Source: an uncultured Bacteroidales bacterium | GTDB lineage: Bacteria > Bacteroidota > Bacteroidia > Bacteroidales > UBA932 | Assembly: GCA_949286415.1 (NCBI GenBank) | Contig: CASEBV010000007.1 | Span: forward strand, 124,001 to 188,000 | Direction of reading: 5' to 3' | Length of the DNA: 64,000 nucleotides | Shown here: positions 1 to 64,000 of the stretch, piece after piece | How positions within the stretch are numbered: the stretch's first letter is position 1 | Layout of the letters: each line of letters starts with the position of its first letter | Made by a program: the position numbers and the translations under genes | Notes under the pieces: generated by a model | What the model saw: the letters and a program-made list of their open reading frames with translations, nothing else | What the model was told of the DNA's origin: nothing | Database searches by the model: none

Positions 1-608
1 TCATACTCGAGGAAAAGCTTTTCATTGAGCCCGGCCTGCTTCCTCATGTATGAGGCTATCATCATGTCATACTCTGCGGTATGGGTATAGGCCTCAGCGG
101 AGAGGCGGAGCCTGGTCCCGGGTGTAGTGTTCCCCGTCTGGCGGATTTCGTCAATGATTTTCGGATAGTCCTCCGGATGGCAGACCACAGTGACATCCTT
201 CCAGTTCTTGGCCGCACTGCGGAGCATTGAAGGGCCTCCGATGTCGATGTTCTCGATGGCATCCTCCATGGTCACATCCGGCTTCGATATTGTCTCTCTG
301 AACGGATAGAGATTGACGCATACGAGGTCGATGTATTCTATTCCGTTTTCCTGAAGCTGCCTGCGGTGACTTTCGAGGTCCCTGCGGCCGAGAAGTGCCC
401 CGTGAACCTTCGGATGAAGAGTCTTGACTCTTCCGTCACAGATTTCCGGGAAGCCGGTTATCTCACTGATGTTGATGATTTTGAGTCCTGCTTCCTGAAG
501 AAGTTTCATGGTGCCTCCGGTGGCGATGATTTCCCACCCGAGAGACTCAAGCTGACGGGCGAATTCTACCACGCCTGTCTTATCGCTTACTGAAAATAAA
601 GCTCTCAT
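1..608 (-). CDS. purH: PurH, IMP cyclohydrolase / AICAR transformylase, 5' part (cut by window edge)
   Basis: Bifunctional enzyme of the last two steps of IMP synthesis: AICAR formylation and closure of the inosine ring. Only the N-terminal 202 codons are in the window; the frame runs open through position 1. The protein starts [17 protein letters not shown], typical of the MGS-like IMP cyclohydrolase domain, with [10 protein letters not shown] and [18 protein letters not shown] following as in that family. The AICAR transformylase half lies outside. ATG at 606-608; 47 bp separate it from the purM stop upstream, so the two are probably one transcript (purM then purH). The left edge is missing, so integrity of the gene cannot be judged. 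Confidence 0.95.
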
Positions 609-655
609 AATATGGCTGTTGTTTGCTTTCAATTTTCAATTCATTCTTGAACCGG

Positions 656-1690
656 TCAGGCCTGCATCCTGATGTCCACTCCCGGACGGTCCGTGACACG
701 GCCGATGACGGAAGCCTTCTCCCCGTGCGATTCAAGGATGGCAATGGCCTTGTCCGCTTCGGAGGAGTCGAGGGCGAGTACCATGCCTATGCCCATGTTG
801 AAGATATTGAACATTTCGCGGTGAGCGACTTTCCCGTATTTTTCAAGAAGCCTGAATATCGGAAGAATTTCCCATGAACCTTCCTGAATCTCAATTCCCT
901 GGCCTTCCTTGAGGATACGCGGGATATTCTCGTCAAAGCCGCCTCCGGTAATGTGGGCGACTCCATGCACATCGCAGCTGCGGATGACATCGAGCACCTG
1001 CCTGACATATATTTTGGTCGGTGTGAGGGAGACTTCTCCGAGCACCTGTCCGCCAAGCTCCGGATATGAAGACCTGAGGTCCAGGCCAGCGTCGGCAAAT
1101 ATCTTGCGCACAAGGCTGAAGCCGTTGGAATGCACGCCGGACGAGGCTATTCCTACAAGGACATCCCCGGCCTTCACTTTGCTGCCGTCTATAAGCTTCG
1201 ACTTCTCCACAACGCCGGTGGTAAATCCGGCTATGTCGTATTCGCCGTCCGAATACATTCCCGGCATTTCTGCGGTCTCGCCGCCGACAAGGGCACATCC
1301 GGCCTGACGGCATCCTTCTGCGACACCGGCGACTATGGCCTCGATTTTTTCCGGCTCGTTGTGTCCTACGGCTATGTAGTCAAGGAAGAAAAGAGGTTCC
1401 GCTCCCTGGGCAAGCACATCATTCACGCACATTGCCACGGCATCGATTCCTATGGTGTCATGCTTGTCCATCGCAAAGGCAAGCTTAAGCTTGGTGCCCA
1501 CTCCGTCAGTGCCGCTGACCAGCACAGGTTCCTTTACATTCAGGGAGGAGAGGTCGAACATTCCCCCGAATGAGCCTATATTGCCCATGACACCTGCACG
1601 CGCCGTAGAGGCCACATGACTTTTGATTCTGCGGACCACCTCGTAACCTGCCTCAAGGTTGACACCCGCCTTTTCATAACTGACTGCCAT
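656..1690 (-). CDS. purM: PurM, phosphoribosylformylglycinamidine cyclo-ligase (AIR synthetase)
   Basis: Cytosolic ATP-dependent enzyme that closes the imidazole ring, turning FGAM into AIR (step 5 of purine synthesis). 344 residues, the usual length. Family landmarks: N-terminal [30 protein letters not shown] (phosphate/ATP region), [37 protein letters not shown] and the C-terminal [16 protein letters not shown] at 1688-1690. It leads a short unit with purH, behind a promoter-like box at 1763-1770, and is separated from the upstream coaW by 106 bp. No oddities. Confidence 0.97.
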
Positions 1691-1762
1691 ATCTGTATTG
1701 TGTTTATTAGTCCCGATGGTATTGTATCAGTTGTATTATTCTGATGGTATTATTCAATCCTG

Positions 1763-1770
1763 CAAATATA
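1763..1770 (-). promoter_or_regulatory. Promoter -7 box (TATATTTG) for purM-purH
   Basis: On the minus strand this reads TATATTTG, a full match to the Bacteroidetes -7 element TAnnTTTG, 72 bp before the purM start. I see no clear TTTG -33 partner. The match suggests purM-purH has its own promoter in addition to any read-through from the purE-coaW genes. Confidence 0.5.
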
Positions 1771-1796
1771 ACATATTTATCGCAGAATGCATAGCC

Positions 1797-2624
1797 TCAC
1801 CGGCAGGCATTCCCCTGCAGGCAGCTCAAGGCGGCGCCTATTGCCGTCCTGTATTCGGGATATTCCGGTATATGCACCCGGATGCCGTACAGGGCCTCGA
1901 TCCTGTCATAGAGAGGCCTGCTCTGCGGCAGCATAGGGAGATTTCCTATCAGCACAAAATCCTTTATGCCGGTATTGTATGCCACAAGATTTGCGGCACT
2001 GCCTATTGTCTGTAGTACCATGTTGATGAGTCCGGCTGCAATATCTTCGGGAGCGGCATTGGCCTCGGCTTTTCCGAAATTCGAGGCTGTCACTCCGTAC
2101 GGAAGCCCCGGTATCTCCGTCTTCGAGATGTCCCGGATCTGCAGGTCGACTCTTGAGGTATCCCCTTTCAATGCCATATCGACTGTCTGGCGGATGTCAT
2201 GCGAATGGAAGATTATCCGGGAAAGGCCCTGCAGGGTACCTCCGCCGATGGCCATGCCTCCGACATGCTCTATCGCGTCCCCGTCCACCTTTATGAAAGA
2301 TGTGCCTGTCCCCATGCTCACGACAATCATCCTGTCCAGCCCGCTGCGGTATTTCGCTCCGAGGGCATTCGCCATGAATTCATCCGCCTTGGCCGTTGGC
2401 CGGCCGTACAGGCTGCCGTCGACATACGCGCTGCCGACACCCGTGAGCATCACCTGCTCCACCGAGTCGAGGTCTATGTGATTGTCATAAATATACTTGC
2501 CGAATGCGCCGAAAAGGGAAGTAATCGGGTCGGCAGCGGTGATGAACTGAGGGGAGCGCACTTTCCCGTCCTCTATGCCTACAATTTTGGTGGTACTCCC
2601 GCCGACGTCAATTCCTACTACCAT
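1797..2624 (-). CDS. coaW: Type II pantothenate kinase (CoaW/Fumble family)
   Basis: Probable pantothenate kinase of the type II (staphylococcal CoaW / eukaryotic PanK, 'Fumble') family, catalysing the first step of coenzyme A synthesis. 275 residues. The N-terminal VGIDVGGSTTKI is the ASKHA-fold phosphate-1 motif; VVSMGTGTSFI and the nearby GGTLQGLS match the family's second phosphate and pantothenate regions; the C-terminal DFVLIGNLP is the adenosine-side motif. It follows purF by 51 bp on the same strand and appears to be the last gene of the purE-K-L-F run. Bacteria more often carry type I or III PanK, so the assignment to type II rests on these motifs. ATG at 2622-2624. Confidence 0.85.
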   Translation of the reverse strand: MVVGIDVGGSTTKIVGIEDGKVRSPQFITAADPITSLFGAFGKYIYDNHIDLDSVEQVMLTGVGSAYVDGSLYGRPTAKADEFMANALGAKYRSGLDRMIVVSMGTGTSFIKVDGDAIEHVGGMAIGGGTLQGLSRIIFHSHDIRQTVDMALKGDTSRVDLQIRDISKTEIPGLPYGVTASNFGKAEANAAPEDIAAGLINMVLQTIGSAANLVAYNTGIKDFVLIGNLPMLPQSRPLYDRIEALYGIRVHIPEYPEYRTAIGAALSCLQGNACR

Positions 2625-2631
2625 GGTATCT

Positions 2632-2671
2632 TTTCTTTACGGATATCTTCAAAAATATGTTTCTTTACGGA
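2632..2671. repeat. 12-bp direct repeat between purF and coaW
   Basis: The word TTTCTTTACGGA occurs at 2632-2643 and again at 2660-2671, a period of 28 bp, filling the short purF-coaW spacer. It looks like a small tandem duplication; no function is evident. Confidence 0.5.
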
Positions 2672-2675
2672 AATG

Positions 2676-4082
2676 TCAGAACTTTCCGTCCCTGTTGGCA
2701 TCCTCCACCGGCTGATAGAGACTTGTAGGATACCGTCCGTTGAAGCATGCAAGGCATAAGTCTGTCCTCTGCCCGGCCTTGTAAAGGGCATCTTCGGACA
2801 GATATGCGAGAGTGTCCGCCCCTATTTCCTGGCGGGCCTCCTCCACGGACTTTCCCGCGCAGAGGAGCTCGTCGTATGTGGATATGTCCACTCCATAGAA
2901 GCAAGGCATCTTGATCGGAGGGCTGGCTATACGCAGGTGCACGGCCCTGGCTCCCGCCTCCCTGAGCATGGAGACTATCCTCCTTGATGTGGTTCCCCTG
3001 ACAATTGAATCGTCCACGAGCACGACCCTCTTGTCCTTGACAATGGCCTTGACTGCAGAGAGCTTCATCCGCACTCCCTTTTCCCGCATCGCCTGCGAAG
3101 GCTGTATGAATGTCCGGGCAATGTATCTGTTCTTTATCAGTCCCATTTCGTACGGGAGCCCGCTGGCTTCGCTGTAGCCCATTGCCGCACTGAGGCTTGA
3201 ATCCGGGACACCGACAACTATGTCCGCGTCGGCAGGGGCTTCCTCATACAGCAGCCGCCCTGTCTCTTTCCTGAAACTGTGGACATTACATCCCTCAATG
3301 TCACTGTCAGGCCGGGCGAAATAGACATATTCCATGGCGCACATGGCATGACGGCAATGCTCATTGTATTTCCTGCTCCGCAGGCCGTGACCATCGATTG
3401 TGACAATCTCCCCCGGCTCTATGTCCCGGAGATATTCCGCGCCTATTACATCAAATGCACAGGTCTCGCTGCTGACGGCATATCCGTTTCCTATCCGGCC
3501 TATGGACAGGGGTCGCAGGCCGTACTTGTCCCGGCAGGCATATATGCGGTTGGAAGTCATTATCAGGAATGCGAATGCCCCTTCAACTGTGTTGAGGGCA
3601 TTGACAATGGAAAAAATCCTTGGCTTGTGGGCCTCCGCGCTGTCTTTTTTGATGAGATGCGCCAGCACCTCGCTGTCGGACGAGGACTGGAACAGGCTTC
3701 CCCTGTCCTCCAGTTCCCTGCGGAGGAGACTATAGTTGACGAGATTGCCGTTGTGCGCCAATGCAAAGTCCCCGGTGTGGTGCCGGAAAAGGAAAGGCTG
3801 GACATTCTCGATTCCCCCGCCACCTGTAGTGGAATAGCGGACATGACCTATTGCCATGTCTCCCCGGAGGCCGGAGAGCTTCGTCTCCGGGAATACTTCG
3901 GTAACGAGCCCCTCACCCTTGATTCTCTTCATCTTCCCGTCAGGGCCGGATGCCACTATTCCGCAGCCTTCCTGTCCCCTGTGCTGAAGGGCATGAAGTC
4001 CGTAATATACAAGAGTTGGGGCATCCGGAACGCCCCAGACGCCGAATACCCCGCATTCTTCATTTATATTCCTGTACGGCAT
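2676..4082 (-). CDS. purF: PurF, amidophosphoribosyltransferase (Fe-S type)
   Basis: First committed step of purine synthesis: glutamine plus PRPP gives phosphoribosylamine. 468 residues. MPYRNINEECGVFGVWG carries a nine-residue propeptide before the nucleophile Cys10 of the Ntn-type glutaminase domain. VVLVDDSIVRGTT is the PRPP-binding loop. Cysteines in HAMCAMEYVYFARPDS, KMPCFYGVDIST and the C-terminal DLCLACFNGRYP match the four 4Fe-4S ligands of the Bacillus-type enzyme, so this should be the propeptide-processed, oxygen-sensitive class. Starts one base after the purL stop (translational coupling likely). Confidence 0.96.
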   Translation of the reverse strand: MPYRNINEECGVFGVWGVPDAPTLVYYGLHALQHRGQEGCGIVASGPDGKMKRIKGEGLVTEVFPETKLSGLRGDMAIGHVRYSTTGGGGIENVQPFLFRHHTGDFALAHNGNLVNYSLLRRELEDRGSLFQSSSDSEVLAHLIKKDSAEAHKPRIFSIVNALNTVEGAFAFLIMTSNRIYACRDKYGLRPLSIGRIGNGYAVSSETCAFDVIGAEYLRDIEPGEIVTIDGHGLRSRKYNEHCRHAMCAMEYVYFARPDSDIEGCNVHSFRKETGRLLYEEAPADADIVVGVPDSSLSAAMGYSEASGLPYEMGLIKNRYIARTFIQPSQAMREKGVRMKLSAVKAIVKDKRVVLVDDSIVRGTTSRRIVSMLREAGARAVHLRIASPPIKMPCFYGVDISTYDELLCAGKSVEEARQEIGADTLAYLSEDALYKAGQRTDLCLACFNGRYPTSLYQPVEDANRDGKF

Positions 4083-4083
4083 T

Positions 4084-7000
4084 CTATTTCCCCCTGAAAT
4101 ACCTTACGGCATTGTCGAACAGAGGCTGCTCAAGCTCTTCTTCAATGTTCTTGAACAGGTTTCTCTCATATCTTTCAGTATGGCCCATCTTGCCGAGAAT
4201 CTGTCCGTCAGGACTGATGATGCCCTCGATGGCATAGCAGGAACCGTTAGGATTGTACGGGGATTCCATGGTAACTTCTTCAGTGACCGGATCCACATAC
4301 TGGAAGGCGACCTGACCGTCGGCAAAGAGTTTCCGCGCAAGTTCCTCATTAACCACGAACTTGCCTTCGCCGTGGCTGACGGCTATTGTATGCAGGTCCC
4401 CGACACAGAAGCTTGAGAGCCACGGGGAATTGACAGACGCGACTCTCGTCGTTACCATCTGCGATATATGACGGTTGATGTCATTCCTGAAAAGCACCGG
4501 AGAGTCCTTTGTCACCATGCCAAGCCGCCCGTATGGAAGAAGTCCGGACTTCACGAGGGCCTGGAAACCGTTGCAGATGCCCAGGATGAGACCGCCGCGG
4601 TCAAGGAGCTTATGGATTTCTTCAGCGATATCCTTGTTGTTCAGCACATTCGCTATGAACTTTCCGCTGCCGTCAGGCTCGTCTCCGGCAGAGAAGCCGC
4701 CGCAGAGGGCGAGTATATGGCATTCGGAGATGTTTTTCTTCATCTCGGCGATCGAGCGGAAGATATCATCTGCAGTCAGATTGCAGAATACGCTCATCCT
4801 CACTTCAGCCCCGGCCTTGCGGAATGCCTTGGCGGTATCATAGTCGCAGTTGGTTCCCGGGAATACAGGGATATACGCCACAGGTGTCCCGACAGGCTCT
4901 CCCTTCCACTTCATCTCGGACTTTTTCTTTTTCAGAGGGGCGGCATTGCCGAGTCCCGCAGGCGCCACAGCCTTATGGGAAGGCTCGCATTCCGACGGGT
5001 AGATTGAAGAGAACCTTGCCCCGCAGGTCTCCATCATCTCGAAGATTGAAAGCGAAGTGCCGTTGATGTGGAGCATGCCGTCCTCGCCTGTTGTGACGGT
5101 ACCCAGATATTCCGCCGCAGGAAAATCAAGCGGCTTGTCGCATTCGACCAGGATGGAGCCGTAGCTGTAGTTGAACAAGTCCTCTTCGGGCACCTTGACA
5201 TCCACGCCGAAGGCATTGCCGAATGACATCTTGCACAAGGCCTCGGCCACGCCGCCGAATCCTATCGCGTATGCCGCGCATACATTGCCGGACTCAATCT
5301 GCTCGTGGACATATCTGAAATTCTTCTTCAGCTGCTCCGTATCCGGCATGAAGTTCTGCAGAGGAGTGTGCCTGATGAGATAGAGCCTGTCTCCGTCCCA
5401 CTTCAGTTCAGGCGATATGACCTTGCCGGCGTTTACTGTCGTGATGCCGAAGGCCATGAGCATAGGAGGTACATTGATGTGCTCGAATGTCCCGCTCATG
5501 GAATCCTTGCCTCCGATTGACGGAAGTCCGAGCTCAACCTGCATCTTCAGGGCTCCGAGAAGGGCGCTCAGAGGTTTTCCCCATGAACGGCTGTCATGCA
5601 TCCTCTCGAAATATTCCTGGTATGAGAATCTCATCTTCTCGTATGAAGCGCCGGATGCCACTGCCTTGGAGCAGGCCTCGACCACGGAATATGCGGCCCC
5701 GTGGTACGGGCTCCATGAAGAGATGTACGGATTATATCCGAAGGCCATCACGCTGGCAGTGTCGGTGTAGCCGTCTGCAGGGAGTTTCTGTACCGACACC
5801 TGGGTCTCTGTAGTCTGCAGGCAGCCTCCGAACGGCATGAGCACCGTCGAGCGGCCTATGGTGGAGTCGAACATTTCTATGAGGCCTTTCTGGGAAGTCA
5901 CATTCCAGTCGCGCAGGTTGTTTTCAATCTTTTCCTCAAGGGTGTCTCCTTCCACCTTGCGGGCGAACGGATTCCTGTTCTCCACTGCCTGCACCACAGC
6001 CTCGGCATAGTGCCTTGCGCCGGCGCTGTCGATGAATTCGCGCGAAAGGTCAACGACGAGCCTGTCCCCGTTGTACATCCTGAGCCTTGCGCTGCCGGTG
6101 ACATCAGCCACATGGGTGACCTCCACATTTTCACTTGCGCAGTATTTCTCGAACTGTTCCCTGTCCTTCGCCTCGACCACGACAGCCATCCTCTCCTGGG
6201 ATTCGCTGATGGCGAGCTCGGTGGAGTTCAGTCCGCTGTATTTCACCGGCACGCGGTCAAGATAGATGTCAAGCCCGTCGGCGAGTTCTCCGATGGCAAC
6301 GCTTACTCCGCCGGCTCCGAAATCATTGGATTTCTTTATGAGTCTGGTCACCTCGGGACGGCGGAAAAGCCTCTGCAGCTTCCGCTCCTCCGGTGCATTT
6401 CCTTTCTGGACCTCACTGCCGCAGGTCTCGAGGGAAGCCTCCGTATGCTCCTTGGAAGAGCCTGTGGCGCCTCCTATGCCGTCACGGCCAGTCCTTCCGC
6501 CGAGAAGGAGGATGACATCTCCCGGACAAGGGCTTTCCCTGCGCACATTCTCCGCCTTCACTGCCCCGACCACGGCTCCGACCTCCAGCCTTTTCGCCAG
6601 ATAGCCCGGATGATAGATTTCACGGACATGTGTTGTGGCAAGGCCTATCTGGTTGCCGTAGCTGGAATATCCGGCTGCAGCCTTGCGGCTTATGACCTTC
6701 TGGGGCAGCTTGCCAGGAATGGTCTCCGCTACCGGCTGGTATATGTCGCCGGCCCCCGTGACACGCATAGCCTGATATACATAGCTTCTGCCGGAAAGAG
6801 GGTCCCTGATGGCTCCGCCGAGACAGGTCGCGGCACCTCCGAACGGCTCGATTTCAGTCGGATGGTTGTGCGTCTCGTTCTTGAACTGGAGCAGCCATTT
6901 CTCAATCTTCCCGTCCACGTCCACATCCACATAAATGCTGCAGGCGTTGTTCTCCTCGCTCACCTCCATGTCGTCCAGCAGTCCCCTTGACTTGAGATAA

Positions 7001-7824
7001 CGGGCTCCGATGGTCGCCATGTCCATGAGATTCAGGCCCTTGTTTTCACGGCCGAGTTCCTTGCGGATTTTCAGGTAGAGATTATATGTTCCTTCTATTT
7101 CCTCCCTGACGAATGACTCCTCGAAGTCAATCTTCTGAAGCTCGGTGGTGAATGTGGTGTGGCGGCAATGGTCGCTCCAGTATGTGTCCAGAATCCTGAG
7201 CTCCGTCTCATACGGGTCCCTGCCCTCTTTTCTGAAATAATTGACCACTTCACGAAGGTCATCGCTGTTCATGGCAAGTCCCATCTGCCTGCAGTACGGG
7301 GCGAGGTCCTCCTCTTTCATCAGGGTGAAGCCCTCAAGCACCTTGACAGGCTTGACCGGAGCCTGCTCCGTGTCACTGAGCACGGAAAGGTCCTTCTGCC
7401 TGGACTCGACTGCATTTATATAATAATGACGTATTTTCTCCAGGTCCCCGTCAGAGACATTTTTGTCGAAAATGAGCAGCCTGGAGCTCTTTATCCGCAC
7501 ATCGGCCTTCGGGTCAATCAGCCGCACACAGTCGACCGCAGACGCAGCCCTCTGGTCAAACTGTCCCGGGAGATACTCCACGGCTATATATTTTGTCCCG
7601 CTCAGGTCGCATTCATCAGAGACCTTGTCGGTCATTATCTCGCCGAACACACCGTAGCGGCTCTTTTCCAAAAGCTCGGGAGTAAACCCGAAAAGGTCAT
7701 AGACATTGAGATACCTGAGGCTGCCCAGGGACAGCTGCAGGTTCTCGTTAAGCTCATTCATCAGGCTCTTCGCCTCAACCTGAAACTCAGGGTATTTTTC
7801 AACAAATACGCGGTAATTGCCCAT
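4084..7824 (-). CDS. purL: PurL, single-chain FGAM synthase with fused glutaminase domain
   Basis: Makes FGAM from FGAR, ATP and glutamine (step 4). About 1246 residues with synthetase halves and a C-terminal class I glutaminase: VAYIPVFPGTNCDYDTAKAF begins the amidotransferase domain and GLILGICNGFQALVKSGLLP holds the nucleophile Cys. DTYWSDHCRHTTFTTELQKI and LQFKNETHNHPTEIEPFGGA are synthetase signatures. The N-terminus (NYRVFVEKYPEFQVEAKSL) resembles the streptococcal/clostridial form rather than the proteobacterial one. I chose ATG at 7822-7824; the open frame reaches only a TTG further up (7848). 84 bp lie between this start and the purK stop; purF follows after one base. Confidence 0.96.
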   Translation of the reverse strand: MGNYRVFVEKYPEFQVEAKSLMNELNENLQLSLGSLRYLNVYDLFGFTPELLEKSRYGVFGEIMTDKVSDECDLSGTKYIAVEYLPGQFDQRAASAVDCVRLIDPKADVRIKSSRLLIFDKNVSDGDLEKIRHYYINAVESRQKDLSVLSDTEQAPVKPVKVLEGFTLMKEEDLAPYCRQMGLAMNSDDLREVVNYFRKEGRDPYETELRILDTYWSDHCRHTTFTTELQKIDFEESFVREEIEGTYNLYLKIRKELGRENKGLNLMDMATIGARYLKSRGLLDDMEVSEENNACSIYVDVDVDGKIEKWLLQFKNETHNHPTEIEPFGGAATCLGGAIRDPLSGRSYVYQAMRVTGAGDIYQPVAETIPGKLPQKVISRKAAAGYSSYGNQIGLATTHVREIYHPGYLAKRLEVGAVVGAVKAENVRRESPCPGDVILLLGGRTGRDGIGGATGSSKEHTEASLETCGSEVQKGNAPEERKLQRLFRRPEVTRLIKKSNDFGAGGVSVAIGELADGLDIYLDRVPVKYSGLNSTELAISESQERMAVVVEAKDREQFEKYCASENVEVTHVADVTGSARLRMYNGDRLVVDLSREFIDSAGARHYAEAVVQAVENRNPFARKVEGDTLEEKIENNLRDWNVTSQKGLIEMFDSTIGRSTVLMPFGGCLQTTETQVSVQKLPADGYTDTASVMAFGYNPYISSWSPYHGAAYSVVEACSKAVASGASYEKMRFSYQEYFERMHDSRSWGKPLSALLGALKMQVELGLPSIGGKDSMSGTFEHINVPPMLMAFGITTVNAGKVISPELKWDGDRLYLIRHTPLQNFMPDTEQLKKNFRYVHEQIESGNVCAAYAIGFGGVAEALCKMSFGNAFGVDVKVPEEDLFNYSYGSILVECDKPLDFPAAEYLGTVTTGEDGMLHINGTSLSIFEMMETCGARFSSIYPSECEPSHKAVAPAGLGNAAPLKKKKSEMKWKGEPVGTPVAYIPVFPGTNCDYDTAKAFRKAGAEVRMSVFCNLTADDIFRSIAEMKKNISECHILALCGGFSAGDEPDGSGKFIANVLNNKDIAEEIHKLLDRGGLILGICNGFQALVKSGLLPYGRLGMVTKDSPVLFRNDINRHISQMVTTRVASVNSPWLSSFCVGDLHTIAVSHGEGKFVVNEELARKLFADGQVAFQYVDPVTEEVTMESPYNPNGSCYAIEGIISPDGQILGKMGHTERYERNLFKNIEEELEQPLFDNAVRYFRGK

Positions 7825-7883
7825 ATATCGGTTTCTTAATGTTATCAATTCTGACTGTCCTGTCTTTTTGTCAAGTCTTGTGT

Positions 7884-7921
7884 CTTTTCAGACGAATCTT
7901 ATGCTTTTTCAGACGAATCTT
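7884..7921. repeat. 21-bp tandem duplication of the purK 3' end including the stop codon
   Basis: The word CTTTTCAGACGAATCTT at 7884-7900 recurs with one extra T at 7904-7921 (period 21). On the minus strand the downstream copy repeats the last purK codons (Arg-Phe-Val-stop) in the same frame, so a read-through ribosome would add KSIRFV and stop again. Confidence 0.8.
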
Positions 7922-9147
7922 GCCGCCCAGACGGAATAATACCGCTCCGGGGTCATCGGCACGAAGGTAATATGGCCCATCTTCCTTTTCGGCCGGGACT
8001 GGGTCTTCCCGTACAGATGCACATACACACCCTTCCCGGCTTCCCCGCAGAAGGCATTGTCGACATCTTCAGACGCAGAGACTTCTATGCCGGGGCCGGC
8101 ACCGACAAGGGATTCGGCAACCACGGTCTTGGCGGCATCCAGGTCCTGTCCGAGTATATTCTTCATGACGGAAGGAGAGAGAAGCTCAGGTCTTTTCAGA
8201 GGCATGTCGAGCAGGAAATGACAGAGTTCCATATACTGGCTGGTCGTGCACCCTTCTATCGTCCAGTGGCCGCTGTTGTGGGGACGCGGGGCCATCTCAT
8301 TGAAATAGAATCTGTCTCCCTTGACGAAAAGTTCTATTGCCAGTATCCCCCTGTAGCTGCAGCTCTTCATGAATGACTCGCAGGACGCTGTAATCCTGCG
8401 GCACAGGTCATTCTCGCCGCTGCCATTCCGCAGTCCCGAGGCCGGCACTATGCACAGGTCAAGTATGCCGTCCCTGTGGATATTCCTTGACACAGGGAAA
8501 TGGATGATGTCTTTCCCGTCACTGACCATGATTACACTGCACTCGAAGTCGAAATCAACCATCTCTTCGAGTATGCACGGGACAGAAAGGAGGTCCGCAG
8601 CCTTCTCCATGTCCTCCAGGCTCCGTATTATGGCCTGACCATGCCCGTCGTAGCCGAGAGTGCGGGTCTTCAGGACACACGGCATGCCGATTTTCCCTAC
8701 GGACATGCCGAGATGAAGCAGCCTTGACTGAGGACTCAGGGCCGCACATGCCTCCGCATCAAGAGGGACATCGTCCATAGCGGGGACAGCCCTGTATCGC
8801 GGTGGCTCAAGCCCATGCATACGGGCATTGTCCTTTTCCCTGAGCCTGTCCTGTGAATCGAACAGCGGGGCTATCCCCTGCTTTATGTTATATTTTCCTT
8901 CCAGATGGCGGAGAATGTCCCCGGGGACATTTTCAAATTCGTAAGTAACCACATCCGAGGCTTCACACAGCCTCTCGAGGGCTTCAAGGTCATCGAATGC
9001 CCCCACAATCCGTGCGTCCGCCTCGGCAAATGCCGGAGCATCCGGGGACGGGTCCAGCGCCGTGACAAATGCGTCAAGACGGTGAGCCGCCTGGGCTATC
9101 ATGAGCCCGAGCTGCCCCCCGCCTATTATACCTATTCTCTTTTTCAT
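7909..9147 (-). CDS. purK: PurK, N5-carboxyaminoimidazole ribonucleotide synthetase
   Basis: ATP-grasp enzyme converting AIR plus bicarbonate to N5-CAIR, the substrate of the class I PurE encoded just upstream. 412 residues, slightly longer than the usual 360-390. RIGIIGGGQLGLMIAQAAHR is the N-terminal signature; KTRTLGYDGHGQ and the substrate-binding NEMAPRPHNSGHWT are diagnostic; GHITFVP closes the domain. Start ATG overlaps the purE stop by one base (TGATG). The extreme 3' end has been tandemly duplicated (7884-7921). Confidence 0.96.
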   Translation of the reverse strand: MKKRIGIIGGGQLGLMIAQAAHRLDAFVTALDPSPDAPAFAEADARIVGAFDDLEALERLCEASDVVTYEFENVPGDILRHLEGKYNIKQGIAPLFDSQDRLREKDNARMHGLEPPRYRAVPAMDDVPLDAEACAALSPQSRLLHLGMSVGKIGMPCVLKTRTLGYDGHGQAIIRSLEDMEKAADLLSVPCILEEMVDFDFECSVIMVSDGKDIIHFPVSRNIHRDGILDLCIVPASGLRNGSGENDLCRRITASCESFMKSCSYRGILAIELFVKGDRFYFNEMAPRPHNSGHWTIEGCTTSQYMELCHFLLDMPLKRPELLSPSVMKNILGQDLDAAKTVVAESLVGAGPGIEVSASEDVDNAFCGEAGKGVYVHLYGKTQSRPKRKMGHITFVPMTPERYYSVWAARFV

Positions 9148-9614
9148 CAGATTTCAGCCTTAAGGACAGATTCTGTCTGGTCTTTCCTGAACTTCTCGAG
9201 CCTCTCCGCAACCGTCTTGTCCCCGAGGGCGAGAATCGACGCAGCTATCAGAGCCGCATTCTTTGCCCCGTTGATGGCAACTGTCGCCACAGGGACTCCT
9301 CCGGGCATCTGCACTATTGAAAGGAGGGAATCAAGGCCGTTGAGTGCCCGAGACTTGACAGGAACCCCTATGACAGGAAGAGTGGTCATCGCGGCCACCA
9401 TGCCCGGAAGATGAGCGGCCCCGCCTGCACCTGCGACAATCACGCCTATGCCGCGCTGCCTGGCCGTATGCGCATATTCATACATCAGATCCGGCGTCCT
9501 GTGGGCGCTGACAACCCTTTTCTCAAAGTCTATCCCGAGTTCCTGAAGCATCTCCGCCGCGCCCGACATGACTTCCCAGTCGCTGGTGGAGCCCATTATT
9601 ATCCCTACTTTCAT
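9147..9614 (-). CDS. purE: PurE, N5-CAIR mutase (class I)
   Basis: Moves the carboxyl of N5-CAIR to give CAIR (step 6, after PurK). 155 residues from ATG at 9612-9614, which gives the family start [16 protein letters not shown]; an upstream in-frame extension of 22 codons has no family match and was rejected. Other landmarks: [15 protein letters not shown], the [12 protein letters not shown] loop of class I enzymes, and [20 protein letters not shown]. First gene of the purE-K-L-F-coaW run, with a -7 box 64 bp upstream. Confidence 0.97.
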
Positions 9615-9677
9615 GACAATAGAATTATTTTTCAGATGACATGTCCGGAGCCGTACCGGTTCATTTCCGGACCGGAG

Positions 9678-9685
9678 CAAAGGTA
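9678..9685 (-). promoter_or_regulatory. Promoter -7 box (TACCTTTG) for the purE operon
   Basis: Minus-strand TACCTTTG matches TAnnTTTG exactly, 64 bp upstream of the purE ATG and next to the EamA stop. The -33 region is A/T-rich without a clear TTTG. Between this box and purE lie repeated CCGG words that could form a small hairpin; I see no recognisable purine riboswitch. Confidence 0.5.
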
Positions 9686-9696
9686 GTCAAATTTTT

Positions 9697-10596
9697 TCAT
9701 TTTTTTGACGATGAGACTATCATAAAGACTATAGCCGCCATTGTCAGGACTATTCCTATTATTATATTGGCAGTGATGCTTTCCCCGAAGGCGAGAGCAC
9801 CGACGAGAATGGCTGTCACCGGCTCGAAGACGCCGAGCACGGATGACTTTGTCGCCCCTATTATGCGGGTGGACATCGCAAGGGTTGCGGTGGAGACTAC
9901 GGTAGGCATGACGGCAAGGCCAAGGAGATTGAGCCACACTCCGATGCGGTCAAGTCCGGTGAAAAGCGAAGCCTCCCCTCCCCCGGAAACGAGACTGTGC
10001 GCAGCGAATATCACCGTACCTGTCAGCAGGGCATAGAATGTGAGCAGCGAGTCCGACACTGTGCGGATGGCCCGGCTCCTGTTTATGATGACAATGAACA
10101 TCGCATACGACAGGGCGGATGCAAATGCCAGCGCAAGGCCTTTCCACTGGAGAAGGCCCTCTCCGTCCGTGCGGCAAAGGAAGAGGACGCCGGTGAATGT
10201 CATGAATATCGACAGCCAGACCTGCCATGTGGGATAGACCCGCATGAAAACCATTATCAGGGCCACAAGCACCGGATACAGAAAGACTATGGTAGTGGCA
10301 ACCCCGGACGGGATGAACCCGTATGCCTCGAACAGTGTGAGGCTGCTCAGGGAAAAGAGTATGCCCAGGATAAGCAGCCTCGAGGTCTGCTTCAGACTGA
10401 CTCTGAAGCTTTCCTTCCTGACCAGAAGCCATCCGCCGAGGATGACAACAGCCAGAAGATACCTGAAGAAAAGTATCTCGTCCACCGATATTCCCTGCCT
10501 CATCAGGGGCACGGCAAAGAGCGGATTGAGGCCGTATGTGACACCGGTCACGATACCGGCGGCATAGCCCCAGACGGAAGAAATGTCCTCTGACAT
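9697..10596 (-). CDS. EamA-family (drug/metabolite superfamily) permease
   Basis: Inner-membrane permease with about ten hydrophobic segments in two EamA repeats, 299 residues. Typical features: AAGIVTGVTYGLNPLFAVPLM at the start, EAYGFIPSGVATTIVFLYP closing the first repeat, and SVLGVFEPVTAILVGALAFGE in the second. Substrate cannot be told from sequence; relatives export metabolites or amino acids. Starts 5 bp after the hisS stop, so almost certainly cotranscribed with hisS. ATG at 10594-10596. Confidence 0.88.
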   Translation of the reverse strand: MSEDISSVWGYAAGIVTGVTYGLNPLFAVPLMRQGISVDEILFFRYLLAVVILGGWLLVRKESFRVSLKQTSRLLILGILFSLSSLTLFEAYGFIPSGVATTIVFLYPVLVALIMVFMRVYPTWQVWLSIFMTFTGVLFLCRTDGEGLLQWKGLALAFASALSYAMFIVIINRSRAIRTVSDSLLTFYALLTGTVIFAAHSLVSGGGEASLFTGLDRIGVWLNLLGLAVMPTVVSTATLAMSTRIIGATKSSVLGVFEPVTAILVGALAFGESITANIIIGIVLTMAAIVFMIVSSSKK

Positions 10597-10601
10597 GATA
10601 T

Positions 10602-12011
10602 TTATCCGATGAAGGCGGCCATCCCGTCAAGGTCTGAGACCGAGAATGTCTTCTGCTCCCCGGAAGAAAGATTCTTGAGGTTGATTTCTCCCCGTGCCAT
10701 CTCGTCGCCCCCGACTATGGACATGAACGGTATATTCTTTTTGGCGGCATACTCAAACTGCTTCTTGAGCTTGCCGGACTCGTGATATATCTCGCACGGA
10801 ATACCCCTGTCCCTCAAATTCTTGGCCACAGGTATCAGGTATTTCAGCTCATCCGGGCCCATATTGGAGAACAGTATCCTGGTCGATGTCGTCACTTCGT
10901 CCGGGAAAAGGCCGAGTCCGCTGAGGACATCATAGATTCTGTCGGCACCGAATGAAATCCCGACGCCGGACATTCCCGGCAGGCCGAAAATACCGGTAAG
11001 GTTGTCGTAGCGTCCTCCTCCGCAGATGCTTCCTATCTGGAAATCCTTGGCCTTGACCTCGAATATTGCCCCCGTATAATAGTTCAGTCCCCTCGCCAGA
11101 GACAGGTCCAGCTCCACCTCCTGCGACACGGATGCCGCATCAATCAGCCCGAACAGTTCATCCAGCTCGTCCAGGCCCCTGAGGCCTTCCTCCGAGACAA
11201 TCCCGGACGCGGAGCCTCCGTTGCAGAGCTCACGCATTGTCGCAAGCTTGTCTGAAGTGGAGCCCGACAATGTGAGGACAGGTTCAATGACCTTGACGGC
11301 CTCCTCTGTCAGTCCTTTCTCAAGCATTTCCGCCTCCACGGCCTCGAGTCCGACCTTGTCAATCTTGTCTATGGCTACAGTGATGTCCACCATCTTGTCC
11401 GGGAAGCCCGAAATCTCGGCCAGCCCGGCAAGCACCTTGCGGTTGTTGATCTTGACGCATACGCGCACCCCGAAAAGGCCGAACACCCTGTCGACTATCT
11501 GTACCAGTTCCAGTTCGTTCAGAAGCGACTTCGAGCCTATAACATCCACATCGCACTGGTAGAATTCACGGTAACGGCCCTTTTGCGGCCTGTCCGCCCT
11601 CCACACCGGCTGAATCTGGTATCTCTTGAACGGGAATGAAATCTCCCCCTGATGCTGCACCACATATCTCGCAAAAGGCACCGTCAGGTCATATCTCAGG
11701 CCCTTTTCGCATACCTTCAGGGAAAGCGCCTTGCTGTTGTACCGGTTCTCCCCCTCAGGAAGCCTGTATTCGCCGAAATCTATTCCGGAAAACGCATCCC
11801 CTGAATTGAGAATGCGGAAAAGAAGCTTGTCCCCCTCTTCCCCATACTTTCCGAGAAGAGTGCTCAGGTTCTCCATCGACGGGGTCTCAATCGGAGCATA
11901 ACCGTAAGTCCTGAACACCGAGCGTATTGTATCGAATATATAATTCCTTCCCGCCATCTCGGACGGGCCGAAGTCCCTTGTTCCCTTCGGAATCGACGGT
12001 TTCTGTGCCAT
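10602..12011 (-). CDS. hisS: HisS, histidyl-tRNA synthetase
   Basis: Class II aminoacyl-tRNA synthetase charging tRNA-His. 469 residues from ATG at 12009-12011 ([20 protein letters not shown]); the longer open frame to 12215 contains promoter sequence and no family match. Motif 2 region is [31 protein letters not shown]; histidine-binding loops are [15 protein letters not shown] and [13 protein letters not shown]; the C-terminal anticodon-binding domain follows. A -7 box at 12031-12038 implies a leader of only a few bases. Confidence 0.97.
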
Positions 12012-12030
12012 ATCCAAACTGTTTTGGGCG

Positions 12031-12184
12031 CAAATATAGTGAGAAGCCGAGAGCAATGCAAGCTTGTTTGCAATTGCCGAGGCGCTACAGTATATGTGGC
12101 GCGCAGCGACAAATATACGCAGAAGTCGAGAGTAATGAAAATGAACTTGTTCAAATTCCTTTTCAAATTCCTTTACCGAGGCGC
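12031..12184 (-). promoter_or_regulatory. Duplicated promoter cassette upstream of hisS
   Basis: Two related segments lie head to tail: 12031-12085 and 12110-12184. Each begins (plus strand) with CAAATATA, which on the minus strand is the -7 box TATATTTG, then continues nAGAAGnCGAGAGnAATG and ends CCGAGGCGC. The proximal copy also has TTG 20 bp before its -7 box, a fair -33 element. The distal copy is longer partly because the word TTCAAATTCCTT is itself doubled. This looks like an ancestral promoter duplicated in tandem; the proximal one is placed to drive hisS. Confidence 0.55.
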
Positions 12185-12296
12185 ATCCAGCATAAAAGAA
12201 AAGGACCTGCTCCATTGAAGCAGAATCCCTGTTCTTAATATATCGGATTTAGGGTTATAGATTTCAGAACTGTCTCCCTGACCAAGACATTCCATG

Positions 12297-12375
12297 CAAT
12301 ATCAGAACATTGCCCAATATCAGGGCATCCCTTTCAAATACTATGAAATATTCCTTTCAATATTATGAAAAGAGA
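12297..12375. repeat. Two short tandem duplications
   Basis: CAATATCAGAACAT at 12297-12310 recurs as CAATATCAGGGCAT at 12315-12328 (period 18). Next to it CCTTTCAAATACTATGAA (12330 on) recurs as CCTTTCAATATTATGAAA (12353 on), period 23. The second unit spans the end of the small ORF at 12363-12452. Confidence 0.5.
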
Positions 12376-12452
12376 ATGTATGACGCGAGTATCAGGGCTA
12401 CTACTGCAAATGCCCCAACTCTTTTTACTGTTTCGACAATGACTTCTCTCAT
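12363..12452 (-). CDS. Possible 29-residue single-span membrane peptide
   Basis: ATG at 12450-12452, TAA at 12363-12365. The product has a charged N-terminus (MREVIVETVKRVG) followed by a continuous hydrophobic stretch ending at a terminal Ser, the layout of a one-span inner-membrane microprotein. No ribosome-binding site or clear promoter is visible, but that is normal in this phylum. Length alone gives no statistical support; the amphipathic-then-hydrophobic pattern is the only argument. Confidence 0.25.
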   Translation of the reverse strand: MREVIVETVKRVGAFAVVALILASYILFS

Positions 12453-12739
12453 GGCACACAACAATTGACGGTTATCCGGAAAACAACGCCTTAAAGATGC
12501 AGCGGAGAGTCATTTCGTTGCATCGCTGACAAGAAAAATCAACCGCGGCCGGTGGATATGTGAAATGGTGTCCACCGGGCGTGATTTTCCTGCGAAAGTG
12601 TGCCCGATGGCATTTTCAAAATGCCGACGGCCGCGATAATGCCGCAATTCCGCGCCCGATGGACAGTATTTTGGGGCTCCACCGGCCGCGCCTCGGATTG
12701 CGGCTCCGACATGATTTCCAGCAGTACACTAAAGAAAAA

Positions 12740-12772
12740 TTTGCCCCCCCCTGTCTTTTTTCTATATTTTTG
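12740..12772 (+). promoter_or_regulatory. Promoter for the LRR lipoprotein gene
   Basis: TTTG at 12740-12743 and TATTTTTG (TAnnTTTG) at 12765-12772 with a 21-bp spacer, 64 bp before the ATG. Spacing is within the range of Bacteroidetes primary-sigma promoters. The spacer contains a run of eight C's. Confidence 0.6.
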
Positions 12773-12836
12773 TCGCGGGTACGACCGGATGTGACAATTC
12801 AAACAAATTAAATGAATTACCATAAAATTAATCGCC

Positions 12837-14045
12837 ATGAAAAAAATCGCAAATCTGCTTGTCTGTGCATTTCTTGCTATGATAAGCCTCGCTTCGTGCA
12901 GGAATGAAGAGGTGCAGGTGTATTCAATTTCTGTTGACCCCGCGGAACTGCCATTCGGCTACGACGGAGGGAAACAGACTGTGGAAGTCACAAGTTCCCA
13001 CAAATGGACCTTGACAAATGACACGGATTGGATAACGACTTCCGCCGACATGGGGGAATCAGGAAGCCTTGTGGAAATCTCGGCAGGACACAACACATCA
13101 GCGGACATCAAATCCGGGGAAATCATATTTACCTGCGGCGACAAGACCGCCGTCCTGAAGGTCAGCCAGGAAATTGACGGGACCCGGGCAATACAGTTCA
13201 AAGACCCGAATTTCCTTGAGGCATTGATTGCTTACAATGTTGATGCTGACGGCGACGGTCAGATAACCGTCAATGAGGCCAAGACTGTCAAACGTTTGTG
13301 GGTAAACAATAGCGATATAAAGGAAATGTCAGAGATACGATATTTTACCGCTCTGGGAACTTTGTATTGCCACGGAAATCAGATGACCGACCTTGATGTC
13401 AGCAATAATACGGCTCTGACATGGTTGTGGTGCTACGGCAATCAGCTGACAACACTTGATGTGAGCGACAATACTGCTCTGAGAGATTTGCTGTGCGACG
13501 ACAATCAACTGACAACACTTGATATCAGCAACAATACCGCTCTGGGAACTTTGCATTGCCACGGAAATCAGATGACCGACCTTGATGTCAGCAATAATAC
13601 GGCTCTGACAGATTTGCGGTGCTACAACAATCAACTGACAACACTTGATGTCAGCAACAATACAGGTCTGACATATTTGCTTTGCTTCGACAATCAACTT
13701 ACAACTCTTAATGTGAGCAGCAATACGGCTCTGACAGATTTGCGGTGCTACAACAATCAACTGACAACACTTGACGTCAGCAACAATACCGCTCTGACAC
13801 AGTTGTGGTGCTACGACAATCAGCTGACAACACTTGATGTAAGCAACAATACCGCTCTGACACAGTTGTGGTGCTACGACAATCAACTGACAACACTTGA
13901 TGTAAGCAACAATACCGCTCTGACAACTTTGTATTGCAGCGGCAATCCTCTACAGTCCGTCACAATATCTGAAAGTCAGCGAAATGCTTCATGGCTGGAT
14001 GATGTCAGGCAAAGCTATCCTGAGATTGAAATCATAGTGAAGTAA
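12837..14045 (+). CDS. Surface lipoprotein with BACON domain, EF-hand-like loop and cysteine-type leucine-rich repeats
   Basis: 402 residues. Signal peptide ends in the lipobox SLASC (Cys21), so the protein is probably an exported lipoprotein. Residues about 28-110 look like a BACON domain (DWITTSADMGESGSL). Residues 136-147 (DADGDGQITVNE) form a complete EF-hand/dockerin-type calcium loop with ligands at 136, 138, 140, 142, 144 and 147. From residue 173 there are nine exact 21-residue repeats, pattern LxxLxCxxNQLTxLDVSNNTA, plus a degenerate tenth; each has an inward-facing Cys. LRR proteins of this type usually bind proteins or carbohydrate. It has its own promoter and is convergent with the radical SAM gene (34 bp apart). 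Precise ligand unknown. Confidence 0.85.
   Translation: MKKIANLLVCAFLAMISLASCRNEEVQVYSISVDPAELPFGYDGGKQTVEVTSSHKWTLTNDTDWITTSADMGESGSLVEISAGHNTSADIKSGEIIFTCGDKTAVLKVSQEIDGTRAIQFKDPNFLEALIAYNVDADGDGQITVNEAKTVKRLWVNNSDIKEMSEIRYFTALGTLYCHGNQMTDLDVSNNTALTWLWCYGNQLTTLDVSDNTALRDLLCDDNQLTTLDISNNTALGTLHCHGNQMTDLDVSNNTALTDLRCYNNQLTTLDVSNNTGLTYLLCFDNQLTTLNVSSNTALTDLRCYNNQLTTLDVSNNTALTQLWCYDNQLTTLDVSNNTALTQLWCYDNQLTTLDVSNNTALTTLYCSGNPLQSVTISESQRNASWLDDVRQSYPEIEIIVK
13353..13919 (+). repeat. Nine 63-bp tandem repeats encoding LRRs
   Basis: Exact 63-bp period, units starting at 13353, 13416, 13479 and so on. Units 1 and 4 differ by one base, units 8 and 9 by one base, and units 5 and 7 by a few. This mixed pattern shows recent block duplications and suggests copy number may vary between strains. 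Confidence 0.9.
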
Positions 14046-14079
14046 GTCAGGGCCCGGGATATCACAGCAGGACTGCGAA

Positions 14080-15144
14080 TCACAGGCGGTCAAGATGGCA
14101 GAGGATGAGATTGCCGTCGCTGTCGCGAAGGTGCATCCCGTTGCCCTTGCAGTACCGGAACCAGCGGCAGGATGCGCATTTGTCTTTTTTCATCCAGGAA
14201 CGGTCGCGGTATGGGATGAATCTGTTTTCCCATACATCGATGAAGTCATCGGTGGCGATATTGCCCTGATGCCAGTCGCTTCTGATGCTCGGACATGCCG
14301 AAATGGAGCCGTCGGCGAGGACGGAAGCGACAGAAAGGCCGGCCTGGCAGGTGTAGAGATTGTCTCTGACCATGCCCTCATATTCTCCGAGAAAGCCTTC
14401 GCATCCGTATGACGGCATTATACGGCCTTCTTTTCTTGTCTGCGATATGAAGTCCATGAGCCCTCTGTAGCGCTCCCTGTCCAGCTGCAGATGCGGATCC
14501 CGGGCAGCGCGTCCGACGGGAAACACGGTAAAAAGCCGCCAGCTTTTCAGGCCGAGGGATATCAGGTATTCTTTAAATTCTCCCAGAGTATCATAATTCC
14601 GGTTGTTCACACAGGTGACCACATCGAATTTGACAGAAGGCTCGGATACAAACATCTTTACTGCCTGCTCGGCTGTTTTGAAAGAGCCGGGCACGCCTCT
14701 CATCCATTCATGGTCAGCCTCAAAGCCGTCGAGGCTGATTGTGGCGGAGTGTATGCCGGAGCGGAGCAGGGCTTCAAACCTGCGGGGAGTAAGCAGACGT
14801 CCGTTGGAGACGATTCCCCACGGAAATTCCATGTCATATACCGCCCTGCCGCATTTTTCAAGGTCCTGGCGCATGAGAGGCTCGCCGCCGGTCATGATTA
14901 CCATTATTCTGCGGGAGTCATATTTTTCCTTGATTCGCACAAGGACTTTCCGGAAATCCTCAAAGGGCATGTCCCTGCAGGCGGATGACACATGACAGTC
15001 GCTTCCGCAATGGCGGCAATGCATGTTGCACCTGAGGGTGCATTCCCAGAACAGCTGGCGGAGAGGATGATGTTTCTGTTCATCCTTGACGAGCTGCCGG
15101 TGGAGCTCCAGGGCTATGCGCTGTCTTATTGATATATGTGTCAT
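14080..15144 (-). CDS. Radical SAM/SPASM protein (rSAM/lipoprotein-system type)
   Basis: 354 residues. FWECTLRCNMHCRHCGSDC contains the CX3CX2C cluster motif (Cys39, 43, 46); MTGGEPLMR is the GGE SAM-binding motif. The C-terminal half is a SPASM domain: cysteines in YGCEGFLGE, LYTCQAGLSVASVLADGSIS and the closing CASCRWFRYCKGNGMH for auxiliary Fe-S clusters. This matches what I recall of TIGR04133, which is named for an adjacent small lipoprotein (TIGR04134); no such partner is present here. Start chosen at ATG 15142-15144 (MTHISIRQRIALELHRQL); in-frame ATGs up to 15186 exist. Lies 93 bp after the oxidoreductase gene on the same strand. Substrate unknown. Confidence 0.85.
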   Translation of the reverse strand: MTHISIRQRIALELHRQLVKDEQKHHPLRQLFWECTLRCNMHCRHCGSDCHVSSACRDMPFEDFRKVLVRIKEKYDSRRIMVIMTGGEPLMRQDLEKCGRAVYDMEFPWGIVSNGRLLTPRRFEALLRSGIHSATISLDGFEADHEWMRGVPGSFKTAEQAVKMFVSEPSVKFDVVTCVNNRNYDTLGEFKEYLISLGLKSWRLFTVFPVGRAARDPHLQLDRERYRGLMDFISQTRKEGRIMPSYGCEGFLGEYEGMVRDNLYTCQAGLSVASVLADGSISACPSIRSDWHQGNIATDDFIDVWENRFIPYRDRSWMKKDKCASCRWFRYCKGNGMHLRDSDGNLILCHLDRL

Positions 15145-15237
15145 TTCTTCAGGTATCATTGGTCGTCCGGAGCGAGTCATCATCATCCTGTCCGGGGGTC
15201 ATCATCTGCCGGACAGGCCGTCTGCTCCGCCATCCGC

Positions 15238-17700
15238 TCAGTGGAGAGAGCGGATGTAGCGGTCTATGGCTGCGGCAGCCTTGCGTCCGGCTCCCATGGC
15301 AAGGATGACTGTCGCCGCCCCTGTCACGGCATCGCCTCCGGCAAAGACTCCAGGGCGGGTGGTCGCGCCGTCTTCATCCGCGACGATGCAGCCCCTGCGG
15401 TTGGTCTCAAGTCCGGATGTCGTATGGGAGATCAGCGGGTTAGGAGAGGTACCGAGGGCCATTATCACCGAATCGGCCTCTATCTCAAATTCCGAACCCG
15501 GGACAGGAACAGGCGAGCGGCGTCCGCTTTCGTCAGGTTCGCCGAGCTCCATACGGATGCATCGTATTCCGCGGACCCAGCCTTTGTCGTCTCCGAGAAT
15601 CTCGACCGGATTGGAGAGCATCATGAATTCAACCCCCTCTTCTTTGGCATGGTGGACTTCTTCCCTTCTGGCAGGCAGTTCATTCTCTGTTCTTCTGTAT
15701 ACTATGGTGGTCCCGGCGCCCAGCCTGAGGGCGGTCCTTGCCGCATCCATTGCCACATTTCCTCCGCCCACCACGACTGTACGGCGTCCGGTGAAGACAG
15801 GAGTCCTGTAGTCTGGGCTGTATGCATGCATGAGATTGTTTCTTGTCAGGAATTCGTTGGCGGAGAACACTCCGTTGAGATTCTCGCCGGGAATGTTCAT
15901 GAAACGCGGGAGTCCGGCTCCGGAACCTATGAATACTGCGGAGAAGCCTTCCTTGTCAAGCAGTGAATCCACCGTGAGGGTCCTTCCTATCACGACATCA
16001 GTCTCTATCTTGACACCGAGGGCTTTTACCTGATTGATTTCGGCTGCGACTACCCTTTCTTTCGGCAGCCTGAATTCAGGTATGCCGTATTCAAGCACGC
16101 CGCCGGCCTTGTGGAGAGCCTCGAAGACAGTCACATCGTAACCGAGCTTGGCAAGGTCTGCAGCACAGGCAAGTCCTGATGGCCCGCTGCCGACGACAGC
16201 CACCTTGTGCCGGGCAGCACCGGTTCCGTCAGTGCCATTTCCGTCGGCGCCGCTTCCGTCAGTCCCGGGGCTGTGTGCGCCGGACTGTTCTGATTCCTGT
16301 CCTGACTGCCATGATTCCTGTCCTGATTCTGATGTCCTGTGCTGCATGTTCCAGTCTGCCACAAAGCGCTCGAGTTTTCCGATGGCGACAGGCTCGGACT
16401 TAACGCCCAGGATACAGCTGCCTTCACACTGTGTCTCCTGGGGACAGACACGGCCGCACACGGCAGGCAGCGATGAATCACGCGCTATCACAGCCGAAGC
16501 CTTGGCAAAATCACCGTCTGCCACAGCCGCAATGAATTCCGGAATGGAAATATTCACAGGGCAGGCGGCCACGCACCGCGGATTCTTGCAATGAAGGCAT
16601 CTTGTGGCCTCCAGCATGGCCTCTTTCTCGTCATATCCGTAGCAGACCTCCTCAAAATTGGTCGCCCGCACCTTCGGGTCCTGTTCCCTCACCGGAACGC
16701 GCGGTATCCGGTTTGCCCTCCTGACAGATGCCGGCCCGGCTGCAGGGTTTGGAATTTCTGCATTGCCGGCCGGATTCACGGCTTCTGCCCCGACAGATTC
16801 TTCCTGACCGCCGGAGCCATGTTCCTTCCGTTCTCCTGACAAACCGATCTTGCATTCGTGCTCATATTCCTCCGCCGCCTCATGCTCCTGAGTGCGGTAC
16901 ATCCCCTGGCGGCGCATGGCCTCGTCGAAATCCACTTCATAGCCGTTGAACTCCGGTCCCTCGACACAGGCGAACCTTGTCTTGCCCGCCACCGTGACAC
17001 GGCAGGCCCCGCACATGCCGGTTCCGTCCACCATCAGGGTATTGAGGCTCACTGTCATCGGAATACCGAGCTTCTTTGCGGTCAAAGTGGCGAATTTCAT
17101 CATTATCATAGGGCCAATGGCCACGGCCATGGTATATTTCTTTCCATCCTCGTTCACGAGCTTCTCAAGCAGTCCGGTGACCATGCCGTGGAATCCCTCC
17201 GAACCGTCATCGGTACAGATATGGAGATTGTCGCAGACAGCAGCCATCTCTTCCTTGTATATGAGAAGGTCAGAGGTCTTGGCTCCGATGATGACATCAG
17301 TCTTCACTCCGAGAGAATGGAGGTATTTCACCTGAGGATAGACCGGGGCTGTGCCGACGCCTCCGGCTATGAAGACATAATGCTCCCCGGAGAGTTCTTC
17401 TGCTGTCTTCCCGACAAAGTCCGACGGGTGCCCGAGAGGCCCCGTGACATCCGAAAATCTGTCACCCACTTCCAGAGAGCAGATTTCGCCCGTGGAGACT
17501 CCGATTCTCTGGGTCACTATTGTCACAGTGCCGGCCTCTGCATCATAGTCACTGATTGTCAAGGGGATTCTTTCCCCGTGGGCCTCGGGAATCACTATCA
17601 GGAACTGCCCGGGGCGAGCTGATGCGGCAAGCCTCGGCGCATATACTTTCATCCTGCATATGGCAGGGGAAAGCATTTCTTTGGATATAATTTCAAACAT
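15238..17700 (-). CDS. Fused NfnA/NfnB-type NADPH:ferredoxin oxidoreductase (SudB + GltD-like)
   Basis: 820 residues. Residues 1-250 are an FNR-like FAD/NAD module ending in a 2Fe-2S site (VDGTGMCGACRVT, Cys230, 233, 245), as in NfnA/dihydroorotate dehydrogenase B electron-transfer subunits. After a low-complexity linker (about 270-325) comes a GltD-like half: 4Fe-4S cysteines 368/371/376/380 and 415/419/425/429, then FAD GSGPSG (about 503-508) and a second NADPH-binding GGGNVAMDAA. Fused homologues are annotated as DHOD-B NAD-binding subunit/NADPH-dependent glutamate synthase; separate NfnAB enzymes bifurcate electrons between NADH, ferredoxin and NADPH. No glutamate synthase large subunit is adjacent. 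Odd: an extra Gly/Ser/Asp-rich insertion at residues 456-496. ATG 17698-17700 gives the family start MFEIISKEMLSP. Confidence 0.88.
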   Translation of the reverse strand: MFEIISKEMLSPAICRMKVYAPRLAASARPGQFLIVIPEAHGERIPLTISDYDAEAGTVTIVTQRIGVSTGEICSLEVGDRFSDVTGPLGHPSDFVGKTAEELSGEHYVFIAGGVGTAPVYPQVKYLHSLGVKTDVIIGAKTSDLLIYKEEMAAVCDNLHICTDDGSEGFHGMVTGLLEKLVNEDGKKYTMAVAIGPMIMMKFATLTAKKLGIPMTVSLNTLMVDGTGMCGACRVTVAGKTRFACVEGPEFNGYEVDFDEAMRRQGMYRTQEHEAAEEYEHECKIGLSGERKEHGSGGQEESVGAEAVNPAGNAEIPNPAAGPASVRRANRIPRVPVREQDPKVRATNFEEVCYGYDEKEAMLEATRCLHCKNPRCVAACPVNISIPEFIAAVADGDFAKASAVIARDSSLPAVCGRVCPQETQCEGSCILGVKSEPVAIGKLERFVADWNMQHRTSESGQESWQSGQESEQSGAHSPGTDGSGADGNGTDGTGAARHKVAVVGSGPSGLACAADLAKLGYDVTVFEALHKAGGVLEYGIPEFRLPKERVVAAEINQVKALGVKIETDVVIGRTLTVDSLLDKEGFSAVFIGSGAGLPRFMNIPGENLNGVFSANEFLTRNNLMHAYSPDYRTPVFTGRRTVVVGGGNVAMDAARTALRLGAGTTIVYRRTENELPARREEVHHAKEEGVEFMMLSNPVEILGDDKGWVRGIRCIRMELGEPDESGRRSPVPVPGSEFEIEADSVIMALGTSPNPLISHTTSGLETNRRGCIVADEDGATTRPGVFAGGDAVTGAATVILAMGAGRKAAAAIDRYIRSLH
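16213..16335 (-). other. Low-complexity insertion inside the oxidoreductase gene
   Basis: Codes for about 41 residues made of SGQES, SPGTDG and DGNGTDG-like units, placed between the 4Fe-4S N-terminal region of the GltD-like half and its FAD domain. The DNA shows repeated TCCGTC and TCCTGA words typical of slippage. Confidence 0.7.
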
Positions 17701-17707
17701 ATCTCGC

Positions 17708-19489
17708 TTAATTTTTTCCGAACTTATTGTTTTTAAAAAGAGTGAATCTGGCTCCGGCATAGATTATCGTCCCCATGACAGGTCCCCAGACGGCACTCGC
17801 ATCAAACGAAGACTGATGAGGGGAGATCATCCCCGTGGAAGAATCTCTGGCTCCGAGCAGGATGTCCTTCTGCCTGAATCCGGTAAGATTCTCTCCTCCG
17901 ATATAGATGTCCACAAAATCAAATCTTTTGGTCACGCGGAGATTCAGCAGAGGATATACCGGAGTATAACCTTTCTCATACAGGAGATTCCCTTCGGCAT
18001 CCCGGTGAGTGCGCATAAAGTCATAGACGCGGCACGGTCCGTTGACTGAAGCCGACACATCGAATATCCATTTTTCAAGATTCGTGGCATAGCGCAGGTC
18101 AAGCTCGCCCTTGTAACGGCTTGTCATCGGGCGCACGACAAGTCCCCTGCCCTCAAGTTCAACCCGGTCATCCGTATATCTGAATGCCGCCGTGAGAGTG
18201 AACCCGCGGAACAGGCCGGCTTTGAAAGCCACATGAAAATCGTCCGAGAACGACCGGCGCCCGTCAAGGCTGTAGAATGATATGGCATTCCGGACATGCT
18301 CATAGTCCACGACAAGCTGCTGGGCAAATACAGTCCTGGAATAGCCGAGACTTACATATGCCGGTGATGACGAGCCCAAAGGCAGATGCCAAGTAAGACT
18401 GCCCCCGAATGTCCATGAGTCTTCAAGTATGTGATCTTCAAAATCGCCGACAAACCGCTTGCCGGTCAAGAATACTCCTGTATTGTATTGGAGAGGCTCC
18501 ACATATCTGAGCGACCTGCCTGCATTGACATTGAGGCTCATCGCCTCAAACGGCCTGTACTCTATCTCCAGCTTCGGGGAAAGCCGTAGTCCGTCTCTCA
18601 AGTACCACTCTCCTTTCAGGCCTGCGGCTGCCGTCAATTTGTCCCCTGCCCTGAATTCATATTCTCCGAAAATTCCCAAAGACGCAAGATTGTCCACAGA
18701 ATGGCTATTGTACACGGCAAGCGGAAGACCGGTCTCCGGATCCGGGATTTCAGACCTTACGATACGGTCAAGAATGGTGTCGTCTCTGTCAAAAAAGCCT
18801 GAGATTCCGGCCTTCAGCCTATGGGATTCATTGAATTCCCTGTCATAAGCAAGATTGGCATACAGGGAATGCTGTTCTCCGAGCCAGGACGTCTGTCCGT
18901 ACCATGAGTCAATGTCCGTGTAGATATAATCGGCCGAGAAGGTCATATTCCCGGAATTGTCCCGGGAAAGAGGGACTTTCATTTCAATGTAACCGCCGAG
19001 CGAGCGGTCAAGGACTTCCGAGCCCCATGGATCATCGGAATGTGCTCCTTCCCATTCCTGATAGGTCAGGCGGTCATATCCTTCCTGCCCTCCGCGGCTG
19101 CCGTCATGCAATGCCCTGACGCCGAAAAGCACCTGTACCCCGTTGTCTCCGGTATATGTCCAGCTGTTGGACAGACCGAACATGAGCACTCTGGGATTGT
19201 CCATGAAACCGTCCCCGTTGCAGTCAAAGCTCCGTATATTCCCTGTGGCCTGCCCGGCAATCAGCGTGCTCCATTTCGGGCTGACGCGCAATGAGGATGA
19301 GGCATCGAAATCAATGCGCGTGTCACTCATCACCGACGCTTCAAGAGAAAGAGGGGCTTCCGCCCGGCATTCTTCCCGGAGTGTGTCCCCGGCCTCCTGC
19401 GCATGGGCGACAGGCGAAGACATCATGAAGCAAAGCCACGCCATTGCGGCAGACAGGAATGCAAATATGTTTTTCAGATATTCCGTCAT
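17708..19489 (-). CDS. TonB-dependent-receptor-like outer-membrane barrel lacking a plug domain
   Basis: 593 residues with a signal peptide (ends near VAHAQ). Immediately after it the sequence is barrel-like: SLEASVMSDTRIDFDASSSL, CNGDGFMDNPRVLMFGLSN, and the C-terminal FVDIYIGGENLTGFRQKDIL followed by a last strand (AGARFTLFKNN), as in Bacteroidota TonB-dependent receptors. There is no carboxypeptidase-like domain, TonB box or plug; usual relatives are around 700-800 residues with those parts. It may be a plug-less porin-like derivative or a deletion remnant. The oxidoreductase gene follows 7 bp downstream, so they are cotranscribed. Substrate not inferable. Confidence 0.75.
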   Translation of the reverse strand: MTEYLKNIFAFLSAAMAWLCFMMSSPVAHAQEAGDTLREECRAEAPLSLEASVMSDTRIDFDASSSLRVSPKWSTLIAGQATGNIRSFDCNGDGFMDNPRVLMFGLSNSWTYTGDNGVQVLFGVRALHDGSRGGQEGYDRLTYQEWEGAHSDDPWGSEVLDRSLGGYIEMKVPLSRDNSGNMTFSADYIYTDIDSWYGQTSWLGEQHSLYANLAYDREFNESHRLKAGISGFFDRDDTILDRIVRSEIPDPETGLPLAVYNSHSVDNLASLGIFGEYEFRAGDKLTAAAGLKGEWYLRDGLRLSPKLEIEYRPFEAMSLNVNAGRSLRYVEPLQYNTGVFLTGKRFVGDFEDHILEDSWTFGGSLTWHLPLGSSSPAYVSLGYSRTVFAQQLVVDYEHVRNAISFYSLDGRRSFSDDFHVAFKAGLFRGFTLTAAFRYTDDRVELEGRGLVVRPMTSRYKGELDLRYATNLEKWIFDVSASVNGPCRVYDFMRTHRDAEGNLLYEKGYTPVYPLLNLRVTKRFDFVDIYIGGENLTGFRQKDILLGARDSSTGMISPHQSSFDASAVWGPVMGTIIYAGARFTLFKNNKFGKN

Positions 19490-19540
19490 CTATCCGTCCT
19501 GATAAAATCCCGATATTCCGGGTCAAGAAATTCCGACTTG

Positions 19541-19548
19541 CAAAAATA
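19541..19548 (-). promoter_or_regulatory. Promoter -7 box (TATTTTTG) for the barrel-Nfn-rSAM operon
   Basis: Minus-strand TATTTTTG, full TAnnTTTG match, 52 bp before the ATG of the barrel gene. No clear -33 TTTG. Confidence 0.45.
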
Positions 19549-19569
19549 GGAAAATTCATCCGTTCTCAG

Positions 19570-19577
19570 TATATTTG
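19570..19577 (+). promoter_or_regulatory. Promoter -7 box (TATATTTG) for sppA
   Basis: TATATTTG matches TAnnTTTG, 30 bp before the sppA ATG. The nearest upstream TTG is about 29 bp away, too far for a normal -33 element. Confidence 0.45.
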
Positions 19578-19607
19578 TATGATATGATTTCATAAAATAC
19601 AATCAAG

Positions 19608-21380
19608 ATGAAAGAATTCTTCAAAATGACACTTGCCGCGATGCTGGGTGTTTTCGTTGTCAGCATCATTATGTTTCTTTTCTGCCTCATGCTGTTGGGA
19701 AGCCTTGCTTCCGTCGGAAAGTCGGAGCCCGTCATGCCGAGGTCCGCAGTACTGAAGATAGACATGGGTACATTCATTCTGACTGAACAGAATGCACAGG
19801 CAGACCCGCTTGCGGCTCTACAGAACGACAATCTTCCTCCTATAGGCATCTGGAACGCAATTACTGCCGTGAATGCAGCCGCAACCGACCCTGATGTAAA
19901 GATGATATACCTAAAGCCGGACATGGCATTGGGAGGCCTTGCCGAAATAGAAGAATTCAGGCAGGCCCTGATAAATTTCAGAAACAGCGGGAAGGCAGTG
20001 GTGTCATATATGGAGAACCCTTCCAATGCAGGATATTACCTGGCATCAGTCTCCGACAAGATCTACATGACTTCATACGAAGGAGGCATGACCATGATAA
20101 CAGGCATGTCCTCACAGCTGATTTTCCTCAAGGACATACTGGACAAGCTTGGAATCAATGTCCAGCTCATCCGCCACGGCAAATACAAGTCTGCCGGAGA
20201 GATGTTCATCAGAAATGAAATCAGCAAGGAAAACAGGGAGCAGAACCAGGAAATGGTAAGTTCTATCTGGGGTGAATGGAGCGCAGCCATGGCTCAGGCC
20301 AGAGGAATTGCCCCGGAAGCATTCAACGCACTTATAGACGGCCTTGAACTGAATTTCCCTTCCGACTATCTTGACAACGGGCTTGTGGATGAGCTCATGA
20401 GTCAGGAAGAGCTCAGGGAAAAATTGTGCACTCTCTCCGGCAACGGGAAGTTCACCGACATACCGTTTATCTCATTCCAGGATTATGTCACACTCAGGAC
20501 TGTACCTAATTTCAAGGCAAACAAAAAAATAGCCGTGATATATGCCTCCGGCGAAATCATCGAGGGGAATGACAGGACCCAGGTAGGCGGAGACAGATTC
20601 GCATCCATCATTGCGGACATAAGAAATGACGAGTCCGTGAAAGCCGTCGTATTCAGGGTAAATTCTCCGGGAGGCAGCGTTCTGGCCTCGGAAAAAATCA
20701 AGAATGAAATAGACCTTCTCAGGGCAGAGAAACCGGTCATAGCATCATTCGGCAATTATGCCGCATCGGGCGGATACTGGATTTCCAACAGCTGCGACTA
20801 TATTTTCGCAAATGCAAGCACGCTGACCGGCTCCATCGGGGTATTCAGCATGATACCGGACTTCAGCGGGACACTCAAGGACATTGCCCATGTCAACATC
20901 ACCACCATCAGTTCAAATATGCATGGAGACATGTATTCCGGGACAAGAGCCCTGGACAAGGCTGAGACAGCATACCTGCAGGCATCAGTGGAAAAAATCT
21001 ATGAAAAATTCACTGAAACCGTCGCCGACGGAAGAAACATGGATGTACAGGCTGTGGATGACATTGCGCAGGGACGGGTATGGTCAGGAGCCGATGCCAT
21101 TGAAATAGGTCTGGTGGATGAAATCGGAACACTCAACGACGCCATCCTGTATGCAGCTGATGCAGCGGGATACCCGGACCTTTCGTCATGGCAGATTGCC
21201 GAATATCCAAAACCGCTGACTACATTTGAACTTCTGTTTGAATCGCTCACAGGCGGAAACGGAGAATCCGTATTCGCAGGCACACCGCTTGAAAGCGTGG
21301 AAAAGGCATTCTCATCATGGAATGCAGAAGAAAGCGGAAAGGTCTACGCAAGAATGCCATACGAAATATCCGTCCGCTGA
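19608..21380 (+). CDS. sppA: SppA, signal peptide peptidase (67K type)
   Basis: Inner-membrane serine protease with a Ser-Lys dyad that degrades released signal peptides. 590 residues, the two-domain (long) form. One N-terminal membrane span (about residues 8-36). The expected catalytic Lys is Lys194 (RHGKYKSAGE) in the first domain, and the nucleophile Ser387 (NYAASGGYW) in the second, as in E. coli SppA. Also typical: FRVNSPGGSVLASE and TGSIGVFSMIP. Has its own -7 box and is divergent from the barrel-Nfn-rSAM unit; cutC follows 43 bp downstream. Confidence 0.95.
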   Translation: MKEFFKMTLAAMLGVFVVSIIMFLFCLMLLGSLASVGKSEPVMPRSAVLKIDMGTFILTEQNAQADPLAALQNDNLPPIGIWNAITAVNAAATDPDVKMIYLKPDMALGGLAEIEEFRQALINFRNSGKAVVSYMENPSNAGYYLASVSDKIYMTSYEGGMTMITGMSSQLIFLKDILDKLGINVQLIRHGKYKSAGEMFIRNEISKENREQNQEMVSSIWGEWSAAMAQARGIAPEAFNALIDGLELNFPSDYLDNGLVDELMSQEELREKLCTLSGNGKFTDIPFISFQDYVTLRTVPNFKANKKIAVIYASGEIIEGNDRTQVGGDRFASIIADIRNDESVKAVVFRVNSPGGSVLASEKIKNEIDLLRAEKPVIASFGNYAASGGYWISNSCDYIFANASTLTGSIGVFSMIPDFSGTLKDIAHVNITTISSNMHGDMYSGTRALDKAETAYLQASVEKIYEKFTETVADGRNMDVQAVDDIAQGRVWSGADAIEIGLVDEIGTLNDAILYAADAAGYPDLSSWQIAEYPKPLTTFELLFESLTGGNGESVFAGTPLESVEKAFSSWNAEESGKVYARMPYEISVR

Positions 21381-21423
21381 CATATCATCAACTGCCCGCA
21401 GAGGCAGGCACCGGAAGCCGATT

Positions 21424-22176
21424 ATGGAAAGAAGCCATTTCAAGATAGAAATATGTTCCGGCTCTGTCCTGAGCTGCATTGCCGCCAGAGACGGCGGGGC
21501 CGACAGAGTGGAACTTTGTGCGGGAATGCCGGAAGGAGGGACAACTCCTTCCTCCGGCATGATACGCAGAAGCCGGGAAGTTCTTGGACCATTGGGACTG
21601 AATGTAATAATCAGACCGCGCGGAGGAGATTTCCTGTACAGCGACAGCGAAATCAAGCAGATGGAATATGACATCTATGCAGCACAGGAAGCAGGAGCCG
21701 ACGGCCTTGTCTTCGGGGCACTGACTGAAGATGGGGATGTGGACGAACGCGCAATGACAATCCTGATGACGGCCGCAGGAGATCTTCCCGTCACATTCCA
21801 CCGAGCCTTTGACCATACGAAGAATCCTTTTGAAGCAATGGAGAAAATCATCAGTTTCGGATGCAGCAGGATATTGACATCCGGCTGCCGTCCGACAGCA
21901 GGTGAAGGCACGGAGCTTCTCAAGGATTTGACGGTCAAGTCTGCCGGAAGAATCTCCATAATGCCGGGCAGCGGCATCAATTCCTGCAACATCGCGACTG
22001 TTGCCTCCGGAACAGGCGCACACGAGTTTCATCTCTCGGCGCGCAGACCCGTTCAGAGCAAAATGAAATTTCGCCGCCCGGAGGTCGTCATGGGCGGCGA
22101 AAAAGATTTCTATTCTCTTATGGAAACTGACAGCAATGAAGTGAGGGCTGCCATTGCGGCTCTTGAAAGCCTCTAG
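21424..22176 (+). CDS. cutC: CutC family protein
   Basis: TIM-barrel protein of the CutC family, once linked to copper homeostasis; biochemical role unsettled. 250 residues from ATG 21424-21426. Family landmarks: FKIEICSGSVLSCIAARDGGADRVELCAG (strand 1), VIIRPRGGDFLYS, DGLVFGALTEDGDVD, VTFHRAFDH, RILTSGCRPTA and EFHLSAR. The open frame extends upstream into sppA without family similarity. The TAG stop overlaps the stop of the convergent transglutaminase gene by four bases. Confidence 0.93.
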   Translation: MERSHFKIEICSGSVLSCIAARDGGADRVELCAGMPEGGTTPSSGMIRRSREVLGPLGLNVIIRPRGGDFLYSDSEIKQMEYDIYAAQEAGADGLVFGALTEDGDVDERAMTILMTAAGDLPVTFHRAFDHTKNPFEAMEKIISFGCSRILTSGCRPTAGEGTELLKDLTVKSAGRISIMPGSGINSCNIATVASGTGAHEFHLSARRPVQSKMKFRRPEVVMGGEKDFYSLMETDSNEVRAAIAALESL

Positions 22177-24833
22177 AGGCTTTTCGACACTTTCACAAGC
22201 CTTTCTCCAAGACCAATCGAATACCCCTGGGAAAAGAAGACCACTCTGTTGAATGTGTCCGCTACGGTCACAAGCGGAAGCATGCCGTTCCCTCTGAGGT
22301 CCATCCCGGCCATCATCATTTCTCTCATTGAGCCGTCACTGTCCAAGCCATAGCTGACTGTTGACGGAAGAGAATATTTGTCAGAGTCAAAGCGTCTCCA
22401 GTCATCTTCAGTGGCAAATATCACCAGAAGGGGACGCCCCCACGCCTCAAGTTCGGCAGCGGCTGCAGAAATGTCCCTCATCGCATGGTCGACGGGCTCA
22501 CGGCCATAATCCGCAAGGACAACGGCAAAGTAGCCGCGACCTGTTTCAGAAAGCACTGATTTCCTTTCTTTTGTGCACACCGCATCTTTTGACGGAGAAG
22601 GGACCTTGTCGTAAAGAGCCTCGGAATTGAATGAGCCTATGACGCGGTATTGGGACGGGTCATCGCGGACAACAAGTTCTGATACAGTAGTCCGCCCTGT
22701 CTCAATCCGAAAGAAATCCACATCGGCAAGCACATTGCCTCCTGACATCCTTGCGCCTGAAACCAAGGCATATATGCCCTCCGGCAACTCTGCACCTGCG
22801 GCAAAGTCAGTCTTCCATGTGGCGGACTCAGGGAAATTCAGCAGGGAGAATGTCCCGTTTTCCAGTCTGGACAATGTGAAATGCCTGTAGTATTGAGGAT
22901 TCTCAAGAAGAGGTATAGGAGAAAATTCCAGTTTGAGGATACCGGTCCTGGCGGCGGTTTGGGCAGCTGCATCAAAATCCACATCATAGGTCTGTCCGTC
23001 ATGTCTGTATCTGACGGTCCCTGTCACCGGATCTTTCCATGCAGGCACGCCGGATGTACGACAGAGGGAAACAAAAAATATTTCACGGGAATCCCTGTCG
23101 GCGACCCTTGTCCGCCACACCTCCGACGGGCGTATCTGAACATATTTCATCGATATGGAATCCATCAGTTCAAGACTGTCACGGCACCATCCGACCAAAG
23201 AAGAAGGGTCCTCAGCAATGGAGGCAAGCATATCTTCGGGAACTGCGGCCCTGAGATATCCCCTGAAAGGCGAAAGCAATTCCGAAGACACTCTCGGACA
23301 ATAGACCATGATATCCTTCTCCCCAGCAGGAGTATTGAAAAGGTGATCCTCGAATACGGAAGAAGGAGTATCCCTCAAGTCCTTCTCAGACACCGACTTG
23401 AGCAAAGCAAGGGCATCGCCCGTACGGCCGAGGGACAAGGCGGATGCCAAAAAGGATGTGATTTCTTCATGATTTCCTCTTGAGGAGACAAGCAATGCGG
23501 CAGCCTCCGCAGGAAGGCCATTGTCTGCGCAGTATGCTTCTGCCCGGGCGCGGTCAAAGAATGTGTCGGTGTATGCATTCCTGAGCGAATCCTCCTGTGC
23601 CATTCTCATGTCATTCATGGCTCTCTGCTCCGGTGTCACCTCAGGCAGGACGGCATTCTCGACCGGAGGAACAGATTCAAAGGCAAGATGCCCCGGAATG
23701 TTCCCGTCATTATACGAAAGAGTAACGGTAAGATTACTGTCCTTGCCGAATGAGACCTTTGAGAAGCCATAATTTTCACCGTCAGTGGCATAGACGACCA
23801 TATCCCCGAGGCCTGCCGTAAGATATGAACGGCCGGCATCATCAGCAGTCTTTACCGCCACCGGATAAAATTCGGCATAATTATATAGTCTGTACTCGAC
23901 CCTGGCTCCCGGCACAGGCGCTCCGGAAAGGTCCTGTACAGTGACATCCAGCCTGGCCGATTCCGGGGCATAATTGCGTATTACATTGATTTCCGTATAA
24001 TTCGGAGAAACGGACACAACCTCTTCAGGCCCGTCGTAGCGTCCGAAAACCTTTGTGTGCATCAGCATGCCGCGGCTTGCAGGAGCATTGAACCAGCCGA
24101 GGTCAAGGACCGGCTCCGGCTCGCAGGCACCGAGGAAATGCCATTCTCCGTCGGCCCAGGCCTCAACCCAGGCGTGATTGTCATCAGTATGTGCCCATCT
24201 CGGAGTATAGACCTGCCGCGCCGGAATGGCCACCGACCTGAGGGCCGCAACCAGAAAGGTGGACTCCTCCCCGCATCTGCCGTAAGCTGTCCTTACTGTC
24301 GCAAGTGGAGAACTCGTCCGGGAATCAGACGGCTGATATACCGCTTTCTCATGGCACCAGTGGTTGACTTCAAGAATGGCATCCTTCATGGAAAGGCCTG
24401 CAAGACGCGGGGCAAGCTCCTTGTAGAAAACCGTCCTTGATGTGTCAAGATTCTCATTGTTGACTCTGACAGGAAGCACAAAATGCCTCAATTCCCGTTC
24501 CGGAACGGATTTTCCCCACGGCATTGTCCTGACAGCCTGCTGTGTCAGCCGGAAATTGTCAAGATAATATTCCGCCGGATAATTCAGGATATCACCCAGC
24601 GGCATATATGAATAAAGAAATTCCATCGCCTCTTTTTCGGCTTTTGTGAGAGACATGGAATCCAGACAGATGCCGGCTTTCTCCATAAGGACGGCCCTGG
24701 ACTTGAAATCGTCTTCAACGGCACGAAGGTATGCCTTGTCGGAAATGAATCCTCCTGAACATGACACCAGCAGCAGAAGGCATGCGGCAAAAGCAGCCAG
24801 GCACGGAATAACAGCAGTAAGTACTTTCTTCAT
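22173..24833 (-). CDS. Transglutaminase-fold lipoprotein
   Basis: 886 residues. Signal peptide with lipobox LLVSC (Cys25). A transglutaminase-like core at about residues 140-250 has Cys187 (YGRCGEESTFLVAALRSV) and His220 (HTDDNHAWVEAW); the third position is in GACEPEP, with Glu where Asp is common. After it come beta-rich, Ig/carboxypeptidase-regulatory-like segments (DLSGAPVPGARVEYRLYNYAEF) and a C-terminal thioredoxin-like segment. Relatives in Bacteroidales are surface or periplasmic proteins of unknown substrate. Last gene of a proS-DUF3078-tilS run (24 bp after tilS). Confidence 0.8.
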   Translation of the reverse strand: MKKVLTAVIPCLAAFAACLLLLVSCSGGFISDKAYLRAVEDDFKSRAVLMEKAGICLDSMSLTKAEKEAMEFLYSYMPLGDILNYPAEYYLDNFRLTQQAVRTMPWGKSVPERELRHFVLPVRVNNENLDTSRTVFYKELAPRLAGLSMKDAILEVNHWCHEKAVYQPSDSRTSSPLATVRTAYGRCGEESTFLVAALRSVAIPARQVYTPRWAHTDDNHAWVEAWADGEWHFLGACEPEPVLDLGWFNAPASRGMLMHTKVFGRYDGPEEVVSVSPNYTEINVIRNYAPESARLDVTVQDLSGAPVPGARVEYRLYNYAEFYPVAVKTADDAGRSYLTAGLGDMVVYATDGENYGFSKVSFGKDSNLTVTLSYNDGNIPGHLAFESVPPVENAVLPEVTPEQRAMNDMRMAQEDSLRNAYTDTFFDRARAEAYCADNGLPAEAAALLVSSRGNHEEITSFLASALSLGRTGDALALLKSVSEKDLRDTPSSVFEDHLFNTPAGEKDIMVYCPRVSSELLSPFRGYLRAAVPEDMLASIAEDPSSLVGWCRDSLELMDSISMKYVQIRPSEVWRTRVADRDSREIFFVSLCRTSGVPAWKDPVTGTVRYRHDGQTYDVDFDAAAQTAARTGILKLEFSPIPLLENPQYYRHFTLSRLENGTFSLLNFPESATWKTDFAAGAELPEGIYALVSGARMSGGNVLADVDFFRIETGRTTVSELVVRDDPSQYRVIGSFNSEALYDKVPSPSKDAVCTKERKSVLSETGRGYFAVVLADYGREPVDHAMRDISAAAAELEAWGRPLLVIFATEDDWRRFDSDKYSLPSTVSYGLDSDGSMREMMMAGMDLRGNGMLPLVTVADTFNRVVFFSQGYSIGLGERLVKVSKSL

Positions 24834-24857
24834 AATATCAATATTGTCAACTAATTG

Positions 24858-26366
24858 TCAATGGCCGGCATTTCTCGTCAGCATTATGACATTTTCTGTA
24901 TCTGCATCTATTTTCACAGACTCGTCAATTCTCGTTCCCGCCACGGCAATGACATGATGTTCAGGCTCATCAGCATTTCCTGATTCTGCTGGCTTTTCCC
25001 TCGGGGCGTCAAAGGCAGGAGGCTTTACCAGCATCACGGCCTGTTCCTTTTCAATCTGCCCGTATTTAAGGTCCGTGAACAGGTCACTGATTTTCTTCCG
25101 GCCCTTCATCCCGAACGGGACAATCCAGTCTCCTGGCATCCATCGTCTGAGCAGCAGGGGGAAGTCAGCCTTGTCCTTGTCGAAAACCAGCACGCCTGCC
25201 GGCTGACGCAGAGTATGGATATCACTTCTACGACATACCTTTACAGAAAATGAAGAACCGTTGAAAAAATAATCTCCCGCCCCTCTGATGACCATTATCG
25301 GTTCAGATTCCGATATGACCGTTCCGGCCGGACGCCGTTCAGGAAATCCGGGACATGAAGGAGCCATCTCTGTTTTTCTGATGACAATCCGGTCAGAAGA
25401 TGTGAACAATTCATATTTTTCTGACGAGAATTTCTTTCCTGCAACCGTGTCTGACTCGGAAAGGACCCTTGCCAACGACTGGACGGCGGATGAATTGAAG
25501 CCGTAAGGTTCAAGAAGACGATAAAGCATGTATCGCCAGTGCCGGAGGGACATCAGGCTCCGGATGCAGATACGGCATCCGCCGGAGGCATCACAAGTGT
25601 CCGCGACTTCTGGGCGATGTGACTCAAAATAGTCGTCGGCGACATCGCAGACTTCCGAAAAATATCCGATTTCCCGGCCGACTGTCTTTACGAAAGATGG
25701 ATTTATGGACGAGAAGACCGGGAAAACCAGATTCCTTATCTTGTTTCTCCTGTATTCCGTCCCGGAATTGGTACTGTCATCATGATAGGCGATGCCGCGT
25801 GACATCACATACCCTTCAATCTGCTGTCGGGTAAAATGAAGCATGGGACGGATAAGCGGGACAGGGGCACAGCCTTCCTCCCGGAACGGGACAAAGCCGG
25901 ACTCTTCCATACCCGCAATGCCTCTGATGCCTGTCCCTCTCAAAAGATTGAGGAACAAGGTCTCGACATTGTCGTTTGCATTATGGGCGACAGCCACGCA
26001 GCAATATCCTTTCTCTCTGGCAAGAGAGGCAAACCACCTGTACCTCAGTTCCCTTGCCGCCATCTCGATGCTGATGGACCCGGATACGGCAAATGCCGCA
26101 GTATCAAAACTCCGGGAATGAAACGGCACATTGTTTTTCTCCGCCCAGCTGCGGACAAAAGCCTCGTCCGAGTCGCTTTCCTCTCCCCTGAGACGGAAAT
26201 TGCAATGGGCTACGGCAAAGTCAGGATATGACAATGCATGGCGGAAAAGCTCTGCCATGCACATGGAATCTATGCCGCCGCTGACAGCAAGCAGTACAGG
26301 CTTTTCCCCGGCATCAGGAACACCGGCCAACAGCCGAGACAGGCGGGAATCAAACCTGGACTGCAT
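24858..26366 (-). CDS. tilS: TilS, tRNA(Ile)-lysidine synthetase
   Basis: Modifies C34 of the CAU-anticodon tRNA-Ile to lysidine so that it reads AUA. 502 residues. The PP-loop is VSGGIDSM (residues 28-35); AHCNFRLRGEESDSDE and VAVAHNANDNVETLFLNLLRG are TilS signatures, and the C-terminal domain includes WMPGDWIVPFGMKGRKKISDLF. I start at ATG 26364-26366; a TTG three codons upstream overlaps the DUF3078 stop. Essential in most bacteria. Confidence 0.94.
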   Translation of the reverse strand: MQSRFDSRLSRLLAGVPDAGEKPVLLAVSGGIDSMCMAELFRHALSYPDFAVAHCNFRLRGEESDSDEAFVRSWAEKNNVPFHSRSFDTAAFAVSGSISIEMAARELRYRWFASLAREKGYCCVAVAHNANDNVETLFLNLLRGTGIRGIAGMEESGFVPFREEGCAPVPLIRPMLHFTRQQIEGYVMSRGIAYHDDSTNSGTEYRRNKIRNLVFPVFSSINPSFVKTVGREIGYFSEVCDVADDYFESHRPEVADTCDASGGCRICIRSLMSLRHWRYMLYRLLEPYGFNSSAVQSLARVLSESDTVAGKKFSSEKYELFTSSDRIVIRKTEMAPSCPGFPERRPAGTVISESEPIMVIRGAGDYFFNGSSFSVKVCRRSDIHTLRQPAGVLVFDKDKADFPLLLRRWMPGDWIVPFGMKGRKKISDLFTDLKYGQIEKEQAVMLVKPPAFDAPREKPAESGNADEPEHHVIAVAGTRIDESVKIDADTENVIMLTRNAGH

Positions 26367-26371
26367 GATTG

Positions 26372-27475
26372 TCAATAATTCTTTGATGCGAATGTATATA
26401 CGAATCCGAATGAGAGGGATTCCTTGAACTGTACCCTCTGCTTCCCTTCACGGCCTGCCTTGATGTCATCCTGGGTCTGGATGATGATGTCATCGTCATA
26501 GATGAGGTTGGTCATGATGGTGAACGAGAAGAACTTGGCTATCTTCCAGTCTATCCTGTTGTCCCAGTTGACACGAAGGTTCTGAGGCTTGTCAAGATAG
26601 TCCGAGAAGAGAACTACCTGTGACGAAAAGGCGAAATTGTCATTGACATTGACCTTGAAATCCACCTTCAGCTGGGCACCGAACTCGAATTTTGCCGCCT
26701 TGTAGACATTGCCGTCAATATTCCCGTCACCATCCTTCGGCAAATCCGCTTCAGCCTTACCTTCATATTCCTTTTTCAGGGGCTGGCCGTAGGATTTTCT
26801 CAGGAAAGGATCGTCAACAATTACAAAACCTCCCGTAACTGGGGCGAAATTGACTGAAAGCCACTTGAGGGGCTTGTAATCCATACCGAGCGCAAGATTG
26901 GTGTATGCAGGAGACAGAAGTCCGGACTTGAGCACCCTTGCGTCCTTCCAGTCCTCTTTGGTATATTCTTCGCCCGGATCAAGGGTACGGGTAGGAGTAG
27001 GAAAGTCGTAAGTATTCGAGAACTGCGACCTGAAATTGAATTCGGCTGAATAATACAGGTTCTTTGTAGCAGTATACCCCCATTTGCTCTCAAGATAAAT
27101 CCTGTCGTCGGTCTTCTGCAGGATGGGCTTGTCTGCGGAATAGAGGAAGCCATAGTCAAGCTGGAGACGGTTGTTCCAGAACATCTCGCCTTTGGTATAG
27201 TTGGCATTGGCGTCAATGAATGTCTTGAGAGACACTGTGTTGTATCCACCGGCCGCCCAATTGGTCAAAGATGTCTGGCCGAGGTCAAGCTTAGTCTGAA
27301 GAGATGTCTTCCAATACTTTGCGGCAGGCTCTTTCGGAGCTTCGGCTTCAGGAGCAGACTGGATGGCCTCAGCGGCAGCTGCGGCAGCTTTCTGGGCTTC
27401 GGAGATGTCTTCCTGGGCGAACGCGGCAAAAGTCATGGATACCGCAAAGATACTTACGAATAATTTCTTCAGCAT
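26372..27475 (-). CDS. DUF3078 outer-membrane barrel-like protein
   Basis: 367 residues with a cleavable signal peptide (MLKKLFVSIFAVSMTFAAFA). An Ala/Glu-rich linker follows, then the DUF3078 start (YWKTSLQTKLDLGQTSLTNW) with the conserved WAAGGYNTVSL. The rest has alternating aromatic strands and ends in FGFVYTFASKNY, suggesting a beta-barrel in the outer membrane. Function of the family is unknown. Lies between proS (56 bp) and tilS on the same strand. Confidence 0.85.
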   Translation of the reverse strand: MLKKLFVSIFAVSMTFAAFAQEDISEAQKAAAAAAEAIQSAPEAEAPKEPAAKYWKTSLQTKLDLGQTSLTNWAAGGYNTVSLKTFIDANANYTKGEMFWNNRLQLDYGFLYSADKPILQKTDDRIYLESKWGYTATKNLYYSAEFNFRSQFSNTYDFPTPTRTLDPGEEYTKEDWKDARVLKSGLLSPAYTNLALGMDYKPLKWLSVNFAPVTGGFVIVDDPFLRKSYGQPLKKEYEGKAEADLPKDGDGNIDGNVYKAAKFEFGAQLKVDFKVNVNDNFAFSSQVVLFSDYLDKPQNLRVNWDNRIDWKIAKFFSFTIMTNLIYDDDIIIQTQDDIKAGREGKQRVQFKESLSFGFVYTFASKNY

Positions 27476-27531
27476 AAAATCAGAATTAAACTAAATAATA
27501 TCAAACTTCACCAAATGGAATCCGCCGTGAA

Positions 27532-29010
27532 TCAATATGAGCGGGCAAAGAGGACTCTCCTGTGCGACGGCTTGCCTGAATAGATGCACTTTCCTTCCTC
27601 CTCACATACGGCACTGTCTATAGGGATGCATCTGATGGTCGCCTTTGTCTCCTCCTTGATTCTCTCTTCGGTCTCGGTGGTTCCGTCCCAGTGGCAGAGC
27701 AGGAAGCCTCCTTTCTCTATCTTGTCCTTGAAATCATCCCAGGAATCTACCCTGACGATGCTTTCATCCCTGAATTTCAGGGCCTTCGCATATATGTTGT
27801 CCTGAATTTCAACAAGAAGGTCCTCAATCCTCCTGCCGAGGCCTTCCTGCGGCACGGACATCTTCTCAAGCGTGTCCCTGCGAGCAAGCTCGACCTGTCC
27901 GTTCTGCAGGTCCCGCGGGCCTATGGCAATGCGCACAGGCACTCCTTTCAGTTCCCATTCAGCGAACTTGAATCCCGGACGGAGGGTATCCCTGTCATCA
28001 ATCTTCACCGTATGTCCATGAGCTTCAAGTTCCTTCTTGAGTTCATCCATCTTCCCGAGGATGGAGTTCCTCTCCTCATCACTCTTGTATATAGGCACCA
28101 TGACGACCTGTATCGGGGCAAGCTTCGGAGGCAGCACAAGACCGTTGTCATCACCGTGCGCCATGACAAGAGCCCCCATAAGGCGGGTCGATACTCCCCA
28201 TGAAGTGGCCCATACATATTCCTGCTTCCCTTCCCTGTTGGTATACTGCACATCAAAAGCCTTGGCAAAATTCTGCCCGAGGAAATGCGAAGTGCCGGCC
28301 TGCAGGGCCTTCCCGTCCTGCATCAGTGCCTCTATGCAGAGGGTGTCGAGCGCACCAGCAAATCTTTCATTCGGACTCTTGTGCCCCACTACCACAGGAA
28401 GGGCAAGGGTATTTCTTGCAAAGTCCGCATACACATTGATCATCTTCATTGCCTCTGCCTCAGCCTCTTCCCTTGTGGCATGGGCAGTATGGCCTTCCTG
28501 CCAGAGGAACTCCGCAGTCCGCAGGAAAAGCCTTGTGCGCATCTCCCATCTGACCACATTAGCCCACTGGTTACAGAGAATAGGAAGGTCTCGCCAAGAT
28601 GTAATCCAGTTCTTGTAGGTATTCCAGATGATTGTCTCGGATGTAGGTCTTACCACCAGTTCTTCCTCAAGCCTTGCCGAGGGGTCGACCACCACTCCGG
28701 GACCATCAGGATTGGCCATGAGCCTGTGGTGCGTCACAACCGCACACTCTTTGGCGAAGCCCTCGACATGCTCCGCCTCACGGCTCAGAAAAGACTTCGG
28801 TATGAAAAGAGGGAAATATGCATTGACATGTCCCGTATCCTTGAACATCTTGTCCAGAACATCATGCATTTTCTCCCAGATGGCATAGCCGTACGGCTTG
28901 ATGACCATACATCCGCGCACAGCCGAACGCTCGGCAAGGTCAGCCTTCACTACAAGATCATCGTACCACTGCGAATAATTGTCCGCTCTCTTTGTTACCT
29001 CTTTAGCCAT
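27532..29010 (-). CDS. proS: ProS, prolyl-tRNA synthetase (type 3, archaeal/eukaryotic-like)
   Basis: Class IIa synthetase without the bacterial editing insertion. 492 residues. [34 protein letters not shown] (motif 2 region), [19 protein letters not shown] and the C-terminal zinc-type domain with [19 protein letters not shown], ending in the invariant Tyr (RVLFARSY). This form is standard in Bacteroidota. A -7 box lies 55 bp upstream of the start. Confidence 0.96.
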
Positions 29011-29064
29011 TGTATTGCTTGTTTTTGTTTAATTTTATATTTAACATTGCACACGGCCGCGTGT

Positions 29065-29072
29065 CAAAGGTA
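29065..29072 (-). promoter_or_regulatory. Promoter -7 box (TACCTTTG) for the proS operon
   Basis: Minus-strand TACCTTTG, full TAnnTTTG match. A small 5-4-5 stem (ACACG/CGTGT, 29051-29064) sits just downstream in the proS leader. On the other strand, CCCGCAG...CTGCGGG (about 29098-29129) could form a hairpin in the leader of the divergent lipoprotein gene. Confidence 0.5.
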
Positions 29073-29173
29073 CGGTTGTTGCGGGAATCCCCCGGCGCAC
29101 CCGCAGATTTGTGATGCCACAGCCTGCGGGCGCGAAGATACAAATAATATTGCAAATAACAGGAGATTCAGAT

Positions 29174-30373
29174 ATGAAAAAGAGACTTGCAGTTCTGTTT
29201 TCAGCCGCCGTCGTGCTGGCATCATGCGGAACAGCGGCACAATATGCATCTTCAGGACAGAAATTTCCGGACGGAATCTACTGCCGGCCGGAAAAAATCA
29301 TCACACAGACTGTTTCGGATGAGGAAGTGGCCAGCCTCGTTGACAGGACAGAGGAGACCAGGCTGTTTCTCTTCGGGGACAAGAAAGACACATTGGTCAT
29401 TCCAGAGGACAAATCTGCAATAATCAGACTCAATGACGGCGGCGGCACATCCGTCACAATCACAGCCGACCCGTTCACGGAAATATATTACGACACCTGG
29501 CCGTGGACCTACTGGAGGCCCGTAACATTCGCAAGCACATGGTGGGATCCGTGGTACTACGGAAGATACTGGGGGTACTATTCCCCATGGTACCAAAGCG
29601 CATGGTACTATGACCCATGGTACTGGGGCTATTCAAGCATCTGGTGGGACCCATGGTTCGGCAATCCGTATTTCTGGGGGGCACCTCATCTTCCTTACCA
29701 CCCGCACTGGCACCATCCGCACCATGGACATGGCCCCGGACTTGTAATAGACAGACAGCCTGACAGATATTTCGGGCACCGCACTTCCTCCGGCTCCAGC
29801 GTCCGGAGCACAAATGGACCGAGGGGCGGACAGACGGGCACATTGTCAGGGACTTCATCTGCAAGAAGAGGGGCAGCCACAGCATCCGGAGGGACAAGGG
29901 CTGCAGTATCCCGCACAAGACAGCCGGGGACATCTGCAGTCGCCACCAGAGGCAGCACATCCGGAATAACTGCAGTGCGCAGGACTCCGTCGACACCGGC
30001 TAACACGGCCATTTCCGGAAATTCATCCGCGGCAGGAGCGACAAGACACAGCGCAGTCGCCTCTTCATACCGGAGAAAGTCATCTGCAGGCTCTTCCGCC
30101 GGCATCGTCACGCCCATATCAGAGGGAAGCGCCCGGACTGCCGTAAATTCTGTCAGAAGATCCGCATCACGGGGAACCCCGTCATCTTACAGCAGACCTG
30201 TGTACGGTAGAGGAAGCTCTGCCTCGTACAACAGCGGCTCATCATTCAGCAGAAGCTCTTCGTCTGTCAGCAGAAATTCATCTTCATTCAGCAGGAGCTC
30301 TTCATCGTTCAGCCGGAGTTCATCCGGACACTCCGGAGGAAGTTCCCGCAGCGGAGGAAGTTACAGAAGATAA
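29174..30373 (+). CDS. Trp/Tyr-rich lipoprotein with serine/arginine-rich tail
   Basis: 399 residues from ATG 29174-29176, with AGGAGA nine bases upstream, an unusual Shine-Dalgarno-like site for this phylum. Lipobox LASC (Cys18). Residues 25-104 look folded (beta-rich). Residues 105-168 hold about 15 Trp and as many Tyr, with repeated WDPW, YDPW and SPWY words, followed by a His-rich patch (HPHWHHPHHGHG). Residues 195-399 are Ser/Thr/Arg/Gly-rich, ending in SFSRSSS-type repeats and a basic C-terminus. No named domain recognised. The FadL-type gene starts 24 bp downstream, so the two are an operon. Confidence 0.8.
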   Translation: MKKRLAVLFSAAVVLASCGTAAQYASSGQKFPDGIYCRPEKIITQTVSDEEVASLVDRTEETRLFLFGDKKDTLVIPEDKSAIIRLNDGGGTSVTITADPFTEIYYDTWPWTYWRPVTFASTWWDPWYYGRYWGYYSPWYQSAWYYDPWYWGYSSIWWDPWFGNPYFWGAPHLPYHPHWHHPHHGHGPGLVIDRQPDRYFGHRTSSGSSVRSTNGPRGGQTGTLSGTSSARRGAATASGGTRAAVSRTRQPGTSAVATRGSTSGITAVRRTPSTPANTAISGNSSAAGATRHSAVASSYRRKSSAGSSAGIVTPISEGSARTAVNSVRRSASRGTPSSYSRPVYGRGSSASYNSGSSFSRSSSSVSRNSSSFSRSSSSFSRSSSGHSGGSSRSGGSYRR

Positions 30374-30397
30374 CATTCACCATTAACAATAAATATC

Positions 30398-32092
30398 ATG
30401 AAGAAGACAGCAATTGCACTTTTGCTTGCGGGGATAACGGCAAGTGCGGGAGCGCAGACAATGTATGACGCGCTCAATTTCAGCAAAAGCAGCTATGTGG
30501 GGACAGCAAGGACAGTGGCGATGGGAAATGCCTTCACCGCCCTGGGAGGGGATCTTGGTGCTGTCGCAATAAATCCGGCAGGCTCGGCCGTAGCCCGGTA
30601 TTCACAGATTGCCATTACACCCGGAGTCAACATTTCCGTCAATTCCGCCATGGGCACAGGAATACAGTCTCCCGTGACAGGCGCCCTTGAAGGATTTGAG
30701 AAGAACCTGAGGACATCCATGGGAAGATTCGCAATGCCGAACTTCGGATTCAGCATCAACTTCGACACCCACAGGATTTCCGGCCTGAAGAACTGGACAT
30801 TCGGATTCTCGGCAGAAATGACAGACTGCTATCTGGACGATATGATGGCAAAAGGGACCAACAGCACCACTTCGTTTGCCGGCTCCCTCGCATCATTCGC
30901 CAACGGATGGTTCATTGATGACCTTGCCGCAGAAAACGCTTATGACATGGTGCCCGTCAGCGACTGGAAAGCAGTAGCAGGCCTCCAGTCCGGCATCATA
31001 GGGCTTGTTCCGCTCTTTGAAGGCCAGCCGGAAGAACAGGGACCGACGGACCAGTATATCGGAGTCACGGAAGATGCCGAAGAAATGTCCGACCTTGACG
31101 GCAACAGATGGTGGGAAATAGGTCTTCCGAGCGGAGGCGTCCTTGACCAGACCTTCGCAAGGCGGACAACCGGAAGCAAATATGACTATCTGATAAATTT
31201 CGGAGGCAACTTCTCCGACAAGGTGTTCGTAGGTGTGAATCTCGGCATCACATCGCTGAACTACAGCCACCAGTATTATATACGGGAGAGCGCACAGGAC
31301 CCGTCATTCTTTGAGACGGGATTCAATACCCTGAAATATGAATACGGATACAATGCGACAGGAATCGGAGTATACGGAAAATTCGGGCTCATCGTCACTC
31401 CTGTATCCGGGCTGAGGCTTGGAGCCGCTTTCCAGACACCGGCATCGATGTCAATCACTGAAAGCTGGCATCTCGGAGCCGAACAGACGAGTTTTTCCGA
31501 AGATTATCGGGGCGGAAGTTCCGAAAGCCCGGAGGGACACTATGAATACCGTCTCATATCCCCTCTCAGGTTCAATGTCGGAGCGGCATACACATTCGGG
31601 AACATCGGTCTCGTGAGCATAGACTACGAAGCCTGCAATTACAGGTCCATGAAATTCGTTGAAAAGAGCACGAATGACAACAGTGCTTTCGACGGAGTCA
31701 ACACTGACATCAGGAGCAATATGGGGATGACGCATGAACTGCGCCTCGGAGCCGAAATAAAGCCGCTGCAAAGTCTGGCTGTCAGAGCCGGCTACAACTT
31801 CTCCTCGTCTGCCATACAGGAAGACATAGAATATGAGAACCAGTATATCTGGGAAAAACACGAAGGTGACACACACAGTTTTTCCCTCGGGGTCGGATAC
31901 AGTTCCGCAGGCTCGTTCTATGCAGACGCCGCAGTCAGAATGACAAAATATGGAGACACTTACATCTATCCATATGACTACTGGTATTTTGACGGGGACC
32001 AGCTTTTGGCGGACACAAGCGTGGCCGTACCGGAAATCCTCAGCAGACGGACATTATGGAACGTACTGCTTACCATAGGATTCAGATTCTGA
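30398..32092 (+). CDS. Outer-membrane transport protein of the FadL/OmpP1 type
   Basis: 564 residues with signal peptide (cleavage near ASAGAQ). ALNFSKSSYVGTARTVAMGN and AFTALGGDLGAVAINPAGSA match the N-terminal signature of OMPP1/FadL/TodX proteins, often annotated 'hemin receptor' in Bacteroidota. Strands continue to a C-terminal aromatic (LLTIGFRF), the outer-membrane insertion signal. Likely passes hydrophobic compounds; the ligand is unknown. Its 3' end overlaps the convergent wbqC gene by 11 bp. Confidence 0.85.
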   Translation: MKKTAIALLLAGITASAGAQTMYDALNFSKSSYVGTARTVAMGNAFTALGGDLGAVAINPAGSAVARYSQIAITPGVNISVNSAMGTGIQSPVTGALEGFEKNLRTSMGRFAMPNFGFSINFDTHRISGLKNWTFGFSAEMTDCYLDDMMAKGTNSTTSFAGSLASFANGWFIDDLAAENAYDMVPVSDWKAVAGLQSGIIGLVPLFEGQPEEQGPTDQYIGVTEDAEEMSDLDGNRWWEIGLPSGGVLDQTFARRTTGSKYDYLINFGGNFSDKVFVGVNLGITSLNYSHQYYIRESAQDPSFFETGFNTLKYEYGYNATGIGVYGKFGLIVTPVSGLRLGAAFQTPASMSITESWHLGAEQTSFSEDYRGGSSESPEGHYEYRLISPLRFNVGAAYTFGNIGLVSIDYEACNYRSMKFVEKSTNDNSAFDGVNTDIRSNMGMTHELRLGAEIKPLQSLAVRAGYNFSSSAIQEDIEYENQYIWEKHEGDTHSFSLGVGYSSAGSFYADAAVRMTKYGDTYIYPYDYWYFDGDQLLADTSVAVPEILSRRTLWNVLLTIGFRF

Positions 32093-32804
32093 CCGGAAGT
32101 TTCTTGAGAAATACTATGGAGTCCGGGCCCTCGTTGAACAGAAGGTCCATGACCGACAGATTGGAAGCGAAGCCGTATTTCGGGGAAAATACCTGGAAAT
32201 ACGGCTTTTCCAATCCGAGGCGGGCCAATATGTCATTGGATTTTTTCGGATGCAGAATATTCCTGAAGTCAATGCCGTAGTCAGATGCCAGCGGCAAAGA
32301 ACACCACGGGGAAGACGGGTCTTCGCAGACACCTGAGGGCGCCGCATACTGACGGGTTATGCGCATCTCGGCAGGCATTCCGATTTTTGACACAAAAAAC
32401 TCTGTCAATGCCATATTAAGGCCGAAAAGAGTTTCCGGACACGAATCCATGATTGAGAACAATTCATCACAATAATATTCAAAATAGGCCGAAGTCCTGT
32501 ATGCCGAGACTATTGCCCGCTGATGCTGCCTGACCCACGGCAAGGAATAGTCCACCTTGATTTCCCTTATAGGGAGCTTGTGCGTCCCGCCTTCATGGAC
32601 AACAGGAACCGTCAGATATTGCGGTCCCGAGGCGGAGAAGAATCTGCATCTGTTCCGCCACGACTGTTTCTGGTAATTCTCGCAACCCTCGATATACGCC
32701 ACAGACGGATTTACCCCGTCCGAAGACAGGGTAAATCCGGCCGCCATGGCGGCAAAATATTCTATCGGCGGGAAATACGCCGTTGTCAGCAATATCGGCT
32801 GCAC
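32082..32804 (-). CDS. WbqC-like family protein
   Basis: 240 residues. ILLTTAYFPPIEYFAAMA, YQKQSWRNRCRF, VPVVHEGGTHKLPIREIKVD and QRAIVSAYRTSAYFEYY are the WbqC family motifs. WbqC members are found with O-antigen and sugar-modification genes; the reaction is not well defined. The start is GTG at 32802-32804, four bases after the lpxA stop; no in-frame ATG fits the family N-terminus. Last gene of lpxD-lpxC-lpxA-wbqC. Confidence 0.88.
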   Translation of the reverse strand: MQPILLTTAYFPPIEYFAAMAAGFTLSSDGVNPSVAYIEGCENYQKQSWRNRCRFFSASGPQYLTVPVVHEGGTHKLPIREIKVDYSLPWVRQHQRAIVSAYRTSAYFEYYCDELFSIMDSCPETLFGLNMALTEFFVSKIGMPAEMRITRQYAAPSGVCEDPSSPWCSLPLASDYGIDFRNILHPKKSNDILARLGLEKPYFQVFSPKYGFASNLSVMDLLFNEGPDSIVFLKKLPVRI

Positions 32805-32808
32805 GGAA

Positions 32809-33621
32809 CTATTCCATTTCTCCCTTGGAGTTGGAAGTCATGCCGCGCACGATGCCTCTCTTGGAGTTTCTTATGAAATCCAGAATGGCATCCCGTTCCT
32901 CTGACTGAGGGAAGCCGGCCTCGATTTTGGTGCAGGCATCACTGAAATTGAACCCCGCATTGTATATGATGTCATACATATCCTTGATGCCGCGGATCTG
33001 ATCCGGAGAAAAGCCTCTGCGACGGAGTCCGACAATATTGACGCCGGCATAGGAAAGAGGATCCCTTCCGCAGAGAATATAAGGAGGGACATCCTTGTTG
33101 ACCTTTGAACCGCCGCCGACCATAGCATGCTTCCCGATTTTCGAGAACTGGTGGGAAAGTGTACCGCCTCCGAGGATAGCCCAGTCTTCCACCGTGGTCT
33201 CGCCGGCTATGCCCGTATAGCTCACCAGTATGCAGTGCTCCCCGACACAGCAGTCGTGCGCTATGTGCACATATGACATTATGAGTGTATTGCTGCCCAC
33301 CTTTGTCACACCTTTTCCGCTGGCCTTGGTTCCCCTGTTGATAGTGGCACATTCCCGTATATTCACATTGTCGCCTATCTCCACATAGGTCACTTCTCCG
33401 TCAAACTTGAGATCCTGCGGGATAGCCCCTATGACCGCTCCGGGAAACACGCTGCAATTCTTTCCCATCTTGACATAATTGAAGATTGTTGCATGCGGAA
33501 GAATACGGCAGCCGTCCCCTATTTCCACGAACTCATCGACAAATGCGTATGGACCAATCTCTACATTATCTCCGAGCTTTGCATTCGGATGCACAGAGGC
33601 AAGTGGATGTATTTTATTCAT
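32809..33621 (-). CDS. lpxA: LpxA, UDP-N-acetylglucosamine acyltransferase
   Basis: First step of lipid A synthesis: transfers a 3-hydroxyacyl chain to O3 of UDP-GlcNAc. 270 residues of left-handed beta helix (hexapeptide repeats: IHPLASVHPNAKLGDNVEIG). YVHIAHDCCVGEHC contains the catalytic His; SHQFSKIGKHAMVGG and YAGVNIVGLRRRGF are typical. ATG 33619-33621 chosen over an upstream TTG. Ends with TAG. 32 bp after lpxC. Confidence 0.95.
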   Translation of the reverse strand: MNKIHPLASVHPNAKLGDNVEIGPYAFVDEFVEIGDGCRILPHATIFNYVKMGKNCSVFPGAVIGAIPQDLKFDGEVTYVEIGDNVNIRECATINRGTKASGKGVTKVGSNTLIMSYVHIAHDCCVGEHCILVSYTGIAGETTVEDWAILGGGTLSHQFSKIGKHAMVGGGSKVNKDVPPYILCGRDPLSYAGVNIVGLRRRGFSPDQIRGIKDMYDIIYNAGFNFSDACTKIEAGFPQSEERDAILDFIRNSKRGIVRGMTSNSKGEME

Positions 33622-33653
33622 GATCAATTTATTGGAAACAAATATTTATAAAA

Positions 33654-34577
33654 TTATCTGATGCTTCGCAGCAAGTCCCGCACAGCGCAGGCCGCCTTGA
33701 TATTTATTGAATGCCCTGACTTCATTGCCGTCACCCTGGCCTTCAGGAAGCCGCCGGTGAGACGGAGGTCTCCCATGAGATCAAGCAGCTTGTGACGGGC
33801 GCATTCATTGGGGAACCTGAGGGTGAGATTGTTGAGATATCCGTCAGCCCTCCTTTCAAGCACGGGGACATTGAAAAGTTCGGAAATATGTTCCAGCTGC
33901 TCCTGTGAAACAGGGTTCTCGACTATCACAACGGCATTGTCAACATCTCCGCCCTTGATCAGATTGTTCTTGAAGAGAGCCTCTATTTCATGGAAAAACA
34001 CAAAAGTCCTGCAGACTCCGATTTCCTCTGCATAAACAACAGACGGATCCCAATGGGCCGTCTGCACACCAAGCACCTTTGAATTGAAATCAATCTGAAT
34101 ATCGTATGAAGGCTCATCGGAAGGTTCGATACGGACGAATGCTCCGGTCTTCTCATCCCTGACCTCGACAGGCTCCGGGAGTTCAATATATTTTCTCGGG
34201 GAATCCTGCTCCACAATGCCGTCTTTCCAGATTGCATCCACATACGGCTTTGCGCTCCCGTCAAGAATAGGGACTTCCACATTGTCGATGTCTATCAAGG
34301 CATTGTCTATTCCCATGCCGGTCAGGGCCGACATAAGGTGTTCAATCGTTATGACAGATATTTCCCCTGAAGTTATGGTAGTGCTCCTGGCCGTTCCGGA
34401 AACATTGTCCGCAAGCGCCTCTATGATGGCGTTCTCACCGATATCCGTTCTTCTGAATCTGATTCCATGGCCGACAGGAGCGGGATTTATCGTGATTTTC
34501 GAGACCTTTCCGGTATGAAGACCCTTCCCCTCAAAACTGAAGCTTCTCCCGACTGTCTGTTGCTGTAATTGTATCAT
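33654..34577 (-). CDS. lpxC: LpxC, UDP-3-O-acyl-N-acetylglucosamine deacetylase (not fused to FabZ)
   Basis: Committed zinc-dependent step of lipid A synthesis. 307 residues. Zinc ligands His80 (TIEHLMSALTG), His262 and Asp266 (CARHKLLDLMGD), and catalytic His289 (KSGHSINIK) all line up with the E. coli enzyme. The protein ends 18 residues later. In most Bacteroidota LpxC is fused to a C-terminal FabZ (about 460 residues); that half is absent here and lpxA follows 32 bp on. ATG 34575-34577; the frame upstream reaches only a TTG. Confidence 0.94.
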   Translation of the reverse strand: MIQLQQQTVGRSFSFEGKGLHTGKVSKITINPAPVGHGIRFRRTDIGENAIIEALADNVSGTARSTTITSGEISVITIEHLMSALTGMGIDNALIDIDNVEVPILDGSAKPYVDAIWKDGIVEQDSPRKYIELPEPVEVRDEKTGAFVRIEPSDEPSYDIQIDFNSKVLGVQTAHWDPSVVYAEEIGVCRTFVFFHEIEALFKNNLIKGGDVDNAVVIVENPVSQEQLEHISELFNVPVLERRADGYLNNLTLRFPNECARHKLLDLMGDLRLTGGFLKARVTAMKSGHSINIKAACAVRDLLRSIR

Positions 34578-34629
34578 CCTATAAATCAATTGCGAACCGC
34601 AAAGATAATTAAATTTTCATTTTCTCCTA

Positions 34630-35622
34630 TCATTTTTCTGCAGAGGCCTTTCTGAAAATCGCATAGCTCTTCAGATATTCCCTGTATGGGATGGCAGGAG
34701 TCCCGAGGAAAGCCTGCCCCTCCTTCTTGACACTGCCGAGCACTCCTGACTGGGCCCCGAAAGAAGTGTTGTCGGCAATCGTTATATGGCCTGCGACACC
34801 GACCTGACCGCCGAGGACACAATGTTTTCCTATCTTTGTGGACCCCGCGATTCCGCTCTGGGCAGCAATGACGGTATTGTCTCCGATTTCAACATTATGC
34901 GCTATCTGGCAGAGATTGTCAATCTTGACACCTTTTCCTATAATGGTAGACCCCATCTGCGACTTGTCGACCGTGGTTCCCGCCCCGATTTCAACATCAT
35001 CGCCTATGACGACATTGCCGGTATGTTCAATTTTCTTGTATGTTCCGTCTTCCAGCGGAGCAAAGCCGAATCCGTCCGCCCCTATCACGGCATTGGAATG
35101 GATGATGACATTGTTTCCGATTTCCATTCCCGGATAGATGCGCACACCTGGATATATAATGCATTTTGAACCTATTCTGACATCATCGCCGATATAGACA
35201 TTCTCATATATTTTCGTATAGTCCCCGATGACAGTCCTGCGGCCGACATGACTGAAATCCCCGAGATAGACTTTCTTGCCGAACCTGGTAGAAAAATAAC
35301 TTTTCGAGCGGAACCCCCTGTGCCTCCTGTACGACCTTTTCTTGGCAGTGACATAGTCCAGGAGCTGCGCAATCGCCGCATACGCATTCTCCACCCTCAC
35401 CATTGTAGCCCGCACCGGCTTCTGCGGCTCAAAAGAATTGTTGACTATTATGATGTCCGCCTTGCATTCATAGACATAATGCTCGTATTTCGGATTGGCA
35501 AAAAAGCAGATGGTACCGGGCTTCCCGTTCTCAATTCTCGCGAAAGCAGAAATCCTTGCCTCGGGATTACCTTCTACCGTACCGTTGAGAATTTCCGCTA
35601 TCTCTTTGGCTTTGAACTCCAT
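34630..35622 (-). CDS. lpxD: LpxD, UDP-3-O-acylglucosamine N-acyltransferase
   Basis: Third lipid A step, N-acylation of UDP-3-O-acyl-GlcN. 330 residues: an N-terminal uridine-binding domain ([34 protein letters not shown]) and hexapeptide repeats, with the catalytic His in [13 protein letters not shown] and [12 protein letters not shown] 35620-35622. First gene of the lipid A unit, 52 bp ahead of lpxC. Divergent from rimP. Confidence 0.95.
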
Positions 35623-35729
35623 ATTAAAATCAATTCAATGACTTTGCAAGTCAGGTTATTCAAGGTTCACCTCAAAAATTTCACAAAGTAAATACTTTTG
35701 GTGCTATTTATGAAATTAATGCCGTTTTT

Positions 35730-35760
35730 TTTGTTATTGAAAAAATACTTCGTACCTTTG
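35730..35760 (+). promoter_or_regulatory. Promoter of the rimP-nusA-infB operon
   Basis: TTTG at 35730-35733, 19-bp spacer, TACCTTTG at 35753-35760: a textbook Bacteroidetes primary-sigma promoter. Transcription should start near 35767, about 66 bases before the rimP ATG. Confidence 0.8.
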
Positions 35761-35779
35761 CGCCGTGAGTATGATTTCA

Positions 35780-35804
35780 GGGGACGGGCAGTCCCCTTAT
35801 TTTG
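35780..35804 (+). terminator. Leader hairpin with U-rich tail before rimP (attenuator candidate)
   Basis: GGGGAC (35780-35785), loop GGGCA, GTCCCC (35791-35796), followed by TTATTTTG. It lies between the promoter and the rimP start, so it has the shape of an intrinsic terminator inside the leader; it could attenuate the operon. NusA, encoded downstream, acts on such hairpins, which makes feedback plausible but unproven. Confidence 0.6.
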
Positions 35805-35832
35805 TATATGTCGGTCCAGTAAAACTGTCGTC

Positions 35833-36300
35833 ATGAACATTACGGAGATTAAAGATGCCCTGGAGGGCGAAATTGTTGCACGGGGATATTTCTTTGTTGA
35901 AATAACTGTGAGTCCGGACAACGACGTGGAGCTTACCGTTGAATCTGAAACAGGCACGATGACTCTTGATGACTGCGTGACAATCAACGGAATATTCGAA
36001 TCCATCTTTGACAGGGAGAAAGAGGATTATTCTCTTACGGTGACTTCAGCGGGGCTGGACAGGCCATTCAAGGTTCTGAAGCAATATCTGAAGGCCGTCG
36101 GGACTCAAGTCGAAGTCTCGCTCAAAGGAGGGAAAAAGTTCGTGGCTGAACTGACAGGAGCCGATGCGGAAGGAATCAATGTCCGCTACACCGCAAGGGA
36201 GGCTGCCGAAGGAAAGAAGAAAAAGGAAACCGTGGAGCACAACGACAGGATAGGCATGGAGATGGTAAATTCGGTCAGACCTTATATTTCCATGAAATGA
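35833..36300 (+). CDS. rimP: RimP, ribosome maturation factor
   Basis: Needed for 30S subunit maturation. 155 residues from ATG 35833-35835. VEITVSPDNDVELTVES, TLDDCVTINGIFES and the diagnostic YSLTVTSAGLDRPFKVLKQY mark the N-terminal domain; the C-terminal SH3-like part has GGKKFVAELTGADAEGI and ends HNDRIGMEMVNSVRPYISM. An upstream extension of the frame runs into the leader and was rejected. Confidence 0.94.
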   Translation: MNITEIKDALEGEIVARGYFFVEITVSPDNDVELTVESETGTMTLDDCVTINGIFESIFDREKEDYSLTVTSAGLDRPFKVLKQYLKAVGTQVEVSLKGGKKFVAELTGADAEGINVRYTAREAAEGKKKKETVEHNDRIGMEMVNSVRPYISMK

Positions 36301-36381
36301 CAATGTTCCCGGCATGACAGACATAATCAAGAACAGCATGACAGACACTGCTGAATAATTGAAAAAAACAATAAAAACATA

Positions 36382-37629
36382 ATGGAAAAGACAGGATTGA
36401 AAGATGCTTTCTCAGAGTTCAAGGACCTGAAGAACATTGACAGGGCTACCATGATGGGAGTCCTTGAGGATGTATTCCGCACCCAGCTGGCCAAGACCTA
36501 CGGCTCCGCGGACAATTTCGACATCATCATCAACATTGACAAGGGTGACTGTGAAATCTACTGGAACCGTGAAGTAGTGGACAAGGTCGAAGACCCGAAC
36601 ACCCAGATCGCCCTCTCCGAAGTGAACAAGGAGGACGACGAATACGAAATCGGAGAGACTTACGCCACAAAGGTGGACATGAAGAGCTTTGGCCGCAGGG
36701 GCATCCTCAACCTCAGACAGAATCTCCAGGGAAGGATAATGGACATCGAGAAGGCGAACCTCTACAACAAGTACAGCGCACGCATCGGCGAGATATTCAC
36801 CGGTGAAATATACCAGACATGGGCAAAGGAAGTGCTGATTCTCGATGAGGACGGGAACGAGCTCAGGCTGCCGAAGGCCGAGCAGATCCCCGGGGAGCAT
36901 TTCAAGAAGAACGACACAGTCAGGGCCATCATCAAGAGTGTGGAGATGAAGAACAACACCACTCCATACATAGTATTGTCCAGGACCTCGAATGAATTCC
37001 TTGAGAAACTCTTTGAGCAGGAAGTTCCGGAAATCTATGACGGGCTCATCACCATCAAGAAAGTGGTGCGCATCCCGGGAGAGCGGGCAAAGGTGGCAGT
37101 TGAATCCTACGATGAGAGGATTGACCCGATAGGAGCCTGCATTGGAGTCAAAGGCTCGAGAATCATCGGCATCGTCAGGGAACTCCGCAACGAGAACATC
37201 GATGTGCTGCAGTGGACCAGCAACACGCAGCTTCTCATCCAGAGGGCACTCAACCCGGCGAAGATATCTTCCATCGACCTGGGCGACGGCACAGACAAGA
37301 TCAAGGTCTACATGCTTCCGGACGAGGTGAAGAAAGGCATCGGCAAGGGTGGCTGCAACATCAAGCTTGCCAGCATGCTCGTAGGCAGGGAAATCGAAGT
37401 ATGGAGAGAACTTCCGAAGCAGGATGAGGAAGGTGAGGAAGATGTACTCCTGAGCGAATTCAGCAATGAGATTGACCAGTGGATCATAGACAAGCTCCAG
37501 TCAATCGGCTGCGACACCGCCAAAAGCGTACTCGCCCTTTCTGAAAGCGACATAGCAAAAAGGGCCGACCTCGAAGACGAGACAGTCGCCGAGGTATTCA
37601 GGATTCTGCGTGCCGAATTTGAGGATTAA
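36382..37629 (+). CDS. nusA: NusA, transcription termination/antitermination factor
   Basis: 415 residues. N-terminal RNA-polymerase-binding domain (about 1-130), S1 domain (about 135-200, GEIFTGEIYQTWAKEVLI), two KH domains (YDERIDPIGACIGVKGSRI and KKGIGKGGCNIKLAS) and a short C-terminal helix-hairpin region (ALSESDIAKRADLEDE). It binds polymerase and nascent RNA to modulate pausing and termination. Middle gene of rimP-nusA-infB; 81 bp after rimP, a spacer with a repeated GCATGACAGACA word. Confidence 0.97.
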   Translation: MEKTGLKDAFSEFKDLKNIDRATMMGVLEDVFRTQLAKTYGSADNFDIIINIDKGDCEIYWNREVVDKVEDPNTQIALSEVNKEDDEYEIGETYATKVDMKSFGRRGILNLRQNLQGRIMDIEKANLYNKYSARIGEIFTGEIYQTWAKEVLILDEDGNELRLPKAEQIPGEHFKKNDTVRAIIKSVEMKNNTTPYIVLSRTSNEFLEKLFEQEVPEIYDGLITIKKVVRIPGERAKVAVESYDERIDPIGACIGVKGSRIIGIVRELRNENIDVLQWTSNTQLLIQRALNPAKISSIDLGDGTDKIKVYMLPDEVKKGIGKGGCNIKLASMLVGREIEVWRELPKQDEEGEEDVLLSEFSNEIDQWIIDKLQSIGCDTAKSVLALSESDIAKRADLEDETVAEVFRILRAEFED

Positions 37630-37639
37630 TTTATAATAT

Positions 37640-40519
37640 ATGAGTGAAATAAGACTTAGCAAACTTACAAAGCAATTCAACATAGGTCTCCAGACTCTGG
37701 TCGATTTTCTGAAAGAGAAAGGGGCGGATGTGGAACTGAATCCGAATGCAAAGATTTCGGATTCGTTTCTGCCTGCCATAGAGGCCAAGTTCGGAGAAGA
37801 ACAGAAACTTAAGCAAGACTCCGAAAAAGTCGCAATCAAACTCAAGGAAATAATCGAGATGGGCACCAGGAAGAAACCTGAGGAAGAAGAGGAGGATGAA
37901 GAGGAAGAAGAGCCTGTCAAGGAAGTCATCATCAAGAGCACCGGCATTGCTCCGGATGTTCCTCAGCAGAACGAACCTGACGCAAGACAGGAAACTGTCC
38001 TGCCGGTGCAGGAAAGCATCCGGGCTCAGGAGAAGGATGAGCCGGAGGCTGACATTGCCGTTTCTGCAGAAGAAACGCATCAGGAGGAAACTGCCGTAAC
38101 TGCTGCCGAGGCCCCGGCCGCCACCCCGGAAGAGAACGATGAATCTATGCCGGGAGGGCTGAAAATCGTTGATAAAATCGACCTTTCACAGTTTGACAAG
38201 AAAAAGCATCATGATGAACCGAAGCAGGAAAAGCAGGAGCCGGAGCCGGACAAGACCGGAAGCCGGACAGACATCCCGGCTGAACCTGCCGAAGAAAAGC
38301 ATGAGCCGAGGGAGATAAAACTTGAAGTGGAAAAACTTCAGGGGCCTAAAATCGTGGACAAAATCGACCTTTCACAGTTTGACCGCAAAAAGAACAAGAA
38401 AAGAGAACGGATAACCAAAGGCGGAAGCCAGAAAGTCGATGTGACCAAAGTCAGCGCAGAGCAGGACAACAGCCAGAATTCTTCCAAAAAGGACAAGAAC
38501 AAGAAGAACCGCGACGAAAGCCGCAAGAATGCCGCAAGGCAGGAACAGGGAGGCGGAAAGAACCGCAAGAGGGACAGATTCAAGCCTGCGATGACTGAGG
38601 CCGAAGAGGAGGAGATGCAGAAGGAAATCCAGAAGCAGATCAAGGAGACCTACGCGAGGATGAACGAAGGCAAGTCCAAGAACAACTTCGGAGCAAAGCA
38701 CAGAAGGGAAAAAAGGGAACTGGCATCCCAGAAGCTGCATGAGGAAATGGAGCAGCAGGAGCTTGAGAAGACAATTCTCAAGGTAACGGAATTCGTCACC
38801 GCAAATGACCTTGCTACCATGATGAATATTCCGGTGACGAAGGTCATCGGCGCCTGCATGAGCCTCGGGCTGATGGTATCAATAAACCAGAGGCTTGACG
38901 CAGAGACGATTGTACTCGTGGCCGAAGAATTCGGGTATGAAGTGGAATTTGTCACTGCCGAGCTGACCCAGACCATCGAACAGGAGACCGACGATGACGG
39001 AGAACTCGTGCCGAGACCTCCGGTAATCACGGTGATGGGACATGTCGACCATGGCAAGACTTCCCTGCTTGACTACATAAGGAAGGCAAATGTGATTGCC
39101 GGTGAGGCAGGAGGCATCACCCAGCACATCGGAGCCTACAATGTGGAACTGCCGGACGGCAAGAGGATAACCTTCCTCGATACCCCGGGACATGAGGCAT
39201 TCACGGCGATGCGTGCCCGAGGAGCCAAGATGACCGACCTTGCAATCATCATCATCGCAGCGGATGACGCCATAATGCCGCAGACAGTCGAGGCCATCAA
39301 CCACGCACAGGCTGCCGGAGTACCGATGATATTTGCAATCAACAAGATAGACAAGCCGGGAGCCTATCCGGACAAAATCCGCGAACAGCTCGCCAACATG
39401 AACATCCTCGTGGAGGACTGGGGAGGCAAATACCAGTGCCAGGAAATATCCGCAAAGAAAGGAATCAATGTGGACAAGCTCCTTGACAAGGTCCTCCTTG
39501 AGGCAGAACTCCTTGACCTCAAGGCCAATCCTAAGCGCAGGGCCGTCGGGGCCGTGATAGAGTCGTCCCTTGACAAGGGCCGCGGCTATCTTGCCACTGT
39601 GCTCGTGCAGAACGGCACGCTGCATGTCGGGGACATCATGCTGAGCGGATGCTATACAGGCCGCGTCAAGGCAATGTTCAACGAACGCGGACAGAAGGTG
39701 GATGAAGCAGGCCCGTCTACTCCTGTGTCAGTGCTCGGACTCAACGGGGCACCGACAGCGGGCGAGACATTCAATGTCATGGCCGATGAAAAAGAGGCCA
39801 AGGACATAGCCAACAAGAGGGAACAGCTGCTGCGCATCCAGGGCATCAAGACCCAGAAGCACATGACCCTTGAGGAAATCGGCCGCCGCATTGCAATCGG
39901 CAACTTCAAGGAACTCAACATCATCGTGAAAGGAGATGTGGACGGTTCCGTGGAGGCGCTCTCCGACTCGCTGCTCAAGCTCTCCACAGAAGAGGTGCGC
40001 GTCAATGTCATCCACAAGGCAGTGGGCGCAGTATCTGAGTCGGATGTCCTCCTTGCAGCCGCATCGGACGCCATCATCATCGGCTTCCAGGTACGCCCGT
40101 CCGCCAATGCCCGCAGGCTGGCAGAAAAGGAATCCATCGAAATCAGGCTCTACTCCGTCATCTATGATGCCATCAACGAGGTCAAGAGCGGTATCGAGGG
40201 AATGCTTGCGCCTGAGGAGAAAGAAGAAGTCACCGGAACCGCCGAAGTCAAGGAACTCTTCAAGATTTCCAAAGTCGGTACCATCGCCGGATGTATCGTC
40301 AAGGAAGGCAAGCTGACAAGGACATCGAAGGTCCGCGTGATACGCGACGGCATTGTGGTCTACACCGGAGAGCTCGGCTCGCTCAAAAGATTCAAGGACG
40401 ATGTCAAGGAAGTCTCTGTCGGCATGGACTGCGGCCTCAACATCAACGGCTACAATGACATCAAGGTCGGGGATGTGGTCGAGGCATACAATGTGATTGA
40501 AGTAAAGAGGACCCTGTAG
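37640..40519 (+). CDS. infB: InfB, translation initiation factor IF-2
   Basis: GTPase that delivers fMet-tRNA to the 30S subunit. 959 residues. A long charged N-terminal region (about 1-370, Glu/Lys-rich) contains two copies of [12 protein letters not shown] (residues 175-186 and 237-248). The G domain has GHVDHGKT (467-474), DTPGH (514-518) and NKID (568-571). Domains II-IV follow, ending [21 protein letters not shown]. Stops with TAG. Last gene of the operon, ahead of a strong terminator. Confidence 0.97.
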
Positions 40520-40630
40520 AGGAGACAGGGCATTTCCCGACTACAGTCAAGTCATTTTCAAAGTGGATGACCCGAAAGGAATTTTTCCTCTTAGAGAATT
40601 GAATATTTGGAACCGGACTCCATCAGAAGT

Positions 40631-40682
40631 ATGTATAGTCCTGAATAACTGTAACGGTTATTCAGGACTATACATGTTTTTT
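40631..40682 (+). terminator. Rho-independent terminator after infB
   Basis: A perfect 19-bp stem (40631-40649 with 40657-40675; core ATAGTCCTGAATAAC), seven-base loop TGTAACG, then TGTTTTTT. It should end the rimP-nusA-infB transcript. The stem is longer and less GC-rich than most terminators. In the 110 bp between infB and this stem I see no gene. Confidence 0.85.
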
Positions 40683-40700
40683 CAATTATTTTCAATCCGG

Positions 40701-40731
40701 TTTGAATATCTGACATTTATATTTAAATTTG
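40701..40731 (+). promoter_or_regulatory. Promoter of the three-paralogue operon
   Basis: TTTG at 40701-40704, 19-bp spacer, TAAATTTG at 40724-40731: a full consensus match. It directs transcription of the gene starting at 40771. Confidence 0.8.
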
Positions 40732-40770
40732 TCATTGTTTGTATATTTATGTAACCTAAAAATATTCGCA

Positions 40771-41622
40771 ATGGGAACTACCATCAAAAACATCGGAGGG
40801 GGTAAAATCAGGTTTTACATTCTCTCAGTCATTTTAGGGTCATTTCTTGGTTTCTGGGCAGCTCCAGATGCACTTGCGCAGGACAAAATCATCACAAAAA
40901 ACGCCGAAACCATCGAGGCTACCGTACTTGAAATCGACATCAACGACATACGGTACAAAAAGGCGGACAATCCGGAGGGACCTGTTTTCGTAATCAGCAA
41001 GTCCGACATAGCCACAATCATATACGGCAACGGAAGCATCGATGTCTTCAATGAAGAAGAAAAAAAGCCGGAACAGAATTTTTACAACCGCAGCAGATAT
41101 CCCCAGTCATATGAAGGGATGATTCCTATAGGAGATCCGATGAACGGAGGCTGCTGGTACGATCCGGAGCATCCGCGTCAATTTGACATTGTGCGGGGTG
41201 AATGGAACTACAACAATTCTGAAGTAAACTACACCACCATCTACAATATACTCAACAGGGAGGTCCCTGACTTTGCCAACCGCCTGCTCTCGTTCAGGCG
41301 TCTCGGGAAAGCGGGAATCGGACTTTTTGGCGCTGGATGCGGTCTTGCGGGGCTTGGCTTCATTTACATGATGTTGGGCACCGATTCGTATAGTCCGGAT
41401 TATACCCTGACGGCTGTCGGCACAGCAATGTTCGTTTCCGGTACACTGATGGCTCTTCCGGCCGGAGTGACCATGTGGGTAGTCGGCTATAAGATGCGGG
41501 ACAAGACAATCAGAGACTACAACAGCTACATCAAAAGCAGTAATGACTATTCATATGTGCCCCGCCATGAACTGAAACTCATTCAGGGCAAATACGGGGT
41601 CGGACTCGCATTAACATTCTGA
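40771..41622 (+). CDS. Secreted protein of unknown function, paralogue 1 of 3
   Basis: 283 residues from ATG 40771-40773. Signal peptide ending APDALAQ. Residues about 37-97 form a domain shared with the next two genes: DKIITKNAETIEATVLEIDI, IRYKKADNPEGPVF, IATIIYGNGSIDVF. A second motif, GGCWYDPEHP, then Tyr/Asn-rich sequence, is shared with paralogue 2. The C-terminal part has two Gly-rich hydrophobic segments (GLFGAGCGLAGLGFIYMML; FVSGTLMALPAGVTMWVVG) and ends in a strand plus terminal Phe (GVGLALTF), like outer-membrane proteins. I do not recognise a named family. Driven by the promoter at 40701-40731; 25 bp to paralogue 2. Confidence 0.8.
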   Translation: MGTTIKNIGGGKIRFYILSVILGSFLGFWAAPDALAQDKIITKNAETIEATVLEIDINDIRYKKADNPEGPVFVISKSDIATIIYGNGSIDVFNEEEKKPEQNFYNRSRYPQSYEGMIPIGDPMNGGCWYDPEHPRQFDIVRGEWNYNNSEVNYTTIYNILNREVPDFANRLLSFRRLGKAGIGLFGAGCGLAGLGFIYMMLGTDSYSPDYTLTAVGTAMFVSGTLMALPAGVTMWVVGYKMRDKTIRDYNSYIKSSNDYSYVPRHELKLIQGKYGVGLALTF

Positions 41623-41647
41623 ATCTGAAATCCAATCACACTTCACT

Positions 41648-42469
41648 ATGAAAACATTCAGCACTGCCTCATGCAGCAGAGGCCGAAGCATGCTGTCAAA
41701 AGTCTGCTTCATCATTGTCCTGATGTCAGTGTTCTTCAGTCTTGAAGCATCGGCACAAGACCGGATTATCACAAAGGACGCCAAAGATATCAGCGCATAC
41801 ATTACGGAAGTCAATATTGACGATGTAAAATATCGAAGAGCCGACAATCAGGACGGCCCCGTATACACTCTGCCCAAAAGCGAGATTTCAACCATCATCT
41901 ATGCCAACGGGGCTGTTGAAGTCTTCAATGATGAACCTGCTCCGGATTCAAGGCAATCCGGCAGCATGCAGAATCAGGGAAACAGCCGGAATCAGATAAT
42001 CGGAATCTTAGGTGCGGGAGGATGCTACTTTGACCCGGACAATCCAATGCCGATAACCCGCGCCAACAACAACTATTTTTATAATGGGGCCGCCATCAAT
42101 GCCACTACCGCGGAACTGATTATAAGTTCATACGACCCGTCGCTCAGCGACGGATTCAAGTCCGCAAAAAGCAGGATGACAGCAGGCAATGTACTTGCCG
42201 GCATAGGCGGAGGACTCATAGGCGGAGGATTGGGAGCACTTATATGGGCCGACACTGAAACTGAAGTCATCGCAGCGAGCGTACTTATAGGCCTCGGAAC
42301 CATAATAGGGCTTCCGATAGCCATGCCTATTTTCTACTCCGGCCAAAGAGAATGCAATTCAATTGTCGACAGATACAATTCTCATGTCCAGGGCTATGCA
42401 AGAAAACCTTCCTGTGAAATAAACTTCGGAGCAGCTCCGCATGGGATAGGACTTACAATGGCGTTCTGA
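41648..42469 (+). CDS. Secreted protein of unknown function, paralogue 2 of 3
   Basis: 273 residues. Signal peptide ending SLEASAQ. Shared N-terminal domain: DRIITKDAKDISAYITEVNI, VKYRRADNQDGPVY, ISTIIYANGAVEVF. Then a Gln/Ser-rich linker, GGCYFDPDNP with a following NNNYFYNG stretch, two Gly-rich hydrophobic segments (GNVLAGIGGGLIGGGLGAL; ASVLIGLGTIIGLPIAMPI) and a terminal GIGLTMAF. Same plan as paralogue 1, with only moderate identity, so the duplication is old. Function unknown. Confidence 0.8.
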   Translation: MKTFSTASCSRGRSMLSKVCFIIVLMSVFFSLEASAQDRIITKDAKDISAYITEVNIDDVKYRRADNQDGPVYTLPKSEISTIIYANGAVEVFNDEPAPDSRQSGSMQNQGNSRNQIIGILGAGGCYFDPDNPMPITRANNNYFYNGAAINATTAELIISSYDPSLSDGFKSAKSRMTAGNVLAGIGGGLIGGGLGALIWADTETEVIAASVLIGLGTIIGLPIAMPIFYSGQRECNSIVDRYNSHVQGYARKPSCEINFGAAPHGIGLTMAF

Positions 42470-42510
42470 GATCCAGGAGTGACAAATTATCAATCCCCAA
42501 AATTCGGAAA

Positions 42511-43575
42511 ATGAAAAAGACACTGATTAGCGCCATCGCAGTATTCATCTGCTGCATCGGAGCATCGGCACAGGATATAATTGTGACAAATGACGGCAAG
42601 AGTATTGAGGCCATTGTCATGGAAATCTCATCTTCATATGTCAAATACAAGAGATTTGACTATCAGAACGGACCTACATTCACGACAAAGGCAGAGACAA
42701 TCAGCAGAATTGAATTCCAGAACGGCACGACCCAGGAATTCAACACGCAGAAATCCCGCGCGCGGACAGACGCAGCGGGAAAATCAGCAGACAGCCAGAG
42801 CACTTCTGCGAGACAGAATCATGTACAATACCAGCCTGCCGCCAAGCCCGCCGAAAAGCGCCTGAGATTCGGGGTTCATGCCGGGGTGTCAATTCCGACC
42901 GGACTATACGGCAATTATACGGTAGCTCCCGCAACAATATATAGCGGCGGGAAAGGAGCGGCAGCAGGTGTCGGTGCCACATTCGGATGCAAGATGCTTT
43001 ATGAAATCAAAAAAGTCAAAGGGCTCAGTATTGTGACCAATCTGGATTTTGTAATCAACCCCACGAAAAAGAAAACAGAAAATTTTATCAATGCCATATT
43101 CGCCAATACCGCAGACGAATATTTTGCATTCCGAGTCGACAAAATGCCCGTCTTCGTGTCTGTCCCGATAACCGCAGGAATCAACTACAAGTATAACTTC
43201 AACAAGACAATCGGGGTCTGGGGAGAATTTGCAGCCGGAGCGAATCTCAGGTTCATAAGTTCTCTTAAATTAATAAATACGGCAGGCTCCCATTATATGT
43301 ACACGGAAAACGGGATACAACTATATTCAACTGACGAAGAAAGCTATAACTACAATCCGAACATACAATTTGCATATCAGACAGGATGCGGCATCCTTCT
43401 GTGGGACAAGCTGACCCTCGGAATCCTGTTCAACGGCACAAACCGCAGCAAAATCAAAGGAACATCAAGAGGTAAAATTTATGACGACAGTATTGATGAT
43501 TCCAAGCGAGAACCATTTTACGGCGGTATAGCCGGCTACAGCTGCATCATGATCCGTGCAGGCTATATATTCTGA
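42511..43575 (+). CDS. Paralogue 3 of 3: shared domain fused to an outer-membrane barrel
   Basis: 354 residues. Signal peptide ending GASAQ. Shared domain: DIIVTNDGKSIEAIVMEISS, VKYKRFDYQNGPTF, ISRIEFQNGTTQEF. After a polar linker (about 85-110) the rest looks like a small PorT/OmpW-style beta-barrel: FGVHAGVSIPTGLYGNYTV, GVGATFGCKMLYEIKKVKG, and a final strand IMIRAGYIF ending in Phe. The presence of a true barrel behind the same N-terminal domain suggests all three act at the outer membrane. The 3' end overlaps the convergent HD gene by 13 bp. Confidence 0.8.
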   Translation: MKKTLISAIAVFICCIGASAQDIIVTNDGKSIEAIVMEISSSYVKYKRFDYQNGPTFTTKAETISRIEFQNGTTQEFNTQKSRARTDAAGKSADSQSTSARQNHVQYQPAAKPAEKRLRFGVHAGVSIPTGLYGNYTVAPATIYSGGKGAAAGVGATFGCKMLYEIKKVKGLSIVTNLDFVINPTKKKTENFINAIFANTADEYFAFRVDKMPVFVSVPITAGINYKYNFNKTIGVWGEFAAGANLRFISSLKLINTAGSHYMYTENGIQLYSTDEESYNYNPNIQFAYQTGCGILLWDKLTLGILFNGTNRSKIKGTSRGKIYDDSIDDSKREPFYGGIAGYSCIMIRAGYIF

Positions 43576-44258
43576 CTTGAGTATATCCTCACGACTTCAG
43601 CGCGGGCTGCGTCCGGGTCAGCAAGCAATGATCGCAGCTCAAGGAGACGGACTGCATTGCCGCTCCATGGAATCCAGAGCTTCAGATAGCCTTCCTGACC
43701 GTATTTGTCGTAAAGATGGTCAAGGGCACGGTCTATCTGCTCTTGAGGTGACAGTTCCGGGTATCTTGACATGCCGTACTGGAGAGTACGTCGGATGACT
43801 GTCCCGGAATCTATCAGACGGTCAGCCTCCGCCACCATCTTCCCGCAGATGCTCCTCGGCTCATAGTCGAGCGATGCCCTGTGGTCTTCTGCAGCCTGTG
43901 CGACAGCCTCAATCTGCTCCGGAGAAAACCACCTCAGGAGACTGGCGTCAGCCCTTATCATCTTCCCGGAATCCGTATGATGGTTCTTCTTGCCGTTGAT
44001 GCGCCCGAGGTCATGGCAGGCGGCAGCCACAAAGAGGATTTCAGGGTCAAGCTTCCCCTTCACCTCCTCCGGCGCCCGTCGGTACAGGTCCATGGTATTT
44101 TCAATCACATCACAGGCATGGTCCTCGCGGTGGGCAGGGTCAAAGGCCGCATACCGAGGGACTATCTCGCCAAAGACATATTCCACGATGCCGGGCCTTA
44201 TCTCCGGAAAGGAGGATATGAAAGATTCTTTGTTTCTGTCTGATTGAGCAATATTCAT
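43563..44258 (-). CDS. HD-domain phosphohydrolase
   Basis: 231 residues. Metal ligands of the HD superfamily: His43 (PAHREDHACDV), the His-Asp pair 82-83 (AACHDLGRI), a further AEDHRAS and the late Asp in AEADRLID. Similar proteins are annotated as HD hydrolases acting on nucleotides or phosphate esters; the substrate is not known. Single-gene unit with a -7 box about 35 bp upstream of ATG 44256-44258. It lies between two operons on the other strand. Confidence 0.85.
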   Translation of the reverse strand: MNIAQSDRNKESFISSFPEIRPGIVEYVFGEIVPRYAAFDPAHREDHACDVIENTMDLYRRAPEEVKGKLDPEILFVAAACHDLGRINGKKNHHTDSGKMIRADASLLRWFSPEQIEAVAQAAEDHRASLDYEPRSICGKMVAEADRLIDSGTVIRRTLQYGMSRYPELSPQEQIDRALDHLYDKYGQEGYLKLWIPWSGNAVRLLELRSLLADPDAARAEVVRIYSSQNI

Positions 44259-44292
44259 GATAAAAGAAATTTATCCGGCAAGCCGTACTCTG

Positions 44293-44300
44293 CAAAAGTA
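44293..44300 (-). promoter_or_regulatory. Promoter -7 box (TACTTTTG) for the HD gene
   Basis: Minus-strand TACTTTTG, full TAnnTTTG match, followed by a leader of about 25 bases. The two palindromes at 44330-44379 lie upstream of it, so they could also affect this promoter. Confidence 0.5.
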
Positions 44301-44329
44301 TAAAAAATTATATGCCGGCCTGCGCATGA

Positions 44330-44379
44330 TGTAAAGAAACTTTACAATAAAGGAGAGGAATGTGTAAAGATATTTTACA
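44330..44379. promoter_or_regulatory. Paired palindromic operators (TGTAAAG-N3-CTTTACA type)
   Basis: TGTAAAGAAACTTTACA at 44330-44346 is a perfect 7-3-7 palindrome; TGTAAAGATATTTTACA at 44363-44379 is a near-perfect second copy. Their centres (44338 and 44371) are 33 bp apart, about three helical turns, so dimers would sit on the same DNA face. They lie about 122 and 89 bp upstream of the start predicted from the -24/-12 element at 44434, the usual place for enhancer-type sites of sigma-54 activators. Confidence 0.7.
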
Positions 44380-44433
44380 TCAGGGACAGGATTGATTTTG
44401 ACATATCACTACGCATCAATGCATTGCATATTC

Positions 44434-44449
44434 TGGCATGCGAAATGCC
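44434..44449 (+). promoter_or_regulatory. Sigma-54-type (-24/-12) promoter match before the ABC exporter operon
   Basis: TGGCATG-CGAA-ATGC has GG at 44435-44436 and GC at 44447-44448, the exact 10-base spacing of a -24/-12 promoter (consensus TGGCACG-N4-TTGC; two mismatches in the core words). Predicted start near 44460. The same bases also form a 7-5-7 palindrome (CTGGCAT/ATGCCAG, 44433-44451), so a repressor site is an alternative reading. No convincing TAnnTTTG box is present between here and tolC. Confidence 0.55.
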
Positions 44450-44455
44450 AGTATG

Positions 44456-44520
44456 ATGGGGCTGACAAAAAGGGTACTTTCTGCGTTACGCTTGAAATCC
44501 ATCCTTTTGGTCAGCCCCAT
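44456..44520 (+). other. Long stem-loop at the 5' end of the exporter transcript
   Basis: ATGGGGCTGACAAAAAGG at 44456-44473 pairs with CCTTTTGGTCAGCCCCAT at 44503-44520, 17 of 18 positions, around a 29-base loop. It ends 14 bases before the tolC ATG and begins at the predicted transcript start. Could be a stabilising or regulatory 5' structure, or a dispersed miniature palindrome. The tail after it is CAT-TAAAATTTAT, not a strong T-run. Confidence 0.7.
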
Positions 44521-44534
44521 TAAAATTTATCGTG

Positions 44535-45917
44535 ATGAAAGTTTACGGCAGAATCATATTCGCAGGCATGTACGCGGCTCTTGCAGTCCTCTGCCCGGAT
44601 GCCGCGGCGCAAGACACGGCTCTGTTCACCCTGAGGGACTGCATGGAATACGCGGTATCCAACTCCACCGATGTCAGGATACAGCAGGCCACCAACGGTG
44701 ACAACCAGGTTGCACGCAGGGATGCAATACTGGGCGCCTTTACACCTTCAGTCAGCGCCGACGCACATGTATATTCCAATTTCGGCAGGACAATCGACCC
44801 TGAATCCAACACCTACATTTCAACGACTTCGTTCAACAACGCCTATTCGGTGAGCGCAGGAATCAATCTTTTCAACGGGTTCGAAGCCGTCAACAATCTC
44901 CGCATCACAAAGACAGCCAAGGCAATGGGCCTCAGCCAGGAACAACAGATAAAGGACAGGGTGTGCCTGGCGACCATAGAGGCATATTGCAATGTAGTCT
45001 ATTATTCGCGGCTGAGCCGGATTCTGCAGTCACAGGCGGAGACGGCGGAGAAATCACTTGAACTCATAAAACGGCAGGAACAGCTCGGACAGAAGGGATA
45101 TGCGGACATAATCCAGGCGGAAGCGGACCTGGCTGACAAGGAATACCAGCTCGTGACTGCCCGCAACAGTCTGAATGACGCCATGATAACCCTCAAGGAT
45201 GTAATGTTCTGGCCCATCACCGAACCTCTGGAAATAGACGAATCCATCGCTGAGGACGCCCTCTGGCAATACGAGGGAATCCTCCATGACGGCACCGAAA
45301 AAGAGGAAACCATTGACAAGGCGATGAATACCCTTCCGGACATATTCATAGCAAAAGGCACAATGGAAAATGCGAAAATGGAGCTTCGCACGGCAAAATG
45401 GCAGATTGCCCCGAGCCTTTCCCTGTATGCAGGATGGTCTACAAGCTTCTACACCTATCCGGGGCAGGCAGGATATGCCACAGACCCGTTCTGGCACCAG
45501 TTCCGTAACAACGGAGGAGAATATGTGCAGCTGTCCCTGTCGATACCGATATTCAACCGGCTTTCAAGACACTCCAATGTGGCCCGGAAAAAGAACGCCT
45601 ACACAAGGGCGACCGCAGAATATGAGCAGAAAGTCCGTGAAGTGGAAGCCGAAGTAAGCAGGGCAATCCAGGACAGGGACGGGGCATCGGCGGCATTCAT
45701 CCAGGCCGACAGAAGGGCCGATGTCCAGCAGGAGGCCTACAGGCTCAACACGAGGAAATTCGAGCAGGGGCTGATTTCAGCGATAGAATTCCGGACCGCT
45801 TCCGACACATATCTCAACGCGATGGCCGAAAGGCTGAACGCCCTCCTTCAATATCAGATCAAGAAGCGTGTCGTGTCATACTACAAGGGCATCCATTACC
45901 TGGACCAGGAACAGTGA
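44535..45917 (+). CDS. TolC-family outer-membrane efflux protein
   Basis: 460 residues; signal peptide ends near PDAAAQ. Two repeats of the outer-membrane efflux fold: LRDCMEYAVSNSTDVRIQQA and, in the second half, an EYVQLSLSIPIFNRLSRHSN barrel strand followed by long helices with many Ala/Gln/Glu. The last part (YRLNTRKFEQGLISAIEFRTAS) is typical. It forms the outer-membrane channel for the exporter encoded downstream. ATG 44535; a GTG one codon earlier is possible. The adaptor gene starts 26 bp after the stop. Confidence 0.92.
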   Translation: MKVYGRIIFAGMYAALAVLCPDAAAQDTALFTLRDCMEYAVSNSTDVRIQQATNGDNQVARRDAILGAFTPSVSADAHVYSNFGRTIDPESNTYISTTSFNNAYSVSAGINLFNGFEAVNNLRITKTAKAMGLSQEQQIKDRVCLATIEAYCNVVYYSRLSRILQSQAETAEKSLELIKRQEQLGQKGYADIIQAEADLADKEYQLVTARNSLNDAMITLKDVMFWPITEPLEIDESIAEDALWQYEGILHDGTEKEETIDKAMNTLPDIFIAKGTMENAKMELRTAKWQIAPSLSLYAGWSTSFYTYPGQAGYATDPFWHQFRNNGGEYVQLSLSIPIFNRLSRHSNVARKKNAYTRATAEYEQKVREVEAEVSRAIQDRDGASAAFIQADRRADVQQEAYRLNTRKFEQGLISAIEFRTASDTYLNAMAERLNALLQYQIKKRVVSYYKGIHYLDQEQ

Positions 45918-45943
45918 TTACAGACAATATAAAATTACAAGAT

Positions 45944-47218
45944 ATGGAAAACGAGACAATGGACAGAAGAATCGAGCAGAAGAAAGGCTGGAGACTGGCA
46001 TTCAGCCGCAAGGCTCTGCCTTATTGGGGAGGTGCCCTGCTGCTTGCATTCATCCTGTGGATAATATTCAGGGACAATTCGTCAACATTGCGCGTCGACA
46101 AAGACACAATCACCACCGGAGAAGTCACTGCCGGGGAATTCAATGACTATATCCGCATCAGCGGACAGGTACAGCCGATGACCACCATCCAGATAAGTCC
46201 TCTCGAAGGCGGAGTGGTGGAAGAAATAATCATTGAAGAAGGCAATCAGGTAAAAAAGGGGGACGAGATTCTCCGTCTCAGCAATGAGAACCTTGACCTC
46301 CAGATACTCAACTCTGAAGCCGAGCTGGCCGAGAAGGAGAACATCCTGCGCAACACCATGATCTCGATGGAACAGCAGAAACTCAGCGTACAGCAGGAAA
46401 GGCTTCAGCTGCAGATGGAAGTCCGCAGATACAGGAGGGCATACGAGCAGCAGAAAGCCCTCTATGAAGAGAAACTCATAGCCCGGGAGACATGGCTGCA
46501 GGCCGAGGAGGACTACCTGCTCGCCCTCGACAAACTCGCCCTTGTCAAGAACAGGGAACTGCAGGACAGCCTCTACCGGAGCGTAGAAATCGAACAGATG
46601 GAAGAAAGCCTCGAGAACATGAGGGTCAACATGCAGATGATCCGCAAGAGAAAGGACAATCTGACCATCAAGGCCCCGATTGACGGGGAACTCGGACTTC
46701 TGGACGCCGTCCTCGGCCAGTCAATAGCCTCCGGGACAAAAATAGGCCAGATCAACGACCTTTCGAGCTACAAGATTGAAGCCCAGATAGACGAGCACTA
46801 TATCGACAGGGTGACATCCGGACTTGAAGCCGCATTCGAGAGACAGGACGAGACCTTCCATGCCGTCATAAGGAAAGTATACCCTGAAGTCAGGGAAGGG
46901 AAATTCAAGGCCGACTTCAAGTTCTCCGGGCAGCAGCCGGACAACATCCGCACAGGGCAGACCTACTACATGAATCTCCAGCTCGGACAGCCGGAAGAAG
47001 CCGTTCTGATTCCACGCGGGACATTCTACCAGTACACGGGCGGCAAATGGATATATGTGCTCACTCCCGACGGCTCCGGAGCGGTCAAAAGGGGAATCCG
47101 GATAGGCCGCCAGAACCCGCAGTATTATGAAGTCGAAGAAGGGCTGCAGCCCGGGGAAGAAGTCATAATCTCCAACTACGAGAGCTACAGGGACAACGAC
47201 AGGCTGATCTTCAGGTAA
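45944..47218 (+). CDS. HlyD/MacA-type periplasmic adaptor
   Basis: 424 residues from ATG 45944-45946. One membrane span (about 27-43, YWGGALLLAFILWIIF), then a lipoyl/barrel-sandwich half (ISGQVQPMTTIQISPLEGGVVEEII, EGNQVKKGDEILRLSNENLD), a long alpha-hairpin coiled coil (about residues 120-230), and the second lipoyl half (LTIKAPIDGELGLLDAVLGQ) with a beta-barrel domain. Bridges the inner-membrane ABC parts and the TolC protein. A GTG at 45914 overlapping the tolC stop is an alternative start. Confidence 0.9.
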   Translation: MENETMDRRIEQKKGWRLAFSRKALPYWGGALLLAFILWIIFRDNSSTLRVDKDTITTGEVTAGEFNDYIRISGQVQPMTTIQISPLEGGVVEEIIIEEGNQVKKGDEILRLSNENLDLQILNSEAELAEKENILRNTMISMEQQKLSVQQERLQLQMEVRRYRRAYEQQKALYEEKLIARETWLQAEEDYLLALDKLALVKNRELQDSLYRSVEIEQMEESLENMRVNMQMIRKRKDNLTIKAPIDGELGLLDAVLGQSIASGTKIGQINDLSSYKIEAQIDEHYIDRVTSGLEAAFERQDETFHAVIRKVYPEVREGKFKADFKFSGQQPDNIRTGQTYYMNLQLGQPEEAVLIPRGTFYQYTGGKWIYVLTPDGSGAVKRGIRIGRQNPQYYEVEEGLQPGEEVIISNYESYRDNDRLIFR

Positions 47219-47300
47219 CTACAAGATAAACGCAAGACAGTCACCGGCACCCGGACCATCATCCCGGGACCTGACATGAACACTTGAATACGACTCTACT

Positions 47301-49685
47301 ATGAACCTACAGAAAAATATCGCAGAATCTTTCCGCAGCATTTTCCGGAAAGGCAGGCACAATGTGATGAAAATACTCTCGCTGGCAATAGGTCTTGCCC
47401 TCGGGCTGGTACTGATAGCCAAGGCGGCATTCGAGCAGAACTATGACGGATTCTACGAAGACAGCGGAAGAATCCATCTGATACTGGAGACTTTTCCGTC
47501 CCGGACAGAAAGCAGCTTGCCGGAAATATATCCGACCACTCCGGGAGGAATCGCCGTATACCTCAGGATGCTTTCTCCTGAAATCGAGACATCCACAAGA
47601 TTCACATCTTTGGGAGAAGGCTCCACATTCACGCTGACCGAGTCAAAAGACAAGCTGAAGGCGACATATGCCGCAGCCGACTCATGTTTCTTCGATGTGC
47701 TTTCCGTGGATGTGCTGCGGGGAGACCCGAAGGAAATACTTTCAAGGCCTCTCTATGCCATGGTATCAGAATCCGTCGCCGAGAACATCGGGGAAGATGC
47801 TCTCGGAAAGACAGTCGTGCTGGACGGGAAAGAAGATGCCGTGCTGACGATAGGAGGGATATTCAGGGATTTTCCTGAAAACTCTGTCTTCAGCCATCTG
47901 GACATGCTCGTCTCCATGCCGTCGATATCCTGCTACACCTGGGACGGCTCGATGAACCTCATCGGAAACGACAGATATACAAGCCTGATAAAACTGAAGG
48001 AAGGGGCGGACATTGCAGATGTGCAGGCCCAGACGGACAGATACATACAGGACAATTTCTCGCAGATGATGGAAGAGAGCGGAATAGAATTCGGACTGAC
48101 TTTCAGGAGGCTGGACTCCTGGCACGCGTCCGCCCCTCAGACCAGGAACATGACACTGATGCTCAGCCTCATCGCCGTTGCCCTGCTTCTGACAGGGGTC
48201 ATGAACTATATCCTTCTCACCGTATCCTCCATAATCGGCAGGTCCAAGGAAGTGGCAGTGTGCAAATGCTACGGTGCCGGACAGCGGGAAATAAGAGGAA
48301 TGCTTGTCACCGAGGCCTTTGTACATACGGTACTGGCGATGCTTGTCGGAGGGGCTCTGCTGGCAGCGTTCAGCGGCACGGTGGAAAAACTGACCGGAAC
48401 ATCCCTTGCCGGACTTCTCTCAGGAGGCAGGGTCCTGATGCTTCTGGCAGTATGCACGGCCATGGCGCTGACTGCAGGTATTATCCCGGGGAATATCTTT
48501 GCCAGGATACCCGTATCCTCCGCACTGCGCTCCTACCGGGAAGCGAAAAAGCACTGGAAGCTCGCCCTGCTGTCCGTACAGTTCGCATCGGCAGCCTTCC
48601 TGGCCATCCTCCTTCTGGTCGTCACAGGACAATACCGGCTGGTGACAAATGCCGACACCGGATATGAATACGACAATCTGGCATATTTTGACCTCTCTCC
48701 TGTCGCAGACGAAGAGCAGCGCAGCCTGATGCTCCAGGAAATAGAAAAACTCCCGGAAGTCACGGGGGTGACATTCGCCGATGAACTTCCGATGAACGGG
48801 GCGAGCGGAGACAATGTCATGCTCCCTGGAGACACAAAGGAACTCTTCAACTGCGCCGACCTGTATTTTGTAGGAGAAGATTATTTCGACCTCATGGAAA
48901 TCCCTGTGCTGCAGGGCAACGGATTCAACAGGCATGCTGCTGCCGGACAGGAGGTGATGGTCAGCAGGAGATTCACCGAATTCATGGAAAGGACAGCAGG
49001 ATGGGACCCCGACATAGTGGGGAAGGAAGTGTTCATCACTTCTTACAACAGGCCGATGACCATCTGCGGGGTATATGAGGACATCAGCATAGGTTCCGCC
49101 CTGAACCATGACGACAGGCCGTCCGTGATTGCATTCAGCCCTGTCCCGACAGCAGGCTTCGCGCTGGTGAAGTTCGGCAGGATTTCTCCTGAGTCCATTG
49201 CCAAGGTAGAACAGGTGATTGACGGGATTGCCCCCGACAAGGAGATGAATGTCTATTCCTACAGGAACGACATGCAGGCAGCCTATGCAGGGACAAGAAA
49301 TTTCAGGGACGCCGTGACCGTCGGAGGCATAGTGACACTCCTGATAGTATTCATCGGACTTGTCGGCTACACTTCCGATGAAGTCAGCCGCAGGCGCAAG
49401 GAACTGGCAATCCGTAAAATCAACGGGGCAATGATGCGCGACATCGCCGGACTCATGAACGCCGATGTCATCAGGATTGCGCTCCCGTCGGTAATCATCG
49501 GAGCCGTGGCCGCCTTTTTTGTCAGCGAGGGATGGCTTGAACAGTTCGCGGCAAAGGCTCCGCTCGGCTGGTATCTGTTTGCCGGAGGCGCTCTCGTTGT
49601 CCTGGCACTCAGTCTGGCGGTTGCCTCATACAATGTGATCCGCATAGCAGGCGAAGACCCCGTCAAGTCCCTGAAGACAGAATAA
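47301..49685 (+). CDS. FtsX/MacB-type ABC permease 1
   Basis: 794 residues. Two copies of the MacB-PCD plus FtsX layout: N-terminal span (VMKILSLAIGLALGLVLIAK), a periplasmic core, spans near residues 285-430 (LMLSLIAVALLLTGVMNYIL), then a second span, core and spans to the C-terminus (FAGGALVVLALSLAVASYNVI). IIGRSKEVAVCKCYGAGQREI and VSRRRKELAIRKINGAMMRD are the coupling-helix regions. Ends ...EDPVKSLKTE, the usual tail of the family. Probable partner of the ATPase at 49762. Substrate unknown. Confidence 0.88.
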   Translation: MNLQKNIAESFRSIFRKGRHNVMKILSLAIGLALGLVLIAKAAFEQNYDGFYEDSGRIHLILETFPSRTESSLPEIYPTTPGGIAVYLRMLSPEIETSTRFTSLGEGSTFTLTESKDKLKATYAAADSCFFDVLSVDVLRGDPKEILSRPLYAMVSESVAENIGEDALGKTVVLDGKEDAVLTIGGIFRDFPENSVFSHLDMLVSMPSISCYTWDGSMNLIGNDRYTSLIKLKEGADIADVQAQTDRYIQDNFSQMMEESGIEFGLTFRRLDSWHASAPQTRNMTLMLSLIAVALLLTGVMNYILLTVSSIIGRSKEVAVCKCYGAGQREIRGMLVTEAFVHTVLAMLVGGALLAAFSGTVEKLTGTSLAGLLSGGRVLMLLAVCTAMALTAGIIPGNIFARIPVSSALRSYREAKKHWKLALLSVQFASAAFLAILLLVVTGQYRLVTNADTGYEYDNLAYFDLSPVADEEQRSLMLQEIEKLPEVTGVTFADELPMNGASGDNVMLPGDTKELFNCADLYFVGEDYFDLMEIPVLQGNGFNRHAAAGQEVMVSRRFTEFMERTAGWDPDIVGKEVFITSYNRPMTICGVYEDISIGSALNHDDRPSVIAFSPVPTAGFALVKFGRISPESIAKVEQVIDGIAPDKEMNVYSYRNDMQAAYAGTRNFRDAVTVGGIVTLLIVFIGLVGYTSDEVSRRRKELAIRKINGAMMRDIAGLMNADVIRIALPSVIIGAVAAFFVSEGWLEQFAAKAPLGWYLFAGGALVVLALSLAVASYNVIRIAGEDPVKSLKTE

Positions 49686-49761
49686 AGGAAGACAGGAAAA
49701 TGACGGGAAAAAGAAGAAAATAGACAGAAAAATGATATCAAGACAATAAAAACACAAAGCC

Positions 49762-50442
49762 ATGATTAAAGTTACCGACCTCTGCAAAGTGTTCCGTACT
49801 GAAGAAATCGAGACTACGGCACTCAACAATGTTTCATTTGAAATCAAGGACGGCGAATTCGTCGCCATCATGGGACCTTCGGGATGCGGAAAATCCACGC
49901 TCCTGAACATCCTCGGCCTTCTGGACAATCCGACAAGCGGAAGCTACGAGCTTCTCGGACACGAGGTGGCAGGCCTCAAGGAGAAGGACCGGACCAAATT
50001 CCGCAAGGGTAACATCGGATTCGTGTTCCAGAGCTTCAACCTCATCGACGAACTGAATGTCTATGAGAACGTCGAGCTTCCCCTGCGTTATCTGAACATC
50101 AGCGCATCGGAGAGGAAACAGAAAGTCACTGCCATCCTCAAGAGGATGAACATCAGCCACAGGGCGCAGCATTTCCCCCAGCAGCTCTCAGGAGGACAGC
50201 AGCAGAGGGTGGCCATTGCGAGGGCAGTTGTCGCAGGGCCGAAGCTGATTCTGGCCGACGAGCCAACGGGAAACCTTGACTCAAAGAACGGCAAGGAAGT
50301 GATGGACCTTCTCTCAGAACTCAACAGGGAAGGCACGACCATCGTGATGGTGACCCACTCGCAGAGGGACGCCTCTGTGGCGCAGAGGACAATCGACCTT
50401 TTCGACGGAAGAATCGTCAGCGACGTGGCCAACGAACTGTAA
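49762..50442 (+). CDS. ABC transporter ATPase (MacB/LolD type)
   Basis: 226 residues. Walker A GPSGCGKST (38-46), Q-loop VFQSFNLIDELN, signature LSGGQQQR (143-150), Walker B LILADEPTGNLD (163-174) and H-loop VTHSQRDA. Energises the FtsX-like permeases on either side. The only ATPase of the operon, so it probably serves all three permeases. Confidence 0.95.
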   Translation: MIKVTDLCKVFRTEEIETTALNNVSFEIKDGEFVAIMGPSGCGKSTLLNILGLLDNPTSGSYELLGHEVAGLKEKDRTKFRKGNIGFVFQSFNLIDELNVYENVELPLRYLNISASERKQKVTAILKRMNISHRAQHFPQQLSGGQQQRVAIARAVVAGPKLILADEPTGNLDSKNGKEVMDLLSELNREGTTIVMVTHSQRDASVAQRTIDLFDGRIVSDVANEL

Positions 50443-50466
50443 CAGGACAAAACGGACTTTTATAAA

Positions 50467-51885
50467 ATGAAACGGCTTTTCAGCAAGAACAGATGGCTGG
50501 GCACGATACTGAATGTCATCGGCCTTACGGTGTCGTTCACAGTGTTCATGATCATCATGATCCAGGTGCTCTACGACTGGAGATATGACAGGAATTATCC
50601 GGACAGCGAACGGATTTTCAGATTTGAATTTACCGATGACCCGTCAAGCCCGGGGGTCTACAACATAACCATCTGCCGGCCGTTCATCGAATCCGTCAAA
50701 GGGAAAATTCCCGAAGTGGAGGCTCTTGGGGCATACGGATATTGGAAAAATTCATCCGCACAATGGTATAAGTCCGACGACAGAGAGCAGATATACAACC
50801 TGTTGTCCAGCGATCTTGATACGGATATGCTGAAAGTGTTCCCGTTTGAATTCACCGAAGGGGACCCGGCAGAATTTGCCCGGCCGATGAGTGCGATTAT
50901 TGCGGAATCTGTCGCTGAACTGCTATGGCCTGACGAAAGTCCTGTCGGGAAAACAATTGTCAACAGATATAACTCCAGTGCAGAGTACCGGATAGTCGCC
51001 GTCTACAGGGATTTTCCCCGGAACAGCAGCGTGGAGAACGGTGTCCTGCTCCAGATGGGAGACGATTGCCTTACTCTCTGGAACGAATGGTCATTCCAGT
51101 GCTATATGAAGCTGCACAATCCGGACGATGCCGGGAAGGTCGCTGAAATGCTCAGGGACAAGATGCTGGAAGCACTTGAAATCGGGCCTGACTCCGACAT
51201 GGCGAAGATGCTCGAGAGCGGAGTCCGCATCACAAATCTTCATGAGGCATACTTTTCCAGGGACATCCCGGGAGACAACATGGGCAAGGGCAACCGGACA
51301 ACCACCGGGTCCTTATTCGCCATAGGACTGATACTCATTGTCATAGCCATAATCAATTTCATCAATATGGCTACCGCCGCAGTACCTATGTCCATAAAGG
51401 ACATAAATACCCGCAAAGTCCTCGGTTCCGGCAGGGCGGCCCTCATCAGGAGACAGCTTGCGGAAGCACTCTTCATCGCAGCCGCGGCATTTGCCCTGAG
51501 TGTCCTTGCGCTGCATCTGATTTCGACCACATCATTCACCTATTACATATCAGGCTCGCTGAAAGTCGGGGACAACATCCCCGTCATCCTGCTCGGGGCG
51601 GCTGCGGCGGTCTGCACCTCGCTCATCGCAGGGATTTTCCCTGCAATGTACAGTACATCTTTCCAGCCTGCACTGGTGCTGAAAGGCTCATTCTCCCTGT
51701 CTGACAAAGGAAAGATGTTCAGGAGCATACTTGTGGGGTTCCAGTTCACGGCTTCTTTCGTGCTCATGGCGGCAGCCCTTTACATCCAGGTGCAGACTTC
51801 ATTCATGAAAAGCATGGACATGGGCTTCAACCGTGACCTTGTGGTAGAATTCGGCTGCGGGTCGCGGATAGGACAAAAGTCATAG
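50467..51885 (+). CDS. N-terminal fragment of ABC permease 2
   Basis: 472 residues: first span (ILNVIGLTVSFTVFMIIMIQV), first periplasmic core, the first group of spans (SLFAIGLILIVIAIINFINM; AAFALSVLALHLI) with coupling region MSIKDINTRKVLGSGRAALI, and the start of the second repeat (ILVGFQFTASFVLMAAALYI). Ends at the premature TAG. 24 bp after the ATPase gene. Confidence 0.6.
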   Translation: MKRLFSKNRWLGTILNVIGLTVSFTVFMIIMIQVLYDWRYDRNYPDSERIFRFEFTDDPSSPGVYNITICRPFIESVKGKIPEVEALGAYGYWKNSSAQWYKSDDREQIYNLLSSDLDTDMLKVFPFEFTEGDPAEFARPMSAIIAESVAELLWPDESPVGKTIVNRYNSSAEYRIVAVYRDFPRNSSVENGVLLQMGDDCLTLWNEWSFQCYMKLHNPDDAGKVAEMLRDKMLEALEIGPDSDMAKMLESGVRITNLHEAYFSRDIPGDNMGKGNRTTTGSLFAIGLILIVIAIINFINMATAAVPMSIKDINTRKVLGSGRAALIRRQLAEALFIAAAAFALSVLALHLISTTSFTYYISGSLKVGDNIPVILLGAAAAVCTSLIAGIFPAMYSTSFQPALVLKGSFSLSDKGKMFRSILVGFQFTASFVLMAAALYIQVQTSFMKSMDMGFNRDLVVEFGCGSRIGQKS

Positions 51886-51903
51886 GCATTCAGGCAGAAG
51901 CTC

Positions 51904-52839
51904 ATGGAAAATCCGCACATAAAGGATGTGACATTTGCCGGCAACTGGCTGGTTTCGACAGAAAAGATGGGATGGGGCCGTGAGTTTGACGGGCACAGGG
52001 TCCAGCTGGACGTGCTTCCGGTATCCGTCAACTTCATCGACTTCTTCGGAATGTCAATAAAGGAGGGGCGCAATTTCATGCCTTCCGATGACCTCAACCC
52101 CGACGGGACATTCATCATGAACGAGCAGACCATGCTCAAATACCCTTTCCTGAAGATCGGGGACAGGCTGAGCGGCCATGCCGAAGCGCCTGCCGAAATT
52201 GTGGGCATAGTCCGTGACTTCAATTTCATGCCGCTCCAATATGGAGTCGACCCTATCGCCCTGTATGTATTCGGGGCGAATCCATGGTGGCCGCTGCAGG
52301 TTGTATACGCCAAGACAGACGGGGCAGACATCGCCGGGACATTCCGGTATATCCGTGATGCCATAGAAGAATTCGACCCTGCGATAAACGGAGACGACAT
52401 CTATCTGGAATTCCTTGACGACACCATCGGCAGCATGTATCAGAAAGAAGAGAAACTGAACAGCCTCATCGCCGCCACCGCTGCCCTGTCACTCCTCATA
52501 TCGCTCATCGGAATCTTCGGCATGATAAGCTTCAAGACACAGTTCCGCCGCAAGGAGATTGCACTGAGAAAGGTACACGGGGCTTCCGTCCGGAGCATAT
52601 TGCACATGCTGAACAGATACTACCTGATCATGACCTGCATCTGCTTCGCCGTATCGGTGCCTGTGTCAGTGCTGATAATGAAGACATGGGTGAAAGGATT
52701 TGCATACCAGGCCCCTGTACCGGTGTGGATATTCGCCGCATCCCTGGCCGCAGTCCTTGCAGTGACACTTCTGACAGTCTCCCTGCAGACATGGAAGACT
52801 GCAAATGACAATCCTGTGGATTCATTGAGGGCCGAATGA
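51904..52839 (+). CDS. C-terminal fragment of ABC permease 2
   Basis: 311 residues if started at ATG 51904, 18 bases after the TAG: second periplasmic core and the last spans (IAATAALSLLISLIGIFGMI; YLIMTCICFAVSVPVSVLIM) with coupling region FRRKEIALRKVHGASVRSI and the family tail NDNPVDSLRAE. Has no signal or first span of its own, so it is unlikely to be a native independent protein. Its TGA overlaps the next ATG. Confidence 0.55.
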   Translation: MENPHIKDVTFAGNWLVSTEKMGWGREFDGHRVQLDVLPVSVNFIDFFGMSIKEGRNFMPSDDLNPDGTFIMNEQTMLKYPFLKIGDRLSGHAEAPAEIVGIVRDFNFMPLQYGVDPIALYVFGANPWWPLQVVYAKTDGADIAGTFRYIRDAIEEFDPAINGDDIYLEFLDDTIGSMYQKEEKLNSLIAATAALSLLISLIGIFGMISFKTQFRRKEIALRKVHGASVRSILHMLNRYYLIMTCICFAVSVPVSVLIMKTWVKGFAYQAPVPVWIFAASLAAVLAVTLLTVSLQTWKTANDNPVDSLRAE

Positions 52840-55175
52840 TGAAAAGTTTTCTGAGATTTCTGTGGAGGAACAGGCTGTACACGGCAATAGAAGTGCTGGG
52901 CATGGCTGTGGCGATGGCATTCGTGATATTCATCGCATCATTTGTCATCGGTGAACTGTCGTACGACAAAGAGCTTGAAGGCACAGAATACATCTATGCC
53001 GGTCATTCCGAGAGGCTTTTCATCGGAAGCGCGACAATAAAGGAACAGGTGGAGGGGAAATTTCCGGAAATCGAGTCCATCTGCAGGATGACAAGCACAA
53101 GCATTTTCGGAGGGCTTTCCTGCTATGCAAGGGTCGGGGACGAGGAGTTCAGGCAGAATGCGCTGATTGCGGACGGGAATTTCTTCGGGATGTTCACCTT
53201 CCCCCTTGTCTCAGGTACTCCGGAAAGTGCGCTTTCCGCCATGAACTCGGTAGCCGTGTCGGAAAGTTTTGCCCGGAAGTATTTCAAGGAGAAGGACCCG
53301 TGCGGACAGACTTTCCTGCTGATGCTCAACGGTAAGGAAGAGCCGGTGACAATAAATGCCGTCTACGGGGATTTCTGCAACACCATCTTCCCCGCCCAGG
53401 ACATTATTTACCGTTTTGACCTTTTTGAGAAAATGTATCCTGAAGGTACCGGCAACGGCAGCGGAATCGCAGTCAATTTCTATGAGGTGGCTCCCGGCAC
53501 TGACATCGCCTCCCTGGAAAGCAGGATAGAGGAAGTTGTCAAGGAAAATGACTATATCTATCTGTATGATGTGGTCCATGAGTACCGGCTATCTCCATTC
53601 AAGGACATCCATTTCGGGATATTAGACGAGTCCGCCCCCTTTGAAGGAGTGGTAAAGAAAGACTTCATAAGGCTCTTCATTGCCGCAGGCGTGCTGCTTC
53701 TGGTATTCGCCCTGCTCAACTACATTTCACTGACAGTGGCACAGACAGGATTCCGGGCCAAGGAAATGGCCACACGCAGGCTGCTCGGTTCGCAGAAAAG
53801 CGGAATAATCGCGAGATACCTTTATGAAGCCGCCATACTCACAGCCGCGGCATTTGCCCTTGCCCTGGTCTTTGCAGAACTTTTTACACCGGCCATGAGC
53901 AGGCTCATCGGCAAGGAAGTCATGCCGTTTTCTGGCATCGGGGCCGCAGAGATTGTCTTCTACATTCTGCTTGTGGCAGTGATGGCCCTGTGCTCAGGCG
54001 CAATACCTGCGGCAATAGTCTCGAAATACAAGCCGATAGATGTTGTCAAGGGAGCAACCGGCGGGACAGGAAAGATGACCCTCGGCCGGATATTCATCGT
54101 GGTCCAGAACAGCGTGGCTGTGGTGACGCTTTCCCTTGCTGCAGTGATGTTCCTGCAGATCAGACACATGGTCAGCAAGCCCATGGGCTATGACAAAGAC
54201 GGGATCATCTCTGTGGCCGGGGCCGGACAGGCTTCCGACTACCATTTGGATGAACTGCGCACTCTCGCCTGCGTGGAGAAGGCCGGATGGCTGCAGTTTG
54301 ACCCGATGGGAGCATCACATGTGGGAGTAAGTCTGAAAAGGAATGGAGAAGAACTGCATTTCGACATGTTTTACGGCACTCAGGAGGCATTTGAAGTCAT
54401 CGGGCTGAAAGTGCTCAGACAGAATGCCGAACCCGCAAGCCCGTCAATGTGGATGACGGAAAGCGCGATGCGTTCGCTCGGCCTTGACTATGACTGCACC
54501 GCCCTGGAACTTGACAACGGCATGATTCCGGTCTGCGGGATCATAGAGGATTTCACCAAAGGCACCGCAAGCAGCACCAACGAGTTTCTGCTGTGCTGCT
54601 GGATAATGGACATGGAATCGGAGAATGATTTCAGGGTGCTGCGCCAGCTTGCAGTAAAGGTCAACGGAGATGAAGACGAGGCCAGGAAGCAGATTCAGGA
54701 CTTCTATGCTTCGCACGGATTTTCCGAAGATGAAATCCATGTGCAGACCTATAATGAGATGAACAGGAACCTGTACCATACCGAAGACCAGAATCTGCGC
54801 CTCATAAGTGTCTTCACAGGGCTGATTCTCCTGCTGTCAGTGCTGGCGATGACAGCCATGAGCACATATTACACCCGCAGCCATGCAAGACAGACGGCCG
54901 TCAGGAAAGTGATGGGGTGCAGCCGTAGCAGAATCTTCGCCGGCATGGCCGGAGGCTTCCTGTCTGCGGTATGCATCGCAGCCGTCATAGGCATACCGTG
55001 CAGCTTCCTCATCGCCGGGAAATGGCTTGAAGGCTATCCGTACCGCATAGACAATTCTCTCTGGACATACATTGCCGCGACCCTTGTCCTCATGGCGGTT
55101 GCCGTCGCTGCCATAAGCTGGCAGACAGTCAGGCTGATGAATACGGACCCGGCGGAGGCCTTGAAAAACGAATAA
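52836..55175 (+). CDS. FtsX/MacB-type ABC permease 3
   Basis: 779 residues, intact. Same two-repeat layout: first span AIEVLGMAVAMAFVIFIASF, core, spans around RLFIAAGVLLLVFALLNYIS, second core, and final spans ending TDPAEALKNE. Coupling regions GFRAKEMATRRLLGSQKSGI and HARQTAVRKVMGCSRSRIF. ATG overlaps the stop of permease 2 (ATGA), so translation is coupled to the broken gene's downstream half. Last gene of the exporter operon. Confidence 0.88.
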   Translation: MMKSFLRFLWRNRLYTAIEVLGMAVAMAFVIFIASFVIGELSYDKELEGTEYIYAGHSERLFIGSATIKEQVEGKFPEIESICRMTSTSIFGGLSCYARVGDEEFRQNALIADGNFFGMFTFPLVSGTPESALSAMNSVAVSESFARKYFKEKDPCGQTFLLMLNGKEEPVTINAVYGDFCNTIFPAQDIIYRFDLFEKMYPEGTGNGSGIAVNFYEVAPGTDIASLESRIEEVVKENDYIYLYDVVHEYRLSPFKDIHFGILDESAPFEGVVKKDFIRLFIAAGVLLLVFALLNYISLTVAQTGFRAKEMATRRLLGSQKSGIIARYLYEAAILTAAAFALALVFAELFTPAMSRLIGKEVMPFSGIGAAEIVFYILLVAVMALCSGAIPAAIVSKYKPIDVVKGATGGTGKMTLGRIFIVVQNSVAVVTLSLAAVMFLQIRHMVSKPMGYDKDGIISVAGAGQASDYHLDELRTLACVEKAGWLQFDPMGASHVGVSLKRNGEELHFDMFYGTQEAFEVIGLKVLRQNAEPASPSMWMTESAMRSLGLDYDCTALELDNGMIPVCGIIEDFTKGTASSTNEFLLCCWIMDMESENDFRVLRQLAVKVNGDEDEARKQIQDFYASHGFSEDEIHVQTYNEMNRNLYHTEDQNLRLISVFTGLILLLSVLAMTAMSTYYTRSHARQTAVRKVMGCSRSRIFAGMAGGFLSAVCIAAVIGIPCSFLIAGKWLEGYPYRIDNSLWTYIAATLVLMAVAVAAISWQTVRLMNTDPAEALKNE

Positions 55176-55188
55176 AAGAAAATTTTCT

Positions 55189-55196
55189 TATCTTTG
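55189..55196 (+). promoter_or_regulatory. Promoter -7 box (TATCTTTG) for the HAD-GH2 pair
   Basis: TATCTTTG, full TAnnTTTG match, 22 bp before the HAD ATG. A 14-bp perfect palindrome AAGAAAATTTTCTT lies just upstream. The -33 element is not clear. Confidence 0.45.
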
Positions 55197-55218
55197 GAGA
55201 TTGTGAATCAGGACTGAA

Positions 55219-56058
55219 ATGAAAAAGACACCGATAGTAGCCCTCATCTATGACTTTGACGGGACACTTTCTCCAGGCAACATGCAGGAGTTCGGATTTA
55301 TCCAGGCCATCGGGAAAAGCCCGGCGGAATTCTGGGAAATGAGCGACGAGATTGCCATCGGGCAGGACGCGAGCAACATTCTCAGCTATATGAAGCTGAT
55401 GTTCGACGAGGCCAGGAAAGCAGGCATAAGCCTCCAGAGGGAGAAATTCAGGAGCTTCGGCAAGAGCATCGAACTCTTTGAAGGAGTCAGGGAATGGTTC
55501 GGGCTCATCAACGGATACGGCCGCCGGCACGGAGTCATCATCGAGCACTACATCAATTCTTCCGGTCTTGCAGAAATGATCGAGGGCTCCCCCATCGCAG
55601 ACGAGTTCAAGAGGATATTCGCGTGTTCATTTCTCTACGATGAGGACGGGAATGCGGTATGGCCCGGTGTTGCCGTCGACTATACGGCCAAGACCCAGTT
55701 CATTTTCAAAATCAACAAGGGCATCCTCAGCATCAGGGACAACAAGCTGGTCAATGAAAGCCAGCTTGAGGAAAACAAGAGGATACCTTTCCCCCACATG
55801 ATCTATTTCGGTGACGGAGAGACAGATGTCCCGTGCATGAAGATTGTCAAGATGTTCGGGGGACATTCCATCGCCGTGTACAATCCCCTGACCCCGGGCA
55901 AGCACGAGACCGCCAAGAAACTGCTGAAACAGAAGCGGGTGAACTTCATCACTCCCGCCTGCTACACCAAGGACAGCAGAACATACAAGGTCGTCTGCTC
56001 CATCATCGACAAGATAAAGGCAGACCACGAACTCCTGAGACTCTCCAATTTCAAATAA
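55219..56058 (+). CDS. HAD-superfamily phosphatase
   Basis: 279 residues. IYDFDGTLSPGNMQEF gives the nucleophile Asp12 and acid/base Asp14 (DxDGT); motif III/IV is MIYFGDGETDVPCMKIVK. The cap region is inserted after motif I as in phosphoserine-phosphatase-like members. Substrate unknown. The GH2 gene starts 18 bp downstream, so both are probably on one transcript. Confidence 0.88.
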   Translation: MKKTPIVALIYDFDGTLSPGNMQEFGFIQAIGKSPAEFWEMSDEIAIGQDASNILSYMKLMFDEARKAGISLQREKFRSFGKSIELFEGVREWFGLINGYGRRHGVIIEHYINSSGLAEMIEGSPIADEFKRIFACSFLYDEDGNAVWPGVAVDYTAKTQFIFKINKGILSIRDNKLVNESQLEENKRIPFPHMIYFGDGETDVPCMKIVKMFGGHSIAVYNPLTPGKHETAKKLLKQKRVNFITPACYTKDSRTYKVVCSIIDKIKADHELLRLSNFK

Positions 56059-56076
56059 TAAATAAAACCACAATTG

Positions 56077-58590
56077 ATGAAACACATCTATCTATTCCTT
56101 TCCCTGCTGACGGCAGGACTGGCATCAGGGATGATGCCTTGCGGGACTGCGGCACAGACCAGAACCGAAACCCTGCTGGAAAAAGGATGGAAATTCACGA
56201 GGGAAGATGCCCCGGAATTCTCCGCATGTGCCTATGACGATGCCCTGTGGCAGGATGTGACTGTCCCGCACGACTGGGCCATCTACGGACCTTTCAGCGT
56301 CCATAACGACAAGCAGCATACTGCGATTCTCCAGGACGGGCAGACCGACCCGATGGAGCACGCCGGCCGCACGGGAGGACTCCCGTTCACCGGAGCCGGA
56401 TGGTACAGGACATACTTTGATGTACCGGAGATGGACGGAGGCCTCAGATGCACCCTCCTTTTCGACGGGGCGATGAGCCATGCCAGGGTATATGTCAACG
56501 GGAAAGAAGCCTGCTTCTGGCCATACGGCTACAATTCATTCCATTTTGACGCGACCCCTTATGTGAAGCCCGGGAAAAACACCCTGGCCGTCAGACTGGA
56601 GAACGAGACAGAGAGTTCAAGGTGGTATCCGGGCGCCGGACTGTACAGGAATGTACACCTCATATTCACCCGGGACGCACATGTGCCTGTCTGGGGGACC
56701 CAGGTGATTACCGAGGAAATCGGGGAAAACTTCGCCAAGGTGTCACAGAGGACCGCACTTGAAGTCCCTGAAGGCAAGTCATTCGGAGACTACAGGATAG
56801 TGACTGAAATAAAAGACATGGAAGGCAGGACTGTGGCCGAGTCTTCCTGCAGCGGGACAGAATTCGACGGAGGAGTATTCAGACAGCATTTCACGGTGTC
56901 CGACCCGAATCTGTGGACCCCCGAGACTCCTTATCTGTATACATCCGTGTCCAGAATCTATGAAGGAGAGACCCTTAAAGACGAATATTCAACTGTCTTC
57001 GGAGTACGAACTGCGGAGATAATCCACGGCAAGGGCTTCTTCCTCAACGGGGAGAAGGTAATCTTCCGCGGAGTCTGCAACCACCATGACCTCGGTCCTT
57101 TGGGAGGCATCGCCAACGAAGCCGGCATCAGAAGACAGATACGCATCCTCAAGGACATGGGATGCAACGCCATAAGGACATCCCACAATATGCCGGCTCC
57201 GGAACTGGTAAAAGCATGCGATGAAATGGGAATGATGCTCATGGCCGAATCTTTCGACGAATGGGCTACGGCAAAAGTCCAGAACGGATACCACAAGGTG
57301 TTCGACGAATGGGTGGAAAAAGACCTTGTCAACCTCCTGCGCCATTTCCGCAACAACCCGAGCATAGTCATGTGGTGCATCGGCAATGAGGTGCCTGACC
57401 AGTGGAACGGGGACAGCGGCCCCAAGCTCTCGCTGATGCTCCAGGACATCTGCCACAGGGAAGACCCGACCAGGCCTGTCACACAGGGCATGGATGCACC
57501 GGATGCCGTGGTAAACAACAACATGGCCGCCGTGATGGATGTCCCGGGATTCAACTACAGGCCGCACAAATATCAGGAGAACTATGCCAAGCTGCCCCAG
57601 AGAATAATTCTCGGCAGCGAGACAGCCTCCACCTTGAGCGCAAGGGGCATCTACAAGTTCCCTGTCGTACGCCGCTCCATGTACAAATATCCGGACCACA
57701 TGGCATCTTCATACGATGTCGAGCACTGCGGCTGGTCCAATCTTCCTGAAGACGACTTCATCCAGCATGACGACCTTCCGTACTGCATAGGGGAATTCGT
57801 CTGGACCGGCTTCGACTACCTCGGGGAACCGACCCCGTATTATTCGGACTGGCCGAGCCACTCGTCCCTCTTCGGCATCATCGACCTTGCAGGCATTCCA
57901 AAGGACAGGTACTGGCTCTACAGAAGCCACTGGAACAAGGATGCCGAGACCCTGCATATCCTTCCGCACTGGAACTGGGAAGGGCGCGAAGGAGAAGTGA
58001 CCCCGATTTTTGTCTACACCAGCTACCCTTCAGCCGAAGTATTCATAAACGGCAAGAGCCAGGGCATCCGCACCAAGGACACCACCGTGACCGTGTTCAA
58101 CAGCGCGGATTCAGTCTCAATGGCCAATCTCAAGAGGCAGACCCGCTACCGCCTGATGTGGATGGAGACGGTCTATGAGCCGGGGACAGTGCGCGTAGTC
58201 GCCTATGACAAGGACGGCAATCCTGCGGCAGAGAAAGAAATCCACACTGCCGGCAAGCCATACAGAATCGAGCTCGAGGCTGACAGGAATGTCATCAGGG
58301 CAGACGGCAAGGACCTCTCGTTCGTCACTGTCCGCGTGACTGACAAGGACGGCAACCTCTGCCCTCTTGCCGACAACGAAATCAGCTTCAAGGTCAAGGG
58401 CAAAGGCTGGTACAGGGCAGGGGCCAACGGCAACCCGACCTCTCTTGAACCGTTCCAGAAGCCTCAGATGAAGGTATTCTCCGGAATGATGACAGCCATC
58501 GTGTCCTCGACTGAAGAGCCCGGCGAAATCATACTTGAAGCGACTTCCCGCGGGCTGAAGAAGGCGACAGTAAGGATTGTCAGCGAGTAG
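56077..58590 (+). CDS. Glycoside hydrolase family 2 enzyme (beta-galactosidase-like), secreted
   Basis: 837 residues from ATG 56077-56079. Signal peptide (ends near CGTAAQ), then sugar-binding domain (PHDWAIYGPF, GAGWYRTYFDVPE), Ig-like domain, TIM barrel and two C-terminal domains. Acid/base Glu438 (MWCIGNEVPDQW) and nucleophile Glu515 (ILGSETAST). RGVCNHHDLGPLGGI and RTSHNMPAPELV are GH2 signatures. Likely releases beta-galactose or a related sugar in the periplasm. No SusC/SusD pair is near, so it is an orphan from polysaccharide loci. 3' end overlaps the convergent PHP gene by 11 bp. Confidence 0.92.
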   Translation: MKHIYLFLSLLTAGLASGMMPCGTAAQTRTETLLEKGWKFTREDAPEFSACAYDDALWQDVTVPHDWAIYGPFSVHNDKQHTAILQDGQTDPMEHAGRTGGLPFTGAGWYRTYFDVPEMDGGLRCTLLFDGAMSHARVYVNGKEACFWPYGYNSFHFDATPYVKPGKNTLAVRLENETESSRWYPGAGLYRNVHLIFTRDAHVPVWGTQVITEEIGENFAKVSQRTALEVPEGKSFGDYRIVTEIKDMEGRTVAESSCSGTEFDGGVFRQHFTVSDPNLWTPETPYLYTSVSRIYEGETLKDEYSTVFGVRTAEIIHGKGFFLNGEKVIFRGVCNHHDLGPLGGIANEAGIRRQIRILKDMGCNAIRTSHNMPAPELVKACDEMGMMLMAESFDEWATAKVQNGYHKVFDEWVEKDLVNLLRHFRNNPSIVMWCIGNEVPDQWNGDSGPKLSLMLQDICHREDPTRPVTQGMDAPDAVVNNNMAAVMDVPGFNYRPHKYQENYAKLPQRIILGSETASTLSARGIYKFPVVRRSMYKYPDHMASSYDVEHCGWSNLPEDDFIQHDDLPYCIGEFVWTGFDYLGEPTPYYSDWPSHSSLFGIIDLAGIPKDRYWLYRSHWNKDAETLHILPHWNWEGREGEVTPIFVYTSYPSAEVFINGKSQGIRTKDTTVTVFNSADSVSMANLKRQTRYRLMWMETVYEPGTVRVVAYDKDGNPAAEKEIHTAGKPYRIELEADRNVIRADGKDLSFVTVRVTDKDGNLCPLADNEISFKVKGKGWYRAGANGNPTSLEPFQKPQMKVFSGMMTAIVSSTEEPGEIILEATSRGLKKATVRIVSE

Positions 58591-59353
58591 AATTGAACAG
58601 TGCTGTGGTGCCGAGCATGATGCGTTCGAGCTCCGCAGCATGTTTCTTCTTGAATCTCAGGCTCCGCAGCATATCAATCTGGGCAAGGGAATGAAGGTCT
58701 GTACCGACATACGAGTACAGGCCTTTTTCCAATATGGCCTCGGCCTTGACGAGGGCGCCCTTGCCGTAGTATCCGCCGAGGGAAAGCAGGTTCAGCTGGA
58801 GCTCGCAGCCCTTGTCAATGAGATTTCGGATTCTTTTCAAATCGGACGGATAGAAGATATAGCGCTCGGGGTGTGCCAGCACGGGATGAAAGTCCATGCA
58901 CACCAACTTGAAAATGGCCTCGTCTATGTTGGCGGACTCGTAGGCATATGACATTTCTATCAGGATATGCCTTCCCGGCAACAGCAGCATCGGCGCAGAG
59001 AAAGTGTCCTCAAATCCTTCGTAGACCATGTGCTCTCCGGCTATCTTGAAATCAATCAGCCCGGAAGCATCCTGCAGCCCCGGCTCCTCTTCCCTGAAGC
59101 GGGCAGTGATGAAATCATGATTATTCTCCGGATACAGTTCCGGATAGATGTGCGGAGTGAGAATCATGTTGCGGACACCGACGGATGCAAGCAGCGCGAC
59201 TGCCTTGCGGGAATGTTCTGATGTCCGGAAGCCGTCATCAACTCCCGGAAGCACATGAGAATGCATGTCTGTCTCAAAAGGAAGGTCGCAAAGAGACGGT
59301 CCCTTTGAGAACAATGAATGCCAAAAACCTCCTGTAGACTTGTTGTCCGCCAT
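58580..59353 (-). CDS. CpsB/YwqE-type tyrosine-protein phosphatase (PHP domain)
   Basis: 257 residues. Metal-binding PHP motifs: DMHSHVLPGVDDG, ILTPHIYPELYPEN, MSYAYESANI and VLAHPERYIFYPSD, ending SYVGTDLHSLAQ. Family members dephosphorylate capsule/exopolysaccharide tyrosine kinases. No kinase or export genes are adjacent. Last gene of the aguA-aguB-purT run (44 bp after purT). Confidence 0.9.
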   Translation of the reverse strand: MADNKSTGGFWHSLFSKGPSLCDLPFETDMHSHVLPGVDDGFRTSEHSRKAVALLASVGVRNMILTPHIYPELYPENNHDFITARFREEEPGLQDASGLIDFKIAGEHMVYEGFEDTFSAPMLLLPGRHILIEMSYAYESANIDEAIFKLVCMDFHPVLAHPERYIFYPSDLKRIRNLIDKGCELQLNLLSLGGYYGKGALVKAEAILEKGLYSYVGTDLHSLAQIDMLRSLRFKKKHAAELERIMLGTTALFNSTR

Positions 59354-59397
59354 AATGCTCTCTTTATGGCTCCTACGGCAGAAGGAGCCCGGTCATG

Positions 59398-60582
59398 TCA
59401 ATATACCTTCACCGAGAGTTTTGCATACGCACGCCCGACTTTGGCGAGGGCCTCCTCGACAGAGTCTGCGGTCGCAAGCAGGACTCCGAGACGGCGATGC
59501 CCGGCAATTTCCGGCTTGCCGAATATCCTCATCTGCACTCCCGGCTCTTCAAGCACCTTCTCGAGGTTCTGGAATTCGTATTCCCTGGTGTTGCCCTCGA
59601 CAACAACGGCTTTTGATGCGGAAGGACCGAAGAATCTGACTTCCGGCACAGGGAGACCGAGGATTGCCCTTGCATGCAGGGCGAACTCGGACATGTCCTG
59701 GGAAATCATCGTCACCATCCCGGTATCATGAGGCCGCGGAGACACTTCGCTGAAAATCACCTCGTCGCCCTTGACAAAAAGCTCCACGCCGAAGATGCCG
59801 TATCCTCCGAGGGCCGCGGTTATTTCCCCTGCGATATGCTCGGCCTTGGCCAATGCCTCCGGGGACATTGCCTGCGGCTGCCACGACTCCCTGTAGTCGC
59901 CGTCCACCTGATGATGGCCTATCGGTTTGAGGAATGTAGTCCCGGCACAGTGGCGGACAGTCAGGAGAGTGATTTCATAGTCAAAGTCGACAAAGCCCTC
60001 TACTATCACTTTTCCGCTGCCTGCACGGCCTCCTTCCTGTGAGACATGCCATGCCCTGTCGACATCGGCCTCCGACCTGAGGGTGCTCTGTCCGTGGCCC
60101 GAGGAACTCATGACAGGCTTTACGACGCACGGAAAACCTATTTCTTCCACGGCTGCATCGAACTCTTCCCTTGTGGAAGCGAAGCGGTACCGTGAAGTAG
60201 GAAGTCCGAGAGTCTCTGCCGCAAGACGGCGGATTCCCTCCCTGTTCATCGTGATTCTTGCGGCCTTGGCCGTAGGGATGACATTGAAGCCTTCGCTCTC
60301 CAGCTCGACGAGCTTGTCGGTGGCAATCGCCTCTATCTCAGGTATAATATAGTCGGGCTTCTCCTCTTCTATGATTTCTTTCAGGGCAGCCCCGTCAAGC
60401 ATTGATATTACATGGTGAGAATGCGCCACATGCATTGCAGGAGCATTCTCATATTTGTCTACAGCCACCACCTGAACCCCAAAGCGCTGGAGTTCGATGG
60501 CCACTTCCTTTCCGAGCTCACCCGAGCCGCACAGCAGGGCCTTCTTGCCGTACTTAGTGAATGTTGTCCCTATTTTTGTCAT
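59398..60582 (-). CDS. purT: PurT, formate-dependent GAR transformylase
   Basis: ATP-grasp enzyme that makes FGAR from GAR, formate and ATP, bypassing 10-formyl-THF. 394 residues from ATG 60580-60582 ([26 protein letters not shown]). [30 protein letters not shown] and [18 protein letters not shown] are diagnostic. Upstream frame reaches only a TTG. It complements the purine cluster at the other end of the window yet sits inside a polyamine operon. Confidence 0.95.
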
Positions 60583-60621
60583 GGTCCCTATTGGTTTAAT
60601 CGTCAATTTCCGCAATGTCTT

Positions 60622-61506
60622 TCAGCGCCCGAATCTCTTCAGAATATCCTCATAGGCATCAATCCTGCGGTCCCTGAAAAATGGCCAGCCTCTGCGCACA
60701 TACTCAGTCCTGTCCAGGTCTATGTCAACGACCTTCACTCCTTCTTCCTCTTTGCCGAACTGGGCGAGAATCTCGCCCTGAGGGCCAGTGGCGAACGAGT
60801 TGCCCCAGAAATCGAGTCCGACGGTATTTCCGGACGGGTCATCCTCGTGCCCCGTGCGGTTGACCGTGATGACAGGCAGTCCGTTGGCCACGGAATGGCC
60901 TCTCTGGACAAGCTTCCACGCATCGCACTGGACCTTCTGCTCCTCGGCAGGATCGGTACCGACGCCGCCTATGGCAGTAGGATAGATGAGAAGCTGTGCC
61001 CCGTTCAAGGCCATCAGTCTCGCCGCCTCAGGATACCACTGGTCCCAGCACACAAGGACTCCGAGAGTCCCGACGGAAGTCTCTATCGGCCTGAAGCCCA
61101 GGTCGCCCGGAGTGAAATAGAATTTCTCGTAATAGCACGGGTCGTCCGGAATGTGCATTTTGCGGTATTTGCCGGCAATCGTGCCGTCCTTTTCGATTAC
61201 GACAGCCGTATTGTGATAGATGCCGGCGGTACGGCGCTCAAAGAGAGAAAGCACGAGCACTATGCCGAGCTCTTTCGCCAATGCCCCGAATGTCTCTGTG
61301 GACGGTCCCGGTATCGGTTCCGCGAGATCACAGAGTGCCGCATTCTCAGTCTGGCAGAAATACACGGAATTGTGAAGTTCCTGCAGCACGACGAGCTGAG
61401 CGCCCTCCGATGCACACTTTCTGATATTGCCCTTGAGCTTTTCAATATTGGCAGCAATGTCTGTCCCGCATGACTGCTGCACCATTCCGACCTTAAGTAT
61501 ATTCAT
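60622..61506 (-). CDS. aguB: AguB, N-carbamoylputrescine amidase
   Basis: Nitrilase-superfamily enzyme giving putrescine, CO2 and ammonia. 294 residues. Catalytic triad Glu43 (VLQELHN), Lys116 (KYRKMHIPDDPCYYEK) and Cys153 (VLVCWDQWYPEAAR). DDPCYYEKFYFTPGD and the C-terminal RGWPFFRDRRID are typical of the plant/bacterial AguB clade. 85 bp after aguA, 39 bp before purT. Confidence 0.95.
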   Translation of the reverse strand: MNILKVGMVQQSCGTDIAANIEKLKGNIRKCASEGAQLVVLQELHNSVYFCQTENAALCDLAEPIPGPSTETFGALAKELGIVLVLSLFERRTAGIYHNTAVVIEKDGTIAGKYRKMHIPDDPCYYEKFYFTPGDLGFRPIETSVGTLGVLVCWDQWYPEAARLMALNGAQLLIYPTAIGGVGTDPAEEQKVQCDAWKLVQRGHSVANGLPVITVNRTGHEDDPSGNTVGLDFWGNSFATGPQGEILAQFGKEEEGVKVVDIDLDRTEYVRRGWPFFRDRRIDAYEDILKRFGR

Positions 61507-61591
61507 TTTCCGTTTCCTTGTTATTCAAGTTTATAATAATATTTTCGGCCGTTTCCCCGGCTTATGCCCGAGTCTTCCGGCAAAGTCTCTG

Positions 61592-62638
61592 TCAGTCAAG
61601 TCTGAGATACCCTTCCGGGAACTGCATTGTCACGCAATGCAGAGAGCCGTGGCCCGACAGAAGGGCGCGGCAGTCTATCACCCTGACCTCCATGTCCGGG
61701 AACACTTCCTGCAGCCTCTTCCGGGCCACTTCATCCTTTGGCGAAGCCGCGCCCGGGACAAGAACCCCTCCGTTGACTATTAGGAAATTGGCATATGAAG
61801 CAGGAAGCCTGTAGTCATCCAGCCAGAGCGGGTCGGGAAGCGGAAGCGGGACAAGCCTGTAAGGCTCCCCGTCGGCAGTCCTGAATGTCTCCAGCTGCTT
61901 CTCCATGGCGTCGAGCTCCGCGAAATTGTCATCGTCCGGGTCTTCGCACTTAGTATATGCTATCGTGTCCGGTGAGCAGAAACGGGCAAGGATATCCACA
62001 TGGCTGTCAGTATCGTCCCCGATGATTCCGCCGTGGTCCAGCCACAGTATGCGGGACAGGCCGAAAGCCCCCTCCAGTTCCTCCTCTATTTCTTCCCGGT
62101 CCAGATATTCGTTTCTGTTGACCGAGCACAGGCATGAAGATGTGGTGAGCATCGTGCCGCATCCGTCCGTATCGATGCTCCCGCCCTCAAGGACATAGGG
62201 GCGCATGTCCACACCCGAGACATCATCGTTGAATGCCCCCTGGCTGAATATTGTCCGGGTCAGCTGATTGTCAAGGTCAGAGGCGAATTTCAGTCCCCAC
62301 CCGTTGAACACAAAGTCATAGATATACTTTTCCCCGTTATCCCCATGTACGGAGATGCCGCCGTGGTCCCGCGCCCAGGTGTCATTGAGCGGAGCCTCAT
62401 AAAACAATATCCTGTCCGTGTCAAGCGACATTCCTGTCCTCGCGCAGACTTCAGCGATGTCCTTCTTCGCCTCATCGATGTCCCTTGCCACTATCATCAG
62501 CGGCTCAAAATCCAGTATGTTGCGGGCTATGTCGACATAACATTCAAGCACCCTGTCTATCTGATACCATTCGGTATCCCTGTGCGGCCATGTCAGCTGT
62601 ACTCCGCTCTGCCTTTCCCATTCTGCAGGAAGTCTCAT
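61592..62638 (-). CDS. aguA: AguA, agmatine deiminase
   Basis: Porphyromonas-type peptidylarginine-deiminase family enzyme converting agmatine to N-carbamoylputrescine and ammonia. 348 residues. WPHRDTEWYQ, NDTWARDHGGISV, LEGGSIDTDGCGTML, LDHGGIIGDDTDSHVD and the nucleophile Cys335 in GHGSLHCVTMQFPEG. With AguB downstream it completes agmatine to putrescine; the arginine decarboxylase is not in the window. Follows a leader with a hairpin (62660-62687). Confidence 0.95.
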   Translation of the reverse strand: MRLPAEWERQSGVQLTWPHRDTEWYQIDRVLECYVDIARNILDFEPLMIVARDIDEAKKDIAEVCARTGMSLDTDRILFYEAPLNDTWARDHGGISVHGDNGEKYIYDFVFNGWGLKFASDLDNQLTRTIFSQGAFNDDVSGVDMRPYVLEGGSIDTDGCGTMLTTSSCLCSVNRNEYLDREEIEEELEGAFGLSRILWLDHGGIIGDDTDSHVDILARFCSPDTIAYTKCEDPDDDNFAELDAMEKQLETFRTADGEPYRLVPLPLPDPLWLDDYRLPASYANFLIVNGGVLVPGAASPKDEVARKRLQEVFPDMEVRVIDCRALLSGHGSLHCVTMQFPEGYLRLD

Positions 62639-62659
62639 CTCTACAAATTTTTATAAAAC

Positions 62660-62687
62660 GAGGCCAACCTGTTGCGGTCAGCCCCTC
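62660..62687 (-). other. Leader hairpin upstream of aguA
   Basis: On the minus strand GGGGCTGACC pairs with GGTTGGCCTC (about ten pairs, three G-U) around a six-base loop GCAACA, followed by GTTTTAT. It lies between the -7 box and the aguA ATG, so it resembles an attenuator; it could equally end read-through from the WYL gene. Confidence 0.5.
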
Positions 62688-62738
62688 CCGAAAAGTTTTA
62701 CGGCCAAAATCATAGTTAAGCATTGCGCGGCCGCAGTG

Positions 62739-62746
62739 CAAATATA
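62739..62746 (-). promoter_or_regulatory. Promoter -7 box (TATATTTG) for the agu-purT operon
   Basis: Minus-strand TATATTTG, full TAnnTTTG match, about 100 bp before aguA. A TTTG lies upstream with only a 14-bp gap, shorter than usual. The 221 bp between aguA and the WYL gene hold no other gene. Confidence 0.5.
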
Positions 62747-62859
62747 TGTACTTTTGACACCAAAATGAAATTTTATTCCTTAAAAAAGTAGAGTTTGCGC
62801 AGGAACGGACTATTGTCAATGTGCAGGAGGAATTTTTACACTCTTGTCTGAATGATGCT

Positions 62860-63759
62860 CTACCCTCTTGACAGGATGACCTCAGCATGCCGCCTTATCT
62901 GTTCCCTGAGATGTGCCGGGGACTTGACCTCCACATTATAGCCGTGTGAAAGGATTTCCTGGATAAAGTCATATGTCGGAGCCAGATAATAGCGGAATAC
63001 GGAATAGTCTTCGCCGTGGTCAATCTCCTCCTGGGAATGATGGAGAGGCAGAGTCCTGAAATACTCCCGCTGCGTGCCATACACCTTCAGCTCAATGATT
63101 TCCGGCGGGCAGGCATCTTCCACTATCACGCCGAACGCATTGTAGAAATATGCATCCGGGCTGAAATCCGCCGGAACTTCGCAGGCATTTTCTGTCTGCG
63201 AAAGCCCCTGGATCCTGTCAAGCGCATATATCCTCATGACATCCCTGTTCACATCCCTTGCTATCATGTACCATCTCTGCTTGAAGACCTTGATGAAATA
63301 AGGTTCCACTTCCGTATCATACCGGCTCTGCCTCCAGAAGCTCTTGTATGTCATTTCAAGGGACCGGCCATCACGCATCGCTTCAATTATCGGTGTCAGA
63401 TATTTCTGTCCTGACGGAATCTGCTCAAACATGATGCGGCGTTTCAGATGGTGGCTCTCATTGATCAGATTGTTTACTGCAAAGGTATTGAGAAGCCATG
63501 TCCTCACCCCTCCCCTTTTCATGTCATCGGCATTTTCAATATAGTACCGGTAGCCGTTCTTCTTGTCACATACTATGTTGATGTCGAATATGTCCTCTAT
63601 CGCTTTCCTGTGATTATGGAAAGTCTTGAGCGGCAGATCCTCGCCTCCGCTCATGCTGTTGCGTGTCCATTTCTCATTGATTTCCTCAAATGTAATCCCA
63701 TCGGCCCGATATATGGTATCCACCAGCCAGATATACCTGTTAAACAAGTCTTTTGCCAT
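62860..63759 (-). CDS. WYL-domain transcriptional regulator
   Basis: 299 residues. N-terminal helix-turn-helix region (LVDTIYRADGITFEEINEKW), then a WYL domain (about 125-215) with RWYMIARD (Trp163-Tyr164-Met165 in place of WYL) and IYALDRIQGL, then the WCX-like C-terminal part (ILSHGYNVEVKSP). WYL proteins sense nucleic acid or nucleotide ligands and regulate RNA repair, DNA damage or defence genes. Here it directly follows rtcB on the same strand, so it may control RNA repair. ATG 63757-63759. Confidence 0.88.
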   Translation of the reverse strand: MAKDLFNRYIWLVDTIYRADGITFEEINEKWTRNSMSGGEDLPLKTFHNHRKAIEDIFDINIVCDKKNGYRYYIENADDMKRGGVRTWLLNTFAVNNLINESHHLKRRIMFEQIPSGQKYLTPIIEAMRDGRSLEMTYKSFWRQSRYDTEVEPYFIKVFKQRWYMIARDVNRDVMRIYALDRIQGLSQTENACEVPADFSPDAYFYNAFGVIVEDACPPEIIELKVYGTQREYFRTLPLHHSQEEIDHGEDYSVFRYYLAPTYDFIQEILSHGYNVEVKSPAHLREQIRRHAEVILSRG

Positions 63760-63836
63760 AGCATTGTAGTTTTGTTTCCGCAAATATGGAATAAAGTTAT
63801 GCCAAAACTTGACACATCAGATATTTTTATGGAAAT

Positions 63837-64000
63837 TTACTCTGCAGCCTTGAAATTGAATACAGGACTGATGACATTGACGACATCGACGGTATCGGTG
63901 ATGTTTGCCATAATTTCCTCTTTCGGCTTGTAAACCATCGGAGACTCATCTATTGTGGATCCGGTCACGGTCTCGCTGTAGATTCCTGACATTGAAGTGC
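63837..64000 (-). CDS. rtcB: RtcB RNA ligase, C-terminal end (cut by window edge)
   Basis: 54 codons before a TAA at 63837-63839; the frame is open to the right edge. MSGIYSETVTGSTIDESPMV, YKPKEEIM and the end PVFNFKAAE match the C-terminus of Bacteroidota RtcB (DE-P--YK--EEI--NI--TV--V--I-PVYNFKA-E). RtcB joins 2',3'-cyclic phosphate or 3'-phosphate RNA ends to 5'-OH ends with GTP. The catalytic metal site lies outside the window. The WYL gene follows 77 bp downstream. Confidence 0.75.
   Translation of the reverse strand, partial: TSMSGIYSETVTGSTIDESPMVYKPKEEIMANITDTVDVVNVISPVFNFKAAE

Follow-up and report, generated by a model that had tools for sequence, protein, structure and literature searches.

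A conserved sigma-54-type promoter of a multi-permease ABC exporter operon and the apparent loss of its kinase-regulator pair in an uncultured Bacteroidales bacterium

Sigma-54 control of FtsX-type/antimicrobial-peptide ABC permeases (COG0577) was predicted in Bacteroidia in 2025 on the basis of promoter matrices (PMC12316311). The permeases reported there represent the same target gene class, in the same bacterial class, as those of the operon analysed here, and the target class is therefore not new. In the available part of that study, the promoters were inferred in bulk, whereas the present analysis locates the enhancer sites and identifies both the cognate kinase-regulator pair and a lineage that lacks it. 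Nothing closer than PMC12316311 was found in the literature on sigma-54 in combination with TolC or MacB, or with Cryptobacteroides. The new elements are the enhancer motif, the kinase-regulator pair cognate to the operon, and the loss of this pair.

The locus shares with the NtrC-family two-component systems a regulator of receiver-AAA+-Fis architecture adjoining its kinase, and paired palindromes situated before a -24/-12 element. It differs from them in that the target is an exporter, and in that the regulator and the kinase are missing in this genome. Like the exporters of the MacB-TolC type, it combines a TolC-like channel, an HlyD-type adaptor, MacB/FtsX permeases and an ABC ATPase; unlike them, it carries the ATPase and the permeases as separate genes, with several permeases forming a set that varies among relatives. 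The stretch of DNA under study, referred to below as the window, comprises 64 000 nucleotides and is part of contig 7 of the assembly. Judging by the named contigs that carry the closest HlyD proteins, the near relatives are species of Candidatus Cryptobacteroides.

The -24/-12 element and the upstream palindromes

The sequence at positions 44434-44449 of the forward strand is TGGCATGCGAAATGCC. Its GG (44435-44436) and GC (44447-44448) are separated by 10 bases, so that the element TGGCATG-N4-ATGC described in the initial annotation is indeed present at 44434-44448. The predicted transcription start lies near 44460, about 12 bases past the GC. The loose motif TGGCA-N6-TGC, with one mismatch allowed, has 69 matches in the window for 67 expected, and the case for a promoter consequently rests on conservation. 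The strict pattern TGGCAYG-N4-WTGC is much rarer, with three sites in the 2.18-Mb genome against one for the reversed control pattern.

The orthologues of tolC were searched in 200 genomes of the genus, and the upstream regions of 41 loci were read. There is a shared layout in 40 orthologous tolC upstream regions: TGTAAAG-type palindromes followed, after about 64 bp, by TTTGGCACG-N4-RTGY. In these 40 regions, a constant distance separates TGG[CT][AC] from the GTAAA/TTTAC palindromes that precede it. The choice of sites relied on the palindromes and the -24 half, the -12 half playing no part in it; at the right spacing, the -12 core nevertheless reads T in 39 of the 40 regions, G in 38 of 40 and C or T in 36 of 40. 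The distance from the centre of the proximal palindrome to TGG is 62-65 bp in 37 of 41 regions (window included), and the palindromes are spaced by 21-22 or 32-33 bp, corresponding to two or three helical turns, in 15 of the 16 regions where two were scored. The same layout extends beyond the genus, to loci labelled Bacteroides caecigallinarum, Phocaeicola and Parabacteroides. In a few relatives (L050, L051 and L163), the -12 half is displaced by a single base (TGGCACGTCAGATTGA, TGGCACGGAACATTGA), and the enhancer palindromes are preserved.

A promoter matrix was built from the 40 orthologous upstream regions, the window being left out. Applied to both strands of the window, it places 44434 at rank 1 with 16.4 bits; the runner-up (13.0 bits) is located within a coding region. 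The -24 element of the window deviates slightly from the family consensus, with CATG where the consensus has CACG.

Two putative activator sites precede the promoter. Site 1, TGTAAAGAAACTTTACA (44330-44346), is a perfect palindrome conserved in the orthologues, and site 2, TGTAAAGATATTTTACA (44363-44379), lies 33 bp from it, start to start. The genome contains no other exact match to TGTAAAG-N4-TTTACA, and the expectation for TGTAAA-N5-TTTACA is 0.0008 sites per 64 kb. Relative to a start placed 12 bases after the GC, the palindromes are centred at -122 and -89, in agreement with the paired palindromes noted initially at about these positions. They are helically phased and stand at enhancer distance from the promoter, as in operons of the NtrC type.

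Repressor operators (e.g. TetR-type) typically contain palindromes of this size as well, and the promoter site overlaps an inverted repeat of its own, TGGCAT-GCGAA-ATGCCA. An operon governed by a repressor, with an incidental GG-N10-GC, is nevertheless exceedingly improbable, given that the palindromes are placed at a fixed distance before a conserved -24/-12 element and that the conserved neighbouring gene codes for an NtrC-type regulator (see below). The inverted repeat itself, which is not conserved in relatives, was for this reason dismissed as a candidate operator.

The genus-wide conserved footprint, the presence of rpoN and the occurrence of an NtrC-type activator with its kinase in relatives all speak for the sigma-54 promoter proposed in the initial annotation. 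The assignment of 44434-44448 as the predicted -24/-12 promoter of a sigma-54-dependent exporter operon is thus strongly supported.

The exporter operon and its leader

The operon is encoded on the forward strand. The first gene codes for a TolC-like outer membrane efflux protein (44535-45917; PF02321, 4.8e-43) and is followed by genes for an HlyD-type periplasmic adaptor (45914-47218; PF13437/PF16576), MacB/FtsX-type permease 1 (47301-49685; PF12704, PF02687), an ABC ATPase (49762-50442; PF00005, 8.3e-38) that is 98-99% identical to those of the nearest relatives, MacB/FtsX-type permease 2 (50467-52839) and MacB/FtsX-type permease 3 (52836-55175; PF12704, PF02687). The set expected of a MacB-TolC type tripartite exporter is complete by family (TolC/OEP, HlyD adaptor, MacB_PCD and FtsX permease, ABC ATPase), and the multi-permease ABC exporter initially recognized is found with three permeases, one of them interrupted, and one ATPase.

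The interruption is an in-frame TAG at 51883-51885, which divides permease 2 into two open reading frames in one frame. In G198 (L048) this frame is unbroken, and in G050 (L052) the corresponding stretch has no stop at the place of the TAG. This nonsense codon suggests that decay of the operon may have started; its source is one assembly, and it could be a sequencing error. Apart from permease 2, the operon genes are intact. In a relative-rate test, permease 1 was accelerated in the window lineage and the other operon genes were not. Since there is no consistent acceleration of the operon genes, decay would be recent or absent.

The set and order of the permeases behind tolC-hlyD vary among close relatives (L047, L048, L050, L052 and L053), and the ATPase is 92-99% identical across these same loci despite their differing permeases. 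It looks as if FtsX-type permeases had been swapped as modules between relatives.

The leader of the operon contains a strong predicted stem-loop (44455-44521, forward strand; -38.4 kcal/mol, z -5.7), with arms of 18 nt at 44456-44473 and 44503-44520 that are 94% complementary. In the predicted mRNA it would be placed at the 5' end. A conserved leader and a terminator were both considered and rejected for this structure: it has no downstream T-run, most tolC orthologues showed no such structure in their leaders, and it is single-copy in the genome rather than a member of a repeat family. A similarity was also noticed for GGTCAGCCCC at 62676.

The stem-loop is particular to this genome, and the leader has therefore changed. 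Such a change would be consistent with rewiring of the operon to a housekeeping promoter since the loss of the kinase-regulator pair. We regard this as distinctly unlikely, as no exact TAnnTTTG box is present in 44259-44540, confirming what was first reported for the region before tolC; the nearest sequence, TACGCTTG at 44487, has one mismatch and lies within the stem-loop.

The kinase-regulator pair of relatives and its absence from this genome

The genome contains one intact rpoN gene coding for 470 amino acids (PF04552, 1.1e-53), and the search for this gene suggested in the initial annotation thus has a positive outcome. Next to tolC, the relatives conserve a gene for an NtrC-type response regulator with receiver, AAA+ and Fis HTH domains, accompanied by one for a histidine kinase. 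Of 41 relative loci, 26 carry the regulator close to tolC, and almost all of these also have the kinase; a PAS domain is present in the kinase in both examples scanned. The apparent absence of the regulator in G166 and G093 was not scored as loss because the contigs are short on that side. G139, G198 and G050, the nearest relatives, possess the pair at a place unlinked from the operon. There it is situated between the gene of a protein of about 690 amino acids and an acyl-CoA-synthetase-like gene, an assignment made from sequence and not by family search; an htpG-like gene follows at some distance.

Neither partner was recovered from the genome of the window (G000). The genome-wide search with the regulator returned only two other activators (36% and 45% identity), which are non-orthologous, and the genome-wide search with the kinase returned only distant kinases. 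The orthologue of the left neighbour is located at C5:33672-35714. Directly after this gene, contig C5 carries the small genes and then the one resembling htpG, in the same order as in G198; the kinase, the regulator and the acyl-CoA-synthetase-like gene are absent at this syntenic place inside the contig, and the last of these has no close orthologue elsewhere in the genome (best 46%). Because the genome searches gave no orthologue of either partner and the syntenic site is closed without the pair, the pair has most likely been deleted at this place.

The assembly has 29 contigs and a completeness of 98.07%, and the pair seems able to move, since it is unlinked from the operon in the nearest relatives. 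It could accordingly be imagined that the organism possesses the pair at another location, inside an assembly gap. This is very unlikely: the syntenic site is closed in one contig with conserved gene order, and the regulator and the kinase were searched separately, neither being found.

The initial annotation described an operon switched on by an NtrC-type protein. For the relatives, where the regulator and the kinase are identified, this description is well founded; in the present genome, where the pair is absent genome-wide and its syntenic site is empty, such switching is doubtful. Likewise, the search for a sigma-54 activator beside a histidine kinase elsewhere in the genome gave no cognate pair, only the two non-orthologous activators. 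One of them, C12:196646, has a receiver and an AAA+ domain, with no HTH found by Pfam; the other, C6:177736, is encoded beside an lptE-like gene and has an AAA+ domain and a Fis HTH, with no receiver. Both are intact. The NtrC-type protein at L002 1261-2463, with receiver and AAA+ domains and no HTH by Pfam, is possibly a sigma-54 activator that works without DNA binding.

One of the two remaining activators might still drive the operon through sigma-54, C12:196646 doing so from solution. Such a takeover would account for the good preservation of the enhancer sites and the promoter, for the fact that most operon genes are not faster-evolving, and it would make use of activators and an rpoN gene that are all intact. 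We consider it unlikely, although less so than rewiring to a housekeeping promoter. At least three sigma-54 activators are encoded in 63 of the 72 operon-bearing genomes versus 26 of the 128 genomes without the operon (Fisher p 4e-21, the related genomes not being independent), a co-occurrence in favour of the circuit proposed below. In most genomes that lack the operon there are about two, and the two activators remaining here therefore probably serve other roles. The lack of a Pfam HTH in C12:196646 and of a receiver in C6:177736 also argues against either protein as a substitute.

The proposed circuit and its significance

In the ancestral and still common state, the PAS-domain histidine kinase would phosphorylate the NtrC-type response regulator, whose Fis-type helix-turn-helix would bind the TGTAAAG/CTTTACA palindromes upstream of the promoter. 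The regulator would then oligomerise, and its AAA+ domain would open the sigma-54 polymerase at TGGCACG-N4-RTGY, turning the exporter on. In the present genome, the deletion of the pair would have left an orphan operon with enhancer sites and promoter still intact. As the pair appears to be deleted, this operon is most likely silent or weakly expressed, and its decay may be beginning. On the whole, we hold it to be highly probable that a conserved sigma-54 promoter of the exporter, ancestrally under kinase-regulator control, has been orphaned here by loss of the pair, with the operon most likely silent or weak and at the start of its decay.

A more particular version of this history has, in our estimation, an even chance of being correct. 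It would capture a sigma-54 circuit soon after the loss of its activator, the pair having been deleted from a place unlinked to the operon. Two outcomes are envisaged: either takeover by an activator without a DNA-binding domain, together with the new 5' stem-loop, or silencing and decay.

To our knowledge, the mapping of sigma-54 regulons in Bacteroidales is still poor. The TGTAAAG/CTTTACA palindrome pairs, the TTTGGCACG-N4-RTGY element and the specific kinase-regulator pair may serve as predictors of the control of a widespread exporter, and the genome analysed here would offer a natural deletion of that kinase-regulator pair. The case also illustrates that a promoter call made from sequence can be right even though the regulation that it implies may no longer apply in the strain.
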